Shown here: one piece after another, positions 1 through 64,000 of the stretch
Position numbering within the stretch: position 1 is the stretch's first letter
How the letters are laid out: each line of letters begins with the position of its first letter
Notes under the pieces: generated by a model
The model's input: only the letters and a program-made list of their open reading frames with translations
What the model was told of the DNA's origin: nothing
The model's database searches: none
Assembly: GCF_036373705.1 (NCBI RefSeq)
Contig: NC_089861.1
Coordinates: 192,001-256,000, forward strand
Direction of reading: 5' to 3'
From: Amia ocellicauda
Lineage: Eukaryota; Chordata; Actinopteri; Amiiformes; Amiidae
Length of the DNA: 64,000 bases
Position numbers and translations under genes: made by a program

Positions 1-170
1 TCTACCCCCAGGCTGGGAGCCATCACAGTTTGGCCCTTGTCAAAGTCGCTCTGACAAAATGTTCACTTGCTGCCTAATACATCCCACCCACTGACAGGTG
101 CCATGATAACGAGATTATCAGTGTCATTCACTTCACCTGTCAGTGCTCATAATGTTATGGCTGATTGGTG
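1..170 (-). mobile_element. Tc1-like element, one end only (family with caccgatcagcc termini)
   Basis: The first 170 bases match one end of the Tc1 elements at 33970-34970 and 42492-43314, including the start of the transposase coding region on the minus strand and a terminal inverted repeat ending in ctgattggtg. The rest of the element lies outside the window. Confidence 0.85.
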
Positions 171-203
171 TGTGTATATACACATATATAATATACATAC
201 ATA

Positions 204-1392
204 CACTCACCTAAAGGATTATTAGGATTATTAACCAATCACATGGCAGTTGCTTCAATGCATTTAGGGGTGTGGTCCTGGTCAAGACAATCTCCTGAAC
301 TCCAAACTGAATGTCTGAATGGGAAAGAAAGGTGATTTAAGCAATTTTGAGCGTGGCATGGTTGTTGGTGCCAGATGGGCCGGTCTGAGTATTTCACAAT
401 CTGCTCAGTTACTGGGATTTTCACGCACAACCATTTCTAGGGTTTACAAAGAATGGTGTGAAAAGGGAAAAACATCCAGTATGCGGCAGTCCTGTGGGCG
501 AAAATGCCTTGTTGATGCTAGAGGTCAGAGGAGAATGGGCCGACTGATTCAAGCTGATAGAAGAGCAACTTTGACTGAAATAACCACTCGTTACAACCGA
601 GGTATGCAGCAAAGCATTTGTGAAGCCACAACACGTACAACCTTGAGGCGGATGGGCTACAACAGCAGAAGACCCCACCGGGTACCACTCATCTCCACTA
701 CAAATAGGAAAAAGAGGCTACAATTTGCACAAGCTCACCAAAATTGGACAGTTGAAGACTGGAAAAATGTTGCCTGGTCTGATGAGTCTCGATTTCTGTT
801 GAGACATTCAGATGGTAGAGTCAGAATTTGGCGTAAACAGAATGAGAACATGGATCCATCATGCCTTGTTACCACTGTGCAGGCTGGTGGTGGTGGTGTA
901 ATGGTGTGGGGGATGTTTTCTTGGCACACTTTAGGCCCCTTATTGCCAATTGGGCATCGTTTAAATGCCACGGCCTACCTGAGCATTGTTTCTGACCATG
1001 TCCATCCCTTTATGACCACCATGTACCCATCCTCTGATGGCTACTTCCAGCAGGATAATGCACCATGTCACAAAGGTCGAATCATTTCAAATTGGTTTCT
1101 TGAACATGACAATGAGTTCACTGTACTAAACTGGCCCCCCACAGTCACCAGATCTCAACCCAATAGAGCATCTTTGGGATGTGGTGGAACGGGAGCTTCG
1201 TGCCCTGGATGTGCATCCCACAAATCTCCATCAACTGCAAGATGCTATCCTATCAATATGGGCCAACATTTCTAAAGAATGCTTTCAGCACCTTGTTGAA
1301 TCAATGCCACGTAGAATTAAGGCAGTTCTGAAGGCGAAAGGGGGTCAAACACAGTATTAATATGGTGTTCCTAATAATCCTTTAGGTGAGTG
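204..1392 (+). mobile_element. Nearly complete Tc1-like transposon with TA target duplication
   Basis: The element is 1189 bp. It starts with cactcacctaaaggattatt, ends with the inverted copy of this sequence, and is flanked by TA on both sides (202-203 and 1393-1394). It holds a transposase gene at 319 onward. The good preservation of both ends and of most of the reading frame suggests it is younger than the Tc1 remnants around it. Confidence 0.93.
319..1275 (+). pseudogene. Tc1/mariner transposase with a late frameshift
   Basis: The 318-aa frame begins with MGKKGDLSNFERG and has an N-terminal paired-like helix-turn-helix region (about residues 8-110) and then a DDE nuclease domain. The first two catalytic aspartates are visible: D155 in WSDES and D246 in QQDNAPCH. 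After NWPP (about residue 274) the frame changes at a run of C. The third catalytic glutamate, in an NPIEHLW motif, and the usual C-terminus continue in another frame. A single extra base in the C run is the simplest cause. Transposase cuts at the inverted repeats and inserts at TA. This copy is probably dead unless the C run is a sequencing error. Confidence 0.9.
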
Positions 1393-1394
1393 TA

Positions 1395-1771
1395 TATACA
1401 TACAGGGGTTAAACTGGGATTTGTTATGTGGGGGGCTCTGTGGTTTCAGGCTTTTGAGGGGTGCACATGTGTATGCAAAGCCTGCAAAATCTTATCAATT
1501 GACAAACTGTGAAATAGGGTTGGCAGTGCTCGGAGTTTGCTGGCTCCAGCTCCGGAGCCACAAAAAACTGCAAACTACGATGCGATCATTATTTATATTG
1601 TTTCCTTTTTTACTTCTTTTATGTAAATAACTGTTTAACAAAACCAAAATATGAATAACAAACATCTGTTTAACCATTCAAACATGAAAAAGTAGAACAT
1701 TTGAAAGATGTCTGTGGCAATTAGGGTTGCCATCCAGCCAGTATATTTTTGCGGACTGTGAAGTATTTGTA
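1395..1771. other. Gap between Tc1 elements with a repeat terminus at 1403
   Basis: No gene is visible. A 25-bp stretch starting caggggttaaactggg at 1403 recurs almost exactly at 13451, so both probably mark the end of the same transposon family. A caggggt start would fit a hAT-type terminus, but this is a weak argument. Confidence 0.35.
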
Positions 1772-3179
1772 CACTATATGCCCAAATGCATGCCGACACC
1801 CCTTCTAATTAGTGGATTTGGCTATTTCAGCCACACCCACTGCTGACAGGCGTATACAGTGCCTCTCAAAAGTATTCACCCCCACCAAAGGTCCCCATCC
1901 AGCTTGGAGCTTGAACAGTTGTGCAATGAAGAATGGGCAAACAATGCTGTGTCCAGATGTGCAAAGCTGATAGAGACTTATCCACATAGACTCACGGCTG
2001 TAATTGCTGCCAAAGGTGCCTCTACCAAATATTTACTGAAGGGGTGATCACTTATGCATTCAATTATTTTCTGTTTTGTGTATGTAATTAATTTAGACAA
2101 TTTGTAGATTATATTTTTCACTTTGACAATATGGACATTTTTTGTGTTGATCAGTGGCAAGAACTCCTGATTAAATCCATTCTGATTTCATGTTGTAACA
2201 CAATGACATGTGGAAAAGTACGAGAGGTAAATACTTTTGAGAGCCACTGTAAAATCAAGCCACACAGCAATCTCCAACAAGCATTGGCAATAGAATGAAC
2301 TTTACTGAAGAGCTCAGTGACTTTCAACATGGCACCATTATAGGATGCCACCTTTCCAACAAGCAGTTTGTCAAATTTCTGCCTTGCTAGACCTGCCCTG
2401 GTGAGCTGTAAGTGCTGTTATTGCTAAGAGGAAGCATCTAGGAGCAACAACAGCTCATCCGCAAAGTGGTCGGCCACACAAGATCACAGAATGCCAAACT
2501 GCCCCTGGAAGAAACGTCAGCAGAAGAACTGTTCTTCATGAGCTTCATGAAATGGGTTTCCATGGCCGAGCAGCCACACAAGCCTAAGATCTCCATGTGC
2601 GATGCCAAACATCGGCTGGAGTGGTGTAACCATTTGACCCGGGAGCAGTGGAAATTAGCTAAATCCTGCCCAAAAAAAAAAAAAGGAATTAGATCTAATA
2701 TGGACAAATATATTCTCATAAAGGTAAGACTCTATGCCATCCAATGGGAGGTTAGTTTTGGTGCTTTTTTCAATTTTGATTTTTTTCAGTTTTTAAAACC
2801 TTATTCGTCTTTCACCCACTTCCAAATTTGTGTCAACAGTTTGGGGAAGCCCTTTCCTGTTTCAGCATGACAACCCATGCACAAAGCGAGGTCCATACAG
2901 AAATAGTTTGTCGAGATTGGTGTGGAAGGACTTGACTGGCCTGCACAGAGCCCTGACCTCAACCCCATCCCACCTTTGGGATGAATTCAAAAGCCGACTG
3001 TGAGCCAGGCCTGATCGATCAACATCAGTGCCCAATGTTCTAACATCTATTGGAAAGCCTTCCCAGAAGAGTGGAGGCTGTTATTGCATCAAAGGGGGGA
3101 CCAACTCTATATTAATGCCCATGATTTTGGAATGAGATGTTTGACGAGCAGGTGTCCACATACTTTTGGCCATGTAGTG
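1772..3179 (+). mobile_element. Degenerate Tc1-like transposon (cactatatg termini)
   Basis: The ends are inverted repeats (cactatatgcccaaatgcat at the left, diverged inverted copy at the right) flanked by TA at 1770-1771 and 3180-3181. Between them are scattered transposase pieces on the plus strand, for example SGRPHKIT near 2470 and the GFHGRAA region near 2550, broken by stops, deletions and a poly-A run at 2670. A MITE interrupts it at 1857-2249. It is an old, inactive copy. Confidence 0.85.
1857..2249. mobile_element. Tc1-type MITE or deletion derivative nested in the Tc1 element
   Basis: It is 393 bp long with inverted repeats of about 22 bp (cagtgcctctcaaaagtatt at the left, diverged inverse at the right). 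TA lies on both sides (1855-1856 and 2250-2251). Removing the insert joins the host Tc1 sequence cleanly. No transposase frame is left; the centre resembles non-coding and C-terminal parts of other Tc1 elements. Confidence 0.88.
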
Positions 3180-3740
3180 TATGTACTTTGACCCCCTGTC
3201 CAGTATTTTTGGAAGATGTTCGGTTATTTTAAGTACTGTAATCTATTGAATATGTTGTTAAAAATGTTATCAGTGTACAATTTGCCCTCAACCTCTCCCC
3301 ATCGTTGTCTAATTGCCAGCACCCCCTCTAGGTTGACATTTTGCAACCCCCCCCCCCACCAGGGGTCAGATATTTCGTATCTCAAAAGTGGCAGACAAGG
3401 TGCAGGGGGCATGACTCCAGCACGTGACCTTAACTCCCTGGCAACCGGAGCCGGTGCACGGCCAAACCTAGTGTGCAGTCAGTGTGGCTGCTGGGCTCCT
3501 GTGCAGTGACACTCCAGGCCTGCAGGGGCTCCAGCATCCATCTCTCCACAAGCCACTGGAGAGGAGGAGAGACACGGTGTAGGATAAAATAGTTCCTGCC
3601 ATACAAAACTTCCCACCTCCCTCTCCCAGCAGGAAGGAACAGCTGAGAGAGAAAGTGAAAGTGCTGCTGAGGGAGGACTGTGCTCCTGTTCCTGTTGAGA
3701 GACAGAAAGAGAGAGACAGAGACACAAAGAAGAGAGAAGA
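3180..3740. other. Short intergenic stretch before duplication unit A
   Basis: It contains a C homopolymer at about 3348-3358 and, at 3575, a single copy of a motif (gtgtaggataaaatag) close to the unit of the minisatellite at 19.98-20.37 kb. No coding region is supported. Confidence 0.5.
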
Positions 3741-4182
3741 AAAGAGACAGAAAAGAGAGAGAGAGAGGGAGAGTAACTTTTCAATATTGAAGAAAAGTCT
3801 GAACAGCTGATCTGAGAGGGAGATGGCGAGCGGCTGTGGGTCCTCCTCCCTTGGTGTTGAGTTACTGCTCTTTGTTTTAAGTAAAAGTGAATAAATGGAT
3901 GTTGAGATAAAAATAAAACGAAAGCAAAATGTATAGAATTGTAAACAAAAAGACTTGAAAGCAGAAAATGTTGCATGGAGAGCACTGAGTCTCTGCCTGT
4001 GGGTGTGAGTTTTGTGAGGGTGGGGTTTACAGGGAGGCATACATAAGGCTCTCCATTGGTCCACTAGGTTTGTGTGATGGTTCTTTCTAACCCAATCAGT
4101 GAGCAGGAGAGCCGGTCTGACTCTTTCACTTGACTGCTGACTGGACCCGCACACTGAGTGGGTGTAACTGGGCCTTCGGACC

Positions 4183-5880
4183 ATGGTGCCCACTCCCCCC
4201 CAGAAGAAGGAGGTAGGAGACTCAATTCTTAGAAGTGTAGATCACACAGTGTGTTCTACTGACAAGGAGACCCGCATGGTATCTTGCCTGCCTGGTGCTC
4301 ACGTTGCAGATCTCCCTAAACTAGTAGACAGGCTACTGGCCAAAGCTGGGAGTAATCCACTGGTCATGGTCCACATTGGAACCAATGACATAGGAAAAGG
4401 TAGGACAGAGGTTCTGCAAGACAAATTTAATGAGTTAGGAACAAAACTAAAGAGCAGAACCTCCACAGTAGTTTTCTCTGAAATACTTCCAGTACCACGT
4501 GCCAGGCCAGGGAGACAAGCAGAGATTAGAAAGTTTAACACGTGGTTGAAAGCTTGGTGTAGGGAAGAGGGGTTTAGGTTTATGGAGCATTGGTCTTTCT
4601 TCTGGGATAGATGGGACCTGTACAAACTGGACGGTCTACATCTAAACAGAAGGGGGGCTAATGCATTGGGAGAGCGTATGTGCAGAGTAATTGAGAATCA
4701 TTTAAACTAGGAACCAGGGGGGCAGGGAGCTCTGACAATGGGAGATGTTCCTCTAAGGAAAGAAAACCAAGGGAAACTGCTAGTAGGAAAGTCCTGAAAT
4801 GTTTGTACCTCAATGCCAGGAGTATAAGGAACAAGATGTTAGACTTGGAAGCCACAGTGCTGGCGTGTGACTATGATGTTGTAGGAGTGACAGAAACATG
4901 GCTTACAGAAAATGATGGGGATGAATACAAGTTGGAAGGATACACACAGTTTATGAGAGACAGGCAAAATCGAAGAGGGGGTTGGGGTAGCATTATATGT
5001 GAAAAATGACATTGAGGCAGAAGAACTGAAATTAGATCCCAGTAACGGAACAGAATCTTTGTGGGTGAAACTTTTGAACAAGAGATCTGGAGGATTAGCG
5101 GTAGGAGTGTTACAGACCACCCAACTCAGATATTCAGAAAGATGCTGCATTGTACAGTGTAATCAGGACTGCATGTAGCAAGGATGTGGCTGTTATAATG
5201 GGGGATTTCAATTTCCCAAACTTAGACTGGGAAAGCCCAGTGGGGACTACAGAAGTAGAAATAGAAATGGTTGAGATGGTAAATGACTACTTTCTAACTC
5301 AGTTTGTCAGGGAACCAACCAGAGAGAGCGCATGTATTGACTTGATCTTTTCAAATGACCAAGATAGAGTCAGAGGGACACTGGTTAGAGAACCAATGTG
5401 ATCACAACATGTTAGCTTTGAGGCATTCTTTCAAAAAACAAGGTCCAAGTCTAAGACAATGGTCTACAATTTTAGAAAAGCAAACCTTGAAGGTATGAGG
5501 TGGCACTTAGAAGAGGTAGACTGGAGCACATTGGATACAGCGTCAGTTGAAAATGGATGGGTATATTTTAAGAATATACCACTTGAGGCAAATTGAGGAC
5601 CAAAAAACACCAAATGCATTAAAAGAAGTATGCAAAAAAAATTGTACAGTGCATACAAAAGGGATGGAGATTAAACCCTCTGTTTCCTATACATCAACCA
5701 GTTCATAATCCATCTAATTACATTACCCTGAAGGCATGACACTCTATTTTCTGTCTAACATTTTTTTCCAACATTTTACAGGTGATGCAGGTGAGACTGA
5801 TTGGTCTGTAATTTCCTGGCTCAGTTTTGTCCCCTTTCTTGTGGATTGGTATGACATTTGCTGTCTTCCAGTCAGTTGGC
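4183..5880 (+). mobile_element. CR1-like LINE fragment with an inverted 3' part
   Basis: 4183-4710 encodes an ORF1-type SGNH esterase: GDSIL holds the nucleophile serine, IGTND the block III asparagine and DGLHL the Asp/His pair. 4803-5400 encodes pieces of the AP endonuclease (TETWL, GDFNFP) with frameshifts. From about 5665 to 5880 the sequence turns round: the minus strand codes for the linker before reverse transcriptase (TDWKTANVIPIHKKGDK). Reverse transcriptase itself is absent. It lies in intron 1 of the GTPase pseudogene and is inactive. Confidence 0.85.
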
Positions 5881-6330
5881 ACATCCCTTGGATGTGTGTG
5901 TATGTTTGTTCGTACGTGTACACGTTCATACTCAGACGCTGTGAGGTGAACGAGCCCATGGCAGTGCTGTCCCACTCAGACGCTGTGCAGTGAAAGGTGG
6001 CAACCTGTCGCAACAGGGCAATTAGTTCACTGAGGCATTGAGGCTCGAACCCATTTAGCGCTTTAATCGGTCAATAACAGGACTGCAAAATCAATTCTAT
6101 ATTTCACTGCTTACAGTGGTGAGGTGACCTGTCGGTGACTTTCCTGCACAGGTTTCAGCTCCGGTCAGACGAAGCCGTTTTACCCAGACTGTGTAGTGGA
6201 CGTCTGTATTTCAGACTGTTCATTTTGTGTTACACACACACACACAGGCACATAATATACTGATATAGTAAAGGCTCAACTCAGTTATATCAATGAGTCA
6301 CTGCTCTGTGTTTCTGTCCTCTGTGTCCCG
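5881..6330. other. Intronic stretch without genes
   Basis: Nothing coding is supported. There is a short direct repeat (ctcagacgctgtg at about 5930 and 5976) and a CA run at 6233-6246. Confidence 0.5.
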
Positions 6331-6480
6331 CAGGAGAGACTGTCCCTTTGTCCTCCAGTCCCCAAGTTAAAGTGACCGCTGCACAGGAGCTCAGAGTCCC
6401 ACTGAGAGAGTTATTAGAGGGACTGAGACACAGCTGATGGGCAAACTGACTGACTGGAGTGACTGTAGGGAAAACACCAG
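6330..6480 (+). repeat. Duplicated 140-bp block shared with 19420-19565
   Basis: The block (gagagactgtccctttgtcc onward) is about 90% identical to copy B and in both places runs into a CA microsatellite. In copy B it lies just after the leader exon. Neither frame is open in both copies in a way that suggests an exon, so it is probably intronic. Confidence 0.6.
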
Positions 6481-7240
6481 CAACACACACAAACACACAC
6501 ACAACACACACACACACACACACACAACACCACACTGGACTACACACCCTGAGAGAATAGAGCTGCAATGGCATATAAATATTCTAGGAAGGGAGATGGA
6601 GGGGAAGAGATGGACAAAGAGAGAGAGAGAGAGAGAAGGGGACAAGGTGGAGAGATGGAGAGAGAGAAGGGGTTAGAGAGAGGGAGAAGGAGGGGAATGG
6701 GGAGACAGATGAGAGAGGGAGAAGGGGTGAGAGATTGGGATAGGATGAGGAGAGGGAGAGAGAGAGCGGGCGAGAGTGGGAGAGAGACAGTGGTCTTTAT
6801 TAATTATCCGCAGTCGTCGTGTTCGTGCTTGTTGTCACTGAGACTCACTGTTATTAGTGTGATGTCATCAGAGACATCAGAGAGAGAGGCTGTATTATTA
6901 TAATTATTAATATTAATATTGTAATAATTATTAGTTATTTTTAGGATTACTTTTGGAAGGGAAGGATGGGGAGGAAGGAAGAGAGAATGGCAGAAAAAAG
7001 ATAGAGAAAACAACATCAATAAGAAGAAAGGGAAGTAAGAAAAGCAGGAGGAAGAGAGACCGAATGGAGGAGATGGTTATCCAGGGAGGAGAGAGGAGGG
7101 AGGGAAGTAGAGAGATGGAGGAGAGAAAAAAACAATGTCAGTAATAAGAAGAAGTAGACAGGTTTGGCCATTAGTTAAAAAAATCTAATGAAAATACATA
7201 AATAACATAGATTAATAATAATAATAATAATAATAAATTC
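6480..7240. repeat. CA, GA and ATA simple repeats
   Basis: CA-rich 6480-6530, GA-rich 6600-6790 and 6950-7130, and (ATA)n at 7212-7236. The frames open here translate to low-complexity peptides and are not genes. Confidence 0.85.
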
Positions 7241-8187
7241 ATGAAGGTGAGGTAATGAGAGAGCAGCATCAGTAAGAGAAGAAGGGAGAGGAGGAGAGAG
7301 GGGAGACGGAGGGAACGAGTGTGGGAGATGGAGGGATGGAGGGAGAGGCAGTGGGACTGAAGAGGGATATAAACTGTGTTGTTTCTCTCTGACAGGGGGG
7401 GACAGAATGCTTCCCCTGAGACACAGCGTCTCTCAGAGCTGAGGATTGTGCTGCTGGGGTGGAGTGGATGGGCTGGGAAGAGTTCATCAGGAAACACCAT
7501 CCTGGGCAGAGAGGCGTTTAAGACTGGGAGTCAGTATAAGACAGTGACTGTGCAGAGTGAGAAGAGCCAGGGTGAAGTGGCCGGGAGGCTGGGGGTTGAG
7601 TGATTCTGTACAGGCGACTCCAGAGTGTGTCAAACAGGAGATTGTGCGCAGTGTGTCTCTGTGCCCCCCGGGACCCCACGCTCTCCTCCTGCTCATTCCT
7701 GTGTTGGGCTCATTCACAGAGAGATACAGGAGAGCAGTGTAGGAACACCTGGAGCTCCTCAGTGAGAGAGTCTGGAGACACACTATAGTGCTGTTCACTG
7801 GGGGACAGACTGGGAGACACAACCATTGAGCAGCGCATTGAGAGAGGAGGGGAGGAGCTCCAGCGGCTTGTGGAGAAATGTGGGAACAGGTATCATGTTC
7901 TCAACAACAGGGACAGGGGTGATGGCACTCAGGTCACAGAGCTGCTGGACAAGATAGAGGAGATGGGGGCAGGACTGAGTGTCTTTCACTACAGGAGGGA
8001 GACAGGAGGACTGCAGGAGAAGAGAGAGAAGAGGAGTGAGGAGAGAGAAGGAGAGAAACAGAGGGATGAAGAGGAGGAGGAGAGGGAGCAAGAGGGAGCC
8101 AAACTGCCAGTTAGGTGGAGAAACAGTAAAGAATTGCAACAACCCAGCAGTAAGTCAATGTGGTCAGGTTAACAGCAGACAGACCAC

Positions 8188-8611
8188 TGTAGCATTATGA
8201 TGGGTTATTTTGATAAGAGCATTTTAGCTCTGAGCTGAAGCACTGATCCAAAGAAGACCTCTCCCCCCAAAGTTATCAGATTTCCTTAAAGCGTGGGACT
8301 GGTTTACATCAAAGTGACAGTCTGGGAGGATGGCACCGAGAATAGGCCAAATAGTTTGGAATCCTGCTGTGAGATGTCTGGGGAAGGGGACCTGTAGGTA
8401 ATAAAAACTCTTTGAAATGGACGAGAGCCGAAATCCCGACACAGAGCTATGAACCCGGGCCAACCGGCATTTCCAAAAGATGGCATGGATTGACATCAGT
8501 CATAAATCAAGCCCCCCTCCAAAAGGACACTGGGGGCTGAAACCGAAATCCAATCTCAAAAACTGAAGAACCAAACACCTATTGATCTGACAGACTATAA
8601 AGAACAGCGCA

Positions 8612-8663
<52 letters not shown>

Positions 8664-10037
8664 TGAACCAGAAACTCGCTGCCACAGCTCAACCTGTACC
8701 TCTGTTGCCAGAACCGGAACCAGAAACCAACCAAGTCTTTGCCGGCAACAGAAGAGTTAAACTGGAGAAGGAGATTGAGCCGTACGAAGAATTCTTTTAA
8801 AGGACTTTATTAAATAAAGAACTTTACAGACTGCGCTGCCCGCCTGTGCCCACCTGATCAGTGGAGTTTTACAGCTGGACAATTGACTAAGTCGACTGAA
8901 TACGAAAGTGTCAGTCATTTAAATAGCTATTTGAGTCTTAAGAAACTTGACCCTTGGAACAAACACGGCCCTGCTTTCCTCAAAGACTTTGTCTTCAAAT
9001 AAGTACGGTGAGAGACCCTGCTTGCCAAGAAGATTTTGTGTACAACCTTGGAGCCTTCAAACCAGTGGAAAATCTGTTTGGAAAAGACTCTACTTTCGCG
9101 AAACCCCAACTTCCAGGTGCATCGACTGAGTGGAAGTTCTTGGACAAAGCCGAACCGGACTGCCTTTGTTCCAAACCACACGGACCTCGTGCCGTGTGCT
9201 GTTATCTGAGCCCGAAGCCAGAGAGGCCTCTCTGTGACGAAGTTCACATAAGTTTAACAGTTTGGAGTTTGTGATTCATGACATTTGAGAAATCAATTAG
9301 AAATGTTAATCTGTGATTCATAACTCTAGAATGTGTAATATCATTTAGTTTTCTTAAATATAAATGTGTGTTGCATTAAACTGTATTGTTGATAATTTTA
9401 GAAATAAAATCTGTCAACGCCGAGAAATATCTTCTCATTCCTGTTTAACTGTTTAGTCTGAAATTGACACAAGTTAATAGACACAAGATTATAGGTGGCC
9501 CTGCCTATCCTTAATCATTGAATAATAATCAGTTAAGGGAAATTGTGGTAACAAGAAATGATAGGATCTTTCTCGGCACCTAAACGTAAATGAGACTGAT
9601 ATATATATAATGAGAAGTTACCTGACATAAATACTAACCTGCGTAGTTATTTAATGTCTGACTAACAATACTAATGAGAGACTCACCTTCGTCTAAATAA
9701 CCGGTATTGTAGTCAATGTGTTTATAACTTTTTTTATTGAACGATTTGTGTGATATCATATGCGACCCCATGGTCTTTGATTTGGTCACGGAAGTGATTT
9801 GTCTTTGATTTGTTGATCTAGAGTTGAATTTTAATTAGTTTTTCCCTTTTGTATAATTAGTGTAGTGCTACATTTAGTCTTTGTTTTTGAATAAATTTCA
9901 CAATTTATATCTTTGGAATTGGTGTCTGCGTCCAATTATTACAGAAATTGAGTTCTACAAGATTCCAGGATTCGTGATAAGGTGATACTATAAATTCACT
10001 TCTTTAATTGAAATTTATAAGTGTACCTTACACTACA
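8188..10037. mobile_element. Candidate solo LTR inserted in copy A
   Basis: Copy B runs straight from agaccac to the tract before the minisatellite, while copy A has about 1.85 kb extra here. The extra piece starts TGTAG and ends CTACA, as LTRs do. It contains a CT microsatellite (8617-8660) and AATAAA-type signals near 9403 and 9893. No gag or pol coding is present, so a solo LTR is the likeliest reading. A clean target duplication is not visible and the class is unknown. Confidence 0.55.
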
Positions 10038-10049
10038 CCAAATACCTCT

Positions 10050-10400
10050 GTCACTGCACAGCACTGAGGCCTCTTACTGACTGTGTCACTACAGCACACT
10101 GACACACAGCTCCACTACACCCCTGACTGTGTCACAACAGCACACTGACACACAGCTCCACTACACCCCTGACTGTGTCACAACAGCACACTGACACACA
10201 GCTCCACTACACCCCTGACTGTGTCACTACAGCACACTGACACACAGCTCCACTACACCCCTGACTGTGTCACTACAGCACACTGACACACAGCTCCACT
10301 ACACCCCTGACTGTGTCACAACAGCACACTGACACACAGCTCCACTACACCCCTGACTGTGTCACAACAGCACACTGACACACAGCTCCACTACACCCCT
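10050..10400 (+). repeat. Minisatellite, 46-bp unit (copy A)
   Basis: Seven or so units of 46 bp beginning ctgactgtgtcac. Units differ by a few bases. The same array occurs at 27030-27390 in copy B, in the same position between the GTPase exon and the last exon. Confidence 0.93.
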
Positions 10401-10489
10401 GACCATCTCTCTCTCTGCAGTGTCTGGAGCAGAGCACCCTGCCCTGGATGAGCCCTGAGCCCCAGTGGGGACTGACAGCTGTGCTGAAG

Positions 10490-10650
10490 GGGCTGTAGAC
10501 CAGTTCCCACTTGTGGAGAATATGGTGAAGGATGACTCATCTGACCAGATCACTTTTCTCCACATCTCTGTAGACCAGCGCCTCTGGTTTGTGCACCACT
10601 GGAGTCTCAGATGTGCATTTGTCTTTGTAATGAGGGGTTTATGCACTGCA
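10490..10650 (-). mobile_element. Tc1-like transposase remnant after the last GTPase exon
   Basis: The minus strand codes for QRRWSTEMWRKVIWSDESSF, including the WSDES catalytic block of Tc1 transposases. The related but shorter remnant at 27460-27590 in copy B shows that it was present before the duplication. Confidence 0.8.
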
Positions 10651-10739
10651 ACTGTAACCGGTGTAGAGTGTTTTATAATTTGGAATATTTTATTGTATTT
10701 GTGTACTTTATCTGTTTTTAGAAAACAAAGTATGTTTTG

Positions 10740-11650
10740 ACACGCTCCCTTATTTCAGCCTGTGGGACCATATTAGTGGCGTGGCCTGCTTAATGGCCAG
10801 GTGTATGAAAGGGCTGGTTCTGCTTACAAAGACAGAGCTACCTAAGAGGAGTGTAAACTGGGAACATGAGGGGTGAAGGGCAAGTGTGGTAAGATACATA
10901 TGATCCCCAAATTATAGAACTATACTGCTGTTGGTTTGAAGTCCTAAGTGAGTAGTAACAGGATCGTCTGGCCTGCTCTGTTAGAGTGGTTTGTACTAAG
11001 TAACCCCCATGTTCCCAGTCAGGTGGCTCTGGTATATTAAGGTGAAAATGATTTTAAATATCTGTTTTATTTTGAGTTTTTTTATTATTGATTTTATTTA
11101 TTGTGATAGTGTACCATATTGCTAAAAATGGCTATTGTCTTTTTGACTAGATGAATATAGGCGACATTGCAATACTCCACCTAGCTATACATGTGTGATT
11201 TGATTGTTTGGGGATATTGACAAGTTTAAATCGTTTTGGTGTGGGTTTCAGTGTTTATTTTTGTTTTATAATTTTATGAAGATCACTGTGGTAGGGTGTT
11301 TTATCCTTTTATGGTGTGATTATTTGATTATGGTATTGTTTAATAGGTGTGGTATTCCCATGGAAGTTTTTTATTGATAGTCCTAACTCTTTTATAACTG
11401 AACAGTTTGGATAAAGTGCTTTAATCTATAGTGGTACATTTGTTTGAATGTGTTTAATCTTGACCTTGGTGTAATCTCTATTCCTGCTCCTTGTGCACAT
11501 ACTGCTCCATACTTGATACAAAATACCCTGTCTGTTAACTGGTGGCCTAGTATAAGTGGATTCATTAAACCACTAACATTATTTCCAGGGGTGAAACTCC
11601 TCTAGTGCTGTAGGCGGCTTCACTCAGGGGGCAGCACTGTGGTTTAATGC
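10740..11650. other. Copy A-specific AT-rich stretch, no gene seen
   Basis: Copy B lacks this sequence (compare 27565-27640). No long frame or recognisable terminus was found. It may be another inserted non-coding element or sequence lost from copy B. Confidence 0.45.
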
Positions 11651-12104
11651 CCCATTAGGGCCCATTTGAATTACACAGCCCTACTATAATACCCCTCTGT
11701 CTCGTTCTCCACAGACTGTTCCTGCTGACACAGTCTGATCACGTCCTGCATTGACATTCTCAGTCACCTGGGAAAGAGCTGCTCTTCTGTTTGTGCTTAC
11801 ATAGCGCAGTAATGCACGAGCATCAGGTTATCGAATGAGCGCTTTGACCACAATGTCCAACCCTCTTTACTGGTGTCTTTCCCATAGATCTCAATGCAGA
11901 TGTAACTGTATTCACTGTCAGGGGCGGACTGGGACCAAAGTTCGGCCCATGTTAATGCCAAAATCAACACACCGAGATAATGAAGTCCACATGCAGCGCG
12001 CCGTCATGGTGAATTATCGGTGAAAAATAACACGTCTAAGTTGTAGGCTGTAGCTACTGCCAGGTTCTCATACACATTATGGGCAATCTAGGTATGGCAA
12101 AGTA

Positions 12105-12495
12105 TAGGCTCCCGGGTGCGTGTGTCCCTGCTGATCTGGAAAAGCTCCTCTGGTTTGATGTGGTCGATGCCTTTCATGATTTTGAAGACTTGGATCAAGT
12201 CCCCACGTAGTGTCCTCTGTTCCAGGGTGAAAAGGTTCAGTCCCTCAGTCTCTCAGTAGGACATTCCCTTCAGACCTGGAATAAGTCTGGTTGCTCTCCT
12301 CTGAACTGCCTCTAGAGCAGCGATATCTTTCTTGAAGTGTGGAGCCCAGAACTGTCCACAGTATCCAGATGAGCTCTAACTAGTGCATTGTACAGTCTGA
12401 ACACTACTGCCCTTGTTCTCAATTCTACACTATTGACAATATACCCTAGCATTGTGTTTGTCTTTTTTATTGCTTCCCCACATTGTTTGGATGGA
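12105..12495 (-). mobile_element. CR1-like LINE, 3' part of reverse transcriptase ORF (copy A)
   Basis: The minus strand codes for the C-terminal part of the CR1 protein that is also present at 28085-28860, 53300-54126 and 22826-23475. The fragment stops at 12494, where copy A lacks about 1.2 kb that copy B has (28484-29687). Confidence 0.85.
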
Positions 12496-12499
12496 GAAA

Positions 12500-13339
12500 G
12501 ACACTGTCTGCAGCAGCCGCTTATTTCACAACACCACCACTAGAGGAACACATCACTGAATAACACTAAAGCGCAGCTGCTCACACTGATGAAATCCTCT
12601 CACAGGTTTGAGTCTGAACCACACCCAGCCCTCGGCCGGTGACAAGCTCCTCCCAGTGATGTCTCTTCCTGTCAGAGCCCCTCTGCTGCACAGGCAGTGA
12701 GAGGGAGGGCGAGGTGCTGGTCTGAAGACTGTGTGAGGCCTCACGGCTCTCACAATACAATAAAAGGCAGATCAGATCAACAGGAAATAAACTGAGACTA
12801 ATGCTCTCAACACACTGAGTGCCAGACAACAGCAACACGTGAGTCAATGAGTGTGTAGCTCAGTCACACAGTGTTACACAAGAGAGACAGAGAGCAGCGA
12901 GAGTGTAGCAGGGCCATGTTTATTGAGTGTCAGAAGAGAAACACAGCTCTGAGTGTTCAGCACAGACAGTGACACTGAGGCTCTGGCCGTGATAGGAACG
13001 GGTTATTGTGTCTGTTCAACATCTGGAAGAGTGACAATGACACGCAGAACACACAGTAACACTTTAACACAATCACGGCCGCCTCAGAGTTTAAACCGTC
13101 TTTACAAACGTATTTCCTCACTGAACAGAAGGGACTCTGCAGCTCAAAGGCGTCTGCAAACAAAACAAACCGTCCTTCACCGGCCCTGACTGGCAACACA
13201 ACTGCACAACTAACCCTGTGAGCGCCGCACAAACTGACCTCACAACCAGAAACCAGAGCGAAGCTGCTGTTTTACACACAGCGAACAACATGAACCAGGA
13301 CACGATTCACAGCGATGGAACAGACCGAAGCTGCGTGTC

Positions 13340-13370
<31 letters not shown>

Positions 13371-13440
13371 GAGAGCAACCTGTCACTTATTACACTTTCA
13401 CCAGCTGGGACTGCAACACACACACACACACCTACACACA
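12500..13440 (-). repeat. Duplicated copy of the RBM46 3'-end region
   Basis: The sequence matches 29690-30660, which lies downstream of the RBM46 stop codon on the minus strand. It includes the same TTTATT (AATAAA on the minus strand) near 12927 and ends in an AT then CA microsatellite. No RBM46 coding sequence follows at higher coordinates, so this is only the tail. Short frames in it are not conserved between the copies. Confidence 0.75.
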
Positions 13441-13450
13441 CCCCTACACC

Positions 13451-14592
13451 CAGGGGTTAAATTGGGATTTGTTATTTGTTAGTGCTATGAACATTAAAAT
13501 GCTGATCAAAATCATTCTAGATGCTGATGACAAAAAAATCTTTCTGTAGGCTTTTGCCCTCTCCTTTGTGTCAGTATCAAATATAGGAATGATGTAACCA
13601 TTAAAGGAGAGAATATAAATATAAAATATTAAGAGTAGAACAGTCTTTTTATTAGGAAAATTAAACTGGAATTGAGTTATATCCTACAGCATTACAATAC
13701 ACAAGTGTTACACAGTTAGTTCCATCAAAGGGAGCCCAACAAACCAGAATTAGCTCGTCTATTCAGTTTGGCACTTTTATATCAAGAAATACAACTTTAT
13801 CGGATAAGAAAGGTTGGCATTTTTCCGTAAAAAAATTATTAAATCGTTTGAATACACCAGGGGTAGTCAATTATTTTGTGTCAGGGTCCAAATTTCTTGG
13901 TTAAGGTATAGTCAAGGTCCAGACATAGGGGAGGTGTCACAACTTCACATGACCCTTTCCAAGACATACAATTCTGTGAATTAGTAATATACCTCATTGC
14001 TTATATTTAGTACATTCATTTGACAAAGTACAAAAATAAAATGTTTAAATACTTGTATATATTAGTATTAAAATGGCTTCAGACCACTTATCTTTTAATT
14101 TGTTAAAGATTATTGTAGTCATATAGATAACCATAATAGAAACTTTCAAGCAGCTTATTAGATTCAAGTTTTTACCATTCCCCTTAGTCCCACTGTGCAC
14201 TACACAAAATTAGTGTTGATAAAATGAGGGCAGGGTGTATTGAGTGATTCATGGCAGGAGGTCTGAGGGTCCTCCCCCATAAGATTGTGACAATTGGAGA
14301 CCTGAAATGTGTGATTCTGAGTCATTTCAAAGTAAAAAAACATAGCTCAAAATCTACATGAAATCAGGCAGATTTGGACTCAAACATAACTTTGCTTCAC
14401 AACCACGTATCACCAGCGAAAAATCACATATCAATCAACATTATATATGCAAACTAGAAGCAGTTTCTGGTGCTGGTCAATCACAGATCTGTGTTGGTGG
14501 GTCTCTAAGTGAAACTGGTGAGGAGCACAGCTCTTGATGTGTCGCTGCTAGAAATACGCGTCTGCATTGGAAATCATTTGTTTCCACCCCTG
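13451..14592. mobile_element. Possible hAT-type element next to the duplication edge
   Basis: It begins caggggttaaattggg (as at 1403) and the right end reads cacccctg, giving weak inverted ends. No 8-bp duplication or transposase was found. The boundaries are a guess. Confidence 0.25.
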
Positions 14593-14989
14593 ATGTAGGA
14601 GTTTCTAGGTGAACACAAGCTATTACTGCTCAAACAGCACAAACCCTCCTTCCTCAGAGGTCCATCACTGATCAGACCCGCTAGTGATGGATCACAGTGC
14701 TTCAGTTCCAGAGCCGCTTTCTTTCAGTTTGAACTCCCCCTCCTGGGCGGATATATGCACAGTGAAGCCCCTGACTCAGTCTGACTGGAGACCTGTGTGT
14801 CCAGGGCAAGTATGTCCTGACACCGAGGCAAACTAGATAGACTTCAACCAATGCAAATTTTATGACCCTGCACTTGTGCAGTCTGTGCGGTGTCGTTGTT
14901 TTCTTGTTGGCGCTGTGTTTCCCCCGCTGTCTCTCTCTCTGGGTTCCTCCATCGTCACTCGTCATTGGTCCATTTGTTTCCTGTGATGT

Positions 14990-15625
14990 CCTTGGTCATC
15001 CAATCAGAGGAGGCTCCGTGACTACTTGAACCCTACTTGAGTGTGTTGTCTGTGCTGTCCAGAGCTTTGTGCATGTGCTATTGTTATACCTGCGGGTTTC
15101 GTGTGTATTGTTGGTGTATCTTATCTGTGTCAATCCCACTGTCACCCATCCCTGTAGTCAGTCTGGGGAGGGCGAGGTAGGTAGGTAAGACGCCCCAGGG
15201 CTTACATATTCATCACGCAGGATTGGGTTTGTTGAAATACACCAGGTTAGTCCATCACAGGGTACCGCAATGTGTATTTTAGGACTAGACTAGGTGGGTT
15301 CTGCCGTAAGGGCTTAAATAGGTTGGGGTTTTGTTTATTTCTTTGATTTGGCACCTGTGTGTTCGTCCTCCCTTTGGATCTGTGTTATTGTTCATTATTG
15401 TGTTTTATCCGGGGTAATTGTCATGCCCCGGTCTTCAGTACTGTTGTGTCAACAATAAATATTTATTATTTTACCCCATTGTCCGTGGCCCCATCTGTCT
15501 CCCCACTGCTCGCTCCTCTCACCACACTTTCCCAGCCACTTGTGCAGGCGCATTATGTTGCGTCTCCCCCCCCACTTTCTACCCCTAGATCCTAGACCAA
15601 GAAGGGGGGGAGCTCGTAACAGCAA
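14990..15625 (+). mobile_element. LTR-like stretch
   Basis: It has LTR-like traits: a TTAAATA box near 15312, AATAAA at about 15454, and a purine-rich tract at 15600 (aagaaggggggagc). No partner LTR or coding region is present. It could equally be unrelated non-coding sequence. Confidence 0.25.
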
Positions 15626-18214
15626 ACATAAAACAACAGAGCGTCTGCTCTCCCTGCAGCTCGCTCAGCAATACAGAGCAGCTGTGGACAATGTACAATA
15701 ATGTGGAAGTATGTGTGAAATATGGGCGCTATTTATTCAATACTTGTGTTCTTGACTTGTTGTCCCCAGCAGGCGGACATGGACCCGCGGATTTCTAAAT
15801 GTTTAATTGTATTTTTTTTTGCACCTGTATTCGTAACCTTAGCACGGCAGCTACTGTTTGTTAGTTACTGTCTTACTAACTAACTAGCCTTATCACCTGT
15901 CAGTCATTAAGTGCTGCCCTGTCTGACACACTGGAGTCTGAGAGGGACTGAGTAATGCCCCTGAAACCCTGAGACTGTGGACTCTGTCCTGTGCTGAGCC
16001 CTGTGTGTTACACAGCACTGTGTGTGTGTCTCGTCTGCTGCTCACTCTGAGCCACATTATACCGACACCCAGAGACCCAGAGAGAGAGGGCCGAGCCGGG
16101 CTGTGATCGGGTCAGTCCTCTGTGTCTGATGTGTCAATATGAGCTGAGATCCAGGGGCCAGAGTCACTCAGAGGACTGTGGAGCTCAGCTGCAGAGGGAG
16201 ACTCAGTGTCTGTGCAGGAGAGACGGCCATGATGTGAGAGAGAGGCTGGAGGGACACAGGGGACACAGCGGGACCTCTCTGCTCTATCAGACCAACCACA
16301 GGGCAGGAGGAGTGGAGCAAACTGAGACGCCTGTACAAGGTCAGGGCTGAGGGGTGTGTGGATTATACAGTGTGTTATTCAGGGTGTGTGTGGTTTACAC
16401 AGTGTGTTTTACAGGGTGTGTGTTGTTTATACAGTGTGTTATAGAGTGTGTTGTGCCGTGTGAGGTGTGTGTGGTTTATACAGTGTGTTATACAGGGTGT
16501 GTGTGGTTCATGCAGTGTGTTATAGTGTGTGTTGTGCAGTGTGAGGTGTGTGTGGTCTATACAGTATGTTATATGAGTCCAGGTGGAGAGAGCAGTCTAA
16601 TCCTCTTGCTGACTAGAGCAGCAGGTTCACTCGGGTCTTTCTTAGCTGTCGTGTTGCTGGTTTGGAGTGTTTTGTCAGAGAAACACATTTTAGAAAACCT
16701 CTCTCTCGCTGTGAAGCTGAGGCTCATAAGGCTCTTATTGTCCAGTCCAGTCCCTCTGGATCAGCACTGCACTCATGCGTACTGGTATGAGTGCAGGACT
16801 CTCTGTGACTGGTCACACACACACACAGACTGGGTTTCTGAGACGTCACTCTGCTGCTGGGCTGCTGGGACTACACTGTCAGCTGACCTGGAGCCGTGTC
16901 TCTGTACTGGGACAGACTGGGACACTGGTCTCTGGACTCTGGACCTGTTTTATTGCTCTTCACACAGTTAGTGTCCTTATGACTCAGAGAGATAGGGGAC
17001 TGGGACAGACATGCGGCTGTGGACTGATGAAGACATCTGACACAGCTGGTCAGTATTGTTCAGGTCTGAGGCGTGTGACGCAGTTTGGGAGAGTGTGATG
17101 CTGTTTGTGCAGGTGAGTGTATAAGGCATGTCTGCTCACCTGTATTTCACTCACTGCTTTATTCAGCCCTGAATGACACGGGGACTCTGGACTCTGGACT
17201 CAACAACTCCTGTGTCTTAATCTCCTTGGTGTGTTTTATTGCTCTCTATCAATATAACATGATATTCAGACAGAACAGACAGCAAATGAGTTTCACTTTC
17301 TCCACAGGCCTGACTTGCTGAGACAGTGGGGCAGGAACCTCCGCAATAAGGTTGTTCTGGGAATATTGAACAGCGCCACAGGACAGGAGCCATGGTCACA
17401 TGACCGTATTGCAGAGAGGCAGATTTACACCTTTCTGTGTATTTATTGTACAAACTGTCCCAACCAATAACATACAGGCAGCCAGTTTAACTCATGATGA
17501 TGTGCTATTACACTGAATGGATAAATCAAGGGAGTCCATGCCATTAGTCCAGGTATGTATTTGGGATGTAATGTGCTTTCAATCAATGCAGTGCATCAGC
17601 AGGTTAAAGGCAAACAGAAAGATGTGATTGTTCTGGCTGCATTGCTTTTAAATAATGTTTACAAGAATTCACAAGAATTAGACTTCAGGTGTCCACAGTC
17701 AGAGCTGAGGAGAGACAGAGAGGTGACCATGAACACAGACCGCAGGAGGGCTTCTGTACAGCAGGCTGCAGACTGGGCCTCTTCTGGCTTCAGGCAGGAC
17801 CAGGAGGGAGGAGGAGGAGCAGAAACCCCATCTCCTCTTCCTCTCCCTGGATCAGGACAGCGGGATTCACTCAGAGCGGCTGTGAGAGAAGTGAGGTCTG
17901 CAGGTCACTGTGCAGCGCAGAGATCCAGTGTGACTCTGTCTGGTATAAAAGTGCTCTGATTGCCATTATGTTTGAACAGACGCACCCAGGTCCTGCTAAA
18001 CGATCGTGTCCAATCAGAAAGACTCATATTGGACTGTCCAGGGACATGCTCTACACACTGATATCTGTGGTACAATGGACTGTGTGCCTCCAAGTGTGTG
18101 AACACACACGCAGACACAATATACTGATATAGACACACGCAGACACAATATACTGATATAGACACACACACACATACAGACACAATATACTGATATAGAC
18201 ACACACAGTGATTA
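15626..18214. other. Spacer between the duplication copies, no gene recognised
   Basis: There is a GT-rich minisatellite at 16350-16570 (unit with gtgtggtttatacagtgtgt). Frames of 70-200 codons at 16129-16971 and 17555-18132 overlap each other and have no recognisable domain. They could be decayed exons of an immune-type gene, but nothing in them proves this. Confidence 0.4.
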
Positions 18215-18664
18215 CACTATGTAACACACATTTTGTTCCTGGGTAGTAAGTGTTATTTCCTAATTGCTTATGCCTCAAAAGTATAGAAAATGGCTGTTAT
18301 TCCCAACAAACTTTGCTTTTGTGACCAGGACAGTGATATTTTGAAATGTACCTATTTCCAATGAGAGAACGGACAAATTTGTGTCTTTTCGTTCACATAA
18401 AGTCAGAAAAAAAAACCATATGAATCCAAATTAACATGTATTTATACTAAAGTAATACAAAAATGACTACAAAAGATTTAGAAATGAGTAGTTTACGAGA
18501 TTAGTAATAATATAATCATAAATCTCAAAAAAATACTCACTTCTAAATATTTTGTTAAAGTCAAAGTTTGTGGGAATAATAGCCATTTTCTATACTTTTG
18601 AGGCATAGGCAATTAGGAAATAACACTTCCCAGGAACAAAAAAAATAAAATTGTTACACGGTGT
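18215..18664. mobile_element. MITE with long inverted repeats and TTA flanks
   Basis: About 110 bp at the left (18215-18325) is repeated inverted at the right (18553-18664) with few changes, for example the shared aaaagtatagaaaatggct. The 3-bp flanks are TTA on both sides (18212-18214 and 18665-18667), as for PIF/Harbinger elements. The roughly 230-bp centre has no coding potential. Confidence 0.8.
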
Positions 18665-18689
18665 TATTCATATTTCAGGTCAGACAGTT

Positions 18690-18730
18690 GCGCAAAAGTC
18701 GCCCTGGATAAGAGCGTCTGCTAATAAATA

Positions 18731-18769
<39 letters not shown>

Positions 18770-18772
18770 CTG
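18690..18772 (+). mobile_element. L2-type LINE/SINE tail with AAT microsatellite
   Basis: The sequence ccctggataagagcgtctgc followed by (AATA)/(AAT) repeats is the same 3' end, in the opposite orientation, as that of the L2 LINE at 50245. Only the tail is present, so it is either a SINE that uses the L2 end or a short truncated L2. Confidence 0.75.
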
Positions 18773-19362
18773 ACAGGACTGAGCTGGACTGGGGAGTGTT
18801 CTTCACTGGCAACTATTGTGTCATACTGGTACCATAGATATCAGTGTATAGAGCTTTCCCAATATCCTATAAAATAAAGATTTGTGTTGCCAAGGATTAC
18901 AAAGAGGTTGAGTGTGATATGGCCACTAATGAAACACCTGAGATTAGCATCTCTCTTTACTGGAGCAGGAGCTCAAACAAATGCCTCCTAAACTGGGGCT
19001 CTTTATCCCTGGGGTCCTCAGAGACAGGCCAGGCCGTATGTCCAACACTGTCCCCCAGTAACCAGCTGTGCTCTTGTTCACAGAGACGCTGGACTTGCGG
19101 ACAGAGAGCAGCAGCAGCTGGCCTGAACATCTGGAGGAGCCACTGAAATGCCTGGATCTGAACCCTGAGCTCGTCTGGTTTCTACAGGGACTCATTACTG
19201 AGCCTCTGGACACCTGGAGCCCCTTTGCAACAGAGGGGCCAGATAAGGACTGTGTGTGTGACCAGTGACCTCTGGAGGGAGAGAGGATTCTCTGTGAGAG
19301 AGAAAGAGAAGGAGAGTAACTTTTCAACTCTTCAACAGCTGATCTAAGACTGAGAGAGTGAG

Positions 19363-22300
19363 ATGGCAAGCGGCGGTGGTTCCTCCTCCCTTGGTGGTGA
19401 GTCGCTGCTCTGTGTTTCTTTCCTCTGTGTCCCTCAGGAGAGACTGTCCCTCTGTCCTCCCGTCCCCAAGTTAAAGTGTCCGCTGAGTCCCACTGAGAGA
19501 GTTATTAGAGGGACTGAGATACAGCTGATGGGCAAATGTCTGACTGGAGTGACTGTAGAGAATACACTAGCAACACACCAGCAACACAATACACACACAC
19601 ACACACTACACATACACACACACAAACACACCACACTACACACACACACACACACACACACACAACACACTACACACACACACGCACACACACACACACA
19701 CACTATACACACACACACTACAACACACAGCAGAGGGAGGGAGAAGGGGAAGAGCAGGAGAGAGAGAAGGTTATAGGCTCAAATTAACAATAATTAACAC
19801 ATTAAAAATAAAATATATTGTAAACAACAAACATTTAATTGAAAACGTAACAACATTTTCGAGTAAAAGTGAATTAAAAAAAAAAAAAAAAAAAAAGCAA
19901 AATGTATAGAATTGTCAACAAAAAGACATGAAAGCAGAAAATGCTGAAGGGAGAGCACTGAGTCCTGAGGTGTAGGATACAATAGTTGCAGCTGTAGGAT
20001 ACAATAGTACAGGTGTAGGATACAATAGTTGCAGGTGTAGGATACAATAGTTGCAGCTGTAGGATACAATAGTACAGGTGTAGGATACAATAGTACAGAT
20101 GTAGGATACAATAGTACAGGCGTAGGATACAATAGTACAGGCGTAGGATACAACAGTACAGGTGTAGGAAGCAATAGTACAGGTGTAGGATACAATAGTT
20201 GCAGGTGTAGGATACAATAGTACAGGCGAAGGATACAATAGTTACAGGTGTAGGATACAACAGTACAGGTGTAGGAAGCAATAGTACAGGCGTAGGATAC
20301 AATAGTTGCAGGTGTAGGATACAACAGTACAGGTGTAGGATACAATAGTTACAGGTGTAGGATACAATAGTATCCTTGATCACTTAGTTATTAATGGACA
20401 CCAAACGAGCACGATGGGTCGAATGGGCTCCTCTCGTTTGTAAACTTTCTCATGTTCCTTTCATGTTCTTCTAAACAGAATGAATGATATCAAAACAAAA
20501 CAAAAAAACTTGAAAGCAAATAATTTTAAAGCGAGAGCAAAACTCATTGATTGAATCCTATTCACTCACACTGGAGTCAGTGGCTGTGTTTATGATACAC
20601 ATACTTCGCTGAGTCTGACTCTGAAACAAACCTGTCCAAGTTAGCCGCTGTAGGATACAATAGTTCCCAGCCCACTTTCTGCTTCCGTCTCTTAGATTTC
20701 TGTGCAATGCTGCGCATGCGTATTCTTAAACACGAAAACTTGGATGAGCAAAATTAATTTCCCAGCAGCAACTGTGTATTGACCTCAAAACTCCGGGAAT
20801 GCTTTGGAATACTGGAAGGAAACGAGACTTACATTTTAAAGTAGAATAATTATTTCCCGGCAGTAAAGTGGATGCTGATTATTAGATATGATACTATTAG
20901 TATTTGTAAAGCGAATATAATTTTTTGTTAGATTAGAAACTTTTTAATATTGTTATATAATTACTATATTATATCTAATGATTCCCAAGTATGTTAGGAA
21001 AGTTTCATGGAATGTGTACAGCCAATCATTTCCCTAACAAAGAGTTTGTGTGAGCACTAAGACAGGTGTCTGCCTGTGTGGCTCATAGGTCTTCATTGTC
21101 TCAGCTTCCTCCTATTGAAGTCCAATCTACATTGGTATGTGTTACCGAAGCCAGATTGAACTGATCAATAGTTTATCTCTTACCTACTCAGTGTATTTAG
21201 AGATTTTGTTTTATTACTGTTGGGACATCAAACTCTTTGTAAAGGAAATGACCGGCAAAGTTAAATTACAGCATTATAATTTCCCAAAGCACTTGTTATT
21301 GCTTTATCCCATTTCTAAGAAACCTTCACTGAGTAAATGCTGTTTCCTCAGATTCCCGTTTCTCTTTCTCTCTGTCTCTGTCTCTCTATAGCCCCATTCA
21401 CACTGAAATGCCGGCAACGTTTGCCTGCTTTTTTCCTGTTGCTCCCCATTCACACTGGCTTTGAATGGCGGAAAATTGCAAGGATGTATTCACACAGAAA
21501 ACAGAGATTGCCGGCAATGATCCATTCACACAGACCTTGCCGGCAAATTGCTGGCAATGGTTTCAGTGTCAACGGGGTTTATCTCTTTCTCTGTGACCAC
21601 AGCGCCACTCTTATTTGGCCAGCCAGCTCTGCCCGTGTCGGCCAGTCTCTGTGGCCAGGCTGTGGTCACTGAACCGGTACTTGGTCAGGATTTGCCTTTG
21701 TCTTAAATCTTTTACCTCGGTTAGGTATGTTGCCAGGATATATTTTCTGTTTAGGACCCGATAGCACTGCATTGTGTTTTGTGTGTTGGTTTCTTTATGT
21801 CAATGTTCCAGACAGGAGTGTGTCATGTGCTCTGTGATGTGCTTGGCTCTGATTGATAGTGTTTGTGCAGTGCTGTCCTGAAGCTGACTGATGTCCGTGT
21901 GGCTCCATGTGGCTTCAGCACTAGTTGGCCAAGGGGACTATTTTGTGAGCCGAGCTCTTGGCTTTGAAGGGCCTTGTAGTGGTATGAATCTGGGTCACTG
22001 TGTTTTAAGTGAACCCAGTATTTCCAGATCATTAATATAGATTAGAAAAAGCACAGGCCCTAGTACTGATCCTTGTGGAACTCCACTAACAACCTCACTC
22101 CAGTTAGAAGTGACTCCTCTAATCGACACCCTCTGTTTCCTAGACAGCAACCAGTTCATAATCCATCTACTTACATTACCCTGAATGCCTACAGCTTCCA
22201 ATTTGAGGATCAGTCTTTGGTGTGGAACCTTATCAAAAGCTTTTTGGAAATCTAAGTATATCATATCATATGCTTTCACGTGATCTACAGCTGCAGTTGC

Positions 22301-25300
22301 ATGTTCAAAAAATTATATACCCATGTTGACTATCTCCAAGAATATGGGTTTCATTAAGATGCTCCTCTATTTTCTATCTAATAATTTTTTCCAACATTTT
22401 ACAGATGATGCAGGTGAGACTGATTGGTCTGTAATTTCCTGGCATCCCCTGTTCTAATTGTTATTTGGAATATTTGAGTTAGCAGCCTATAAATAATGTC
22501 CCTCATTTCTTTAAGTACTGTTGGAAATATCCCATCTGGCCCAGGTGATTTGTTTGTTTTTAATTCTGCTAGTCCCTTTAGTACCTCCTCCTCATTTATC
22601 CTGATCTCTCTTAGGGTTTGACTGGACTGATTGTTAACCTGTGGCATGTTATCTGTCTTTTATTTTGTAAAAACCTCTGTGAAACTCATTTAGAACATTT
22701 GCCACATCTTGTTCGTTTTCCAAGATACCTCAATTTTTGCCCTTTATCTGTTTCACTTCCTCCTATATTGACCTCTTGCTGTTGTAATATTGAAAAAAGC
22801 TCTGCATTAGTTTTAGCTCCTAGGAGTCTATGTGGACTCCTCACTCTCTCCATCCAAACAATGTGGGGAAGCAATAAAAAAGGCAAACAGAATGTTAGGG
22901 TATATTGTCAAAAGTGTAGAATTTAAAACAAGGGCAGTGATGTTCAGACTGTACAATGCACTAGTTAGACCTCATCTGGATACTGTGTACAGTTCTGGGC
23001 ACCACACTTCAAGAAGGATATCGCTGCTTTAGAGGCAGTTCAGAGGAGAGCAGCCAGACTTATTCCAGGTCTGAAGGGAAAGTCCTACTCGGAGAGACTG
23101 AGTGAACTGAACCTTTTCACCCTGGAACAGAGGAGACTACGTGGGGACTTGATTCAATTCTTCAAAATCATGAAAGGCATCGACCACATCAAACCAGAGG
23201 AGCTTTTCCAGATCAGCAGGGACACACGCACCCGGGGACACAAATGGAAATTGGGCTTCAAGGCATTCAAGACAGAAAACAGGAGACACTTCTTCACACA
23301 GAGAGGCGTCACAATCTGGAATAAACTACCCAGCGATGTGGTAGAAGCTGAAAGTTTGGGAACATTTAAAAATAGTCTGGATAGGATCCTTGGATCACTT
23401 AGATATTAATATTAACACCAAACGAGCACGATCGGTCGAATGGCCTCCTCTCGTTTGTAAACTTTCTTATGTTCTTAAGAGCTATGTTTCTTTCTATTTC
23501 CCTCTTTGCTTTCCTGATCCCTTTCTTAAGATCTCTTTGCAGCTCAACATATTCTATGTATTTTGTTTAATCTCTGTCCCTTTTGTATGCGCTACACAAC
23601 ATTTTCATTCTCTGGATGTTTTTTTGCATACTTCTATTAAAACATTTTGGCCAGTGTTTGTTGGTACTCAATTTGCAAAGTTTTGGTACAAATTTCTCCT
23701 AAGCCTCAAGTAGTATATTCTTAAAATATACCCATCCATTTTCAACTGACGCTGTATCCAATGTGCTCCAGTCTACCTCTTCTAAGTGCTGCCTCATACC
23801 TTCAAAGTTTGCTTTTCTAAAATTGTTTTAGACTTGGTCCTTGTTTTTTGAAAGAATGCCTCAAAGCTAACCATATTGTGATCACAGTTTGCCATTGGTT
23901 CTCTAACTACTGTCCCCCTGACTCTATCTTGGTCATTTGAGAAGATCAAGTCAATACATGCTCTCTCCCTGGTTGGTTCCCTGACAAATTGAGTTAGAAA
24001 GCAGTCATTTACCATCTCAACCATTTCTATTTCTACTTCTGTAGTCCCCACTGGGCTTTCCCAGACTATGTTTGGGAAATTGAAATCCCCCATTATAACA
24101 GCCACATCCTTGCTACATGCAGTCCTGATTACACTGTACAATGCAGCATCTTTCTGAATATCTGAGTTGGGTGGTCTGTAACTCACTCCTACCACTGATC
24201 CTCCAGATCCGTTATTCAAACGTTTGACCACAAAGATTCTGTTCCATTACTGGGATCTAATTTCAGTTCTTCTGCCTCAATGTCATTTTTCACATATAAT
24301 GCTACCCCACCCCCTCTTCGATTTTGCCTGTCTCTCATAAACTGTGTGTATCCTTCCAACTTGTATTCATCCCCAACATTTTCTGTAAGCCATGTTTCTG
24401 TCACTCCTACAACATCATAGTCACCCACCAACACTGTGGCTTCAAGGTCTAACATCTTCTTCCTTATACTCCTGGCATTGAGGTACAAACATTTCAGGAC
24501 TTTCCTACTAGCAGTTTCCCTTGGTTTTCTTTTCTTAGAGGAACATCTCCCATTGTCAGAGCTCCCTGCCCCCCTGGTTCCTAGTTTAAATGATTCTCAA
24601 TTACTCTGCACATACGCTCTCCCAATGCATTAGCCCCCCTTCTGTTTAGATGTAGACCGTCCGGTTTGTACAGGTCCCATCTATCCCAGAAGAAAGACCA
24701 ATGCTCCATAAACCTAAACCCCTCTTCCCTACACCAAGCTTTCAACCACATGTTAAACTTTCTAATCTCTGCCTGTCTCCCTGGCCTGGCACGTGGTACT
24801 GGAAGTATTTCAGAGAAAACTACCGTGGAGGTTCTGCTCTTTAGTTTCTTTCCTAACTCTTTAAATTTGTCTTGCACAACCTCTGCCCTTCCTTTTCCTA
24901 TGTCATTGGTTACAATGTGGACCATGACCAGTGGATTCCCCTGGCTTTGGCCAGTAGTCCGTCTACTAGTTTAGGGAGATCTGCAACCTGAGCACCAGGC
25001 TGGCAAGATACCATGCTGGTCTCCTCGTCACTAGAACACACTGTGTGATCTACACCTCTAAGAATTGAGTCTCCTACTATAACTACCTCCCTCTTCTGTG
25101 GTGCTCTGGTGCTCAACTGCCCCCCCATCACCCTCTGAGCTATCAATGTCCAACTCGGTGTCCAGCAGTTGGAACCTGTTGGGCAATTCAAGCTCTTGTG
25201 GTGTCTCTAGGGGTTGTGCACGCCCTTTTCTGCGGTTACGACCTACTGTAACCCAGCAGTTCTCTACACTGTCCTGCTCTAAGGTCTCCAATCTCCTAGG

Positions 25301-27438
25301 TTTTGGCGTGCACACCATCTCTCTCATGGGCTGATTGACCAATTCTTCTATATCCCTAATACAGCGCAGATCGGCAAGCTGAGCCTCAAGATCACAAACC
25401 TTGATCTCTAGGATTTCAACCTGCCGACAACGTTCACAAATGAAGCCTTCTTGGATTAGTTAATCCAGGAAGGCAATAATTTTGCAAACCTGACACTGTA
25501 GTGGCCACATGCTTCTCAATGTTCGTTTTTTCTTTTGTTTGTTTTTTGTTTTTCCCTAAGTCTCTTGGTTTCCGTTTCCCTAGTCAACTGCTTTACTTTT
25601 AGTGACCGAGAAACAGCACAGCTCTGTCTCAACAGCTGCTTTAAGTAGCTTATGTCTACCTACCCCCAATTCACACCCAACTGGCCCCACCTGGCTCCTC
25701 CTGCAACAGAATTCCTGCTAGTCCTAGACAGAAACTCCCTTCTACAACCTGTTTACTTTCACCAACTCAGCAGCTGAACTGAACTGACTTTTAGGCAAAC
25801 TACAGACAATGCTAACTTCAATTAAGGCAAACTTAAAACCAAATGAGGAATGCTAAGACTGGTCTGAAACTAGTCAAACAACAAGATGGCTGCCTCTCAC
25901 CTGTACTGTCCTGTGTCTCTCTGTGGCAACTTGTAAATACTTCTGTTTACCTCTTGGTCTCAACAGCTGCTTTAAGTAGCTTTTGTTTACAATTCTTTAC
26001 ATTTTGCTTTCAATTGTTTTATTTTTTATCTCAACATCCATTTATTCACAGAAAAAAGAATGAAGGAGAGGTATAGAGAGCGCAGCATCAGTAAGAGAAG
26101 AAGGGAGAGGAGGAGAGAGAGGGGAGACAGGGAGGGAACGAGTGTGGGAGATGGAGGGATGGAGGGAGAGGCAGTGGGACTGAAGAGGGATATAAACTGT
26201 GTTTTTTCTCTCTGACAGGGGGGAGACAGAATGCTTCCCCTGAGACACAGCGTCTCTCAGAGCTGAGGATTGTGCTGCTGGGGAAGAGATGGGCTGAGAA
26301 GAGTTCATCAGGAAACACTATCCTGGGCAGAGAGGCGTTTAACACTGAGAGATGGACTGAGCAGAGTGAGAAGAGCCAGGGTGAAGTGGCCGGGAGGCAG
26401 GTCACAGTGGTCGACACACCAGGCTGGTTGAGTGATTCTGTACAGGCGACTCCAGAGTGTGTTAAACAGGAGATTGTGCGCAGTGTGTCTCTGTGCCCCC
26501 CGGGACCCCACGCTCTCCTCCTGGCCATTCCTGTGGGGAGTTACTCATTCATAGAGAGACAGAGGAGAACAGCACAGGAACATCTGGAGCTCCTCAGTGA
26601 GAGAGTCTGGAGACACACTATAGTGCTGTTCACTGGGGGGGACAGACTGAGAGACACAACCATTGAGCAGCACATTGAGAGAGGAGGGGAGGAGCTCCAG
26701 TGGCTTGTGGAGAAATGTGGGAACAGGTATCATGTCCTCAACAACAGGGACAGGGGCGACGGCACTCAGGTCACAGAGCTGCTGGACAAGATAGAGGAGA
26801 TGGTGGTAGGACTGAGTGTATTTCAATACAGGAGGGAGACAGGAGGACTGCAGGAGAAGGGAGGGAAGAGGAGTGAGGAGAGAGGAGGAGAGAAACAGAG
26901 GGATGAAGAGGAGGAGAAGACAGAGAGAGAGGAAGCCACACTGCCAGTCAGGAGGAGACACAGTAAAGAACGTCCACCCGGCAGTAAGTCAGTGTGATCA
27001 GGTTAACAGGAGACAGACCACACACCTCTGTCACTCCACAGCACTGAGGCCTCTTACTGACTGTGTCACTACAGCACACGGACACACAGCTCCACTACAC
27101 CCCTGACTGGGTCACTACAGCACACTGACACACTGCTCTACTACACCCCTGACTGTGTCACAACAGTACACTGACACACAGCTCCACTACACCCCTGACT
27201 GTGTCACTACAGCACACTGACACACAGCTCCACTACACCCCTGACTGTGTCACTACAGCACACTGACACACAGCTCCACTACACCCCTGACTGTGTCACT
27301 ACAGCACACTGACACACAGCTCTACTACACCCCTGACTGTGTCACAACAGCACACTGACACACAGCTCCAATACACCCCTGACCATCTCTCTCTCTGCAG
27401 TGTCTGGAGCAGAGCACCCTGCCCTGGAGGAGCCCTGA
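19363..27438 (+). CDS. GIMAP/AIG1-type GTPase, copy B, three exons
   Basis: The spliced model is 19363-19396, 26219-26983 and 27401-27438, giving 278 aa. Exon 1 encodes [11 protein letters not shown] and ends before GTGAGT. Exon 2 follows ctctctgacag and ends before GTAAGT. Exon 3 follows ctctctgcag and adds [11 protein letters not shown] and a stop. All three join in phase. The AIG1 GTPase domain shows G3 VVDTPGW, G4 LFTGGDRL and the fish GIMAP stretch [12 protein letters not shown], then a charged Glu/Arg-rich tail. GIMAPs are GTP-binding proteins of immune cells, often on membranes. Odd: the P-loop, normally GxxxxGKS, reads GKRWAEKS, so the invariant glycine is glutamate, which may impair nucleotide binding. 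Intron 1 is 6.8 kb and full of LINEs. The gene could be expressed, non-GTP-binding, or a recent pseudogene. Confidence 0.7.
19420..19565 (+). repeat. Duplicated block matching 6330-6480
   Basis: It starts soon after the leader exon donor and has the same core (ctgatgggcaaa) as copy A. A CA microsatellite follows at 19565-19730. It is treated as intronic because exon 1 joins exon 2 in phase without it. Confidence 0.55.
19565..19730. repeat. CA microsatellite
   Basis: Imperfect (CA)n with interspersed CTACA. The frames through it give only Thr/His repeats. Confidence 0.95.
19972..20370. repeat. Minisatellite, about 20-bp unit
   Basis: About twenty units of tgtaggatacaatagtacag with variants (ttgcag, gcg). 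A single copy of the motif lies downstream at 20650 and one like it at 3575 in copy A, so the array probably grew from a single-copy ancestor after the duplication. The long frames on the minus strand are repeat artefacts. Confidence 0.95.
20372..20475 (+). mobile_element. CR1-like LINE, extreme 3' end
   Basis: The sequence ggacaccaaacgagcacgat and the following ttgtaaactttctcatgttc match the 3' end of the CR1 fragment at 23400-23475. It is a very short 5'-truncated insertion. Confidence 0.8.
20476..21390. other. Intronic stretch without recognised features
   Basis: Inside intron 1 of the copy B GTPase gene. No gene or clear repeat was seen apart from one copy of the 20-bp minisatellite motif at 20650. 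Confidence 0.5.
21391..21577. mobile_element. Small MITE candidate with 35-bp inverted repeats
   Basis: The left end gccccattcacactgaaa and the right end tttcagtgtcaacgggg are inverted copies, and the similarity continues through ccggcaa motifs. Several ccattcacac motifs lie inside. The target duplication is unclear. Confidence 0.55.
22020..25560 (-). mobile_element. CR1-like LINE, ORF1 to reverse transcriptase, interrupted
   Basis: Read on the minus strand: ORF1 with an SGNH esterase at 25342-24581 (GDSIL, VTND instead of GTND, DGLHL); AP endonuclease at 24488-23794 (TETWL, GDFNFP, YRPPNSD); RT linker at 22647-22399 ([10 protein letters not shown]); RT at 22279-22020 ([31 protein letters not shown]). 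The RT stops there, before the catalytic ADD box. Another CR1 fragment in the opposite direction (22826-23475) splits it. Several frameshifts are present. ORF1 of this kind is typical of CR1-group LINEs. It lies in intron 1 of the copy B GTPase gene. Confidence 0.88.
22826..23475 (+). mobile_element. CR1-like LINE 3' fragment nested in the larger CR1
   Basis: The plus strand codes for the RT C-terminus ([20 protein letters not shown]) and continues to the CR1 3' end with the ttatgttctta tail. Reading on both sides continues the minus-strand CR1, so this piece inserted into it, or both formed in one rearranged event. Confidence 0.85.
25560..26078. other. Intron 1 stretch with an inverted copy of the intron start
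   Basis: A 25-bp direct repeat (tctcaacagctgctttaagt) occurs at 25633 and 25959. Bases 25983-26048 are an inverted copy of 3886-3954, which lies just after exon 1 in copy A; the matching direct-orientation sequence in copy B is near 19870-19930. No gene is seen. Confidence 0.6.
27030..27390 (+). repeat. Minisatellite, 46-bp unit (copy B)
   Basis: Same unit and position as the array at 10050-10400. It lies in the last intron of the copy B GTPase gene, directly before the final acceptor. Confidence 0.93.
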
Positions 27439-27459
27439 GCCCCAGTGTGCTCTGTACAG

Positions 27460-27590
27460 CCATGGGGACTGACAGCTGTGCTGAAGGGGCTGTAGACCAG
27501 TGCCCACTTGTGGAGAATATGGTGAAGGATGACTCATCTGACCAGATTACTTTTCTCCACACCAAATTAGCACGATGGCCTCCTCTCGAT
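27460..27590 (-). mobile_element. Tc1-like transposase remnant (copy B)
   Basis: The minus strand codes for WRKVIWSDESSFTIF, a Tc1 catalytic block, shortened compared with 10490-10650. It follows the last GTPase exon and would fall in its 3' UTR. Confidence 0.78.
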
Positions 27591-28084
27591 TGGACACTTT
27601 CGTTTCTAATTAAACACACTATCCGTGACACAGCCCTACTATAATAACTCTCTGTGTCGTTCTCCACAGACTGTTCCTGCTGACACAGTCTGATCACGTC
27701 CTGCATTGACATTCTCAGTCACCTGGGAAAGAGCTGCTCTTCTGTTTGTGCTTACATAGCGCAGTAATGCACGAGCATCAGGTATTCGAATGAGCGCTTT
27801 GACCACAATGTCCAACCCTCTTTACTGGTGTCTTTCCCATAGATCTCAATGCAGATGTAACTGTATTCACTGTCAGGGGCGGACTGGGACCAAAGTTCGG
27901 CCCGGGGAGTTCAAGTCGACCGGCCCACATTAATGCCAAAATCAACACACCGAGATAATGAAGTCCACATGCAGCGCGCCGTCATGGTGAATTATCGGTG
28001 AAAAATAACACGTCTAAGTTGTAGGCTGTAGCTACTGCCAGGTTCTCACACACATTATGGGCAATCTAGGTATGGCAAAGTATA

Positions 28085-28860
28085 GGCTCCCGGGTGCGTG
28101 TGTCCCTGCTGATCTGGAAAAGCTCCTCTGGTTTGATGTGGTCGATGCCTTTCATGATTTTGAAGACTTGGATCAAGTCCCCACGTAGTCTCCTCTGTTC
28201 CAGGGTGAAAAGGTTCAGTTCCTCAGTCTCTCAGTAGGACATTCCCTTCAGACCTGGAATAAGTCTGGTTGCTCTCCTCTGAACTGCCTCTAGAGCAGCG
28301 ATATCTTTCTTGAAGTGTGGAGCCCAGAACTGTCCACAGTATCCAGATGAGCTCTAACTAGTGCATTGTACAGTCTGAACATTACTGCCCTTGTTCTCAA
28401 TTCTACACTTTTGACAATATATCCTAACATTCTGTTTGCCTTTTTTATTGCTTCCCCACATTGTTTGGATGGAGAAAGTGAGGAGTCCACGTAGACTCCT
28501 AGGTCTTTCTCATGCGTTACTTCATCTAGTTCTATTCCTCCCATAGTGTAATTATAGTGGACATTTTCATTACCTGCATGTAATACCTTGCACTTGTCCA
28601 CATTGAATTTAATCTGCCAGGTGTCGGTCCACAACTGAATATTATCTAAGTCCCTTTGAATAGCCTGTGCTGCCGAGATTGTATCTGCTGAGCCACCTAT
28701 TTTAGTATCATCATTAATATAGATTAGAAAAAGCACAGGCCCTAGTACTGATCCCTGTGGAACTCCACTAACCTCACTCCAGTGAGAAACAACTCCTCTA
28801 ATCGACACCCTCTTTCTCCAACTGGACCTGCTCAGCATTTGTATACATGCCACAGAGCAT
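28085..28860 (-). mobile_element. CR1-like LINE reverse transcriptase fragment (copy B)
   Basis: The minus-strand frame 28853-28290 has the RT block [20 protein letters not shown], but a deletion removes the catalytic FADD box (IND runs straight into DTKIGG). The C-terminal part continues to 28085. It corresponds to the shorter fragment at 12105-12495. Confidence 0.88.
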
Positions 28861-29690
28861 GATAGGATGTTAATTACTTGATTGTATCATGCAGTACACC
28901 TGTTTGGAGGCGTCTGCATTAGTTATGTTCCTCCACTTATTTATTCAGGTATTTCTTGAATTTGTCGCCCGTCTGTATATCACACATGAATTACCCCACT
29001 GTCTCTAGGACACAACAGTTCTCACAAGCAGCTTAAAGGAAACGCATGTTGTGTGGATTGCAGTTGTGTTGCCTTGTGTAGCGCCGAGTTCCACACAATC
29101 CCTTATTTGAACCTGTTAAAAACACAAACAGCGAGTGTTTTATGGCGGCGCTGGTCGGGGCTCCTGATCTTTAACGAGTCCTTTGCTACATGGTCTTGAG
29201 TCGAGACACACTGCTCTGTAAACCGAGGGGCTACAACACATCCTGAACATCAGATCCTGCCAGCAGGTGGCTGTGGACACAGGGCAGCAGGCGTGGTGCT
29301 GATGACGACAGATGACTGAGGGACAGAAAAACAGGTGCGTTTGTGCCTCTCTGCTGCACACAGTCTGGACACCAGGAGATCCTGCAGGGCGCTGTGTGTC
29401 TCCTGCTGCAGCTCTGTCCCTGAGCAGCAGAGACAGAGCGGCGCTGAAGGAGCCTCTCACTCTGAGCACTTCACTGGAGGCGTGAGCGCAGGCACACAGC
29501 GAGAGAGAGGCCCTGGGGTCTGAGCTCACACACTGCTGACAGCCCCGCGCTTGTGCTGTGATGCAGAAACAGAGCGGCTGCGCAGACGGGACAAGGGCTC
29601 TGTCTCTCAGGACCTGGAGACACAACATCCCTGCTCCACAGCCGGCCATCTCCTCCTGTGACCCAGACTGCGCTCAGTCTCAGGGGACAC
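28861..29690. other. Copy B-specific stretch without a clear gene
   Basis: Copy A lacks this part. It is more GC-rich than its surroundings. A 169-codon minus-strand frame at 29140-29649 has no recognisable domain and overlaps frames on the other strand. Confidence 0.45.
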
Positions 29691-30127
29691 CGTCTGCAGC
29701 AGCCACTTATTTCACAACACCACCACTAGAGGGACACATCACTGAATAACACTAAAGCGCAGCTGCTCACACTGATGAAATCCTCTCACAGGTTTGAGTC
29801 TGAACCACACCCAGCCCTCGGCCCCTGCGCGTGACAAGCTCCTCCCAGTGATGTCTCTTCCTGTCAGAGCCCCTCTGCTGCACAGGCAGTGAGAGGGAGG
29901 GCGAGGTGCTGGTCTGAAGGCTGTGTGATTTCAGAGGCCCAGCCGGACCTCACGGCTCTCACAATACAATAAAAGGCAGATCAGATCAACAGGAAATAAA
30001 CTGAGACTATTGCTCTCAACACACTGAGTGCCAGACAACAGCAACACGTAAGTCAATGAGTGTGTAGCTCAGTCACACAGTGTCACACAAGAGAGACAGA
30101 GAGCAGCGAGAGTGTAGCAGGGCCATG

Positions 30128-30555
30128 TTTATTGAGTGTCAGAAGAGAAACACAGCTCTGAGTGTTCAGCACAGACAGTGACACTGAGGCTCTGGCCGTG
30201 ATAGGAACGGGTTATTGTGTCTGTTCAACATCTGGAAGAGCAACAATGACACGCAGAACACACAGTAACACTTTAACACAATCACGGCCGCCTCAGAGTT
30301 TAAACCGTCTTTACAAACGTGTTTCCTCACTGAACTGAAGGGACTCTGCAGCTCAAAGGCGTCTGCAAACAAAACAAACCGTCCTTCACCGGCCCTGACT
30401 GGCAACACAACTGCACAACTAACCCTGTGAGCTCAGCGCCACACAAACTGACCTCACAACCAGAAACCAGAGCAAAGCTACTGTTTTACACACAGCGAAC
30501 AACATGAACCAGGACACGATTCACAGCGACAGAACAGACCGAAGCTGCGTGTCAT

Positions 30556-30591
<36 letters not shown>

Positions 30592-31673
30592 GAGAGCAAC
30601 CTGTCACTTATTACACTTTCACCAGCAGGAACTGCAACACACACACACATCTACACAAACACACCTGCACACACATCTACACACACTCACTCTCTTAAAC
30701 CTACACACACGCACACTCTCAAACACAAAACCTGACACACACATCTACACACTCTCACACATGCACTCTATCACACACACACATCTACACACTCACACAC
30801 ACACACACACATCTACACACTCTCACACATGCACTCTCTCTCACACACACACACTCTCTCTCACACACACACACATCTACACACTCTCACACATGCACTC
30901 TCTCTCTCACACACACACATCTACACACTCTCTCACACACACACACACACACACACATCTACACACTCTCACACATGCACTCTCTCTCACACACACACAC
31001 ATCTACACACTCTCACACATGCACTCTCACTCTCACACATGCACTCTCTCTCACACACACACACATCTACACACTCTCACACATGCACTCTCTCACATTC
31101 ACACACACACACACACAGAAATGAATAACTGAGGATTTGAACAGCACGGACATGGGAATTTAAATGTGTATGTGTGTGTGGTTGTTAATAAATAGTGGAG
31201 GAGTGTGTGATTGTGTGATTGTTATTGTCTAGGAGTGACGTGACACTGAGCCTGTCCTTCCAGACAGAGCAGCAGGTTTCGCTGGGTCGTCCTGCAGCCG
31301 GTCCCTGTTCACGGACGCATCTTTGGCCCGATGAGGCTCGCTGTCACACGGAGAGACGTGGGACATTTCTAGCAGAGCTGAGATACAGAGGCGCTGGTCA
31401 GAGGCTCACGCGTGTCACAGCCGGCTCTTCACTGCTCTGAGCTGGAGACCAGGTCACAGAGTCCAGCAGGGCTGCTGCTGTCCATTCGCTCGGGACTGAT
31501 TTCTGTGGCACCGAATCTGATGTGAAGCTCTGAGGGACTGGTTCTGGTGAAAGACTGATATATTATATATATATATATATATAAATAAACCCGTAGAACA
31601 GCAAGAACAACACAACAGAGCAGCGCTGGTGCAGACACACACTGAGGAGGGCTTGCCCGGGGCTCCTCTGGGG
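30128..31673 (-). other. Likely RBM46 3' UTR
   Basis: The stretch lies downstream of the RBM46 stop and ends near TTTATT (30128-30133), which is AATAAA on the minus strand. It includes a CA/CT minisatellite (30640-31115) and AT repeats (30556-30582, 31560-31584). The end is inferred from this one signal; a shorter UTR with a variant signal is possible. Confidence 0.45.
30640..31115. repeat. CA/CT-rich minisatellite
   Basis: Repeats of the type atctacacactctcacaca alternate with atgcactctctctcacac. The plus-strand frames of 99-123 codons here are repeat artefacts. Confidence 0.95.
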
Positions 31674-34600
31674 TCAGTAGTAGGGGGTCTGGCTGGAGAG
31701 GAAGACCCCCGGACCCCCCTGTGTGGCGCTGGCCAGGGGCAGGGCGGGGGGCAGAGGGTAGCTGGGGTAGGACAGCGCGGGGGGGGACAGGCTGGGAGAC
31801 GCAGGGCCATGGAAACTGCAATCTGCAACACAACACAATAACAACTCAGTGACACACAACAGCAACAGAGTGCAGAGAAGACAGACAGAGGGAGGAGAGC
31901 AGGACGGAGTAGTGCAAAGAAGAGAGAGGGAGAGGGAGGAGAGCAGGAGGGAGGAGTGCAGAGAAGACAGACAGAAGGAGGAGAGCAGGAGGGAGAGACG
32001 CTGCCCACCTAGACTCCACAGGGCGGTCTGGGCTGCCAGCTCCTTGGCGTCCTCTAGCAGGGGGCAGGCCTTGTCGGGCATGAAGCAGCGGCGCGCGTCG
32101 GCCAGGACCACCTTGAAGAGCAGCAGCGCGCGGCCATCTGGACCCCCGGTGGCGTACAGCTGGTACTCAGGGGGCGCCCAGCCGCTCTTGTGGCAGTAGT
32201 AGTCGAGGTGCGTCACAGCCGAGCAGAAGCGGCTGGGCTTCAGGGAGTAGATGCTGATGGCAGTGAGGCCGGCGCCGGGGCAGGGGGGCTTGGGGACCCC
32301 GTCGGGGCCGGGCGGAGGCGCGAGGACGCCCCGGGGCCCGGAGGGGGGGGCGGCCTCTTCTCGGGAGGGGCCACCCTGCCCTCTCTGTCCGTAGCGGCGC
32401 CGGGGGTCTCGGGTCACCGGCTTGGCCAGCGTGACCTCCACGGGCGAGCCGTCGATGAGCAGGCCCTGGGAGGCCTGCAGCGCGGCCAGGGCATCCTCAC
32501 GTGTGCGGAAGTGCACGAAGGCGTAGTCCGACAGCTTCTTGACGCGCTCCACCGCGCCCGGCCGGCAGCGGCTGAACTCGCAGCGCAGCGTCTCCTCCGA
32601 GGTGGACAGCATCAGGTTGCGCACGTACAGCACCTTCACGCGCCGCATCGTCTCCTCGTCCACGTCCTTCTCTGGCTGCGCCCAGTTCACCTGGATCGTC
32701 TGCCCCCACAGCTGGAACATGCCTGAGACACACAGACAGAGACAGAGACAGAGAGAGAGAGACAGAGAGAAGACAGAAGACGTCAGAAACCACATGACAG
32801 ACAAATGCCCAGAACAATCAGACTACAGGTGTCCCTGGACAGAGTCTCACAGCTGAACATTCACCAGCTAGAGAGACCTGAGGACAAGGACATCATCCCA
32901 CAGAGACAGCACCTGGACAGAGTGTCCCACAGCAGAGACACGCCTGAGAGACGCACAGAGGACAGAAGAGCTGGAGTCTCCTGATGGAGGACAGTCACAG
33001 ATGCATGTTCTTGGGAGTCTAAGCCCCACTCGCAGAAATCTGTGCAGAATCGGCAGCCCAGTGCAGCCCAACGCAGCTCCGAAACATTGCTGTGCGAGGC
33101 GAGCTGTGGCTGTGAGACAAACCACGATGCAGAGATCAAGAGGGGGTGTGAGGCTGAACTGCTGAGCGGATCCGCGTCTCACCCGTGCCATCGCTGTCAG
33201 AGTGCAGCTCCGGCACATCGGCACTAACGATGCTGAGCGTCGTGTCCGCTAAGCGGCCGCGCTGCGCCCCCCAAAACACACCTGGGATGAGCTTGCGGCG
33301 GGCCAGTGCCGCGGCCTTGTGCGACTCGTACTCCACGAAAGCGAAGCCCCGGTTCTTGCTCTTGTCGCCGGCGCTGGGGTACACGATGACGTCCACCACG
33401 CCCTCCGTCACCTTCCTCATCTCCTCCAGGATCTCCTCCCGCCGCCGGTCCCTGTGCACGGAGCCCACGAAGAGGCGGCAGTTGTCCAGGCTGACGCAGA
33501 CGCCGATGCAGCGGCCCGGCCGGATCTCGTGGTCGTCCAGCAGCCGGATGGCCCTCTGGGCCGCCTCCCTGCAGGTGTACGTGACGAAGGCGTAGCCGCG
33601 GTTCTCGCCGCTGAACTCCATCATCAGGCGGAACTCGTAGATGCGCCCGGCACGCTCGAACACGGGCACCAACGTGTCCTCGAACACGTCCCGCGGGATC
33701 TTCCCCACGAACACCTCGCAGCCCCGCGGCGGGGGCGGGCCCTCCCAGCCTGGGGGTAGAGAGGGAGGGAGGTGAGAGGGGGAGAGAGGGAGGGAGAGAG
33801 ATAGTGGTGAGAGGGAGGGAGAGAGAGAGAGGCTGTGACTCAGATAGATAGTGTAACACAGGTGAGGAAGTGCTGTCGGTGTTCCAGCATCAGTCTTGTC
33901 CTCAAAGAAAATGAAAAGCAGTAATTAAAATGTAACGTTAAAGACACTTTCTTTCTTCTAAGAGTGTCACACCGATCAGCCATAGCATTCTGCCCACTGA
34001 CAGGTGAAGTGAATGACACTGATAATCTCGCTATCATGGCACCTGTCAGTGGGTGGGATGTATTAGGCAGCAAGTGAACATTTTGTCTGAGCGACTTTGA
34101 CAAGGGCCAAATTGTGATGGCTAGACGACTGGGTCAGAGCATCTCTAAAACTGCAGCTCTTGTGGGGTGTTCCCGGTCTGCAGTGGTCAGTACCTATCAA
34201 AAGTGCTCCAAGGAAGGAAAAGCGGTGAACCGGCAAAAGGGTCATGGGCGGCCAAGGCTCACTGATGCACGTGGGGAGCGAAGGCTGGCCTGTGTGGTCC
34301 GATCCAACAGACGAGCTACTGTAGCTCAAATTGCTGAAAAAGTGAATACTGGTTCTGATAGAAAGGTGTCAGAACACACAGTGCATCGCAGTTTGTTGTG
34401 TATGGGGCTGCATAGCCGCAGACCACTTAGGGTGCAGAACTGGACCACGGAGCAATGGAAGAAGGCGGCTTGGTCTGATGAATCACGTGGATGGCCGGGT
34501 GCATGTGCGTCGCTTACCTGGAGAACACATGGGACCAGGATGCACTATGGGAAGAACGCAAGCCAGCAGAGGCAGTGTGATGCTTTGGGCAATGTTCTGC

Positions 34601-35758
34601 TGGGAAACCTTGGGTCCTGCCATTCATGTGGATGTTACTTTGACACGTACCACCTACCTAAGCATTGTCCTGCCACAAAGCAAAAATGGTTAAAGAATGG
34701 TTTGAGGAACACAACAACAAGTTCAAGGTGTTGACTTGGCCTCCAAATTCCCCAGATCTCAATCCAATCAAGCATCTGTGGGATGTGCAGGACAAACAAG
34801 TCCGATCCATGGAAGCCCCACCTGCTGCTAACGTCTTGCTGCCAGATAGCACAGCACACCTTCAGAGGTCTAGTGGAGTCCATGCCTCGACGGGTCAGGG
34901 CTGTTTTGGCGGCAAAAGGGGGACCTACACAATATTAGGCAGGTGGTCATAATGCTATGGCTGATCGGTGTATAATAGCGCTGTCTCTAAAGAGCTGCCC
35001 TGCGACTCCCCGGTGTCCCGTCCAGAGGAACAACGCACTGTGTGTAAAGGAGCTGAAATGGTGACGCACTGGCTGCTGTGACACAGTGACCTGCACTGAC
35101 TCTAGTGCTCTCTGTCTCCGCTCTGTCAAGGCGCCCAGTTGACACAGCGCTGCGTCACGCTCTTAACTCTTCTGTGCCTCATCGTTACAGGCGAGTCACT
35201 CGCACCTCCTGCTCTTATTCTCCCATCCCTCTCCCTCATTTCTCACTCAGAGCCTTTTTTCTGCCTGTCTGTGTCTCAGGACAATACTCCACTCAGCAAG
35301 AGACATGTCTTCTGTCCACCGTGAGCCGCTGCTTTTACACAATAACCAAGAACACAGCGCTTCACGATCAGACCTTGTCTAGATGCGCCGGACTGATCGG
35401 TGTGTCTGAACCGGCTCAGACCAGGGAGGTCAGTCAGAGGGATGTCTCTTCACTATTGCACACATCACTGAGGCTGCAGCTCCGTCTCTGACAGGAGCAA
35501 AGAGCTGAGACATGTCGGCTCTGCTAGAGAAACACCAGACACACCTGAACAGAAACCTCACTGTGGAGGGCAGACACTGAAGAAGGGATGAAAAGAGAAG
35601 AGGAGGAGTGTACCTGGGGGCGGGCCTCCAAACTTCCTCTGTCCGTTCTCCTGCACCATGCTGTAGCCTGTCCTGTCCATCAGAGCCAGCAGGGCCGCTT
35701 CATTGGAGACGTCTGTCCCGCCCCCCCCGGACAACGCCTTCCAGTTCTCCTCAGACAT
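31674..35758 (-). CDS. rbm46: RNA-binding protein 46, four coding exons
   Basis: Exons on the minus strand: 35758-35614, 33749-33282, 32722-32009, 31822-31674. All have GT/AG borders, all introns are phase 1, and the product is 491 aa (human about 533). Exon 1 starts MSEENW and has the family signature [20 protein letters not shown]. Three RRMs follow at about residues 61-139, 141-223 and 234-305, with RNP motifs such as [17 protein letters not shown] and DYAFVHF. A double-stranded-RNA-binding-like domain lies at about 357-442 ([17 protein letters not shown]), then a Pro/Ser-rich tail ending QTPYY. The start and the [10 protein letters not shown] motif fit RBM46 rather than A1CF or RBM47. RBM46 is a germ-cell RNA-binding protein needed for meiosis in mammals. 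The coding exons are very GC-rich, and residues 306-356 form a short Pro/Gly-rich linker. A Tc1 element lies in intron 1. Confidence 0.95.
33970..34970 (+). mobile_element. Tc1-like transposon in RBM46 intron 1
   Basis: The ends are inverted caccgatcagccata repeats, with TA at the right flank (34971-34972) and CA, a likely mutated TA, at the left. The transposase frame starts at 34114 ([19 protein letters not shown]) but has lost about 20 residues before [10 protein letters not shown] and shifts frame after WSDES. It runs antisense to RBM46 and is inactive. Confidence 0.92.
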
Positions 35759-35940
35759 GGCTGCACACAGGGACAGGGGACAGGGCACAGGACACAGGGA
35801 CATGGCACAGGGGACAGGACACAGGGAACAGGACACAGGGATAGGGCACAAGGGATAGGGGACAAGGCACAGGGGACAGGGGACAGGGGACATGGATCAG
35901 GGCACAGGGCACAGGGGACAAGGGACAGGGGACAACAGCA
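35759..35940. repeat. GGGACA-type minisatellite upstream of the RBM46 start
   Basis: Irregular units of ggacagggcacagg and variants begin directly before the RBM46 start codon, in its 5' UTR or the intron before it. The Pro/Cys-rich frames on both strands are artefacts. Confidence 0.9.
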
Positions 35941-36645
35941 CAAACAGCATTACTGACAGGGGCCTCTGTTCAGTGCTGGACAGCCCTGGTCCTGGAGGGG
36001 CTCTTTGTACTGAACAACCCTGTACGACACTCATCTGCCACACACATGCACACACACACACTCACACTCATGCACCATCTCACATACACACACACACATA
36101 CACACACGCACATACAAAACTAAAAATAAATATATTTAAAAACTGCTTTAATTGGCATGACAGGAGCTCGTCCCACACCAGTCTTCAAGACCAGCCCAGG
36201 ATTGGCCCTGGAAGTTGTGTGTCGTTGACTACAGCGTGTAGCGGGTGTGTAGATGGGGGGCCGCACAGTGTGAAAGCAGGGGTCCCTGCAGCTTGAAGAG
36301 GCTGGGACCCCGTGTTCACAGCCTGGGCATGAGTTGCACCGTACGGGCATTTAATGTCCAACTTCACTGCTGATGGCCGAACTGATAAAGCGTTTTACTG
36401 CTTCTCTTCAGGACTCAGGAGCCGAAAAATTAAATTGTCCTTACAGGGCTTAAAAACACATTATTATTTTTATTTTTATTATTAAAAAGGCAAAAGACGC
36501 AACAAGAAACAAAGATCCTGAAAACATGTTTGACTAAATTATTCTACAGGCAGCAGACGTGGTAGGATATAATGTCAAAGTTTTAATGAGCTGAAATGTC
36601 CAACTACTGGCCAATCAAGGGGCTTCCATTGTGAGGATGCAGGTT

Positions 36646-36685
<40 letters not shown>

Positions 36686-37319
36686 AGTGTGTGTCTGAGA
36701 GTGTGTGTGTGTGTGTCTATGTCAGTGTGTGTGTATGTTTCTGTCACACTGTCAGGCGTCTATACATTAGTGTTTCATGTTTGTCTACATTAGTGTTTCA
36801 AATCAAGTGTTTAAAAGCTGCTGAGCGTCTGACGAAGATGTGAGCCTTAATAACATTAAACATCTGGATAAGTGTTGTCTAATGATCAAATCAGCGTTTT
36901 AATATGACTGAACATGTGCGAGATTTCACAACAACAACAATAACAACAACAATAATAATTTCGGTAAAAGATGACTGTAGTTGTGTGTGTGTGACACAGT
37001 GTTGTCTGTGTAGTTGTGTGTGTGAGACGCAGTGTTGTCTGTGTAGTTGTGTGTGTGAGACACAGTGTTATCTGTGTAGTTGTGTGTGTGAGACGCAGTG
37101 TTGTCTGTGTAGTTGTGTGTGTGAGACAGTGTTATCTGTGTAGTTGTGTGTGTGTGACGGAGTGTTATCTGTGTAGTTGTGTGAGACACAGTGTTGTATG
37201 TGTAGTTGTGTGTGTGAGACACAGTGTTGTCTGTGTAGTTGTGTGTGTGTGACGCAGTGTTATCTGTGTAGTTGTGTGTGAGATGCAGTGTTGTCTGTGT
37301 AGTTGTGTGTGTGTGACGC
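35941..37319. repeat. Non-coding stretch with AT/GT repeats and a 33-bp minisatellite
   Basis: It has CA repeats at 36040-36115, (AT)n then (GT)n at 36645-36740, and at 36975-37315 about ten units of roughly 33 bp (gtgttgtctgtgtagttgtg). No gene is seen. It probably belongs to the 5' intron of RBM46. Confidence 0.75.
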
Positions 37320-37900
37320 AACCTTCCTACGTCACAACCCCGGAAGTACCTGTTCCTGCCCATCGCGATTGTGGGGCTCATTAACTGTGCAGCTCATTAA
37401 GACTCACCATCATGGGTTTAATTAAGATGAATCCATAGGTAGATTATTATGATAATAATATATTCTTTAATCGGCGCTAAGTGTTTTGGCGCGACGCTGA
37501 GTCACAGCTGTCAGAATGACTGTATCTGCGAGTCGAGGCCCCGGCGCTGTTTATACAACTAAACAACTCAAACACACACACGACTGCCGCAAGCAACACG
37601 GACACCCCGGGCCCAGCGGAGCGGCCGGTCTGGTACCTCAGTCCGTCAGTCGGGCCCGATCCTCGGCAGCTCGGCCCGTCCCGTCTCCTCCGTCTGACCG
37701 TTTCACACCGACGACACGCCGCTGTCAGGACGAGTCTACCCAATCAGAGAGCGCATCTCTGGCCAGGGGGCGGGGTTACCGTCACACACCAATGGACGCA
37801 CAGCTGGAAATGTGTTTCTACCCAATCAGAGAGCGCATCTCTGGCCAAGGCGGGATTTCACCTGATGACAGCTTCCGCTGCAGTTGCGCTTGTCAGTAAT
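37320..37900 (-). promoter_or_regulatory. CpG-rich presumed RBM46 promoter with duplicated CCAAT motif
   Basis: The stretch is rich in CpG, unlike the AT-rich DNA around it. An exact 31-bp direct repeat containing CCAATCAGAGAGCGC lies at 37735-37765 and 37817-37847. A GC box (ggggcggggt) and a further CCAAT lie between. CCAAT boxes bind NF-Y. The position upstream of the first RBM46 coding exon fits its promoter, but no transcription start can be seen and a promoter working in the other direction is also possible. Confidence 0.5.
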
Positions 37901-39100
37901 GACGTATTAAGGATGCGTGTAGTGGACTCCATTAAACACATAAACAAAGAAATACATGTTGAAATAAATCAATAAATGTTGAAGTATGTACTGAAATATA
38001 TGTATTTAATCATTTATTTATTTAAAAATTCAATCATTTATTTAACAATTTCATAATGTATTAATTTCAACATTTATTTATGTATTTAAGTAAATTTACT
38101 ATATGCTTCCATTATATATATGTCCAAAGGGAAATAAATAAATAAATAAGTTTATTTTATTATTTGTAAGTATAATGTTTTTAATACAATTTTAATAATT
38201 GTCACAGCCTGTAGCGTCTCCTTCTCTCTGGGAAACGGGTCCCTGGTTTGGGGATGAGTTGCTGGTTCTCAGCGCTTGGTGAAGCGCATGTTCCTCGAGT
38301 TCAGTCCCTCAGCCGGTTCATGAGTCTCTAAATCAGGGGCTTGAACAGGTTCCTGGAGGGCCACAATGGCTCCTGGGTTCTGTTCTAGCTGGAGCTTCAC
38401 ATTTACACAATTCACTGACGCTCACCATTCAGGCATATATGATGCACATAACATTGTGTAAATGTCTGTTATGGTCCATGGCTTAAAATATGGTTTTGAT
38501 TCAAGGTGCCACTACCTGTAACACCATCTGCAGCTTGGAGAGAACTAGTTACTAATTACTCCAGTTAATCAGGTAATCAACTAATCATACCAATTGTGGT
38601 ACAGGGCAACTTAGTGGGAACAAAAGCCAGGAGACACGGTAGCCCTCGACTGAGACCCTGCTGCCAATCCTCACCTGCATTAGACCCAGGAGAGGGGGTT
38701 AAACCAAAGAGAATAAAGAATCAGTTTAATGAACTAATGAAGAGCTCAAGGGTGGTGGGGGGCGGGGAGCTAGGAAGTGCTGTGGTCCTCTAGCACCGGA
38801 GCTGTAAGAATACCTGGTCTGGGTTAGTTACTGAGAAACAGAAGAGCCAGTCTGGACCATTGATTGGTTGGCTGCCCTGTCCTTAATTAGTCACAGGCAG
38901 TGTCTGATTGGCTGTTGGACCAGCGTAAGGACACAGCTGTATTCCTCCCTGATTGCTCAGTCAATTAGCCAATCGGACGCCTGATAGAGAGAGCTCTCCA
39001 GCCTTATTAAAGTCAGTCCAAGTCAGGTGATACCCCCAAACTGGAACATGTGGAAGTCAAAAATACTACAAATTCAAAATGTTTTAAATACAACATTTTC
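37901..39100. other. Intergenic DNA between RBM46 and LRAT
   Basis: AT-rich at 37.9-38.2 kb. No gene or transposon end was recognised. Confidence 0.5.
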
Positions 39101-39106
39101 TTTATT
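39101..39106 (-). terminator. LRAT polyadenylation signal candidate
   Basis: TTTATT here is AATAAA on the minus strand, 312 bp after the LRAT stop codon. Confidence 0.5.
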
Positions 39107-39417
39107 TCTTGTTTTGTTTTTACAGTAAAATGGGATTTAAAACTTAATTGCAGTAGCGGCAGAGGTACTAAACCTCATGTTATTAAAGTAAATAACAGAG
39201 CAGTCCGTTTCCATTCAGGTTTGACACTTCCGTATTCGTGAGGCTCGTACCCCAGGATGCAGCCGTAGTCGTCCGAATGACACTGTGCCAGGGCAGCCAG
39301 AGGGGCTGTGATTGGCAAAGGGGTGAATAATCCGCAGTCAAACCCTCGTGAGAGATCACACGGGACAGTCTGTCCTCCCTGCCCTTGTTATGTGGGTCAC
39401 AGCGCGGCATGGCGGGG

Positions 39418-42400
39418 TTAGGACGCCATCCACAGGGTGAGGGGGACGAAGACGCTGGGCAGGGTGGTGTATGGCGCCGAGCCCAGGCAGAGCACTGACG
39501 CCAGGCCCAGCATGGCGCTGAACAGGGCACTTTTCCTGCTGCAGACGATTTTCCGCACTGTTTTACAGAACTGGGGAGAAGAGGAGAGAAAGAAGAGGGA
39601 GAGACACATATTAGATGACAAGAACTGGAAAGCCAGGAAAGCAGGCATGTGCTGTGTCCCAGTCGGACTCAAGACCTGGTGAAGACATGGACACAGCAGT
39701 CGTCAAGTATAACGAGTCGATCAGTTGGGCTGTGATAGCAGGCGTCTAAAGGCACTGAATACCAACAGCCCATACAGCAGCAAAACCCTCCCGATCCTGC
39801 TGGTTTATTGAAATCCCAGGACACAGATCTGATGCCATGTAGACCGTGTCAGGTTATCAGCGCTGAAGGGGCGAGTCTTTGCTGACAGACGTCCTGCTCC
39901 TGCTGTCTGACCTCCAGGCTGCCTGTCTGATGTCCATCCTGTGACGCCGGTGCTGTAACACCAGGTGGCGCCTCCAGCCTGCGAACACTTTCCAAGACAA
40001 GAGAGGATTTCAGTCTGAGCTACAGTCCTGACAGGCTGTGTGCCACAGCGACATGACACTGCGTTGTGGAAGTGGAACTGGTCTCTGTGGCTGGATGTGA
40101 TTGAGAAGATGTATACAGGCATGTGTGTGTGAATATACAAACCCAGAGATGGGGACATAAAATATATATTCAACTGTTTGTGTTGATGAACTCTGAAAAG
40201 TGCTTGGCCACCCCACTGGCCACACTTATTGTAACTAAAACTGTCAGCGTTGCCCCTGATGACTCCAGGGCGTGGCTGCCGTGGTCGGGGTAGTTTTGGT
40301 AAATGTGGGGCTATTTTATAGTAGCAGATTAATTCAGGCTGAAATAGACTGCGAGAGTAAAACCACACTGCACCCAACCCACACAGATCTACTGCAGGAA
40401 TCCCTTCTTCAAGTGAGTGAGAGACTTCTTGCTAGCTAAATTAAACGTTAAGGATTTAGTTTGTTGACCGTGTACGCTTGATACATAATGATCAAATCAT
40501 TTCACTGGACTGGCAGCCGACAGATGGCCAGCTAATACCGATTCAATGCTACAGATCGTGGGTTTTGCAGTTCAATCGTCCTCGTTGCTGGACAGATAAC
40601 TAGACAGCTCTGTGAGTTAGTGAGCTGTAGAGCCGAGAAACAGCGCTTTAACACACAATCAGGGGGAATTGCTGAAAATGAGTGAATTCCTTTGACAGGA
40701 ACATTGCTAAGAGCAGCACTCAGTGATGTGTGAGGAATTTCAAATAAAGACATGTAGGCCCTATAGGCCAATAAGCACTTTTTGTTTGTTTGTTTGTCTC
40801 ATATAAAACTTCTGAACGAATGATCCAGCTTCAGATCTTGTTTTAAAAAGCAATGCTGCTCTGGCTTGTCGGTCATGATCAGATATATTTTAAATCAGTC
40901 GTTATTCACTCGTGACGATGCTTTGCCTGCCTGTGTTTATATTGGATGGTGCCCTGGTGCTACATGCTAAAACAGCTCAGTGCTGCTTAACTTCAAAGCC
41001 ACGCAGTTTTAAGTGCATGATGTGTATGACGTGAGTTTCACTCTCCATCCCACTGGAGATCGGTGTCCCATCCTGGCCTTGACTTGCAGAGTGCTGGACA
41101 CGCCCCTGAGCAGAGATGGCACGTGTGAGCGATAAACAACTGCACGTGCGGCCGGCTGAAGGAAATACAACGGCACGTGCTTCACACCGAGAGGAAATAT
41201 GCACCAGCACGTTCCCATACAGGTCGCTGGTATCAGTGCCCGTCCGAACACATTTCTTGTGCTGATAAAGCAGCAGTGATTGCGCTGGAATGATCCTGCC
41301 TGCTAATGCCCTCTGAAGGCACAGTTGAAATTGTCAAATAGTCTGCAAGGCCTCTTCTGGGTTCTGGGTTGTTCTGCGCTGTGAAGTTGTGTGACATCTA
41401 ATCCAGTGCAGAGACAGAACTGTTCATCACCAATCGCTAATCCCCAAATAATGGCCTTGACCAGAAAACAGGAGCTTCTTACCTCTCTGCTTCTGCACGC
41501 ATGTCACAGCAGATCAGTCGTTTCCTATTTCTAGTGTCATATCTTGTCTGATCTGCTTTCTGTCTTGGCGACAATGCAGTTGTTTTATTACTTGTTTAAT
41601 TTGATACTAAACCCCTCCTGTTAAAGGTAATCTTCCTAAATAATGATGCAAATAAAGTCTGTTGGGCTCTCAGCAATAGCGGTCTCTGAGAGACACTGGC
41701 CTATGAAGAGGCTGCAGTGTTGAATCTGTCAAGGACACTGGCTGTGATATAACGTCTAACACTGATCGCTGGGGGTCTGAAGTGTATATTCTCAGGCACT
41801 AGACTGTGCATTCATTATGAATAGGACATGCCTGTGTGCTCTATAATCAATACTAAACAGTATTGTAAACAGGTTCTGCACCACTGACTTATGACCCGGG
41901 ACATAGTCACAGATGATGACCGTGCTGCTGTCTGGGGACCCCCTCCCAGTGTGAGGAGAGACACGGGACAGAAGGACACGCACTGAAGTTGCACACGTCC
42001 CAAACACTGTCTAAAGTCAAGGCATTATTTGATGTGAAGTGTGTGCAGATCGCTTCTGGTCTCATCTTCCCATCTTCTCGTGGTTTTCTGCATTTTTCAT
42101 CTCTAGACCTCCTCTCTATTGCTTCTTTAGTCCCTCTCTGATCTGTTCTTGCGGTGTGTCTGATCCATGTAACATCTTCACACCTCATGTTTCTCTGACG
42201 CAATTTTGTTTCGCTCTCTCATCTCTTCTGGATGACCCAAGCAGACATCTCTCCATGTTTCTTGTTGTTGTGTGGAGATTGTCATCCTGCAATAATAGAC
42301 CTGGGTTTCCAAGCCACAGGTGAGCACTGGCAGTGCTTGCTTTGGACGAGGACTTTTCATGTCAGGTAACAAGGGCAGGGTTCTTTCAATAGTGTGCCAA

Positions 42401-45400
42401 TCCTTCCATATTCTCTTGGTCCAGTTTACACTCCTCTTTTGATGTCTTTCGTGAGATCTCCCTCAGGCAGACATGATCGATGAATGATATACACCGATCA
42501 GCCATAACATTATGACCACCTGCCTAATATTGTGTAGGTCCCCCTTTTGCCGCCAAAACAGCCCTGACCCGTTGAGGCGTGGACTCCACTAGACCTCTGA
42601 AGGTGTGCTGTGGTATCTGGCACCAAGACGTTAGCAGCAGGTGGGGCCTCCATGGATCGGACTTGTTTGTCCAGCACATCCCACAGATGCTTGATTGGAT
42701 TGAGATCTGTGGAATTTGGAGGCCAAGTCAACACCTGGAACTCGTGATTCATCAGACCAGGCCACCTTCTTCCATTGCTCTGTGGTCCAGTTCTGATGCT
42801 CACGTGCCCATTGTAGGCGCTTTCGGCAGTGGACATGGGTCAGCATGGGCACCCTGACTGGTCTGCAGCTACGCAGCCCCATATGCAACAAACTACGATG
42901 CACTGTGTGTTCTGACACCTTTCTGTCAGAACCAGTATTCACTTTTTCAGCAATTTGAGCTACAGTAGCTCGTCTGTTGGATCGGACCACACAGGCCAGC
43001 CTTCGCTCCCCACGTGCATCAATGAGCCTTGGCCACCCATGACCCTGTCGCCAGTTCACCACTTTTCCTTCCTTGGAGCACTTTTGATAGGTACTGACCA
43101 CTGCAGACCAGAAACACCCCACAAGAGCTGCAGTTTTGGAGATGCTCTGACCCAGTCGTCTAGCCATCACAGTTTGGCCCTTGTCAAAGTCGCTCTGACA
43201 AAATGTTCACTTGCTGCCTAATATATCCCACCCACTGACAGGTGCCATGTTAACGAGATTATCAGTGTTATTCACTTCACCTGTCAGTGCTCATAATGTT
43301 ATGGCTGATCGGTGTTTATACCATATATAGTACATATATGAGAACTGAAGGAAATTAGGCCACACATGCAGCCTTTTATTGCATTCATTAGTTCGGGTGA
43401 GACGAGGGGACCATGTATCACAGGCTTAAATAAAGCCATGACGTTTCAAAAGGCCTGTGGCAGTTGACCGTGTTTAAAAGGGAAAAGGCAGAATAGAAAT
43501 TAATTATTTCATATATGTCATCATCGTAAAGAGTTAGGAAAGTATGCTCCACAGATGTGCAGAGTTCCCCTGTCTGCCCCATGGAGGGTGAGGCTTAATT
43601 TGTTTCCATAAGAGTGATAGTGAAGCGCCACCAGACATGACTGTGGGGTTGGTTGCACACTGAGCTGTGCTCGATGGCGGTTGTATTCTAGAAGAAAGCA
43701 GCGTCCGATAGAAAATAAAGCTAAAACCATTTTGTATCTTTCTGTGGACAGCTGGTTTTAAAGTTTTCTTTACTCTGGCCCGTTGTCTGTAATTTGGACG
43801 GGACTGAGCACATGGCCTTCAGCTGTAATAGTGCAAAAAGGATGAAATTCGACTCGGTTCTGCAGTACATTTATCTCATTAACTCTCCTACCGTGAAAAA
43901 TGTCTCCCTATGTATCTTATAGTGGAAGGAAAAAAAGCCATAATCTGTGAAAGATAGATTTGGCTCACAGAGGCTCCACAGTGTCTCCTGCGAGGCATCA
44001 TGTGCTCCGGCCTCTTCAAACATCAAGGCTGTGATCACGGCCGAATGTATTCAACATAATCCTTTTAAACATGCCTGAGGCAGGATCCCAAATTAAGTTC
44101 AGTGTAATCGGGGACAAAAATAAAATACCACAACAAACCAAGGCCCGCAGTAGTGCTGTGTTATTCCGGGTGCCCTGCCAGTGACAAAGTGTGGTTTGAC
44201 CTGTGATCATTAAGAGCATTAGCAACAGGTTGTCCCAGTCAGGTGAGCCTGGTGGTAAGAGCCTGGCCCAGAGAGATGCTGACTCCTTCTGTGTTTGTTT
44301 ACCCCCAGTCTTAATAAACGACCCAGTTCAGAGATCGGTGTAATGGGTCAGAATCACAGGGCTTTCGAGATGTTTAGACTTTGACAAGATTTGAGATGCC
44401 TACGACACCTGCAGGGCTTTGACTCTCCAGGAACAGGGTAACCAAGACCTGGGTTACAGGTCTGTCCAACTGGGAATTGACTCGCTCGGCTCTTCCAGTC
44501 TTTCCTCCCAGGCTGTTGGTGTTCGTCTAACCGTGCTCTCCAAATTTGTCATTTATCTGAGCAGATGGCTCTTTTAACCAATTCAGCCGGCTTCCCCAGG
44601 TGTAAAGGCACGACTTAAGAAAATAAGAAAACATGCCACCTGGATTAAGGCTGGATTTGGAGAAACTGCTTCCAGGAAAGTCCCTGTAGAGACGGACAGT
44701 GGGCATCCGTGTCACAACAGGCCTGGACTGGAGGTGCTGTCAGACAGGAAACAAACACGTGGCACAGTGTGGGGGGTGTAAAATGTGTGCAGGCTGCGCT
44801 GTGAAGAGCTGGGCTCCTGCAGATGACTTTCCGAAGGCTGGAAATGCAACAGTTCAGATGTGTACTGTATATAGCAATGAACTATGCTGCACTGTTGGGA
44901 ATAATAATAATAACTGGAGTATAATCTCATACACATGGCATTTTGAATTAATTATGCTGTAGTTGTGTGAACCATGTAAATCCCCTGTCAAATCACGCTA
45001 ATTAATGAGTATTAGTCATAATGTATTATTCTTATTTAATTAGTGTAACTCTAGCCACAGAAGGCCTCAATGTCTTCAGGTTTTCATCGCCTGCTGGTCC
45101 TGCTATATTCAGCTGGTTCTTTCTCAGCTGGACCCATTCAACAGCATTTCTGAGGGGGTTCACTGCACCACAGTTACCGAACTGCACGACTATGAGCTGA
45201 GCTGGATGTGAGGTCAGGGACTGTCCTGTCATGTCCTGGCACTTTAGGTGACCTCCCGCCGGAGCTGTGGATGTCTCTGAGAGAAGGAGGCTCTGCACTG
45301 AGGTCCTACACTGCGGCTGAATCCCTCACTCCTCTCTCCGTCGCTCTGGTGTTACCGGAGCTGATCTCTTTATCCCTTTGAACTTCCAAGCTGTTCAGCA

Positions 45401-47416
45401 GATCCCATTCCCACTGACGCATGAGCCAGACATGAAGCTCCCGTAGGATCTTTACTATTGTTTACAAGGGGTCACACACACACACACACACACACACTGT
45501 CACTTACAGTGAGGGGAAAAAGTATTTGATCCCCTGCTGATTTTGTACGTTTGCCCACTGACAAAGAAATTATCAGTCTATAATTTTAATGGTAGGTGTA
45601 TTTTAACAGTGAGAGACAGAATAACAACAAAAAAATCCAGAAAAACGCATTTAAAAAAAGTTATAAAATGATTTGCATGTTAATGAGGGAAATAAGTATT
45701 TGATCCCCTATCAATCAGCAAGATTTCTGGCTCCCAGGTGTCTTTTATACAGGTAAAGAGCTGAGATTAGGAGCACTCTCTTAAAGGGAATGCTCCTAAT
45801 CTCAGCTCGTTACCTGTATAAAAGAGACCTGTCCACAGAAGCAATCAATCAATCAGATTCCAAACTCTCCACCATGGCCAAGACCAAAGAGCTGTCCAAG
45901 GATGTCAGGGACAAGATTGTAGACCTACACAAGGCTGGAATGGGCTACAAAGACCATCGCCAAGCAGCTTGGTGAGAAGGTGACAACAGTTGGTGCGATT
46001 ATTCGCAAATGGAAGAAACACAGCTCGTTACCTGTATAAAAGACACCTGGGAGCCAGAAATCTTGCTGATTGATAGGGGATCAAATACTTATTTCACTCA
46101 TTAACATACAAATCAATTTATAACTTTTTTGAAATGCATTTTTCTGGATTTTTTTGTTGTTATTCTGTCTCTCACTGTTAAAATACACCTACCATTAAAA
46201 TTATAGACTGATCATTTCTTTGTCAGTGGGCAAACGTACAAAATCAGCAGGGGATCAAATACTTTTTTCCCTCACTGTATGTGTTGGCTGCTGACTGATC
46301 ACTGCTGAACCTGCTGTGATTAACGCTGACAGGATGTAGTGCTCGGTCTTGTGAATGGGGAGAAAAGGAAATATTCAAACAATTAGGAGGCAGTGCCAGA
46401 TGATTTATCCTGATTAATCCTGTCCTGTCATTTTCATTGAAGCCATTTCTCTTATTCAGAAATGTATTAGCAAAGAAAACCTCAGTCTCCCATGTTTAAC
46501 TGTACTGTTTAAGGACTTTTAAGACCATATATGTGCTGTGAACTGTCCCAAAACTGCCTCAAACTGGGCATGAAACAAGGGGGACAACAGATTTTCTTGT
46601 TGAATTATTTAAAAGCACACTGATTTACTATGACAGCTGAACGTTTTTCTGATCAGGAAAAATAAATAAATTGTTCACAAAAACCTTTCTTCACATCTAG
46701 AGTCACGCTGTGTATTTAGTTAAAGACATGTAGGAGAGTCTGAGATGAGTTGAATCAAAACAGTTTGATGAAAAGAGGAAACTGATTCTGTGTGATGCAC
46801 GACTTCAGCTGTAACCTCTTGCTGAGTAGCTGTGAGGGCAGTGTCATTGTACAGATGATTGTCTTCCTCTCTGATGTGTCAAGACAGAACAACAAGGAAA
46901 CACACAGCATACCTGGAAGGTCTGGAAGCTGATAGCCATCCCGTAGCGGCAGTACATGACAAAGTGTTCGCAGTTGTACCAGAGCAGACTGTATCCGGTA
47001 GAGCCCAGCAGCTTCTCAGCCCTCCTGGCCACCTCCTCTCCGCTCAGGGGTGGCCGGCTGCACAGCTGGTCCGTGTGGTTGACCAAGATCTCAGCCCCGT
47101 AGGCGAAGTCCTGCACCGTGTCCACCCTGACACTCGCCACCTTCGAGATGACGCCCACAAGCAGCCGGGTGTTGGTCACCATTTCCCTGATGGCGGCGCT
47201 GTCCTTGGTCAGCACAGGCAGGATGTCGGGGATGAGGTGCGCCACCTTGTCATCCCCCAGGTAAATGCCGAAATGTGTGAACAGAGTCCGGGGGACCTCC
47301 AGCAGGTCTCCTCTCTTGAAGAGCGACACGTCGTAGCCGGTCCGGGGCTCCTCCTTGTCCTTCCTCGGGGGGAACAGCAGGCTCCACAGTCCCTGGAGAA
47401 GCTGGAAAAGAAACAT
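39418..47416 (-). CDS. lrat: Lecithin retinol acyltransferase, two coding exons
   Basis: The exons are 47416-46913 (168 codons) and 39570-39418 (50 codons and stop), joined in phase 0, CAG|GTATGC to CCCCAG|TTC. The 218-aa product is close to human LRAT (230 aa). It moves an acyl chain from phosphatidylcholine to retinol, making retinyl esters in the ER membrane. Visible parts: N-terminal hydrophobic segment (residues 2-16), NlpC/P60-like core with H48 in [12 protein letters not shown]60 in KVAHLIPD and the nucleophile C149 in YNCEHFV, a conserved block [15 protein letters not shown], and a C-terminal membrane anchor (from about residue 183) ending LTLWMAS. The last exon has diverged from the usual IRDQRSVL block (it reads VCSRKSAL). 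The 7.3-kb intron has two Tc1 elements. RBM46 follows downstream, as in human. Confidence 0.95.
39571..42491. other. LRAT intron, proximal part, no other gene seen
   Basis: Several frames of 60-190 codons occur, none with a recognisable domain. They are taken as chance frames in intron sequence. Confidence 0.55.
42492..43314 (-). mobile_element. Tc1-like transposon in the LRAT intron
   Basis: Same family as 33970-34970, with caccgatcagccataacatt at the left and the inverse at the right. TA flanks the left end (42490-42491). The transposase frame 43170-42631 runs through WSDESR and then jumps to the C-terminal part, so the middle of the DDE domain is deleted. Confidence 0.92.
43315..45506. 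other. LRAT intron, distal part, no other gene seen
   Basis: No transposon end or coding region was recognised. It ends in a CA run at 45472-45497. Confidence 0.55.
45507..46277 (+). mobile_element. Tc1-like element with long inverted repeats, internally deleted
   Basis: It is 771 bp with inverted repeats of about 250 bp (cagtgaggggaaaaagtatt at the left) and TA on both sides (45505-45506, 46278-46279). The core keeps only the first 30 or so transposase residues ([20 protein letters not shown]) before the frame breaks. The long repeats recall IR/DR-type Tc1 elements. It probably cannot move by itself. Confidence 0.92.
46280..46912. other. LRAT intron next to exon 1
   Basis: No feature was recognised beyond the exon 1 splice donor at 46912. 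Confidence 0.5.
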
Positions 47417-47540
47417 CTTGGAAGCGTGGAGGACGTGCGCAGTGCCAGCTTTTATCCCGGGAGTGCTGGGAGGAGCCCGGGGGTTTATGGTGCGGAGTGT
47501 GGGAATCTGAGGGGAAGGGGGAAGAAATCAATTGAAAGGG
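47417..47540 (-). promoter_or_regulatory. Possible LRAT 5' region with TATA-like box
   Basis: On the minus strand gataaaag lies at 47449-47456, about 35 bp before the ATG. That leaves a very short leader, so the true start may be in an upstream non-coding exon. Confidence 0.25.
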
Positions 47541-48373
47541 CTTTTCAGAGTCAAATTTTCATGAGTCAGCTTCACTTTGCTTAGAATATATTTGAAATAT
47601 AAATTATGTATATAATTTATTATTTGTGCTGATAATTTAATTGACATAAATCTGCCTTTGTACACCCATGATTTGGATTCCTGGTGGAATGTTGATACTT
47701 TCTCAAGAAATTGAATTATATAAAAACAATGAGAGATGAGTTGTGTAATAAGCTTACTCAGTCATTGTGGCTGAAACATATAATCCCTTAATCTGAAAAA
47801 CTGCCACTTGTGTTCAGAACACTTTTTTTTTTTTGTTAACTAATCTTTCATTACACAATGTGTTGCTTAACACTGAGGAACAGCACCTTATGTGTCCCTC
47901 GAGAGGACAGCTTTACCCTGCATGTAACTCGTACCCTTCTTCTACATTTTACAGTGTTTCACAATTGCTAAGACACATTTCTTGAAACCTTCACCCATTT
48001 TCTCCAAACTTTAAACACAAAACCAAATCTTCAAACTACATTCACAAAACCCCCTGACTTCTGGCAAAATCAGACAATCGCCTCAAAACCATTTAATCTG
48101 TGCTCAAAATCAAACCATGCTTTCAGATCATACGCACAGCCAGTCAACATATAAACACTACAGAGCATTCATTAGACACTACATCAAAAAATGGAGAACA
48201 CGGCATCCAGGGCATGTAGTTACAGAAAAAAATGTTTATGTATATAGTAAATGCATTTTGCAATTTAAAAAAAAGTATAGTAATCACAACTTAGTGCAGT
48301 GAATATGCTGTATACTGTAAGAACTGCAAGTAATACAGTATTGAATGTCTGTATATTCAGCACTTGCATAATA

Positions 48374-50239
48374 CAGTTTTTCCCAATTGTTTACATGTTT
48401 GCTGAATCTTTGGCTCATTTTCCCAAAACTCTAAACACAAAACGCAAAATGCAAAACTCTACAAATCTCTAGAAAAAAGCAAACACATTCAAAACTGTTT
48501 TATCTCTTTCCAAAATGTTTTCTTGCATCAAAATGACACACACGTGTCATATGAATATATCTGTCTACCAGCCAACAACACACTGATGTGCTCAACGCAA
48601 AACACTACTATGAATATCCCATCAGTAGGTTTATGCCTTTTGCATTTTCAGTGCTACACTGTAGCCGGTTGTAAAAGATTGTCACAGTAATGTATACCTA
48701 CTCAAATATATATAAACAAACTCCAAAATGCGATATTTTTGAACACTTGTGTTTTGTATGTAACACTTTCCATACCCAACAGGAGAAAACCAGGAAAAAC
48801 ATTCAGTTTTCTGTACAAAAATTCTTTCAAAACTCTAAACACAAAAAGACAAAAACACATGCAAAATGTAGGACAAAAGAAATTTGGCTGCATCCCGCCT
48901 CCTATTTTGGTCTGGCCACAGCACCTCATCTACATCACAAGCGATGTTCTCCCTGGCTAAACAGCGGGGAAAGAATCTTCTGGAGTGATGGATCCAGCCG
49001 CCGAAAGCCCCCACATCAACTTCACCACATGCCTCCTCCACTGCCTGGAGAAGAGGCACGCGTGCGAGATGGCAGTCATACACCTTCAATCTCCATGCTG
49101 AAAAAACTTTTCAATTGGGTTTAGGAAGGGGGAATATGGTGGGAGGTATAGAACAATAAATTGTGGGTGGTCGATTAACCAGTTGCGGACCAGAGCAGCC
49201 CGGTGGAAACTCACGTTGTCCCAGATGACAACATACCTGGGCTTCTCTGGTCCACCCCTCTGCTCGGCTGGAATGAGGATGCCATGTAGTGTGTCCAGGA
49301 CTGTGATGAGTAGGGCGGTGTTGTATGGACCAAGGCTGGCATGGTGATGGAGGACGCCTTGCTGGCTAACTGCTGCGGACATGGTGATATTCCCTCCACG
49401 CTGTCCAGGGACATTCACAATGGCCAATAATTTTCCATCCCCATCCCCTTCTTTTGGCTAGATTGATGCCAGCCTCATCAATGTAAATATAAACGTGCTG
49501 AATTGCAGCGGTATCCACCTCCAAGAGTCTCTGAAAGAGACAAGACAGTATGTGAAATAGACCTAGAGCAGTCAATATGGTGAGGCACAATACACTGGAT
49601 TACAGTACTGTAATGTGTCTATACAGTGCTGATATAATAGTCAATTCACAGTATAATACTTACTTGCACATATTCATAGCGCTGTTCTTTAACCCTCTCT
49701 GAGTTTTGCTCAAATGGCACCCTGTAGACCTGTTTCATCTGTAATACATGGTCCAATGTAGACAAGACCACCTGGTGAATGTTATTGAATATTATGTTGT
49801 CTGCAATTATGTGGTTCTGGATTTCTCGTAGTCTAATGGTATTGTTTGCCACAATAGCGGTCTCCTGTTCTGGTGTGAACAGCTGGTGTCTTCCACCATG
49901 GTTTGGCCATCTCTCAGTTCTGCAGAAGATCCACAAATATGATATGATTGGTTACAGTAAGCTAAAATAATCTATTTTCTTTCAGTATGAAATGACATTA
50001 CTGTAACATTGGCCAACAATCACTGACTAACATAGGCCTACTGATAGGACTGCAGTATACTACAGTATACATACATAAAGAGCATAGTGTGGATGTTAGG
50101 CAACTTACCGGTTCTCATTTCTGAATGTATGGATGATAGATGCAACCATGTAACAGTTCAGGTTGGGCTAAACTCTCTGCCCAGCCTCCCTCATACTCAA
50201 TCCATGGTTGAACACATGGTCAACCAATGTGGCCCATAT

Positions 50240-50298
<59 letters not shown>

Positions 50299-51961
50299 TT
50301 TTTCTTGGCAGACGCCCTTATCCAGGGCGAATTACAACATAAGTGCAAACAAAGTGAAAAAATACAGAGAAGTACAAGGCATCAATCATTACAAATTCAA
50401 TTTGGCTAAAACAGCAATTCAAAATACATTTTACAAATTCCAATTTACAATTTACACAAGTACCTTAAGAGACTTCCTACATCCTGGACGGTGAAAGCTA
50501 AGTGCTGTCAAGATGTAGGGTTACAGACGAGGGCTACGGGAAACGGAGCAAGGAGGAAAACAATCAAGAACGCGAGAAGTATAATAAAAACTGTGAAGTG
50601 CTTTCTAGCAGGGATAGAGGACTAATATTACAAGTACTGTCGGAAAAGATGCGTCTTGAGTAAGTGCCGGAATGAGGTCAAGGACTCTGCTGTTTTGACT
50701 TCGGTGGGCAGGTCGTTCCACCATTTAGGGGCCAGGGATGAGAAGGAGCGGCTCTGGAGGAAGGAGAGTGGAGAGGAGTTAGTCTTCTGGCACTGGAGGA
50801 GCGCAGTGGTCTGGAGGGGATGTATGGAGAGACGAGGGACTGAAGGTAGCTTGGTGCAGTGTGGTCAAGACAGCGGTAGGTGAGGGTCAAAGTCTTGAAC
50901 TGAATGCGTGCCGCTATCGGGAGGCATTGGAGGGAGCGGAGCAGTGGAGTAGCGTGTGAGAATCATGGCAGAGAGAATATCAGACGAGCCGCAGAGTTCT
51001 GGATGAGCTGGAGCGGCGGGTAGTAGATGCAGGCAGGCCGGCCAGGAGGGAGTTGCAGTATCCAGGTGGGAGAGGACCAGTGACTGGACGAGCAGCTGAG
51101 TCGAGTAGTCTGTGAGGAAGGGACGGATCCGGTGTATGTTGCTCAGGAAGAATCTACAGGTGCGCGTCAGCGTGGTGATGTGCTGGGTGTAGGAGAGCAC
51201 AGGATCGAGGGTGACTCCTAGATTTTTAGCGGAAGAAGAACGAGAGAGTGTGGTGGATTCCAAGGGGATCGAGATGGGGAGGTCAGCAAAAGGTGAGGAA
51301 GAGTAGGGGAAAAACAGGAGATCCGATTTGGAGAGGTTGAGCTTGAGGTGGTGCAAGTGCATTCAGGCAGAAATAGCAGACAAGCAGGAAGAGATGCGTG
51401 AGGGGATGAGAGTGTCAGAAGAGGGAAAAGACAGGAAGATCTGGGCATCATCAGCATAGAAGTGGGAGGAGAAACCATGGGACCCAGGGAGCCTCATCTG
51501 AGACAACTGTTCTTCCTCAGTCTCGTCCTCCTCTTCCTCCTCTTATTCTCACTCCTTGACCTCTAGCTCTTGCTTCACCATTGACTTCCATTTTCCTCCA
51601 AGACAGGAGAGCTCAATTGTGGCATTTTATAGTGCTAAAGCTCTGATTTCTAAGTGAACAATTCAGCAACTAGTGTTCACACCTGTGAGGAGTGGGTTTT
51701 GCCAATTGGTGTATAGAGCTTGGCATTGTGATTGGCGTTGCTTTCCAAAGGGACTACAGAGATTTTAATTTTGAATGTTGTGCCTAATGTAGAGAACTGT
51801 GTGTAGAGAAAAGTGTGATACAGAATTGGAAACTGAGTGTAAAGCAGGAATTGTTCTTGCAATTTTGCAGACTTGGTTTAGGGATCTGGTACATGAGTTT
51901 CAGGTTTCGGTGATTGCGTTTCACGTTCCAATTTTAGTGTGTAAACAATTGGGAAAAACTG
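48374..51961 (-). mobile_element. ISRm11-like element C, inserted in the host element
   Basis: It has inverted ends cagtttttcccaattgttta. Minus-strand coding exons: start near 51594 (MEVNGEARARGQG), continuing after the L2 at 50240 to a donor near 50109; 49936-49663 (FTPEQETAIVANN, MKQVYRVPFE); and 49528-49086 (IYIDEAGINLAKR, VIWDNVSFHRAAL, LPPYSPFLNPIEKF). The three catalytic acidic residues are in IDEAG, WDN and NPIE. Exon borders show GTAAGT donors and pyrimidine-rich acceptors. Stops and an L2 insertion make it inactive. Confidence 0.87.
50245..51492 (-). mobile_element. L2 LINE 3' part with 5-bp target duplication
   Basis: The minus strand codes for the L2 reverse transcriptase from the YADD catalytic box (near 51450) through LNLSKSDLLFFP and AKNLGVTLDPVLSYTQHI to the C-terminal part, with frameshifts. 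The end carries the cagacgcccttatccagg motif and (TTTA)/(TTA) repeats. CTCAT flanks both sides (50240-50244, 51493-51497). Taking it out rejoins the first exon of ISRm11-like element C in frame. Confidence 0.92.
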
Positions 51962-52454
51962 TTATACAATAGTCCAACTGCAAGAGCCCAAAGAACAAAG
52001 ACAACTCTAAATGAAAAGCACATTACAGTACACTCAAACATGTTGTGCAACTGCAAAATCAAAGTCAATGAGAGATGCATTGTGCCTCACGTCTTTGTGC
52101 ACTGCGTCCACATCACAGGCAGCACTGTCCCTTGCCAGACACCAGGAGAAAACCCTCTGGTGTGCTGGATCCAGCCTTGACGACACTCCACACCTCTGTT
52201 ACCACAGGCCAGTTCCATTGCCTGGAAGAGATTTTCCCTGGTATATAGGTTTCGGTCATAGACCTTCCACCGCCACGCAGAGAAAAACTCTTCTATTGGG
52301 TTGAGACCACCCAGAAATGTAAGAAGATGTTCAGTGTTATATGGCCCCAGGGTTGCCCCAAGGTGGAGAACCCCACGATTACTTATGGCTGCACAAAGGG
52401 TGGCATTGCCACCATGCTGGCCAGGGACTTCCATAATGGCATGTTGGCCAATTA

Positions 52455-55226
52455 CAGTTTTTCCTAGTCATTTATACACTGTGACATTTCTGTGGAATGA
52501 AGCTTCATCTCAATTTGCGAGTCCAGTTCACTCATGTTGCAAAACACTACACACAACTCTCAATGTGAGCACCACTATCATTGAGAAAACACCTGCACCA
52601 TTTGTGCGAATACATGAGTCACCAGACAAAACTCAAAGTGCTAATGCACTACAACACACTTGTGCAAACCCAATTAACCAAATTGTTCACTCAGTTCTCC
52701 TCGTTATTTCAAGTATAAAAAAGGTTACACGACTCATGATTGTACAGGAAAAATGGAGCAACAAAGAACAGAAAGGGGAAGAGGTAGGGGAAGACACAGA
52801 AGATGAGGAAGGCGATGGAATATATCGAATGAAATAAGAGCCACACCGTTGATAGTGTAATCATCCATGGGATGAGGACGCTGGGCAGCGAGTACAGCCC
52901 AATTTATGCCACTTTAGTGTGGCTGGAATCATCAGGACATTCAGGACTACGAACTGAGTGGGTTAGGGTTAGTGAGTGAGTGGGTATAAATTTACCATGC
53001 ACAATATGTGGCTTTCATATATCAACAAGAGTACTGCCTGTCTGCACATGACATTGTATTGTTTTCATACAGGGTTGAGAGAAGACCAGCTGCTGGTGGG
53101 AGAAACTGTTTCTTCACCCAAGAACAACAGGCTGAAATAGTTCACATGGTGTTGGCAAATAATGCGATTAGACTTGGAGAAATTCAAACATGTATAATAG
53201 AGGATGTTTCAGAACATACACCATGTTTCAATATCCACTATTGATCATTTGCTGAGAAGGCACAGGATGAGCACGAAGCAAATATATCGTGTACCATTTA
53301 AGAAACATAAGAAACATAAGAAAGTCTTTCATGATTTTGAAGACTTGGATCAAGTCCCCACGTAGTGTCCTCTGTTCCAGGGTGAAAAGGTTCAGGTCCT
53401 CAGTCTCTCAGTAGGACATTCCCTTCAGACCTGGAATAAGTCTGGTTGCTCTCCTCTGAACTGCCTCTAGAGCTGCGATATCTTTCTTGAAGTGTGGAGC
53501 CCAGTACTGTCCACAGTATCCAGATGAGCTCTAACTAGTGCATTGCACAGTCTGAACATCACTGCCCTTGTTCTCAATTCTACACTTTTGACAATATACC
53601 CTAGCATTGTGTTTGTCTTTTTTATTGCTTCCTCACATTGTTTGGATGGAGAAAGTGAGGAGTCCACATAGACTCCTAGATCTTTCTCATGCGTTACTTC
53701 ATCTAGTTCTGTTCCTCCCATAGTGTAATTATAGTGGACATTTTTGTTACCTGCATGTATTACCTTGCACTTGTCCACATTAAATTTCATCTGCCAGGTA
53801 TTGGCCCACAACTGAATATTATCCAAGTCCTTTTGAATAGCCTGTGCTGCCGAGATTGTATCTGCTGAGCCACCTATTTTAGTATCATCTGCAAATTTGA
53901 CAAGTTTGCTAACTATCCCAGAGTCCAGATCATTAATATAGATTAGAAAAAGCACAGGCCCTAGTACTGATCCCTGTGGAACTCCACTAACAACCTCACT
54001 CCAGTGAGAAGTTCATAATCCATCTACTTACATTACCCTGAATGCCTACAGCTTCCAATTTGAGGATCAGTCTTTGGTGTGGAACCTTATCAAAAGCTTT
54101 CTGAAAATCTATGTATATCATATCATATTTGAAAGGAACTCCGATCATTTGAAAGATGTGCTAATTCTATGTGCCAGTATGAATCTGTGTATAGTACTGT
54201 TGTGCACTGGGCAGAGACAGAGGCACAGAGGAAGTGCACTAATGCACCCTGTTCTAATCACGGCTCCTGAATGGGCAGAGAATACTGGAGCTTGATGCCA
54301 GTGATGAGCACAATGAGCTCATCTATGTGGACGAGGCAGGATTCAATCTGACCAAGAGGCGGTGCCGAGGCAGGAACACCATTGGCCACCGAGGGGTGGC
54401 GAGGGTGGAGGTCCCTGGCCAGAGGGGTGGAAACACAACCATGTGTGCTGCTGTCAGTCAGAAGGGTGTTGTCCATTGCCAGGTCACACTTGGCCATTAC
54501 AACACCGCACTCTTTCTGGTATTCCTTGATGCAGTGTAGGACCTTTTTTCCCCACCCCCGGAGAGACAACATAGGGCCCCAGGCCATAGCACTTATGCTG
54601 TCATATGGGACAATGTGAGCTTCCACCATGCAGCGTTAATCCAAGACTGCTTCACCAACCACCCCCAGATCCAAATTATTTTCCTTCCACCATATTCCCT
54701 TGTCCTCAATCCAACTGAGGAATCTTTCTCCGCTTGGCGATGGAAGGTGTGTGATTGGACTTTCATCAGCAAGTGAGTCTTCTCCAGGCGATGGAGGAGG
54801 CCTGCGGCGATCTCTCTGCACAGTCGTGCCAAGGATGGATATGTGTTATATATAAATACATTTATAATTTGTGGGTGGCCAGGATCAAACTTTATATAAA
54901 ATAAAGTTCTTCTTTACTGGCTGTGTTGGTGGATTCTTTTTGTCTTCCTACATGAATCTTCCATTTTGACGAGAGAGCTTTATTTTTCTAAACACAGTGC
55001 TTTTTTTTTGCTCAGTGTGAGAAACAGATATGATGTGTGTGTGTGTGATTCTGACCCGATTATTTGATTTTGAGGGCTGTGTATATAGTTTTTAGGCCAG
55101 AATTTCATTTTCACAGTGTGTGTAAGGTTTTGTAGATGTGACTTTTTATAATGGGCATTGTGTTAACAGTTTAGGGGTATTGGGGTATTATTCAGAGAAT
55201 AGTGTGAATGCAATTGGCAAGAACTG
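52455..55226 (+). mobile_element. ISRm11-like element B, inserted in an exon of the host element
   Basis: It has ends cagtttttcctagtc (left) and an imperfect inverse (right), with TA on both sides (52453-52454, 55227-55228). Plus-strand exons: from 52753 (MEQQRTERGRGRGRHRR), from 53073 (FTQEQQAEIVHMVLANNAIR, then QIYRVPF), and from about 54272 (YVDEAGFNLTKRR, VPGQRGGN, VIWDNVSFHHAAL, LPPYSLVLNPTE). Frameshifts and stops are present and a CR1 fragment splits the second exon. Confidence 0.87.
53300..54126 (-). mobile_element. CR1-like LINE fragment nested in element B
   Basis: The minus strand codes for reverse transcriptase with the KFADDTKIGG catalytic box (53955-53467). The 3' end has the CR1 aagaaacataagaaa tail. 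ATTT lies at both borders (53296-53299, 54127-54130). Element B coding continues on both sides: YRVPF before, NSDHLKD after. Confidence 0.88.
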
Positions 55227-55800
55227 TATGTTCCTGCCTCTCTATCTCTTCGCCAGATTGAACCCTGCTTCATCTACATGGGGCCTTTCCATGGAATCCA
55301 ATTCAAACACTCTCTATATATAAAAATAGATAAATTAGTAGTTAGTAGTAATTGATACAGAAAGACAGACTTCTGCAACAGTGTCTTTGTATGCACTCCT
55401 GATTTACATACACCACAATATAGTGCAGTTTACAGTGACAGTAGGCTAGTAGCACAGAATTGTACTGTAAGCATCACAGGGTCTGAATGTACACTTACTT
55501 GCACATACTGAACTCGTAGATCTTTGACCCTTTCTGAGTGGCACTCAAAGGGTACTCTGTACACTTGCTTCATGCGTACCCTGTTGCGTTGGAGGACACG
55601 GTCAATGGTAGAAAGGCTGACACTGATGATTCCTTCAAAGTTTACATTGTGTTCAACAACTCTTCGCTGTATTTCACACAGTGGAGTGGCATTATTTTGA
55701 AGGACCATATCAACAATGAGAGCCTCTTGCTGTTGCGAGAACATAGCAGTCCTTCCACCCTCATGTGGTAGTCTTGCAATTCTACAATAAGGGAAAAATC

Positions 55801-58397
55801 CACATTGTCATTCCATGAACATGAACAGGAGCACTACGTGGGCAGAGGAGCAGTCAGGTGGGCAGCACCAATAGCGGTCAGATGTTCCCATGCATGGCTC
55901 GAATTTTACATTTGTTTGCAAATATGTAGCATGTGCTGCGGGGGGGATTATGCGCAGCCCTGTGCATGCAGATGTCTCCAGCGTTGCCAGTCCACCCCAG
56001 GGTGTCAGAGAAAGTACTGTGTGCTGTGGCGTGTTGAGCTGCCTGGGACACAGCTGTCTCAGTAGTACAGCACGGCCTGGCTGTGTGGCACATTCTGAGT
56101 TGGAGCCAGCAGGAAAAGAGGACAGGACCAATGCAACACATTAGATTATTGATTTTCTTACAGATATTTACTGAAATTACTGTGTTTAGGTACTTATCCT
56201 CTGCTGATCGCATCAAAACTAATGCGCCACGATTATGTGTAGAAACAAGTATCTTCAGTGTTAGCAGTTCGCACCATGATTTACACTTCACATCACTTTA
56301 ATGAGCGGCTGTAGAGGTTAGACTAGAGGAAAGAAATGTCCGTCAGTGGAATCTCTGAAAAAAAAAATGTGTAGGCAGCTTGATGTGATTTTTTATATAT
56401 CAGTTGGACATTTTGACTTCCTTGACTACCCTTGGCCTAAGTCTCTGTCTGTCTGTCCTTTCCTGTCCTGTCCTGTCCTGTCCCAGCTGCTGGAAGTGTT
56501 TATTTTTGTTGATTATCAATAAACCTTTTTGAGTCTAGGCTTTATCCTTTAAAATCAACCCTGACCTGGACACATCTGTAGGCATTGACCCGTTGTTGGC
56601 GAATGTCTATTGAACTGGTCAGCCTCTGATGCTGGACCTTTAGGTAACTGAGCCATCAATTGGCTTTTGGAAGTGAGGGGAGCGTCACCTTTGTCTTACA
56701 ATAACAGCTCCCCACATCTGCTTAGGCAGTTAAACAGTAATAGGATTACAGAGCATTTTCACATGAAATCCACTTAAGATCCACGCGGCTCACAGCCTGA
56801 AAACACGGCCACAGTCCCCCCCGTTGAGTGCGGCGCAGCTGAATGTTGTCCTGGCCGAGAGGCTTTCCCACTCAAGACCTCAATTGGTTGAAAGAATACA
56901 GAGAGAGATGTCGAATTCACTCAAGGAAGGTTTCAGAAAAGCTATTGTTTCACACACTAAAGTGCAGACCACAACCAGAGGATATGAACTGTACTGACAG
57001 TGTTACACTGGAACGTTTATATTACCTTTAAACTGCATGGGAAGGCCTTCGAAGACTGTAAAGGAGTGTAAGAATCAGTGTTTCAGTCCCTCAGCTCTAC
57101 GTAGCGGAGGAACAGTGACAGGAGGGAGCACAGTAACAAAGACACACAGACAGGTCTCAGAAAACAGACCAGGAGACGCACTGGAAAGTAAGGGAGGGAG
57201 ACCCGAGGGGCAAACTAAAGAAACTCCAGCATCGCCCTGGGCCTTGGACTGCTTTTGTCATCGAATTGTATTATTATTTGTATTATTTTCCAGGATAGGG
57301 TACCAAGAGAGAGAGACTGAGACGGAGAGACAAATAACTGGCAATAACTATATATATAATACACATTACTTTAACCTCTTGCAATTTCAGAGCACAGTGA
57401 GAAGGTGACGGTACTGGGGTTTCATAATCCTTACACAAGCCGGCTCTCATTACTGCGGCTCGGCTCTTACATCACTTCCATGTTTCCAGGGCGCCGGTGT
57501 CGTGGCACGTACTGGCATCACAGGCAATTAAAGCCAGGCTTTCTCAGCCAGCCTCCTGCACTGGGTACAGCCTCGCAGCGCAGCACTGCGGACGGGACCA
57601 CTGAATACTGGTCAATTAACAGCCCCCTGAAACATCACGTTTCCAAAGGTACCAGCTAAGGGTCAGTGAAGTGCGAGCCTCCATCAGCTAAAGGAGCTCC
57701 GGTCCTCTGGGCTGAGAGGAGTCCAGGTGCTTGTTCTGAATTGTGTCTGAATGACCGTCAATTCCTCTTAAATCATCTAAAAACAGCTCTCCTGTATGAC
57801 CGCTCCCTGCCAAACATTTCATTGTTGCTCTAAATAAGACTGCACTGCACGTCCAATAGACTGTATTTCAAGGTGTTTTGGTACTAAAAATGCCCTGAGC
57901 TGCTCCTGTGAATCTCAGATGCATGTGAGAACTGAGAGCAAAGCATCCAAGCGATTCCATGATAAGCTGGACATCCATGTGAAAATGACAAAATGCCAGA
58001 CTGCTTCAGCCACAGGGCTGTTTTGATGCTGCAATGAATCAGACGACCGAATCCACTGTGATTTCCATGAGCGTGACTCTTGTGCATCAGTACTACAAAC
58101 GATGTTCGCGTAGAAAACAGCTGAAGGTCTCGGGTGTATGTTATTGCGTCAAAGCCTGCCTTTAATAAGATGCTTATATCATTACACAGAACACAATGAA
58201 CCGCTTCACAGAGGCTCGATCAGCGCGAGGAAGAAAAGCTCCTGCATTCCAAGTACAAACTGACTCATTATATATTCATGAGCTTCAGTTGTGTTGATCA
58301 TGTTGGCGCCCCCCCACTCCTTTCCTCTCAGCTTTGGCCCCCACGATCCCCACTGTACCCCCCACACACACACTCACACACACTCACACTCACACTC

Positions 58398-58441
<44 letters not shown>

Positions 58442-59121
58442 CTGTTTTACATAAGAGCTGCAGATCATATTAGCAGCATGCGATTATGCAGATTATGCCA
58501 GCTGCTGTACAATCAGTTAGTCCTGGGAATTTCTTTAACCCCTCCCCACCCCCCCAAGAAAACAAAAGTCAAGCCTGGGGGTTTCTGGGGGTTGTTTACT
58601 TTCAATGGGAGTGTGTTTTTGGTTTTCTTTTCAGGAGAATTTGCCTTAAAAGCCCTCTGGTCCAGGGCAGGCAGTCCCTCTCCGCATCAGAGCTCCATGT
58701 TGCAGCCTGTCCGTGGCAGTGCAGTTGCTGACAGACGCCGTGTCTGCGCTGTGGAGGAGCTGCGGTCGCTAGGCTGGCTCCCTGACCGGGGCGGTGCTGC
58801 AAGTCGCTCTCGCAGTGAGAAGATTGCGGACGTGAAGTTGCACATGTGAAGGAACAATCTGCTGTGAAATGAATGGGTTTTCCTCACTAACAGCGTTCTG
58901 CACAGCAGTGTGGTTGAGAGATAAAAGCGCTGCTGCAGCACCATAGTAAAACATGTTTTTACAACTGTTTACAAATAGTGTGAGGCCTGCAGCACCTACT
59001 CAAAAGAACATTTTGTGCGGTACACATATGCCCATCATAAACTTAAAAACAAAAGTCTCCCAGTAGTTAGAAACTTTACATGTCTTTTTACAAAAGTCCC
59101 AGGCACACTCAGAATGGTTTA
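55801..59121. other. Intergenic DNA upstream of LRAT, no gene recognised
   Basis: It contains (CCTGT)n at about 56456-56485 and a CA microsatellite at 58362-58440. Frames of up to 171 codons are low-complexity or overlap on opposite strands. The missing 5' end of the host ISRm11-like element may lie unrecognised at the left. Confidence 0.5.
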
Positions 59122-61765
59122 CAGTTTTTTACAATCACTTTGGCACTAATTTCAGAACCTTGATGTCATTTTTCAAAACTCTAGATGCAAAAATCAAAAC
59201 GGTCATCACAGGCTGTCCAATATTCAAAACATTGCATTGTGCATTCAAGAAACTTTAAAGAAACCTTGCACTTGCAGAATCAACTTATTTATCATGAAAT
59301 ACCATAGGAACATTAATTTAGATCACCCACACACAAGATACCGATAGTTTCACTGTGTAGTTGCTCGTACAATCATTAAATATTGTAGTACAAAATATGT
59401 GATACATGTTTCATTATGGTACTACACGTACATACATCACTGTAAAAGGACTAGTAGAGAGAATACTACAGACACAGTGGAATCATTGAACAAACTCTGA
59501 TATGTATTGATGAAATACAAGCAAATCACAACATAAGAGTCTTTGAATCAAAGCACAAATAATTAGCTACAAAAATGAAATAAACTTCAGTAAAACGTCA
59601 ACTGCAGTGTTCCTCACCTGGCTTACTGTAAAAAGCAAAGGATTGATTACTGTACTTCTATATCTCATCACCCCTGTCTTGTGGATTTGGTCACAGGTTC
59701 TTATCTGCATCATGATGGATGTGTTCATTAGCCAAGCATCTTGGGAAGAGTCTTCGAGCACGGCGCATCCAGGCCTGACATTGGTGTGCTGTGATGTCAT
59801 TGCATGCGTCATCCATGGCCTGGAGAAGGGTGACTTGTTCGTGAGGGCGCCTGTCATATACCTTCCACCTCCACGTGGAGAAAAATTCCTCATTTGGGTT
59901 AAGGAAAGGAGAGTATGGGGGTAAGTACAGGGTGCTAAATTGTGGATGGGCCTGACACCATGCTTGTAGCATTTGAGCATGGTGGAGCCTGACATTTCCC
60001 ACACAATTACATCGGTCACACCATCAGCTCTGCAGAACTGATTTAGCTCATCAAGGAAGGTTACAAGGAGAGATGCATTATATGATCCAATATGAGGTCT
60101 GTGTCCCACCACACCATCTTCCGATAGACGCACATATGGTGATGTTGGCCACACGTTGGCCAGGTACTTGCCCGCTGGTCAATGAAATTCCGACCTCTCC
60201 TCCTTGTCTTGGCCAGGTTGAAGCCTGCCTCACCCAAAAAAATGAATTTGTGATGGTTTTCATCATCATCCAGCTCCATCACCCTCTAAAAAGACATTTT
60301 GGAACGAGAATTACTGATTACAATGATGTAGAATTTTGGGGGAATTTTTCACAACAGGCATCTTGAAACTGAACATACCTGAACATACTCAGTGCTCAGC
60401 TGCTTCACTCTGTCTGCATGTCTTTTAAAAGGCACATGGTATCGCTGTTTTAGAGACACCTGCTGCCTTTTCAGCATGTGTGCAATAGTCACCACACTTA
60501 TGGCTTCCACGTTGTTGAACATGTCGTCATTGTCCAAGATGTGCTGCCGAATGTCTGTATGGCAAATATCATTTCTGTCCCGAACCAAACTGACCACAGC
60601 CACTCTTGTTGGTCAGTCAGAATTGTGCCTCTGCCTCCCCTATTTGGCCTCGTCTCTATTCTGCAGGGAAAATGACATTAAGAATACATTCAGTCACATC
60701 ACCCACTCTGTGGTGCACATTGGCATGCAGTATACAGTCATTTGACTAATGTTTAGTGCATGCTGAAGACTTGCAGAAAGTTCTGATGATTGAGGCCACG
60801 GTTGATCTTCTTGGGTTTGGGTGAATCATTGTAGCTGCCTCAGTCATTGTCATGCCATGATTTATGACATGGTCTACAACTATAGCTCGGGTTTCATTGG
60901 ACACTGTTTGCTGCTGCCGCTGTCTTGGTCCGTGGCCTTGTCCTCTACCACGTCCCCCCACACCTATCAAACGAGGCCCATGGCCACCTCTCAGAAGGAG
61001 TGTGTGTCCCCAGCCATTCCTTTGATCACCACGTCTTCCTCGTCTTCCTCCTCCCACTGCTTGACCTGGATCACCTTCTTGCTCCATGTTATCGCTGTGT
61101 TGTTGAGGTGTATACCACTCATTTCACTATATACTCGTACCACAATGTGAAATCAATCATCAGTAACGAGTGCCAGTATTGGAAAAGCAATTACAAGGGC
61201 CTGCATACATGTAGTAATGTCAAATCTGAAAACATGGTGTGGAAAAGTGGTACATGAGACCATAGAAACAGTGTCTGATAAAGAATGATGATGAAATATT
61301 ACATCCATAGATAATGTAGTCCAACTGGTTCATGTTCCTCAGTTATTGGTGTCAATGGATCTCATTATCCTGAAACTTTCATGATCAAAACATGGAATAT
61401 TGTTCGTCAGTTTCCATAAAACTATGCATTAAGAGTAATGCAACAGTCACCTATCACCTATGAGCAGCTGTATCAATTGATAGTTAGATCTTTGTAATGA
61501 AATGAATAGACAGTGATCTCAGATGTAATGTGTGAATTGCATTTTGAAATGGTAATACTTTTTAATACAATTAAGTTGTGTCATTTTGAACAGGTGATTT
61601 TAGTTCATTGAACAAATGATCTGAGGTTGATGTGTATTGTATCCAAGCAATTGGAAAAAGTGTTAGTTTTGAAAAATGTGCATTTTGATCATCGGTTGTG
61701 AGTTTTGTGTCTAGAGTTTTGAGAAATGACACCAATGTTCTGAAATGAGCGATTGTAAAAAACTG
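59122..61765 (-). mobile_element. ISRm11-like element D
   Basis: It is 2644 bp with inverted ends of about 60 bp (cagttttttacaatcacttt) and TA on both sides (59120-59121, 61766-61767). Minus-strand exons: 61087-60750 (MEQEGDPGQ, Gly/Arg-rich, then VVDHVINHGMTMTEAA), 60600-60380 (HVPFKRHADRVKQL, ending YVQ) and 60282-59690. The first catalytic Asp is lost (LGEAG instead of IDEAG), and a frameshift follows VIVWE. LPPYSPFLNPNEEFF keeps the Glu. It is a different subfamily from A-C, judged by its ends. Confidence 0.88.
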
Positions 61766-61769
61766 TAAT

Positions 61770-61928
61770 CTACTGATGTAATCAGTGGTGAGTAGAAGCC
61801 CGCAAAGGCTCTGTGCTTGACACTGCAACACTGCTTCACATCTCAGAATAAAGATACTGTTGATATTGAGGGGTTTGGTTCATTGATTTGTATCCCTGTG
61901 TAAAGAGACGATTCTGATGCGAGAGGTG

Positions 61929-61971
<43 letters not shown>

Positions 61972-62393
61972 GAAGGGATTCTCATGTGCGACTCAAACTC
62001 ATCTGAAGGCTGGTGTAATCGGTAATAAAGAGGAAGAGAAAAGCTCTTTGTGATAAACACGGACCATTTATTTACAAAACAACGTTAGACTGTAAAGGCA
62101 AATATTACAGTTTTAGAATTTGTTAGACAATCACTTCTGTACAGTGCTCCTGGGACAAAAAACTTATATAAAAGTGATTCGTTATATAAGAAATAAATCA
62201 TTAATTTGTCACTATAAACATTATTGTTGGCTTACACAGTAAGCTAAAATGTAATATAAAAAATAGAAAACTCTAATTTTCTAATCGCAATACACATTAG
62301 AAAAATATATCCTCTGCTCCTCCATAATACAATATAAGTGTTTCGTTGTGGCTGTATTCAGCTGCATTGCACGGACGCTGATCGAGCGATTTG
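61770..62393. other. Probable 3' UTR and flank of the second LRAT gene
   Basis: It contains an AT then GA microsatellite at 61926-61970 and TTTATT (AATAAA on the minus strand) at 62067-62072, 322 bp after the stop of the LRAT-like exon. Confidence 0.5.
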
Positions 62394-62546
62394 TCAGCCG
62401 GCCATCCAGAGGGTGAAGGGGACCAGGATGGTGGGCAGGGTGGTGGCTGGGGCCAGTCCCAGGTACAGGATGGACAGCAGCCCCACGCAGGCCGAGAGAA
62501 GGACACTCCTCTGGTCTCGAATCATCGTTTTCACTGCTTCACAGAA
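62394..62546 (-). CDS. Second LRAT-like gene, last exon only
   Basis: The exon is 153 nt, as long as the last exon of the LRAT gene at 39418-39570, and begins in the same phase after a CCAG acceptor. It encodes [19 protein letters not shown], then a hydrophobic anchor and [10 protein letters not shown] before the stop. The IRDQRSVL block matches known LRAT better than the neighbouring copy does. The catalytic first exon is not found up to 64000, so it must lie beyond the window, on the same strand. This is a tandem paralogue or, less likely, a lone leftover exon. Confidence 0.85.
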
Positions 62547-63896
62547 CTGGAGTCAAAGCAACACAAAGACAGAGACGTCAGACTGAAACATAGGCAGCAC
62601 AGTATGAGAACACTATAATTAACCTACTCACACACACACACACACTCTCACTCACACAAACAAACACACACACAGACACACGCAGACACACACACACACA
62701 TATACACACACACAGACACAGACACACACACACTCACACTCACACAAACAAACACACAGACACACGCACACACACATATATACACACACACAGACACAGA
62801 CACTCGCACACACACACACACACTCTCACTCACACAAACACAGACACACAGACACATACACTCACACACATAGACACACACTCTCACTCACACAAACACA
62901 GACACACAGACACAAACAAACACACGCACACACACACACTGGATGACAGTCAGTAATATTCTGTACACAGCTGGCCGTGTTCTTGTGGTTTGATTTCCGG
63001 TTAGTGTTGACTGTGAGTGAAGTGACAGAGAAAAGCCCCGCCTGGGAATGGATTCAATTAGAGCCGAGTTCCCACATACCATCTATGATTTTAAAAATAT
63101 ATATGAAACGAACATGTTTGGCCTCAAAACCCCAAAACCCTGTCCTCTGTAGTTCTGGGCCTAAACACGTTTGCTTACAGTTTTATTGTATCCACTTTTA
63201 AATCAGAGGCAGAAACATTGCGGTTCACTAACGTTTCCTTTGGTAAATGCGATTCATCCGTGGCCTTTTGGTCCAAGAATAGATTACAAATAAAAATAAA
63301 GTTTCCGTTTCAATGTTTGGTCTTGTTTTACAAATTGTAATTTAATAATGCACACATTTCGACCACAGATCGTTATATTCAAGGGTCATACACGTGGCGA
63401 GAAACAAAGTGAGGTGAAGACAATACACATAATACTGAGAACTCGACATTTATCTAAAAAACAAACAAGCAAACACATTGATAAACTTTCTGTTTTAACT
63501 ATTTAATCTAATTCAGTACTGCGGCGCGGCTGGTTGAAGGCTCTGTTTGTTCTCATTGAGAAACAATCTGGACTTTATTTATTTATTTATTTATTTATTT
63601 TTTAAGAAAGCTTTGGGCAGACAATTGGGTTTAAAGATTGAGAAATGTGTGTGTGATGCAAAGTGGACAATCCCAGAATCCCTCGTTAATCCCTAACCAG
63701 GGGGCACACAAGTGTTTTGCTACGTTAATTCAGTCTCACAAAGACGCCAGCCAACATTCTTGCTTGCAGCACAACAGGGCCATTTAAAACACTGATCTGA
63801 CTGATCCCACCGGGAAGTTTATTGAGCCTCGACAACTCCTCTGCAGCCCTCACAGTGTCTCAACAAGATCTTATTAGTGTAGGTGTTTGTTTGATT

Positions 63897-63936
<40 letters not shown>

Positions 63937-64000
63937 TGTGCGTGAGCGTTTGCGTGTGTGAGTGTGCGTGTGTGCGTGTGTGTGTGTGTGATGATCATCA
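62547..64000. repeat. Intron-like stretch with microsatellites
   Basis: CA-rich repeats at 62625-62940, (TTTA)n at 63577-63600 and GT-rich repeats at 63899-63990. No exon was recognised. If the LRAT-like gene is complete, this is its intron. Confidence 0.7.

Follow-up and report, generated by a model that had tools for sequence, protein, structure and literature searches.

The window, that is the whole 64,000-nucleotide stretch of Amia ocellicauda DNA that was analyzed, carries four transposon copies, designated A to D, three of which are assembled in a nest. Element A lies on the minus strand in three separate parts. Its 3′ terminal part with the 3′ end (47952..48373) abuts a TA dinucleotide at 47950-47951, and the final two bases of this part are the TA target of element C. 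The middle part (51964..52454), delimited by alignments with B, C and D, comprises the catalytic exon's 3′ half together with the start of the 3′ UTR, and the 5′ side (55229..55803), located by tblastn, holds the start of the catalytic exon, an intron and exon 2. Element C (48374..51961, minus strand) sits within the 3′ UTR of A, as evidenced by its ends, a Pfam match and an empty site elsewhere in the genome. Its coding blocks at ~49089-49457, 49661-49930 and 50123-50242 are interrupted in exon 1 by the minus-strand 3′ fragment of a LINE (50245..51497) recognized from its junction and the reading frame. Element B (52455..55226) is situated in the catalytic exon of A on the plus strand between TA dinucleotides at 52453-52454 and 55227-55228, and was identified by its ends, its plus-strand coding blocks and a second empty site. 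Exon 2 of B is interrupted in turn by a minus-strand LINE 3′ fragment (53300..54130) that matches RVT_1 (E=9e-13) and is bordered by duplicated ATTT. The LINEs in C and B are presumably of the L2 and CR1 types, respectively, and are so named here. The nest is located upstream of an LRAT-type gene. Element D (59122..61765, minus strand) is un-nested, possesses both ends with a long inverted repeat of its own, different sequence (CAGTTTTTTACAATC), and is flanked by TA at 59120-59121 and 61766-61767.

Element C matched the Pfam DDE_3 family (E=9e-15, above the model cut-off) and NCBIfam transpos_IS630 (E=2e-17, short of the threshold set for that model), and the best 20 of 708 plasmid transposase records were 33-40% identical to it over 81-93% of the query. 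The pieces of A, B and D alone gave no DDE_3 match in Pfam, but do align with C, and the group is assigned to the IS630/Tc1/mariner DDE transposases. The DD35E spacing was counted by eye in the translations. B and D are bounded by TA on both sides, and C by TA and a mutated TT where the empty site reads TA. Inverted repeats were assessed for B, C and D, A retaining its 3′ end alone, and were present in all three, imperfectly in B. Element A is of the IS630/Tc1/mariner kind, a cut-and-paste transposon that targets TA and encodes its DDE transposase in several exons. The group name ISRm11-like is the putative label given in the original prediction. The DNA of exon 3 is 56-64% identical in all six pairings of the four elements. 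At the protein level, identity among blocks of A, B and C is 43-59%, except for one 17-residue block at 82%, and the comparisons with D range from 25 to 62%. Judged by these alignments, the four elements represent as many diverged subfamilies within one clade. Much end sequence is common to A, B and C (CAGTTTTTCCCA-like and CAATTGGGAAAAACTG-like), and less of it is found in D. The two ends of C are mutually identical (23/23 bases) and the 3′ terminal 79 bp of A is 76% like the C end.

The ends of C and B and the insertion of both elements in A were confirmed to the base. When B is removed and the flanks of A are joined at TA, RGRN|IIGQHAIMEVPGQ is read in a single frame as had been predicted. 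The A-family copy at locus L049 on contig C6 is unoccupied and runs continuously through both sites with plain TA targets; the sequence is GCATAATAATACAGTAG where C entered the window copy and GGCCAATTATGTTCC where B did. The 3′ terminal part of A in the window is 89.7% identical to this locus, where it is continuous with the middle part, and the first 250 bases of the 5′ side likewise adjoin the middle part there. As L049 possesses TA to the right of C, the TT observed in the window is a mutated TA, and the alternative of a 1-bp insertion at this position was discarded. The proposed strikes on C and B by LINEs also held. The L2 junction displays a 5-bp duplication, CTCAT, whose two copies end at 50244 and 51497, and C without L2 reads VVSDEIWATLVDHVFNHG; the CR1 junction displays a 4-bp duplication, ATTT, whose two copies end at 53299 and 54130, and B without CR1 reads YRVPFERNSDHLKD. 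Of the 20 B loci that were fetched, five (L009, L015, L017, L018 and L026) were base-to-base continuous at the CR1 site and L019 and L027 were continuous within a few bases, the other 13 bearing deletions or gaps. Further CR1 copies in the window match this one at 80-97%. Other genome places are 95-96% identical to L2 (best 39 of 3764 first-look candidates), and the longest L2 open reading frame found no match in Pfam or PDB. The window's A is without ~170 bp of the catalytic exon at ~52305, a stretch that L049 and other A copies keep, and the deletion appears to be private to this copy. Element A lacks its 5′ end: exon 1 was not found in 55800-58300, nor was an end sequence found up to position 64000.

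The nest is almost certainly a record of successive insertions. The original prediction held that their order could be read exactly, which goes too far. The order is a partial one: A preceded both B and C, C preceded L2, and B preceded CR1. No relative rank can be read between B and C, or between L2 and CR1.

Whether such elements insert in each other more often than expected was assessed in the best 40 places per family from 77-378 first-look candidates. Matches were merged to places (41 to 40, 57 to 40, 41 to 40 and 41 to 40 for the four family lists), leaving at most 39 places each without the window copies, which the pair tests exclude; second pieces of one copy were counted once. Among the places listed, five A/B/C pairs lay within 5 kb compared to 0.046 expected, and there were none between 5 and 20 kb. 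Not one of 3000 sets reached five pairs when places were jittered at any of four settings from 50 kb to 1 Mb, or in a chromosome-wise shuffle for which some contig sizes were guessed. The L2 control formed no pairs with A-D within 5 kb among the places listed, and D formed none with A-C at that distance, with one D-A pair at 17.6 kb. B-A pairs within 5 kb were confined to the window among these places, and A-B pairs were found 23-63 kb apart. Regional clustering was evident on contig C18, which has 9 of the best 40 A places and 5 of the best 40 B places.

The B loci that were fetched were the better-scoring 20 of 39 places outside the window, the remaining 19 being runs of short fragments on contigs C5 and C10 plus four others. 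When the near-identical L010-L013 are counted once, the 20 loci reduce to 17, three of which (L016, L020 and L021) have B inside a C copy. Both B/C sides are exact in L016 with a 2-bp overlap, TA. In L020 and L021 the 5′ side is exact and C resumes beyond a gap at the opposite side; at the positions where these host copies must have carried TA, the C of the window reads CA or GA. In L009 and L014, on one side each, B is joined exactly by a C end at a TA of B, and L023 and L026 contact a C-like copy at an ill-defined junction. This survey overlaps with the pair test, in which the four B-C pairs are L009, L016, L020 and L023. The 3/17 frequency has P=0.04 under a generous local density (4.3%). 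ISRm11-like coverage around B, with L011-L013 excluded as near copies of L010, fell from 23.7% at 0-300 bp to 0.6% at 2.5-4.5 kb, although B extents were set by hand and part of the near-flank coverage may be B itself. Coverage by CR1 (3.4-7.7%) and Tc1 (2.7-6.6%) did not drop with distance. Twenty control stretches of 5001 bp contained no ISRm11-like DNA in blastn searches, and tblastn returned one 44% match of a kind given by Tc1. TA density is 52-62 per kb in A-D versus 66 in the control stretches, and so was rejected as the cause of nesting. A common insertion hot spot was also dismissed as the insertion points are scattered: the junctions lie at two sites in A, at C2 positions 1341, 457 and 602, and at B1 positions 223 and 383. 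With four elements placed randomly in the window, at least two self-hits have P=0.013, which is weak evidence, as the pattern was itself the reason for choosing this window. Thus, with good confidence, A, B and C lie within or directly beside each other in excess of chance, local density and TA content among the places listed. The target preference for own sequence that was originally proposed stands to this extent, as an excess among sibling subfamilies in which D does not join.

Among causes of the excess, attraction mediated by element ends or transposase is the most likely and is put forward as a leading, tentative guess. The insertions themselves are shown: A was struck at two separate TA sites, by C in the 3′ UTR and by B in the catalytic exon, and L2 later entered C and CR1 entered B. 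An incoming transposase complex may be drawn to resident copies with similar ends and then integrate at a nearby TA within the resident relative. Somewhat more doubtfully, sibling ISRm11-like transposases might home on each other's copies via end or subterminal sites, a behavior that would be absent from the sister family D with its different ends. The complete account, in which successive insertions, an excess among A, B and C and attraction by shared ends are combined, is assigned a probability of roughly 0.6. Its most serious competitor, which is possible if not probable, is a neutral piling-up in repeat-rich, poorly purged regions where insertions into dead elements survive with no preference for relatives. 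The flanks of B are indeed richer than controls in CR1 (6.0% versus 0.8%) and Tc1 (5.1% versus 1.7%), A and B cluster on contig C18, and nested insertions are reported to be common in mammalian genomes (PMC2517846). However, it is ISRm11-like coverage that climbs towards B while CR1 and Tc1 stay flat, and the jitters that failed to yield five close pairs preserve regional density.

The original prediction had instead suspected a burst in which one family struck its own fresh copies, as might be imagined from four ISRm11-like copies within 47952-61765. This is very improbable: the copies belong to different subfamilies, as their exon 3 divergence indicates, and those in the window have stops, frame changes or deletions. 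Among the matches listed, moreover, other copies are 78-90% (B), 73-91% (C), 69-95% (A) and 70-96% (D) identical to the window copy, the highest values coming from short stretches, and these matches include no crowd of near-identical A, B or C copies. Little more credible is that segmental duplication, or movement of the whole as a composite, spread a single old nest and made a handful of events pass for many. The B copies at L010-L013 on contig C20 do resemble one multiplied unit and B-fragment runs of like extent occur on contigs C5 and C10, but the nests that were checked differ in host or junction and are dispersed on contigs C18, C10, C20 and C7, with L020 on C20 and L021 on C1. Chance alone, selected from many windows read, would fit the in-window probability, which is unremarkable across many windows and families, but is equally implausible as the same pattern recurs in genome copies outside the window.

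ISRm11 is named as a Tc1/mariner family in teleosts (PMC4746887), and DNA/TcMar-ISRm11 accounts for 139,673 bp of a 520.64-Mb freshwater fish genome (PMC10770143). The elements described here share the IS630-type DDE transposase and TA target with the teleost group; the portions of these two accounts that were available do not mention nesting, and the literature surveyed under ISRm11 and its class names yielded no self-nesting of the group. Similar nesting biases have been published for Bari and for plant LTR elements. The 2.5 kb flanks of Bari, a Tc1-mariner element of Drosophila, are enriched in Tc1-mariner elements compared to random stretches (PMC4877112), as the flanks here are enriched in relatives. 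However, the Bari enrichment is described at the superfamily level beside an AT-rich target preference, whereas sibling subfamilies are nested here and TA density is not above controls. In plants, autoinsertion of LTR retrotransposons is preferred in some families and species (PMC6911290), which parallels the preferential nesting in kin but involves retrotransposons and not TA-targeting cut-and-paste elements. Interruption analysis of mammalian L1 and Alu, for which nests provide relative ages and tests of selection, found that over 21,000 interrupted Alus were mostly struck by other Alus (PMC2517846). That self-insertion is explained by a known target motif, whereas no motif was found here.

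The nest furnishes clean relative dates and otherwise consists of ordinary layered transposons. Repeat libraries built from such nested copies can contain chimeras. Should a complete annotation bear out the excess, these low-copy families could be used to test whether a TA-targeting transposase homes on relatives. Homing of this type, if true, would spare host genes, and related families could destroy one another.

The original prediction described a nest in which A, an ISRm11-like (IS630/Tc1/mariner) transposon, had been entered by the related elements B and C, and these in turn by LINE fragments, CR1 in B and L2 in C. This observation is right, including the insert ends and the rejoined reading frames. 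Element C, whose ends are identical over 23/23 bases, is located in the 3′ UTR of A, and B is flanked by TA on both sides within the catalytic exon. Removal of B restores ...DEAGFNLAKR*RGRNIIGQHAIMEVPGQ... in a single frame in A, the in-frame stop being situated away from the B junction. Likewise, the exon 1 frame of C without L2 and the exon 2 frame of B without CR1 are uninterrupted. Independent proof of the nest was provided by B loci without CR1 and by an A-family copy without B and C. The B probe matched at least 39 other places in the 988-Mb assembly (385 contigs; window at C18:192001-256000). Among 20 of these that were fetched, at 8.6 kb each, the halves of B met base-to-base at the CR1 site of the window in five loci and within a few bases in two more. 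The A-family copy (L049, contig C6) aligned at 87-90% continuously across the left, middle, and right parts of A, with a single TA at each of the two insertion sites. L049 also holds ~170 bp that are absent from the catalytic exon of the window's A at ~52305. As other A copies that match both sides of this point show similar spacing (e.g., 167-170 bp on C6, C19, C2, C3, and C10), the deletion is private to the window's A. It removes the stretch with what we take, from the family motif, to be the second catalytic aspartate.

The order of insertions had been considered exactly readable. Four pairwise steps are established, A preceding both B and C, B preceding CR1, and C preceding L2, but B and C are unranked relative to each other, as are CR1 and L2. 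Judging by sequence identity, the LINEs appear to be younger than the transposons: 95-96% for L2 copies among the best 40 of 3764 candidates, and hence an upper view, and 80-97% for CR1 copies inside the window vs. 78-90% for B and 73-91% for C copies relative to the window copy among the matches listed.

The window contains four ISRm11-like copies, the nested A, B, and C and a separate element D (59122-61765); searching the window by tblastn with fragments of A, C, and D revealed no other copy, the sole extra match being a Tc1-type cross-match at 34665. The proposal of a burst of one family is rejected on the basis of the low identities among the four elements. Exon 3 DNA identities were 58.2% (A-B), 64.0% (A-C), 56.3% (A-D), 59.9% (B-C), 57.7% (B-D), and 61.2% (C-D). 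Protein blocks of A, B, and C were 43-59% identical, except for one 17-aa block at 82%, and 25-62% identical to D. The nest starts (47952) upstream of a minus-strand LRAT-type reading frame (46844-47527; Pfam LRAT E = 4e-40), ~500 bp from where this frame probably begins, and nearly 8 kb of transposons may therefore lie within the promoter region of this gene. Also present are minus-strand reading frames with RRM and DND1_DSRM domain matches (31674-33924) and a 268-bp inverted repeat (45501-46283; 96% complementary, arms 247 bp apart), presumably a Tc1-type element or short derivative. The gene neighbourhood and the kinds of transposon present are suggestive of a ray-finned fish.

Two or more self-hits by chance in the window alone have P = 0.013 before allowing for window choice, which is weak evidence. 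Elsewhere, tblastn and blastn identified a C-type copy directly at B in seven of the 20 fetched loci (L009, L014, L016, L020, L021, L023, and L026), and junctions were aligned for the first five. In L016, C runs up to ...CCAAAATA, is followed by B, and then continues from that same TA. The 5′ side of C in L020 and L021 is exact up to the T preceding TA, and C is picked up further on beyond B after sequence loss; the host copies must have differed from the C of the window, in which CA or GA stands at these TA positions. In L009 and L014, a C end adjoins B on one side exactly at a TA of B, and the junctions with C-like copies in L023 and L026 are not sharply defined. In the other 13 loci, the B copy is not accompanied by an ISRm11-like exon; of these, three (L022, L025, and L027) gave only a weak Tc1-type match, and L018, L019, and L024 have 23-177 bp of ISRm11-like flanking DNA that is possibly part of the B copy itself. 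Four B copies (L010-L013; C20:27.12-27.61 Mb) share a ~1.4-kb insert between B1 positions 263 and 279, and apparently arose by multiplication of one interrupted copy within 0.5 Mb. B fragments similar in extent and score also occur in runs, eight on C5 (51.77-53.27 Mb) and seven on C10 (40.4-43.9 Mb), which suggests that a piece of B joined a duplicated or satellite-like unit there.

ISRm11-like coverage around B was 23.7, 15.1, 9.3, 4.3, and 0.6% in successive bins to 4.5 kb. As a fall with distance is expected of any nesting in 2-kb hosts, the telling point is the height near B compared to the control: 20 stretches of 5001 bp each, placed at round coordinates (98,726 bp), contained no ISRm11-like DNA by blastn, and a single 44% tblastn match of the kind given by Tc1. 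A shared landing environment, the main alternative to attraction by element ends, predicts that other transposable elements also peak at B. They did not in this sample: the same bins gave 6.0, 7.3, 6.4, 3.4, and 7.7% for CR1 and 2.9, 2.7, 4.6, 6.6, and 5.9% for Tc1. The surroundings of B are rich in transposable elements in general, but a peak at B is seen for relatives only. TA sites numbered 52-62 per kb in A-D, a density no higher than the 66 of the control stretches and slightly above the 51 of window positions 1-47000. By a rough guide to copy number (77 + 378 + 302 + 101 = 858 first-look candidates, each taken as 2 kb), the clade occupies 0.17% of the genome, at which density three B-in-C insertions among 17 have P = 4e-6; P is 1.6e-4 at the density 2.5-4.5 kb from B and 0.04 at that 1.5-2.5 kb from B, which is partly host sequence.

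Pairs were also counted among 39 places per family with the window copies removed. Five A/B/C pairs lay within 5 kb (four B-C, one A-C, no A-B) vs. 0.046 expected under uniform placement, 0.075 with shuffling along the chromosome, and 0.15-0.74 with jitter from 1 Mb down to 50 kb; five were reached in 0/3000 sets under every model. The four B-C pairs are L009, L016, L020, and L023, and the test is thus not independent of the locus survey. No A/B/C pairs were found between 5 and 20 kb, and eight occurred within 60 kb vs. 0.55 expected. L2 control places formed no pairs with A-D within 5 kb and one, with B, within 60 kb. Between D and the other three transposons there were no pairs within 5 kb and one, with A, at 17.6 kb; the contrast of D with A-C (0 vs. 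5, two-sided P = 0.06) is no more than suggestive. Same-family pairs within 5 kb, any of which may be a single split copy, numbered three for C, one for D, and none for A, B, or L2. Contig C18 (42 of 988 Mb) holds nine of the best 40 A places and five of the best 40 B places, and ~120 kb of C6 (40.85-40.97 Mb) holds six of the 40 listed C places, with A places close by at 39.97-40.50 Mb.

Autoinsertion, the nesting of elements in copies of their own family, is described for some plant LTR families (PMC6911290), and mammalian nests have been used for dating, with Alu self-interruption due to a target motif (PMC2517846). Our literature search found no report of self-nesting for the ISRm11 group. 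A parallel to the relatives around B is the enrichment of Tc1-mariner elements in Bari flanks in Drosophila (PMC4877112). The suggested preference of the elements for their own sequence holds in part: excess nesting of A, B, and C in a partial sample supports a preference for relatives, but guests and hosts belong to sister subfamilies and D has no excess. Insertion occurs at TA, at points scattered along the hosts. B is opposite to A in the window and C is along with A; elsewhere guest and host have the same orientation in L016, L020, and L021, and opposite orientations in L009 and L014. The end sequences of A, B, and C appear closer to each other than to D. With such similar ends, a transposase-end complex might have affinity for the ends of resident copies, which could increase the local concentration of incoming elements. 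Attraction mediated by element ends is a tentative explanation, with a probability of roughly one in three, for nesting among relatives in this group.
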